Of a stretch of DNA of 17,500 nucleotides, positions 1 through 17,500 are shown piece after piece. The stretch comes from Actinidia chinensis. Its lineage: Eukaryota; Streptophyta; Magnoliopsida; Ericales; Actinidiaceae. The notes beneath the pieces were generated by a model. The model did no database searches. It had not been told where the DNA came from and saw only the letters and a list, made by a program, of their open reading frames with translations. The translations under genes were made by a program, and so were the position numbers. Position 1 is the first letter of the stretch. Each line of letters starts with the position of its first letter. The stretch is from contig CM018901.1 in the NCBI GenBank assembly GCA_009663005.1, forward strand, positions 11,919,076 to 11,936,575, in the 5' to 3' direction.

Positions 1-1030
1 GGTACATCAAACTTCCAAGCTGAGGCGTAGGCACCTTAGCCCTGAAATTCTTTTCTTCTTCGTTCTGAGGGGGACTGATCTTGGATAAGCGAAAGTGACT
101 TGCCACGGGTTGTGTTGACTGGCTTGGCGTCGCCCATGTTGAATCTATGCAAAACACGTTGATTTGGACTCTGTTTGAGATAATGTGTAATCAATCCTGG
201 TTATTCTTGTGATTTGCATTCCCAAGCATCTCTTGATGACCCAAGTCTTTCATGAAACTCTTTTGACAATTGTGCTTAACCTTCTGCTATCATCCATATC
301 AGAACTGCTCCTGAAAACATATCATCAACATAAAGAAGTAAATGATATAAGTAGACTGATCTCTAAGTAGCAACATTGGTCGGCGTTTGGCACTTCTGGA
401 CGAAAACCCTTCCTTTGTTGCATGAAGCCTGTCAAACTTTTTATTTACCATTGTCTTGGGGCTTGTTTCAGCCATACAAACTCTTTCTTACGTTGCCACA
501 CCATATTTTTTTCCTTCTTCTGAGAAACCTTCTGGCTGGGTCATTTATCTTATCCACGTCTCCGTAAAGAAATGTCAGTCTTACATCTAACTGTTCAAGA
601 TAAAGATCTTCAAATGGCAACACACTCAATAGTCTGATAGTATTGAGCTTCACAACTGGAGGCAAAATGTCGGTTGTAGTCAACTCCTTCCTTCTGTGGA
701 ATCCTTTGAGACTAGTCGAGCTTTGTATCTATTAGAACCATCCTTGTTTTTTTTTGATTCTTTCACCCGGTTACACCCCTTGTTGTGAAGTGCCTTCTCC
801 CCAGGGTAACTCAACTAGTTCCCATGTCTGGTTGGAGATTAGAGACTTCATCTCGTCTTTCATGGCAGGATACCACGTGCTAGCATCTCCAGTCTGGACA
901 AGTTTCATCAAGCACTCAGCTCCCTTCCATCAGTCAACCACACACAACAAAATTTTTTTTTTAATTCATATATCTCCTATTCGGCACATTGAGGCCGAGA
1001 AGACCTTCTATACGGAGTTGAAGTAGGAGT
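1..1030 (-). pseudogene. copia reverse transcriptase pseudogene (partial at the left edge)
   Basis: The minus strand encodes VKLNTIRLLSVLPFEDLYLE and then LDVRLTFLYGDVD (about 650-555), the copia RT fingers and palm. KSLYG follows at the end of that frame (about 480-468). The catalytic YVDD is intact at 332-321 in the context LLLYVDDMFSGA, with a stop 11 codons later. HRFNMGDAKPV is encoded at about 150-119, marking the end of RT. The upstream linker (about 1270-1030) is poorly conserved and rich in Ser and Pro. RT would copy element RNA into DNA. Several stops and shifts make this a relic. RNase H is expected left of position 1. Confidence 0.92.
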
Positions 1031-1289
1031 GGGTTGTGGTGTGGCGGACTGCTGGCCACTGCTCTGTCCAACGAGTTCCTCTGCTGAGGATTGCTACAAC
1101 GGCTCCGTCACGGAACTATCTCGGACATCATCTACATTGGCCAAATGCGGTCCACTCTGCTGAGTCTCTGGAGTCGATTTTATATATGTTGTCCTTGTTA
1201 AATCATTCTTTCGTTGAAAATCCACATCTCTGCTTTGAGGATCCAATTCTTGTTTTCGTCATCCCAAATGCGGGGGGTAGCCAAATTCA

Positions 1290-2185
1290 ATCTCGCCATA
1301 GCCGATGAAGGGGCATCTTAGATTTGGGATCAAGCTTATTCTGCCGTGCGCACTGACATTATGCCACATAGCTATAAACGAAAAACTTTTAGATGTGATA
1401 GTTTTACCTCTTTTCGTCCATACCTCTTGGTATTCTGTGCTCTATGAAACGATGGGCCTCGGTTGATAAGGAAGTGATGTGTTGATGCTTCTGCCCAGAA
1501 CTGCTTGGTTAGACCTGACTGTAGACGAATGCTTCTAGCTCTTTCTGTCAATGTTCGGTTCATACGCTCATCTACTCCATTGTGTTAAGGCGTACGGGCG
1601 GCACCGGTTCTTCCATCTGATCCCGTACTATAGCAAAAATTCTTTGAATCTGGTGTCGCATATCATCACCCCATTGTCGGTTCTGAGCTTTTTAATCTTC
1701 AGACTTGCTCATTTTCAACCATAGCTTTCCATCTCTTGCAAGTTCAAACTTCTGGACTGATGGCTTATTTAGAAAGTAACCCATACCTTTCGAGGAGTGA
1801 TCATCGCTTGAAAGTAAGACAGTAGTGTTTTCACCAATGGATGAAATGGTCGTTGGCCCCCAACATCAGATGTGAACAAGTTCTAGCCTTACTTCTTGGA
1901 GGTTCTGCCACTTGTCTGAAGCGAACACATCTCTCTATGCTTTCCAAGTATGCAATCTTCAACCCCCTGTCTATCTCACACTGATTGTCGACCTGGAATT
2001 TTCCCTTGGAATTGCATATTTTCATCCCCGTTCTCATCATATGGCCTATAGTCTTGGTGCCACAATATTGGAATTTCGTTTTCCGGCGCAATTGCAATTG
2101 AAATAGTTGTTCCTCCGCTGTCATGTAAAGAGTACCACTCTTTTTGCGTGAGCAACCGTCATTCCACCCTTTGAAATCTACCAAT
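1290..2185 (-). pseudogene. copia integrase pseudogene (pre-integrase and core)
   Basis: The GAG-pre-integrase part (about 2065-1870) contains GMKICNSKGKF and, further on, residues matching the zinc-binding region, although several Cys/His are lost. The core follows. The first catalytic Asp of the HTDVWG-type motif is destroyed by a stop or frameshift near 1860. The second Asp survives in LRTDNG (about 1688-1670). The catalytic Glu survives in HNGVDERMN (about 1587-1560). Next comes MNRTLTERARSIRLQSGLTK, and KEVKLSHLKVF ends the core near 1375. The GYGEIEFGY string near 1308-1280 matches the integrase C-terminal linker. Integrase would insert element cDNA into the genome; this copy cannot. 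Confidence 0.9.
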
Positions 2186-2480
2186 TTTCACCAGGGAAGA
2201 AGTCGTAGTGTGCCTTCGCTAGCAGTGCAAACTGAGAAGATTAGTTCTTTTCTACGGTCGGGATATGGCCTGACCTCTTCAGCTCCCAAATAGACCCATT
2301 CAACTTATCTATACTACAACCTTTACCGATAATAGACAAGGCTGATCATCAACAAGGTATACATTTCAAGGTTTTTATGGGACATACCCCGAAGAATTCC
2401 TTTGCGAAGTAGCGTGGAATGATGCTCCTGAGTCTAATACCAAGACTCTCTGTCTCCAAGAGCAATCACGCATCATCTTC
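2185..2480 (-). pseudogene. copia aspartic protease pseudogene
   Basis: On the minus strand, VLDSGASFHAT is encoded at about 2440-2408, with the catalytic DSG at 2434-2426. This is the retropepsin-type active site that cleaves the Gag-Pol polyprotein. It sits directly after the zinc knuckle, as in copia elements. Further on, 2325-2265 reads like IDKLNGSIWELKRSGHIP, again typical of the region between protease and integrase. A stop in the lead-in (TGA in place of a tryptophan-like codon) and frame changes show decay. Confidence 0.8.
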
Positions 2481-2499
2481 TTCCTGAGGTGGAAGTAAA

Positions 2500-3305
2500 C
2501 ATTTGCCTCTGCCTTTCGCCTCCTGGTCCTTCGTGTACTCATGCACTGATTTTCTTTGTAGTGCCTGGTCTTCCAACAATTCCAACACTCGAGGCCTTCG
2601 AGCTATGGAATTATGGGATTTCTGGAAATTGGACCTCCTGTCCTTTGGCTACCTCGTAAGTTCAATTTGCCAGTCCCTTCCCTGGTTGAATTTATTTCTC
2701 TTGACTCGTATGCCAAAAACTGAAGAGGTTGATGATCACCCGACTTCTTCGCTCGGATCTCTTCACTGAGAACCCAATCACGAATATCGTTAAATTTTAA
2801 CTATGCTTCCCGACGAGGCTACTCATAGCGTGACAGTAGCATTCCAACTTTAGGTCGATAGAGAAGACCAAAAGTCAATCCGCGTGTAGTTTCAGCAAAT
2901 CATTCAACTGAACTCAACTGGGTTGTGACTGTTATTGCGTTCAGGAGATGTGAGCTACCGATTGCGCCTTCCGTCATCGCAAATTGAATAACAGCCTCAT
3001 CAAGTGAATTGTTAGAGGTGATGGCTTCTTAAATACTGGAGAGAGCGCCATAGCCAGCCGTGTCTTTTCCTTTGCCTATGTTGAAAGCAACATGCGGGAT
3101 AGCGTCAATGGTATAACTCCGAGGGCTTGTCTATCAAGAAGAGTCCAGTCTTCATCTTTCAACCCTCTGCTTCTTTTTTTTGCGGAGAGGTAGGTTGATT
3201 TAGAGCTTTTTAGATACAGAAATCTTCGATCTGCATTCTTCCAGAACCCGCTAAAATTGCTCCATCGAACTTTTCGAGTTCACCTTTACCTTCGTTTGCA
3301 GCCAT
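2500..3305 (-). pseudogene. gag: copia gag (capsid) pseudogene with zinc-knuckle relic
   Basis: The ATG at 3305-3303 opens MAANEGKGELEKFDG, a typical copia gag start, 63 bases downstream of the primer binding site. After a stop and frame changes, the gag-like string KDEDWTLLDRQALGVI follows at about 3165-3115. Near the end, 2578-2543 encodes CWKTRHYKENQC, recognisable as a CCHC nucleocapsid zinc knuckle. The second cysteine and neighbouring residues are lost, and the H-to-C spacing is one residue too long, so zinc binding is unlikely. Gag would form the virus-like particle that packages element RNA. Stops and frameshifts make this copy non-functional. Confidence 0.85.
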
Positions 3306-3367
3306 CGCTCCCACTCGAATGTGACTTCTTTGGATCGTTTGACGACTGACCAGAAATCACCACCAAA

Positions 3368-3380
3368 GGCTCTGATACAG
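3368..3380 (-). other. Primer binding site (tRNA-iMet type)
   Basis: The minus strand reads CTGTATCAGAGCC one base after the LTR end. Plant copia elements normally carry TGGTATCAGAGC, complementary to the 3' end of initiator methionine tRNA. This copy keeps the TATCAGAGC core and lacks one G. It primes minus-strand DNA synthesis in active elements and here anchors both the LTR boundary and the orientation. Confidence 0.85.
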
Positions 3381-3381
3381 T

Positions 3382-3804
3382 TGTTAGGGAAGATCGCAGG
3401 ATGTTCCATAAGTCAATTAGTGGGAAGACGAAAATAGCGAAAAACACACACATAAAATTTGGATAACGGAGTTCGGCCAATTGTTGCCTAGTCTCCGGAC
3501 CTGCTTTAAGATCGTTTTACTAAAGGGAGAAAAAATACAAGTGTTTCATACTTTACAACGACACCAACTCTAAGCTTTCTTTAACTCTCTCTAACTCTCA
3601 ATTTTTGGGATGATCTTACAAATGAGGGCTAAGGGTTTATAAGGGTTCAAAAAATTGGTTGGTGAAAACTTAGGTAAAGAAAAATTGGCAATGTTATGCA
3701 ACCTCCATTGACAATTGGCTAAGTTAGGCACCTACATTTTGACGACCCAAAATGGTTTTTGGCCAATTTTCTTGACAATTGGTTATTAGCCCATTTCCTT
3801 GACA
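3382..3804 (-). repeat. 5' LTR of the minus-strand copia element
   Basis: On the plus strand this 423-bp segment starts TGTTAGGGAA and ends TTCCTTGACA. The ends are imperfect inverted repeats (8 of 10 positions) with the TG...CA termini typical of LTRs. The inner end lies one base from the primer binding site, which fixes that boundary well. The outer end is set by the matching terminus and by copia reverse-transcriptase sequence of opposite orientation resuming just after it. A TATA-like box lies at 3636-3643 (minus strand). The partner 3' LTR would be outside the window, so the boundary cannot be confirmed by comparing the two LTRs. Confidence 0.8.
3636..3643 (-). promoter_or_regulatory. 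TATA-like box in the copia 5' LTR
   Basis: The minus strand reads CTTATAAA, about 160 bases into the LTR from its outer end. This position and orientation suit the U3 promoter that drives the retrotransposon RNA. This is inferred from sequence only. Confidence 0.5.
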
Positions 3805-3814
3805 AGTCGTGATC

Positions 3815-5270
3815 CTTGCTATGCAATACTGCTGCTGCTCTCCAAGCTAATGCACATGTATCTTCAACCTCTACTACCTCTTGGGAAGAAACCGGTTGAA
3901 GGCATGGGTATACAAATCAAAATCAAACTTGATGGTATTTGTCGAATGTTATAAGGCTAGATTGGTAATCAAACGATACAATCAAATTGAAAGGTTAGAC
4001 TAATCCGTGAGACTTTTGCCCCAGTTGCAAACTTGTGACGTAGTCGCGCTTACTTGCTGTTGGCCTCAACTCACCATGCATCTCCCCAACTCGATGTCAT
4101 AATGCAATTCTTACATGGATAATCTTGATGAGATGTTTACATGTCTTAACCACCTCCTGTTTCCGGATGAATGGGGAGACATGAATTGCAAACTCCACAA
4201 ATCATTGTACGGTCTCAAACGCTTCCCGTCAATGGCTTATCAAACTCTCAACCGCCTTAAATAGCTAACTACAAACAATCGAAAGCTAATTATTCCTTTT
4301 GTTCATCCTATCCTAAGATGGTAAATTCACCGCCCTCCCATTTAATGTAGATGATTATTATTCTAGCAGGAAACAATCTACAAGACTTGAAGACAAACCA
4401 AGTTTTCTAAGAATCAATTTAATTTAAAGATCTGGACCATTGAACTCTTTTAGGCAAGAAAGTTATTCGATCCAACAAAGGCAATCGCTCTTTCACAACA
4501 AAATTCCCTTGAAATTCTGAAGACGTTGGAATATCTCGGTGCGAAACTAGTTTCTTTTCCCTATGGCAAAACTTAGCCTTAGTAAGTTTGATGTGACTAC
4601 ATTGTGATCCTCCTCATATCAAAGGACTTGTTGGGCGGCTAATTTATTTGACTATCACTTGACCCGACTTGGTCATGTGAGGTCCATGTTCCTAATCATT
4701 TATGGCAAACCCTGGTTCACATTTAAGAGGCCAGCTCATCGCGTCTTGAGATATGTGAATACAAACACCAGGGCAAGGAATTTTTTTCCTACAACTAGTT
4801 CAATTCAATTAAATGCCTTGGGGATGCAGATTGGGTAGAATGTCCTGATACTCGACGATCGTTACGGATTTGCATATTTCTTGGCATTCATTAGTCTCTT
4901 GGAAAACCAGAAGCAAACTAACTACCGTGTCACGGTCCAGTGCAGAAGTTAAGTATCGATCTATGGTGCAACTAGTTGTGAAATCTACTTGGTTGAAATA
5001 CTCCTACAGATTTGGGCATCACGCATTCATCCCCTACATCTATATTGTGACAATCAACACACTCACATTGCCTAACACCCCTATTTTTCATGAGCGAACG
5101 AAACATATAGATTGATTGTTATGTTATACGAGAAAGGGTACAAGAAGGAATGATCAAAACAGCTCACATATCCACATCAACACTATCAGCCGACATTTTT
5201 AACAAAGCCATTGAGTTTCTTTCACAAATTCTCGCTTTACTTGGCAAGTTAGAATATCAACATACATTCA
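3815..5270 (+). pseudogene. copia reverse transcriptase-RNase H pseudogene
   Basis: Across frames the plus strand reads AMQ then LPLGKKPVEG (about 3873-3905), RETFAPVANL (about 4005-4035), QLDV and FLHG (about 4080-4115), KLHKSLYGLK (4192-4221) and FTAL leading to NVDD at 4344-4355. NVDD is the polymerase motif with its tyrosine changed to asparagine. The RNase H part shows GDADWVECPDTRRS at 4820-4861, then SRSSAEVKYRSM at about 4935-4971, LYCDNQ (about 5041-5058) and FHERTKHID (5089-5115), then MIKTAHISTSTLSADIFNKA (5150-5209). These match the usual copia RNase H motifs. Many stops and frameshifts show it is dead. Confidence 0.92.
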
Positions 5271-5271
5271 A

Positions 5272-5280
5272 ACTGAGGGG
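5272..5280 (+). other. Polypurine tract of the plus-strand copia element
   Basis: ACTGAGGGG lies immediately before the 3' LTR. A purine-rich run at this place primes plus-strand DNA synthesis. Intact copia elements usually have a longer version such as TTGAGGGGGAG. Confidence 0.75.
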
Positions 5281-5561
5281 TGTTAAGGAATGTAAAGTCG
5301 ATTTATGCATAAATTCCTGGGATATTCTTTCAATTAGGACAAACCAACCTTCCTTATTTTGTTTCCCATTTACAACTTTAAGAATGTAATAGGCTGAATA
5401 GTGTAGAATGTCCGAATTTAGGATCTAATTAGTTTCCTCCTTAATCTTGTTATGTCTTTCTTCCTTGTTCTTTATTGGCTCCTATAAATAGGAGACTCCT
5501 TCATATTAAAATATAATCAATAAAATAAATATTTAGTTTCTTTTACAGAATTTTTGTAACA
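5281..5561 (+). repeat. 3' LTR of the plus-strand copia element
   Basis: The 281-bp segment starts TGTTAAGGAATG right after the polypurine tract and ends TTTGTAACA, giving TG...CA ends with a short inverted match (TGTTA/TAACA). It contains a CAAT-like ATTGG (5473-5477), a TATA box TATAAATA (5483-5490) and a polyadenylation signal AATAAA (5519-5524), in the order expected for U3-R-U5. The matching 5' LTR is not in the window. The target duplication cannot be checked, because the left flank lies outside. Confidence 0.85.
5483..5490 (+). promoter_or_regulatory. TATA box in the 3' LTR
   Basis: TATAAATA sits in CCTATAAATAGG, 203 bases into the LTR, with an AATAAA signal 29 bases downstream. In a 3' LTR this promoter would fire outward into flanking DNA to the right, if still active. 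Confidence 0.6.
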
Positions 5562-6501
5562 TCCCACCATGCCAACACAATCATCCACAATAGATAAGCA
5601 CACAAACAAACAAAAAAGACAGAGAGAGAAGAAACGACAAGTTTAAGTGGTTTGGCAAAAATTATTTACATTCACAGAAAATTTCACTAAGTGAAATAAA
5701 ATACAAAGTACGAACACAATATGGATAGTCAAAATGCTCAAAACCTACGTCCTTGTCCAAGTCCCATGTGCAAAAGTAATTGAACCAACGCTCACCCCAA
5801 TGTTATACAGTATTTTTTTTCTCACCTTTTACATTCCTATTTTTTTCCCTCACCACTTTCTCATCCCTCTCTCCAAATCAATAACCCCCTTATTTTTTTA
5901 GGGTTGTCCATATTCCTTGATGCAAAAGGATTTTCAAATGTGAAAACTCTTCTTGTATACACCTTTCCTTCTATTAATTTCTTATCAGCCCTAGCTTCAA
6001 ACTACTAATTAGAGACAACAACTGGTAGGATTTTGGTTGAGCAACTTCATTCTATAGTCGCATTTGCTTAAAAAATCCTTATTGCAAGTGCCCCCAACCT
6101 GCTTAACCCCTCCCTAAACCCACCCAATCATGCAATAAATAATCTCAAACCTTATTCTGTTGATCCGTCTACCTATTTACCGGTTCTTTTTTGTATTATC
6201 ATTCATTAACACATTCTTATATTAAGTTCCAACGTAATTTGCTTTTTAATAGTGGCTCCCACAAAAAGCATATATGCTTGGAATGAAAAATTTTGAAGCA
6301 CACATATTGAATAACAAATTTCAAAAAATAAAAATATTTAATATCAAAACAGCAAAAAATATAATGTAACGGTAAAACATCTGATCTTAGTTATAATCTG
6401 ATTAGGGGTAACTAAAATATTAGGGATGTTTTTATAATTTTATATATAATTGAGACGGTTTTGGTAAAGAATTCCTTTGCCAAACTCCTAGTGGTTACAT
6501 A
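5562..6501. other. Non-coding interval, unassigned repeat-like DNA
   Basis: No coding frame or TE protein motif is visible. The stretch at 5640-5710 (AAGTGGTTTGGCAAAAATT..., then a short ACTAAGTGAAATAAAATAC segment) resembles a phrase I associate with dispersed plant repeats, but I cannot name the family. Pyrimidine-rich DNA follows (5810-5900). A short palindrome, GCATATATGC, lies near 6270. Confidence 0.4.
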
Positions 6502-6510
6502 TTTTAACTC
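6502..6510. repeat. Left 9-bp target site duplication of the small MULE
   Basis: TTTTAACTC is repeated exactly at 7287-7295, immediately outside the inverted termini. Confidence 0.88.
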
Positions 6511-7286
6511 AGGGTTAATTTTACTATGACCCCTCAACTATAAAAGGGTATTACTTAATCTTCAACTAAAAAAATCAATGAAACAGACCCGTAAAATTTA
6601 AACTGTTACCACTAACACCCTCTTCGTCTAGATTCTGTCAAAATATGTTTAAAATGACAGTCATGTCCTATGCATTTACTTACCTTCTTTCCACATAACA
6701 TGAACCCTAATTTTCCTTAAACACATGCTTAAAAACCAAAACCTCCCTTCTAAATTTTTTAATATTCTTTCTTCCTCTCTTGTATTTGAATGGCATCAAA
6801 TGGCGATAACGATAACACTCACTAAGAATCTAAAGAATTCTGATTTTTTTTTTGCTATAATAGTGTAAGATGGCTGATAAGACATTTTTTGAATGAGAAC
6901 TTCAAGGAATGTTTAACTATTTTTTTGTTCATAATCTTAAAATATTTTGTAGAGAAATGACAATTGAGTAAGAGCAATGTGTTACTAAAAATGAAAAAGG
7001 ATAACCACAAAGAGCCACATTTCAACTAAGATGAGTAATTTTTTACCAAAGGATGTGTCTTATTATTTTTTTTAGTTGATGGGGTTAAGTGATACTAGCT
7101 TATAGTTGAGGGGGCTTCCGTAGGAACACCCTAAAATCTTTGAGGTTTGGGGTCCATTTAAAAACTTTTTTTTCCGTCAAAAGAGTTGAGAGAATTTTAA
7201 TTTTCAATAGTTAGGGTCTATTTTATTGTTTTTCAGTTGAAGGGGGTTGTGTGATACGTTAAAATAGTGTTAGTGAAATTAACCCT
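6511..7286. mobile_element. Non-autonomous Mutator-like (MULE) element with long TIRs
   Basis: The 776-bp element starts AGGGTTAATTTTACTA and ends TAGTGAAATTAACCCT, an inverted match of 15 of 16 bases. The inverted similarity continues inwards for about 75-80 bp (6511-6590 against 7213-7286), with shared CTTCAACT and AGACCC blocks. It is flanked by a perfect 9-bp direct repeat, TTTTAACTC, at 6502-6510 and 7287-7295. A 9-bp target duplication is the hallmark of Mutator-superfamily transposition. There is no transposase inside, so it would depend on one supplied elsewhere. A second copy of part of the right arm lies inside at 7074-7113. Confidence 0.88.
6790..6960 (+). pseudogene. Possible GRF-type zinc-finger relic inside the small MULE
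   Basis: An ATG at 6790 opens a short frame, MASNGDNDNTH, then a stop. About 70 bases on, pieces in mixed frames read like a GRF zinc finger: a CY start (about 6854), FF at about 6885, ENFKEC (about 6895-6912), and NYFF (about 6915-6926). In the GRF family these correspond to the CYCG, RRFFGC and CxFFxW segments. I infer that the element once carried such a small gene. The match is weak, with frame changes and missing cysteines, so chance similarity is possible. Confidence 0.25.
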
Positions 7287-7295
7287 TTTTAACTC
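7287..7295. repeat. Right 9-bp target site duplication of the small MULE
   Basis: TTTTAACTC is identical to 6502-6510. Removing the element and one copy would rejoin flanks reading ...CATATTTTAACTCTCAAATCC.... Confidence 0.88.
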
Positions 7296-7485
7296 TCAAA
7301 TCCATCCATTGCATTAGGGTCGGATAGGCGGGACTCATAGAATCTGTTTTCTTTTGGCCATTCCTACTATTGACAACAAATCACCACATGCTTCTCAAGT
7401 AGGTTGCCAGAAGCTAAAATGAGAGTGGATATAAAGGTTTTCATTTATTTATGTTTGTTTTTTTTCCAGATGGAAGTTCCCTTAG
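7296..7485. other. Short non-coding interval
   Basis: Nothing recognisable in either strand. It is probably the continuation of the DNA into which the small MULE inserted. Confidence 0.4.
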
Positions 7486-7847
7486 AGAGCATCTCCAACC
7501 CAAAAGTCTCTAAAATTCTATTTTATAGATAAAAAATATTATTTATAATTGAGATTCTATGTATGTATAGAGAGTGTTTTACTATTCATAACAACTCCAA
7601 CTCAAATTTCTATTTTTTAAAAATTCTATTAATCTTCAGCGTGTCCTCCAAAATTTTAAATTATAATTTTTTAAATATTTATTCAATAGAATTTTATTTT
7701 AAGGTCACATCAAATATTCTTTTTGATAATATACTTTTAATAATAATCTTTTTGCTAGATTTATTGTTGATCCATCGACACCAAAAGTTAAAGGCTTCAA
7801 AGCAAACCTTCCTTTGCACGACACTCGTCTTATGACCAGCAGTAGCT
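7486..7847 (+). repeat. MITE-like sequence, left end only
   Basis: TTAGAGAGCATCTCCAACCC (7484-7503) resembles the terminus of a common class of plant MITEs that begin GAGCATCTCCAAC. The following DNA is very AT-rich with short mirrored blocks, as in such elements. I cannot find the complementary right end (GGTTGGAGATGCTC on the plus strand) before the large MULE starts at 7857. It may be truncated, or the likeness may be incidental. Confidence 0.35.
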
Positions 7848-7856
7848 GAAATGATT
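7848..7856. repeat. Left target site duplication of the FAR1-type MULE (imperfect)
   Basis: GAAATGATT matches TAAATAATT at 15596-15604 in 7 of 9 positions, directly outside the matched inverted ends. Confidence 0.6.
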
Positions 7857-8310
7857 GAGAAAGTCTACATTCATCGCATTTGTTACCGAATTTTTGACCG
7901 AACTTACCAAACCGACGTCATTTTGAATTTTAAAAAAAAAACTAAAAGCCAGAATTTGGGGACGATTTCATCCAAATTCAAACCCAAATTATGTTCGTCC
8001 AAAGAGAAAGCTCCGGCGAGTTCTCATCGTTTGGCTCGCTTACGACACCAAATCCTATGTACGTTTCTTCTTTCTACTATTTTCTATTGAATCCTCTGTT
8101 CATATTTTGGATTTTTGAAGAACTTTAGTTAATTTTTAGTGTTTGGTATTTGTGGTAATTATTGCATAATTTTTTTCATTAGGGGATTGCATATTCGATT
8201 GGTAGATTCGTCAATGATTAACGTATCCGCAGTGTCATGTTTCCTTTTTTCTATTACCTGCCCCAATTTTGCGGTCAATAATTTACCAATAAATTTCGCA
8301 ACGTTACCTT
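7857..8310 (+). repeat. Left terminal inverted repeat of the FAR1-type MULE
   Basis: It pairs with 15150-15595 in inverted orientation. Blocks shared with the other arm include GACGATTTCATCCAAATTCAA (one base longer than 20 in the arm; core at about 7961-7980), TACGACACCAAATC (8041-8054), GTACGTTTCTTC (8059-8070), GTGGTAATTATTGCATAAT (about 8152-8170) and GTAGATTCGTCAATGATT (about 8202-8219). Similarity fades after about 8300. A putative splice acceptor, TTTGCAG, lies at about 8315-8321. Confidence 0.85.
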
Positions 8311-10145
8311 TTGATTTGCAGTGTCTGTTACATTTTTGATTGGAGTCATTTTCAAATTGTTCTTAGGTTCCTTACGCTATATAATTTTTGTTATTATGTT
8401 TTTTTTTTTTTTTGTCTTCTTTTCCATTTGGTCCCCTACCCGTTGTTTTGGTATTTTTGTATAATACTTGACCGTCTATATGAAGATTTAGATGCCCAAA
8501 GATTAACGAAAGTAGCAATGTCTTGCCAACCATGACCTTCCAATTTTTCAGTTGTGGTTTCTCATTGAACTCATTTAAATGTCTGAACTGTGAAGTATTT
8601 ATGTCGGATACTTGACATTTAGGTAAGGATGTTGAACAAGTGTCCGACATGTGTGGTCGGTCATTCATCCAGCAAGAATGTTTGATAATTTGAGTTTTTA
8701 AAATACATATATTGAGTTGGACAAATTCCATACTAAGTAATAATATATAGCACGCGACCTCTAATTTGCTTATTACCAGGATACGAACACTGGCATTGTG
8801 AGTTTGATGATTTTTTTTTCCAAAAGAAGTGCAACCTACTGGGTTAAGGCTCAACTTTTTTCTCTTGTATGTGGGAATGTACAGTAGAGACATTACTAAC
8901 TGCAACGCAATAGTTAATAAATGGGATTCCTTATCGCCATCCCTTAGAATTTCATGACTACAAACTTCTATGTTGGATAAATTGCTCAACTCTGGGAATT
9001 GGAGTTGAGGCACTGCATTGATCTGTTTTTGTGACCTTAATTAGTTGTGCAAGGGAAAATTTGTCATGCTGCATAAACAGCTGATATAGAGACAGTGGTT
9101 GGAATCTTTTTAAATTCATGGTGGCTGTGGGATATAAGTAGGGATTCGGAGTTTTTTCCCATTATGGACGAAGAACTGTTCCCGTTTAATCCAAGAACAT
9201 ACTTTCACATTAGGAGAAAAATTGGGTTTTTTTGGCATGCAGTGGGGTTTGAAAAGGGCGTTTCTTTTGTTTTATGTAGTACTGAGGGGGTGATTATTTT
9301 TGATAATTTTCAGGATGGTTCTATATAAACCAATAATTGGCATTTCAGGCTGTGACAATAGTGACTGTAAAATATTGCCTTTCACAAAAGACTTTCCTTG
9401 TTCCATTGTGAGTTCTGTAGAGGGGGGGCATTAACTCAACAGGATATCTTATAGTTTAGAACATCTGAACTCTTCTTGTACTGCACTGACATATTCCTTT
9501 GCAAAGGGAGCACCTTTTGAGCGTTGTGCAATCTTATGAGCATCCATATTTTCCACCTCGTCGAAAGGGATGCTATGAATGATTATGGTCTGCCCCCTTT
9601 TTTTGAATTTTCTGTGTTTAGAGATTAACTAATATTAATTACAACTTGATCTTTTGGAGGATTCTATTGCTTACATTATTGTTATTTTTTCCTTGTGTAG
9701 AGTTACGGCTCTTAAATGCAAAAAAGTGCCCCCCAAAATTCGCACAAGCTGCTGGACATGAAATCAAACTTCTGTTTCTGAGTTTAATTATGCTTGTAAA
9801 GTTGTATCTCTGGAAAAGTTTTTGGAGTGGGACTGTTGGGTAAATTGGGGGTTTAGTTGAATTGCTGACAAATGTGGTATTTTCTTTTGAAATCAGTTTT
9901 TTGCTATCATGGAGAACTTCAACTTGAAATCCATCCTATTTTATGCTAGTGGCTCATTCCGCTGAAGATGGATGTTGTCACATGCCATTATGAAAAAATG
10001 TGTAGGTTGAAGACATCTTGGACTGACCATAACTCATGAAGAAGGTTTCTAGATTGTTCATAATGTCAACGCAAAAGGGAATAGAATATATATGCAACTG
10101 GGTTGAAATAGTTGAAATACTATTTTTGTATCAAAAATCAAACAT
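8311..10145. other. Left interior of the MULE, unexplained
   Basis: No transposase or retroelement motif is visible. Several acceptor-like sites (TTTGCAG near 8320, TTTTCAG near 9314, TTTCAG near 9350, TTGTGTAG near 9700) and mixed base composition give it the look of introns with short exons on the plus strand, but I recognise no protein. The piece LDRLYEDLDAQRLTKVAM (8466-8519) is the most protein-like, without a family I can name. The minus-strand open frame at 8372-9013 (213 codons) has a low-complexity Lys-rich end from the poly-T tract at 8400-8413 and looks spurious. Captured host gene DNA, common in MULEs, is one possibility. Confidence 0.35.
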
Positions 10146-10656
10146 TGTAGTTTTGTGGTAACATTTATCTTCTTGGAATCAATCATAATCTTTATTGCAA
10201 ACTATTCTATTTTGATGTCTATGCCAATATGCAAAATTCAATTACAAAGTTTATAACTCATGATCAGCCAACTCATGACTAGCCACTCAATGATCTTGAA
10301 GAGTCCTATTTAAGCAACTAATTCAGTTACAATCACACTTACTCTCATTATAATCCGTAAGTGCCTACTTCCAGGACAACTCATTACAATTCCAAATAGA
10401 TCAAAATAAGTCCCACATAGTACAATCCAAATACTCAAAATATGGTCCCCCCTCCTCCCAAACTGCCCTTGATTTTCGAATAAATTTGATGTCCCCCAAC
10501 TTGAGTACTTGTAATGCCTGAACTTGGAAACTGGGCATGTTAATAAATTGGTTGAGAGTTGCACAATCATGGTGGGGCATAAATGTAGAAAATTTGGGGC
10601 GTCATGTTTTGGCCACAATAAATAACAAGCATGTAATTTGGGTAACTCTCCCAACA
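10146..10656 (-). repeat. Possible solo LTR or LTR fragment
   Basis: Read on the minus strand, the segment could start TGTTGGGAGAGTTACCC and end AAAACTACA. It has a TATA-like TTAAATAG at 10313-10306 and a polyadenylation signal AATAAA at 10196-10191 in the right order. The 118-codon minus-strand frame within it (10310-10666) has no recognisable domain. No clear target duplication is seen, partly because the outer end lies in a CAA repeat (10651-10665). The limits are tentative. Confidence 0.35.
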
Positions 10657-10760
10657 ACAACAACAAAAAATAATTTTAAAATCAAACATAATAAAGGGAT
10701 TTTATAGGGTAGGAATTTAGAAATGAAAAAAATTATTACATTTATATTTACAACACTCTT

Positions 10761-10802
10761 TTATGTTCCAAACACATTCCCATCTTCATTCTCCTCAACC
10801 TC
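10761..10802 (-). pseudogene. Putative last exon of the transposase
   Basis: After the acceptor CTCATTTCAG the minus strand encodes EVEENEDGNVFGT and a TAA at 10763-10761. A short acidic tail after a basic segment is plausible for an FRS-type protein. It has no stop or shift, but it is only 13 codons, so this may be chance. Confidence 0.4.
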
Positions 10803-10902
10803 CTGAAATGAGTACAACAATATAGCTATAAGCAATTCATCAAGATATGTAATTTGTGTCCCATATTAACAAGTAAGCAGGAATTTAAAATTAACTTATA
10901 AC
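10803..10902 (-). other. Putative 3' intron of the transposase gene
   Basis: On the minus strand the basic tail of the transposase (DPKAVNRKGR..., then Lys-rich) runs to CCAA followed by GTTATAAG (donor GT at 10902-10901). The acceptor CTCATTTCAG ends at 10803, followed by an open acidic frame. The 100-bp length and AT-richness suit a plant intron. Pattern-based only. Confidence 0.4.
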
Positions 10903-11359
10903 TTGGTCTTTTTTTTAATTCTCTTTTTCTTTTTTATACATTTTTTCAACAACACCTTACTTTCTTATTATGGCGGGCTCTCCCTTTTCGATTAACGGCT
11001 TTCGGGTCAAGGATATTCTTACTCTTTTTTGGAAGGTAGCGATTACATCTCCAAGTGAAAAGAAGCAGTTGAGTATCGGAAAGCACATTACTTTCAACAA
11101 ACAACTGAAGACTCTACAACTCTATTTTTTAGCTCTTGTACCCGTACCATCCAACCGTTTCATACTTCTCCTTCACAATTCCCTCTATAACAAAATCAGC
11201 AACCTCATTAAATTAAAGAAAATTTGCACATTTGTCAAGCGACGTGCTTCAATTGTCTATGACGAGTTATCAGAGTTGATTCAACTTTAGTGTGGGACCC
11301 TTTTCACACTTTTTTCCATCTTCGCAATACATACTTTCTCAGGTACTCTTTTAACTCTC

Positions 11360-11480
11360 CTTTTATGGAACACCATTAGTTGATGTTTAACACACCATCC
11401 TTTAACTCAACAATCGACAATTAAATTTGTTTCATCATTGGTCTCACTATTAAAATTGATAGTAAATGACACATGTGTTC
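11360..11480 (-). pseudogene. SWIM-type zinc finger relic of the transposase
   Basis: Minus-strand pieces FNC (about 11422) and MVC-KHQLMVFHKRRVKRV (about 11395-11340, across frames) match the position and rhythm of the CxCxnCxH SWIM finger of FAR1/MuDR transposases. It lies just before the PEKYVLRRW motif (about 11345-11315) that normally follows it. At least two stops interrupt it. Confidence 0.6.
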
Positions 11481-12700
11481 TCCTCTCCTTTTCTCTTCTC
11501 TCTTCTCCAACGTAATGTCTTCTCTACCTCATATTCTGACCAAACATCATCTACTTTTCTTTTGGACATGACCTCACATTTAAGTCTCCTGACAATACTT
11601 TCTGAAATTCTTTAAACTTCGCATTGGTGTAAACACATTGTCATTTGTGTCTCCCACTCATCTTCAGTTATGCAACGGGATGTAATAGTGGCAAAATTTT
11701 CACATCTTCAATTTTTTAATTTCCACCTTCTTATGCAAGCATTCTCATAATCGCTCCAAACAATTATTTCAAGATCGTCTTTGAGTTTTATGTGACATGT
11801 GACATCAAAATATGAATGCATATTCCATACTCTTACTTCTAATGTGTGGATGATATTTTCCCACCCAAAAACATATTTCAATTTCAACAAAACCGGCACC
11901 CATCCGATTTCTTTCTAAATACAACCCATGTAACTATCATTATTTTGAAGTTCGTACTTTTTGATGAACACATCCCAGCTCCCCTCAAACTCATCTACTG
12001 TCAGTGAATCATAAATTATATTTCTGGCAAAGAAGAGGTAAATTGTATTTATAGCTTGCACTTTTCCAAAATTTTCACAGGCATGTTTTTTCATTATGCC
12101 ATATACACCACCGGTGTCGAATGTTAGGGAATACTATTGCATTCTTCATGGCCATGCATTGATCGGTAATATTTGTAAGGGGGCCCGGTTCAAATCAAGA
12201 CACGGCCACGTAAGCGCCACGTAAGAAAAAAACAACTCCCATGTGGAAAAGTTTTAAACAAAAAAATTGACAATACACTGTCATTTACATCAGAGTGGGA
12301 AATAATTATTACAACATCTAATTACACTTTTAATATATTTATCAAAGTAAACAGCCAAAGCTGGCATCCACATGCCCAAGACTCAGGGATAACCCTCGGG
12401 TACCTGAAAATTATTCTTTATAGCAAAGGTGAGTACCTTGAAAAGATTTAACAATGGAATTGATGCTTCAAGCCCAAAACCATGATTACATTAAAACTAT
12501 ACTATGAAAAAATGTATTGTTGCAATAAGTATTGCTTTTATTATATCAAAATATACTTTAATTTCAATGTCGTGATTTCTCAAATCAACAAGGTTTTCAA
12601 AATTCGACTTTTCTCACAAGGCAATTACTCCAATAATTTAGAATGACACCCTAACCAATACCCCCAACCTCATATGCACAAGTACGCTAAGAAACACACC

Positions 12701-12847
12701 TGTCAACTTTTCGGACTTTCACAGTGGGCATGGATATTCCTTCCGTATTATGCCATCTAGGACTTTCATTTTTGTCAACTTTCCGCGACTTTTCACCGTG
12801 TGGGTTTGGTTATGACAATTCCTCCGATCTTGCCATCTCGGACTTTA
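12701..12847. repeat. Imperfect tandem duplication, unit about 72-75 bp
   Basis: Copy one (12701-12770) and copy two (12773-12847) both start TGTCAACTTT, have ATTCCTTCCG/ATTCCTCCG in the middle and end TGCCATCT-GGACTTT. It lies inside the solo-LTR-like insertion. Confidence 0.75.
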
Positions 12848-13413
12848 TTCTGTGCTTAATCTAAAGCCCATCTAATTTCGGGATATTTTAGCGTGTATTT
12901 TCAAAAAAATTTCTCATTCTCAATTCTAAATTCCATTTCTAAATACAAGGTTTATGTCTTTTTGACTTTTAGTTAACATCACTTCACAGTCTACATTAAA
13001 AATCACCTTTATCAATCAATTAGTGAAATATTTCATAAGCATTATGAGTATAATTGACAATAAATCTAATATAAATCAAAATAATTCAATAAAAGTTTCA
13101 ACATTTCTATCTTTCAATTTTGCATAAAATAAATTATATCACAAAACTAAATTTTTCCATTTCAATTTTAATTACAAAAAAAATAATGTTTAATAGACTG
13201 TATATAAGCATTAACAACCAAATCCAAAGTAAACCCAAACAAACTAACCCCCTTTACCTAAAATAGAAATTTGACATCGTCAGATATGAAGATCAGGATT
13301 CCATGATCGTCATACTAAAATTTTGCATTGATCCACGTCATCTCACCGTTGATCTCACTCCTATCTTTCATGATCAAAACTTAACCACACGCATATAATT
13401 TCTCTCATTTCTT

Positions 13414-13428
13414 TCTCTCTCTCTCTCT
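13414..13428. repeat. CT microsatellite
   Basis: A run of CT dinucleotides within a longer pyrimidine-rich tract (about 13403-13455), (GA)n on the minus strand, just downstream of the TATA box of the LTR-like insertion. Confidence 0.8.
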
Positions 13429-13472
13429 TCTCTTTCTTTCCCTCTTCTTTCATCCGAGCTTTCTCCCTCTCC

Positions 13473-13480
13473 TATTTATA
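13473..13480 (-). promoter_or_regulatory. TATA box of the solo-LTR-like insertion
   Basis: The minus strand reads CTCTATAAATAGGAGAGGGA, followed by GA-rich sequence ending in a (GA)n run, typical of a plant core promoter and transcript leader. Confidence 0.55.
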
Positions 13481-14329
13481 GAGTTGATAAAGTATGTTTA
13501 TATATATAAATATTATTATTTTATAGTTTAGTCTTTTCCCCCCCTTTTTCTTTTTTTCTTCGGCGCCTTCGGGCAAAAAAAAAAAAAATTGCAGTCTAAT
13601 AGTTGATAAAAAATTACACTTCAGCCCCTCCAACTTCTAATTACATTATATAATCTCAAATTTTTTAAATGTCCTCTTTATTTTAATCCCATAAGTCATG
13701 AATCGATCAATTTAAACTCAATACAATATAGCAAAGTCCAAATTTTATATATATAAAATTGAAACCTCATAATTGCTATGGGAGCAAACCCCAATGCATT
13801 CATCCAAGTCTTAAATAACCACGAGAATGACATTTGTGTCTTTCTGAGAAATGGAGTCCACATACCGAATAATATTAACGACCATGGTGATTTAAATGCC
13901 CGACAAATGGAGCAACAGGCCATGTCATATTATTTACAAGTACATTGTGTCAAATGTTACAACATCACCAAACTCCTTACAAGTTGCCCTACTCCTTGAA
14001 TTAGCCCAGAATACATTCTGTAGTTTACCCTCATCATCCAAATCCATGGCAAAAAAGAAGTCTAAATTGTTTGCTTTTATTTTCATAAAATAATTATACA
14101 TCGCCTCAACATCTCTTTCCACAAGCAATTGTTGTCGCATTTTATTAAAATGATTTCAACAATCTTTTGGAAGAAATTGAAGGTTCTTCTGTCCCCCCCG
14201 ACTCAATTTTGGTGGTCATAAGTCCGTGCAAACTTAATCCCGACTTGATCCATTCAATTCTAGCCCTTTCTTTTTACATGTCATCAAGACTCTATTAGCT
14301 CTTGTAAAACCTTGAGTTTCCAAGGTTAT

Positions 14330-14615
14330 TTACTGATTGTGCTCCAAAGCAACCTTATTAACTTCATTTTTCATCAGGCGAGCTTAGACACTCAATTTGA
14401 TTTTCGAATCGTAGTTGACCGGATTGGTGTTGTAACCCTTGCCTTCCACCAAGATTACATGAAAAAGTTATACATTCATCAAGTTGCCATTGCTTCCCTT
14501 GCGTGAGTTTCTTTTGGACCACAAACAAACCCCTTTATTTAGCATATATGGTAATATTAGATAAGTTTCATCTTATGTGTCACACTTCATTCTCGCCTTC
14601 GGTTCCTCAACCCTA
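14330..14615 (-). pseudogene. FAR1 DNA-binding domain relic of the transposase
   Basis: On the minus strand the domain starts at EEPKARMKCDT (about 14605-14575) and continues DETYL, then LNKGVC-like residues (about 14540). KRNSRKGSNGNL follows (about 14517-14480), then SCNLGGRQG (about 14455-14430) and VALEHNQ (about 14350-14333). In FAR1/FHY3 proteins this WRKY-GCM1-type zinc finger binds DNA through conserved Cys and His residues. Frames change at least twice and one His of the HNH is lost, so binding activity is not expected. The same domain in active elements would recognise the TIR. Confidence 0.8.
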
Positions 14616-14743
14616 TGTTCAAATTTCATTTGCACCATTTCCCCTCCATTAGTAACCTATCTCATCACACTTTTTTGAAGTCCCTATTCGATTACTTCAT
14701 TTTCTACTATTCATTTTTTGAGTTGTGTTGGTGTAACAGACTC

Positions 14744-15378
14744 CTACGACATTAAAATTATAGTAATTTGTTACTCAAAACCTAATAAATTACAAGTAGC
14801 AAAGAGTAAAAATTAATTCTATAGGGAGAATTCAATTTTGACAAATTCAATCAATCAAGCAAATATTAAACGTATTATACTTAGAAATTAATTTTTGATC
14901 TCAACATAAGAAAAGTTACATGTATCACCAGCTTTATAATAACAAAACCAAAAAAATGACCTTGTAAAAATTCACATTAAGGAATCAGAAATCGCGACTT
15001 CATAACAAAAAACCGCATTACTCTCAACTTTTGCTTCGATGTTCTCCCAGGAAATAATCACATAAATAGTATGATAATGATAGAAGATGAATGAGATACA
15101 TTATTTTTACATATGCACATAAATGGTGGGCAACGACAACTGAGACTTGGTAACATAGCTAAAGCGAAAACATACTTCAATCACTTGGGGGAAGGTAATA
15201 AAAAATGAAACAAGAACGGCGATACGTTCAATCATTGACGAATCTACATATTGCAAATCCCTTAATGAAAAATTATGCAATAATTACCACACTCACAACA
15301 ACAAAAAAATTAATTAAGATCTTCAAACATCCAAATATAATAGAGGATTCATAGAAATAGAAGGAAGAAGAAACGTAC
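14744..15378 (-). other. Putative 5' UTR intron of the transposase gene
   Basis: On the minus strand a donor GT at 15378-15377 (GTACGTTTC) and an acceptor GTCGTAG ending at 14744 would remove a 635-bp AT-rich segment. The new exon would begin GAGTCTGTTACACC, with the first plausible ATG at 14714. The left TIR has an analogous acceptor, TTTGCAG, followed by TGTCTGTTACA at about 8322, hinting at a shorter ancestral intron. This is inferred from splice-site patterns only. Confidence 0.4.
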
Positions 15379-15595
15379 GAAAGATTTGGTGTCGTAAACG
15401 AGCCAGACGATGGAGAACTTGTGTCGGAGCTCTCTCTATCTTCAGAACGAACAACTATTTTAAGATTTGAATTTGGATGAAATCGTCCGCCAAATTCGAG
15501 CTATTAGTTTTTAAAAAAAAAAAATTCAAAACAACATCATTCTGGTAAGTTCGGCCAAAATTTCGATAACAAATGCGGTGAGTGTAGACTTCCTC
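15150..15595 (-). repeat. Right terminal inverted repeat of the FAR1-type MULE, holding the transposase promoter/5' UTR
   Basis: This is the inverted partner of 7857-8310. Read on the minus strand, it leads into the transposase. A GA-rich segment (about 15440-15425), GCTCCGACACAAGTTCTCC and ACGACACCAAATC look like 5' UTR, followed by the splice-donor-like GTACGTTTCTTC with GT at 15378-15377. The donor sequence is conserved in both arms. In Mutator elements the TIRs act as promoter and transposase-binding sites, so this role is expected from the family. Confidence 0.82.
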
Positions 15596-15604
15596 TAAAT
15601 AATT
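15596..15604. repeat. Right target site duplication of the FAR1-type MULE (imperfect)
   Basis: TAAATAATT, partner of 7848-7856. The two mismatches fit an old insertion. Confidence 0.6.
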
Positions 15605-15707
15605 ATAGATTCAGATAAAATGTACTTGTACATAATCATTCTTTCTCTTTCTACTTTTATATCCCTTAGCCTTCTCTCTCTCTATATACGAACCTCATTA
15701 CCACAAT
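15605..15707 (+). other. Upstream flank of the LEA_2 fragment
   Basis: CT-rich sequence (15640-15685) between the MULE and the LEA_2 frame. It could be old 5' UTR or promoter of that gene, but no start codon or clear core promoter is seen. Confidence 0.3.
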
Positions 15708-15992
15708 AGATCTCCAAGAGGACGACCAAACATAGCATCATGTATAGTGGCCACATCATTCCTGATCTTCCTCATCGTCGACGCTGTGGCCGTCTTCTTC
15801 GTCCTGTTCAAGCCAGATCCCCCCAAAATCGCCATTGACGATGTTCAATTCTCGGCGTTCTTTGTCTCAAACGGTACCTTCAACCTCACCTTCTTCGAAT
15901 TCGTCTCTGTCACGAACCCTAACTATGACGACTTCTCACAGTTCAATAGTTCATTCCATCTCGTTTACTTCGGCACCCAGGTCTTCAAATAG
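15708..15992 (+). pseudogene. LEA_2 / NDR1-HIN1-like protein gene fragment
   Basis: The frame reads RSPRGRPNIASCIVATSFLI, then a hydrophobic membrane segment to FFVLFKP. It continues with DPPKIAIDDVQFSAFFVSNG and then NLTFFEFVSVTNPNYDDFSQ to LVYFGTQVFK and TAG (15990-15992). The order of short basic stretch, single transmembrane helix, then FKPxxPKI and the start of an extracellular beta-rich domain is that of plant LEA_2 (late embryogenesis abundant, hydroxyproline-rich/NDR1-HIN1-like) membrane proteins. Full family members are roughly 190-260 residues; here the second half of the domain is missing. The frame is open back to 15636 but has no in-frame ATG; the ATG at 15740 is in another frame. 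It is therefore a fragment or pseudogene. It is visibly richer in G and C than its surroundings. The MULE ends 112 bp upstream. Confidence 0.8.
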
Positions 15993-16900
15993 TGTTTATA
16001 TTTTTATTAATTTATACTAGATTTATTCATACAAAAAGGGTAAAATCAAAATATTTCAAAAGTCGAAATAATAGAAAGTGAAAAAGGTCCGGCAATATGA
16101 GATTGAAACGACAATTTGGTTCTTAACTTTATTTAATTTCTTAGAGAAATTACAAATAAACCTTATGTTGTAATTATAAAAATCACACAGGGAAGTTTTA
16201 ATTCTATCACAATTAAGTCAACCATTATTCTTAGGTTGATGGAATTAACTAATTTTCATCAAAAAATTTAAAAAATGACATCGTTCGATGTTTCTCTCCC
16301 TTTCAATACATAGTAGATCCAGTTAGAACTTTAAAATGGGATAAATATTGAACGTTATCGCTTTTCAAAGTTTTTGGTAGAAATAGCTGATTCCATCAAG
16401 TTTAAATGGATGAAGGCTGACATATGACTTTAATTGTAACAAAATTAAAATTTTAGAATTTGATTTTTTATAATTAAAATTATAGAGTTTAATTTTTCAC
16501 CAAAGTAAAACCCTGAGTTTTATTTTTTCTTATTTTTTTGGATTTTTCACGGCTTAATTTTGATATCCTAATATATTTTTAGTAATTATTTTCATTGTTT
16601 TGTTAAAGTTTTTTTTTTATTTTTCTACCTCAGCAAGTAAAAAAATTACATAAAAAAACAAGTAGATTTTTTCACTTTATTTTTGTAACTTTTTTGGCTA
16701 AAATTTGACAAAAATCGTCTTTTAGTTTTGGGTGGGTTGGATATCTGTCGGGTCAAATTTTTTCTGTTATCGCTAGTCACAAGGTGGGATTCACATGTTG
16801 TGGACGTTAGGGACTACGGAACTTCTCAGGATTTGGCTACAGCGCATACGCATAATACAAAAAATTAAAATCTAATCTAATTAACAAAAATTAAAATATA
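15993..16900. other. AT-rich non-coding interval
   Basis: No coding frame is recognisable. The stretch at 16145-16505 has an imperfect inverted-repeat structure (listed separately). The rest, including poly-T/poly-A runs at 16600-16700, shows nothing I can name. Confidence 0.5.
16145..16505. repeat. Imperfect inverted repeat, possibly a small DNA transposon
   Basis: The left arm (about 16145-16222: GTAATTATAAAAATCACAC... TATCACAATTAAGTCA) resembles the reverse complement of the right arm (about 16420-16505: TTTAATTATAAAAAATCAAA... TGTTACAATTAAAGTCA). Spacing and arm length suit a MITE or small MULE. The AT-rich composition raises the chance of spurious matches, and no target duplication is clear. 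Confidence 0.35.
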
Positions 16901-17500
16901 TGATTTATAATCATACCCTTGTTGATTCTGAAAAAACAAACAGGTATCAAGCTGCTCGGATCAACACCTCAGTCTTGTTGTATTTTCACCAAGTGTCTGA
17001 GAAAGTGGACTGCGACTGTTAGGATTCTGTTGAATATTTTTTCTTACCCTAGATACTATATAAAGCGTGTGTATATAAGGCTACAGCAAAGGGAACCACA
17101 AAATCAGTATGATTAGCACTTCCTACACAAACAAGGAGTCCTAATCCAACTAAGATTAATCCTTATTTATGTAAATTATAATTTTAAGTCACTAAATAAT
17201 TTTAATAGCTTCTTGTCATACCAAGAAAAAATTTAGCTCTATTGTATTAAAACTTATTATCTCCCCACGTTAAGATCATAAATACCCACTCGCCTATTAA
17301 ATTTAATATACTATGTAATTCCTTAAGACATTCCACTTAACTATTTTTTGGGGGATATGTCAGATTCAAAATCCACCTGCCAGGTTGGACATAATCAAAA
17401 CTTTAAGCTTCCCTCAAGGGGGTATCATCAATCCCTATATAGGACGGTATTTTATCAATAATTAATATACACCGTACATGTAATGTTACTGTCCAATTCA
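16901..17500. other. Non-coding interval with an exon-like patch
   Basis: At 16943 the sequence AAACAAACAG resembles a splice acceptor, followed by an open frame YQAARINTSVLLYFHQVSEK (16944-17003) that runs to a stop at 17019-17021. I recognise no family. Two TATA-like sites (TATATAAAG at about 17057 and TATATAAGG at about 17072) follow. This may be an LTR-type promoter or a worn gene end. The rest to 17500 shows no recognisable feature. Confidence 0.3.

Follow-up and report, generated by a model that had tools for sequence, protein, structure and literature searches.

Introduction

The window analysed here, a 17,500-nt stretch of the Actinidia chinensis genome to which all coordinates refer unless another locus is named, contains a broken minus-strand gene resembling the FHY3/FAR1/FRS proteins, a group of plant light-signalling proteins. 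The locus raises the question of whether this gene is the remnant of a host regulator or the transposase of a mobile element in whose body it lies. We are highly confident that the stretch 7857-15595 is a dead, formerly autonomous Mutator-like element (MULE) with a transposase of the FAR1/FRS (Jittery) type. Its autonomy in the past is probable, judging by the domain content of the relic. Below, we describe the ends of the element, its transposase, and its relatives in the same genome, and weigh three other ways of accounting for the same arrangement.

Terminal inverted arms and flanking sequences

MULEs have long terminal inverted repeats (TIRs) at their ends and generate target-site duplications (TSDs) of 8-11 bp. 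Long TIRs are present in the window: the left arm (7857..8272, plus strand, 416 bp), which is the element's 3' end in transposase orientation, aligns with the reverse complement of the right arm (15188..15595, minus strand, 408 bp), its 5' end, with 338 identities, 53 mismatches and 42 gap columns. The local alignment score of 402 compares with a maximum of 35 among 271 control stretches of the window, and the termini GAGAAAGTCTACA and GAGGAAGTCTACA are nearly identical, as described in an earlier note on this DNA. The same note put the inverted similarity at about 450 bp; the inverted ends stand, but the length is slightly generous, because the similarity drops to background past ~410 alignment columns. 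The Kimura two-parameter (K2P) distance between the arms is 0.150, which, at a substitution rate of 6.5e-9 per site per year, would correspond to ~11 million years, assuming no difference between the arms at the time of insertion, an age on which we do not rely.

Immediately outside the arms, the plus-strand 9-mers GAAATGATT (7848..7856) and TAAATAATT (15596..15604) are identical at 7 of 9 positions, in agreement with the 9-bp near-duplication reported previously, and likely represent a TSD. This match is the best among 52 symmetric combinations of shift and length, and 7/9 or better occurs in 0.28% of pairs drawn at random and in 0.94% of those matched for AT content; taken alone, the agreement is modest. 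No empty site was found in the element's own genome via either the left flank or the LEA_2-like right flank. The left flank has 14 matches there, itself included, and the other 13 all stop short of its last 113 bases, adjacent to the element, while the LEA_2-like gene of the right flank has a single locus, that of the window.

The transposase relic and the nested insertion

The transposase gene begins ~0.8 kb inward of the right end and runs towards the left one. Its first part (13769..14770, minus strand) holds a FAR1 remnant (14556-14336) and the early MULE domain (from 13963), and its second part (10493..12181, minus strand), broken by frameshifts and stops, holds the later MULE domain and a SWIM remnant (11442-11362), with both the FAR1 and SWIM remnants mapped through protein P0003. 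In tblastn searches with 17 related proteins, minus-strand matches were obtained at ~14770-13741 and 12194-10740, with E values down to 3e-60, and these matches, along with the FAR1, MULE and SWIM remnants, substantiate the minus-strand FAR1/FRS-like relic that the earlier note had placed between the ends. On raw frames, Pfam listed neither the FAR1 nor the SWIM domain and yielded a single MULE fragment (PF10551) at 27.5 bits, under the cut-off of 27.6; the relic also matches PF10551-bearing proteins by both tblastn and frameshift-aware alignment, and the FAR1 domain expected at the N-terminus and the SWIM domain expected at the C-terminus of such a transposase are encountered as remnants.

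Compared with three related proteins with frameshifts allowed, the relic is identical at 62-72% of aligned codons and carries 30-61 frameshifts and 5-14 stops, the range being set by the penalty used. We considered that the element was already dead at its last move and dropped the idea: allowing for frameshifts raised the protein identity with the nearest relatives from ~57% to ~72%, and the apparent mismatch between relic and arms shrank as a result. The nearest named relatives carry the names FAR1-like or FRS6-like, rather than the FRS5-like annotation that had been anticipated.

The two parts of the relic are separated by a 1,587-bp insertion (12182..13768, minus strand) within the MULE domain, flanked by CAATTAT and CAAATAT. 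This gap is not an intron, because the copies at C18 and L013 are uninterrupted and the ends of the inserted sequence, a copy of an abundant dispersed repeat, coincide with the junctions. Given that 12182-13768 is a nested copy of another repeat, the element originally measured ~6.15 kb; the inverted-ended element of 7.7 kb described earlier is real, but its full length includes the later insertion.

In the presumed mechanism, the intact protein would have bound the terminal arms through its FAR1 domain, and excision and reinsertion elsewhere would have fallen to the MULE domain (RNase H-like, DDE), with a 9-bp stagger at the new site that would account for the target duplication. Following insertion, the copy accumulated substitutions and numerous small indels, and its MULE domain later received another transposon.

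Related copies in the same genome

A dispersed family with the same ends is present in the genome that harbours the window. At C18:6613219-6619509, an arm, an FRS relic and an inverted arm succeed one another over 6.3 kb, colinear with window positions 15037-8001. The earlier note had read the locus as a single element, to be checked by searching the genome with the arms for paired inverted copies around an FRS frame; C18, with both arms and the relic in colinear order, bears this reading out. The C18 copy displays no convincing target duplication, 8/9 being reached only with asymmetric end shifts as the best of 507 combinations. C25 has a further FRS relic with the end of a related arm 662 bp away, and at C846, an arm is accompanied by only the first 20 FRS residues. 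Overall, 8 of 12 FRS loci including the window (7 of 11 without it) have arm-like sequence upstream, compared with none of 42 controls.

The search of the genome with the left arm, on which the following counts rest, uncovered 9 other loci, comprising 4 short inverted pairs without FRS, 2 loci with FRS and one arm, and 3 single arms (L010, L011 and L014) with no partner within the stretch read. One of the latter, L010, has ~510 bp of its outer flank in common with C18 and hence is a duplicated fragment rather than a separate insertion. Two small inverted pairs with related ends, of 235 bp at C4 and 181 bp at C16 (L017), are bordered by perfect 9-bp duplications, TTAAAAAAG and TATCAGTTA, respectively, the boundary at L017 having been placed by eye, one base inside the computed one; no 9-bp duplication was found at the inverted pairs L009 and C1184.

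These observations bear on whether the window instead holds a host FRS gene turned pseudogene, around which two independent repeats came to lie in inverted orientation by chance. The three single arms, and the 4 of 12 FRS-like loci at which no arm was detected nearby at an E threshold of 1e-4, are what such an accident might leave behind, yet C18 repeats the whole arm-FRS-arm order in colinear fashion, which largely refutes it, and the arm-FRS linkage at C25 and the arm-free 42 controls point the same way. We thus regard a chance arrangement as very unlikely. Still more improbable, to the point of being hardly credible, is a composite of two related adjacent elements that contributed one end each and of which just one brought in the FRS relic. 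In its favour, the arms disagree at 53 of the 391 bases aligned, and short inverted pairs of related sequence are scattered through the genome; however, the interior of C18 follows the same order up to both arms, and the match between the 9-mers flanking the window element is confined to the two outer ends as defined here.

A third alternative is a Pack-MULE with a transposase-derived gene, in which a non-autonomous MULE would have taken up an FRS gene of the host. MULEs do capture host genes, according to PMC6446971, and FRS genes form a large host family. Nevertheless, several loci hold decayed FRS relics of the same kind downstream of arm-like sequence, as predicted if FRS were the family's own transposase, whereas capture would need prior domestication. 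Pack-MULEs lack a transposase and carry host gene fragments; in the window, a transposase relic is present and no captured gene was recognised inside. Capture is accordingly a distinctly improbable origin, and the formerly autonomous MULE remains our reading of the locus.

The family seems to have died out in the genome searched: among 73 matches to protein P0004, 66 contain stops and none exceeds 80% identity, and of the 7 stop-free matches, 2 are short fragments from the broken copy at C25 and the others are only 29-43% identical. Tentatively, the nearest FAR1-like and FRS6-like proteins of Actinidia eriantha and A. rufa might be transposases of intact, possibly recently active TIR-bearing family members, rather than products of host light-signalling genes. 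Caution is warranted with "FRS6-like" gene models in Actinidia, some of which may be transposons.

Relation to known Mutator elements

TIR-bearing FRS-like MULEs are already in print, and hence the window element is a new family within a known kind, not a new class. Jittery/FAR1-type MULEs, designated clade IV in the consulted part of PMC3903597 and group 36 in that of PMC6446971, resemble it in having a single transposase with an N-terminal FAR1 domain, a MULE core and a C-terminal SWIM domain, as well as TIRs. The Jittery likeness of the relic is one of domain content; the tree is confined to the relic plus 15 of the 17 FRS-like proteins retrieved. The dicot and monocot TIRs given for group 36 in the same part of PMC6446971 span 39-292 bp, whereas the window arms are longer, at ~410 bp.

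Grapevine Jitvine-1 and Jitvine-2 are likewise multi-copy Jittery-like MULEs of a dicot, but measure 11.9 and 14.4 kb, and their TIR columns in the table of PMC2528002 are apparently dashes, unlike the ~6.15-kb window element with its clear arms. Alongside them, that paper describes Jithouse, single-copy domesticated FRS-like genes. Domesticated FHY3/FAR1/FRS genes encode a related protein with the same three domains; they are, by the same paper, single-copy and without TIRs or TSDs, and have an intact frame, whereas the window copy has arms and duplication-like flanks and is broken. In maize, the TIRs of an FRS5-LIKE gene mark an active transposon at ZmTOM1 in ys3, as cited in the part of PMC6000157 consulted. 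Judged by this citing description only, it is akin to the window element as an FRS-like gene with TIRs, differing in being active and from a monocot, whereas the window element is dead. The maize case also qualifies the earlier contention that the ends of FRS-like copies are usually missed, an FRS-like gene with TIRs being on record.

A FAR1-type MULE family of an Ericales genome now has exactly defined ends, which makes its copies separable from real FRS regulators, the two being easily confused in this gene family. The understanding of how Mutator elements work is unchanged by this element. Plasmid, viral-contig, PDB and Rfam collections, which contain no plant genomes, returned no matches.

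Remaining interior

The interior 3' of the transposase (8273..10492, minus strand) is partly colinear with the C18 copy, in blocks 10155-10074, 10064-9965, 9872-9842 and 9061-9006, and no known protein was recognised in it. A 222-aa frame at 8375-9040 exceeds the longest frame in each of 200 simulations; considered as a captured gene, it has no Pfam match and no homologues among 155 candidates.

On the 5' side, a stretch between the right arm and the coding relic (14771..15187, minus strand) includes sequence that, from 15037 or 15036 inwards, is common to the window, C18 and C846. We also considered whether P0008, a protein from Rhododendron, reads through the arm. Its residues 1-40 match no better than chance, their score being reached by 187 of 500 simulations for the right arm and 55 of 500 for the left, and the proposal was rejected. 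Residues 41-57 match just inside the right arm, at ~15057-15010, with a score reached by 2 of 500 simulations.

Results and discussion

A search of the genome (638 Mb in 1,499 contigs, several of 14–26 Mb) with P0004, a FAR1/FRS-like (FRS) relative of the transposase relic, uncovered a second complete copy of the element on contig C18 (6613219–6619509), consisting of an arm, an FRS relic covering residues 13–746 of P0003 at 40% identity, and an inverted arm; its two arms are 73% identical to each other over 141 columns. Window segments 15037–13769, 12175–10493, 10155–10074 and 10064–9965 are colinear with this copy, in the same order, as are the further blocks 9872–9842, 9061–9006 and 8139–8001, at 75–90% identity. 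This colinearity is the strongest evidence that window 7857–15595 represents one element, as the earlier note had proposed. No convincing target duplication was seen at the ends of the C18 copy.

The window arms themselves, 7857–8272 and inverted 15188–15595, share 338 identities, with 53 mismatches (27 transitions) and 42 gap columns in 21 indels (342, 48 and 25 identities, mismatches and indels under a second scoring), and are separated by a K2P distance of 0.150. Their local score is 402, and 271 controls taken from the window (17.5 kb, 36% G+C) reach no more than 35, which bears out the inverted termini previously described. The 9-bp near-duplication is likewise present: the words adjoining the element, GAAATGATT and TAAATAATT, match at 7 of 9 positions, the top result over 13 symmetric shifts and four lengths, and agreement of at least 7 in 9 arises by chance in 0.28% of random and 0.94% of AT-matched pairs.

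The outer span of the reported 7.7-kb element stands, its undivided length does not. The FRS relic is broken at 12182–13768, where the copies on C18 and at L013 (the C25 locus) are uninterrupted. These 1,587 bases have at least 87 matches in the genome (best 40 of 683 candidates scored); among those listed, which typically fall into two adjoining pieces, many start at query base 2 and several stop at 1585 or 1586. Given the uninterrupted copies and the abundant matches with shared ends, 12182–13768 is evidently one copy of an abundant transposon, inserted into the MULE domain between CAATTAT and CAAATAT. The interpretation as a MULE is supported with corrections: a nested insert, and a length of ~6.15 kb without it. 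Nested insertions are frequent in coding MULEs: more than one in three maize and rice elements carry them (PMC3903597, in part). The pieces of this repeat often overlap at query 916–1068, an overlap that points to duplication of a ~150-bp unit in many of the copies.

The presence of a minus-strand FAR1/FRS-like relic between the arms was also confirmed. Residues 60–245 of one raw minus-strand frame, with stops written as X, retrieved 17 related proteins out of 300 candidates, a FAR1 or MULE domain being listed for every one; the named relatives come from Actinidia (the nearest), Rhododendron, Camellia and Olea. By tblastn, all 17 map to the minus strand at ~14770–13741 and 12194–10740, with the reading frame alternating. 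Frameshift-aware alignment with P0003 (A. eriantha) gave, over the range of penalties, 422–492 identities in 679–697 aligned codons, with 30–61 frameshifts and 5–14 stops; at the cheapest frameshift penalty, identity is 71% to P0005 and 62% to P0007. The domain limits of P0003 place a FAR1 remnant at 14556–14336, the MULE domain from 13963 to 12085 with the nested insert in between, and a SWIM remnant at 11442–11362, all on the minus strand. Of the motifs that we take to hold the catalytic residues, TFDT and ITDQ are retained and the later QRSES is lost. In a tree of one 148-residue relic fragment and 15 of the 17 proteins (two were dropped for small coverage), the relic adjoins five close proteins, four from Actinidia and one unnamed, with a fifth Actinidia protein, P0010, placed elsewhere. 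The relic branch measures 0.75 versus at most 0.06 in these five, which gives every appearance of free decay.

Decay extends to the family, which is evidently old. P0004 has at least 73 genome matches (best 69 of 105 candidates scored); 66 of those listed contain stops and none exceeds 80% identity, of the seven stop-free matches, two are short fragments from the C25 copy and the other five are 29–43% identical. The second half of the relic has at least 21 matches including itself, the other 20 at 66–86%. No close intact copy was found among the P0004 and relic-half matches listed.

A left-arm search returned 13 matches: the two window arms and 11 rows at nine other loci, all of which were read, seven of them over a longer stretch. 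At C25:16615791, an FRS relic lies 662 bp inside the arm end, with pieces across P0003 residues 1–627; no second arm was found within the stretch read. On C846, the arm precedes a match to P0005 residues 1–20 at 90%, and 315 bases match window 14722–15036 at 79%. Short inverted pairs with perfect 9-bp duplications occur on C4 (235 bp) and C16 (L017, 181 bp), and pairs lacking a 9-bp duplication on C1184 (1,194 bp) and at C18:5.63 Mb (~0.9 kb). L010, L011 and L014 are single arms with no partner within the stretch read. Over 2.5 kb, L010 and the 3' part of the C18 copy are 90% identical; as this similarity extends ~510 bp past the arm, L010 is evidently no independent insertion.

Linkage of arm and FRS sequence was assessed at the window and 11 further FRS loci, all with a match extending to the N-terminus, by searching the 1.3–1.5 kb upstream with seven arm queries. 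For the window its own arms were left out of the queries, as was the L013 arm in the case of C25; at C18 the L010 arm, a duplicate of the other C18 end, was kept. At an E-value of 1e-4, a correctly oriented arm match was found at 8 of the 12 loci, half of these eight matches being short (42–58 columns), and at none of 42 control stretches, each of 1.5 kb and searched on a single strand. None was found at this threshold upstream of the FRS loci on C976, C4, C17 and C16; C976 and C4 have weak matches at 1e-3, a threshold without a control.

At a further locus, L049 (C20:7911921–7915217), an FRS relic lies between inverted arm-like sequences (901–1118 and 2672–2894, 76%). Here residues 1–66 adjoin 538–616, and L049 is therefore probably a copy with an internal deletion; for one of its arms no outer end was found.

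Elements of this kind are known. MULEs are described as having long TIRs, a DDE transposase and 8–11 bp duplications, and FAR1-bearing Jittery-type MULEs of dicots and monocots have TIRs of 39–292 bp (both in part of PMC6446971). Sections of two other papers place Jittery and FAR1 in one clade (PMC3903597) and Jittery-like families alongside domesticated relatives (PMC2528002), and an active maize transposon marked by the TIRs of an FRS5-LIKE gene is cited in a passage of PMC6000157. Across 18,744 FAR1 genes of 80 species, frameshift and nonsense mutations recur in these MULE-derived genes (PMC8599713, in part); in the main text of that study 'TIR' is absent and 'terminal inverted' occurs once. 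No title on an Actinidia MULE of the FAR1/Jittery type was found among the papers listed in a literature search, which is weak evidence of absence. The novelty goes no further than a new family within an established type.

Several features of the window accompany the element. An open frame of 222 aa (8375–9040, minus strand) exceeds every frame in 200 simulated sequences; domain and homologue searches with it found none. A LEA_2-like fragment (15690–15983, plus strand), beginning ~95 bp outside the element, is 80% identical to residues 3–99 of P0018, a 197-residue A. eriantha protein slightly below the Pfam LEA_2 cut-off. It lacks an in-frame start codon and the second half, and is the only match in the genome. 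Small indels are plentiful in the arms (21–25 between 7857–8272 and 15188–15595) and the relic (30–61 frameshifts over 10740–14704), compared with one frameshift in this adjacent fragment. The left flank holds two degenerate relics of Copia-type reverse transcriptases (RVT_2, scoring under the Pfam cut-off) at 111–833 (minus strand) and 3902–4258 (plus strand), and a 584-bp stretch, 6530–7113, with 29-nt inverted ends at 83% identity, looks like a small transposon.
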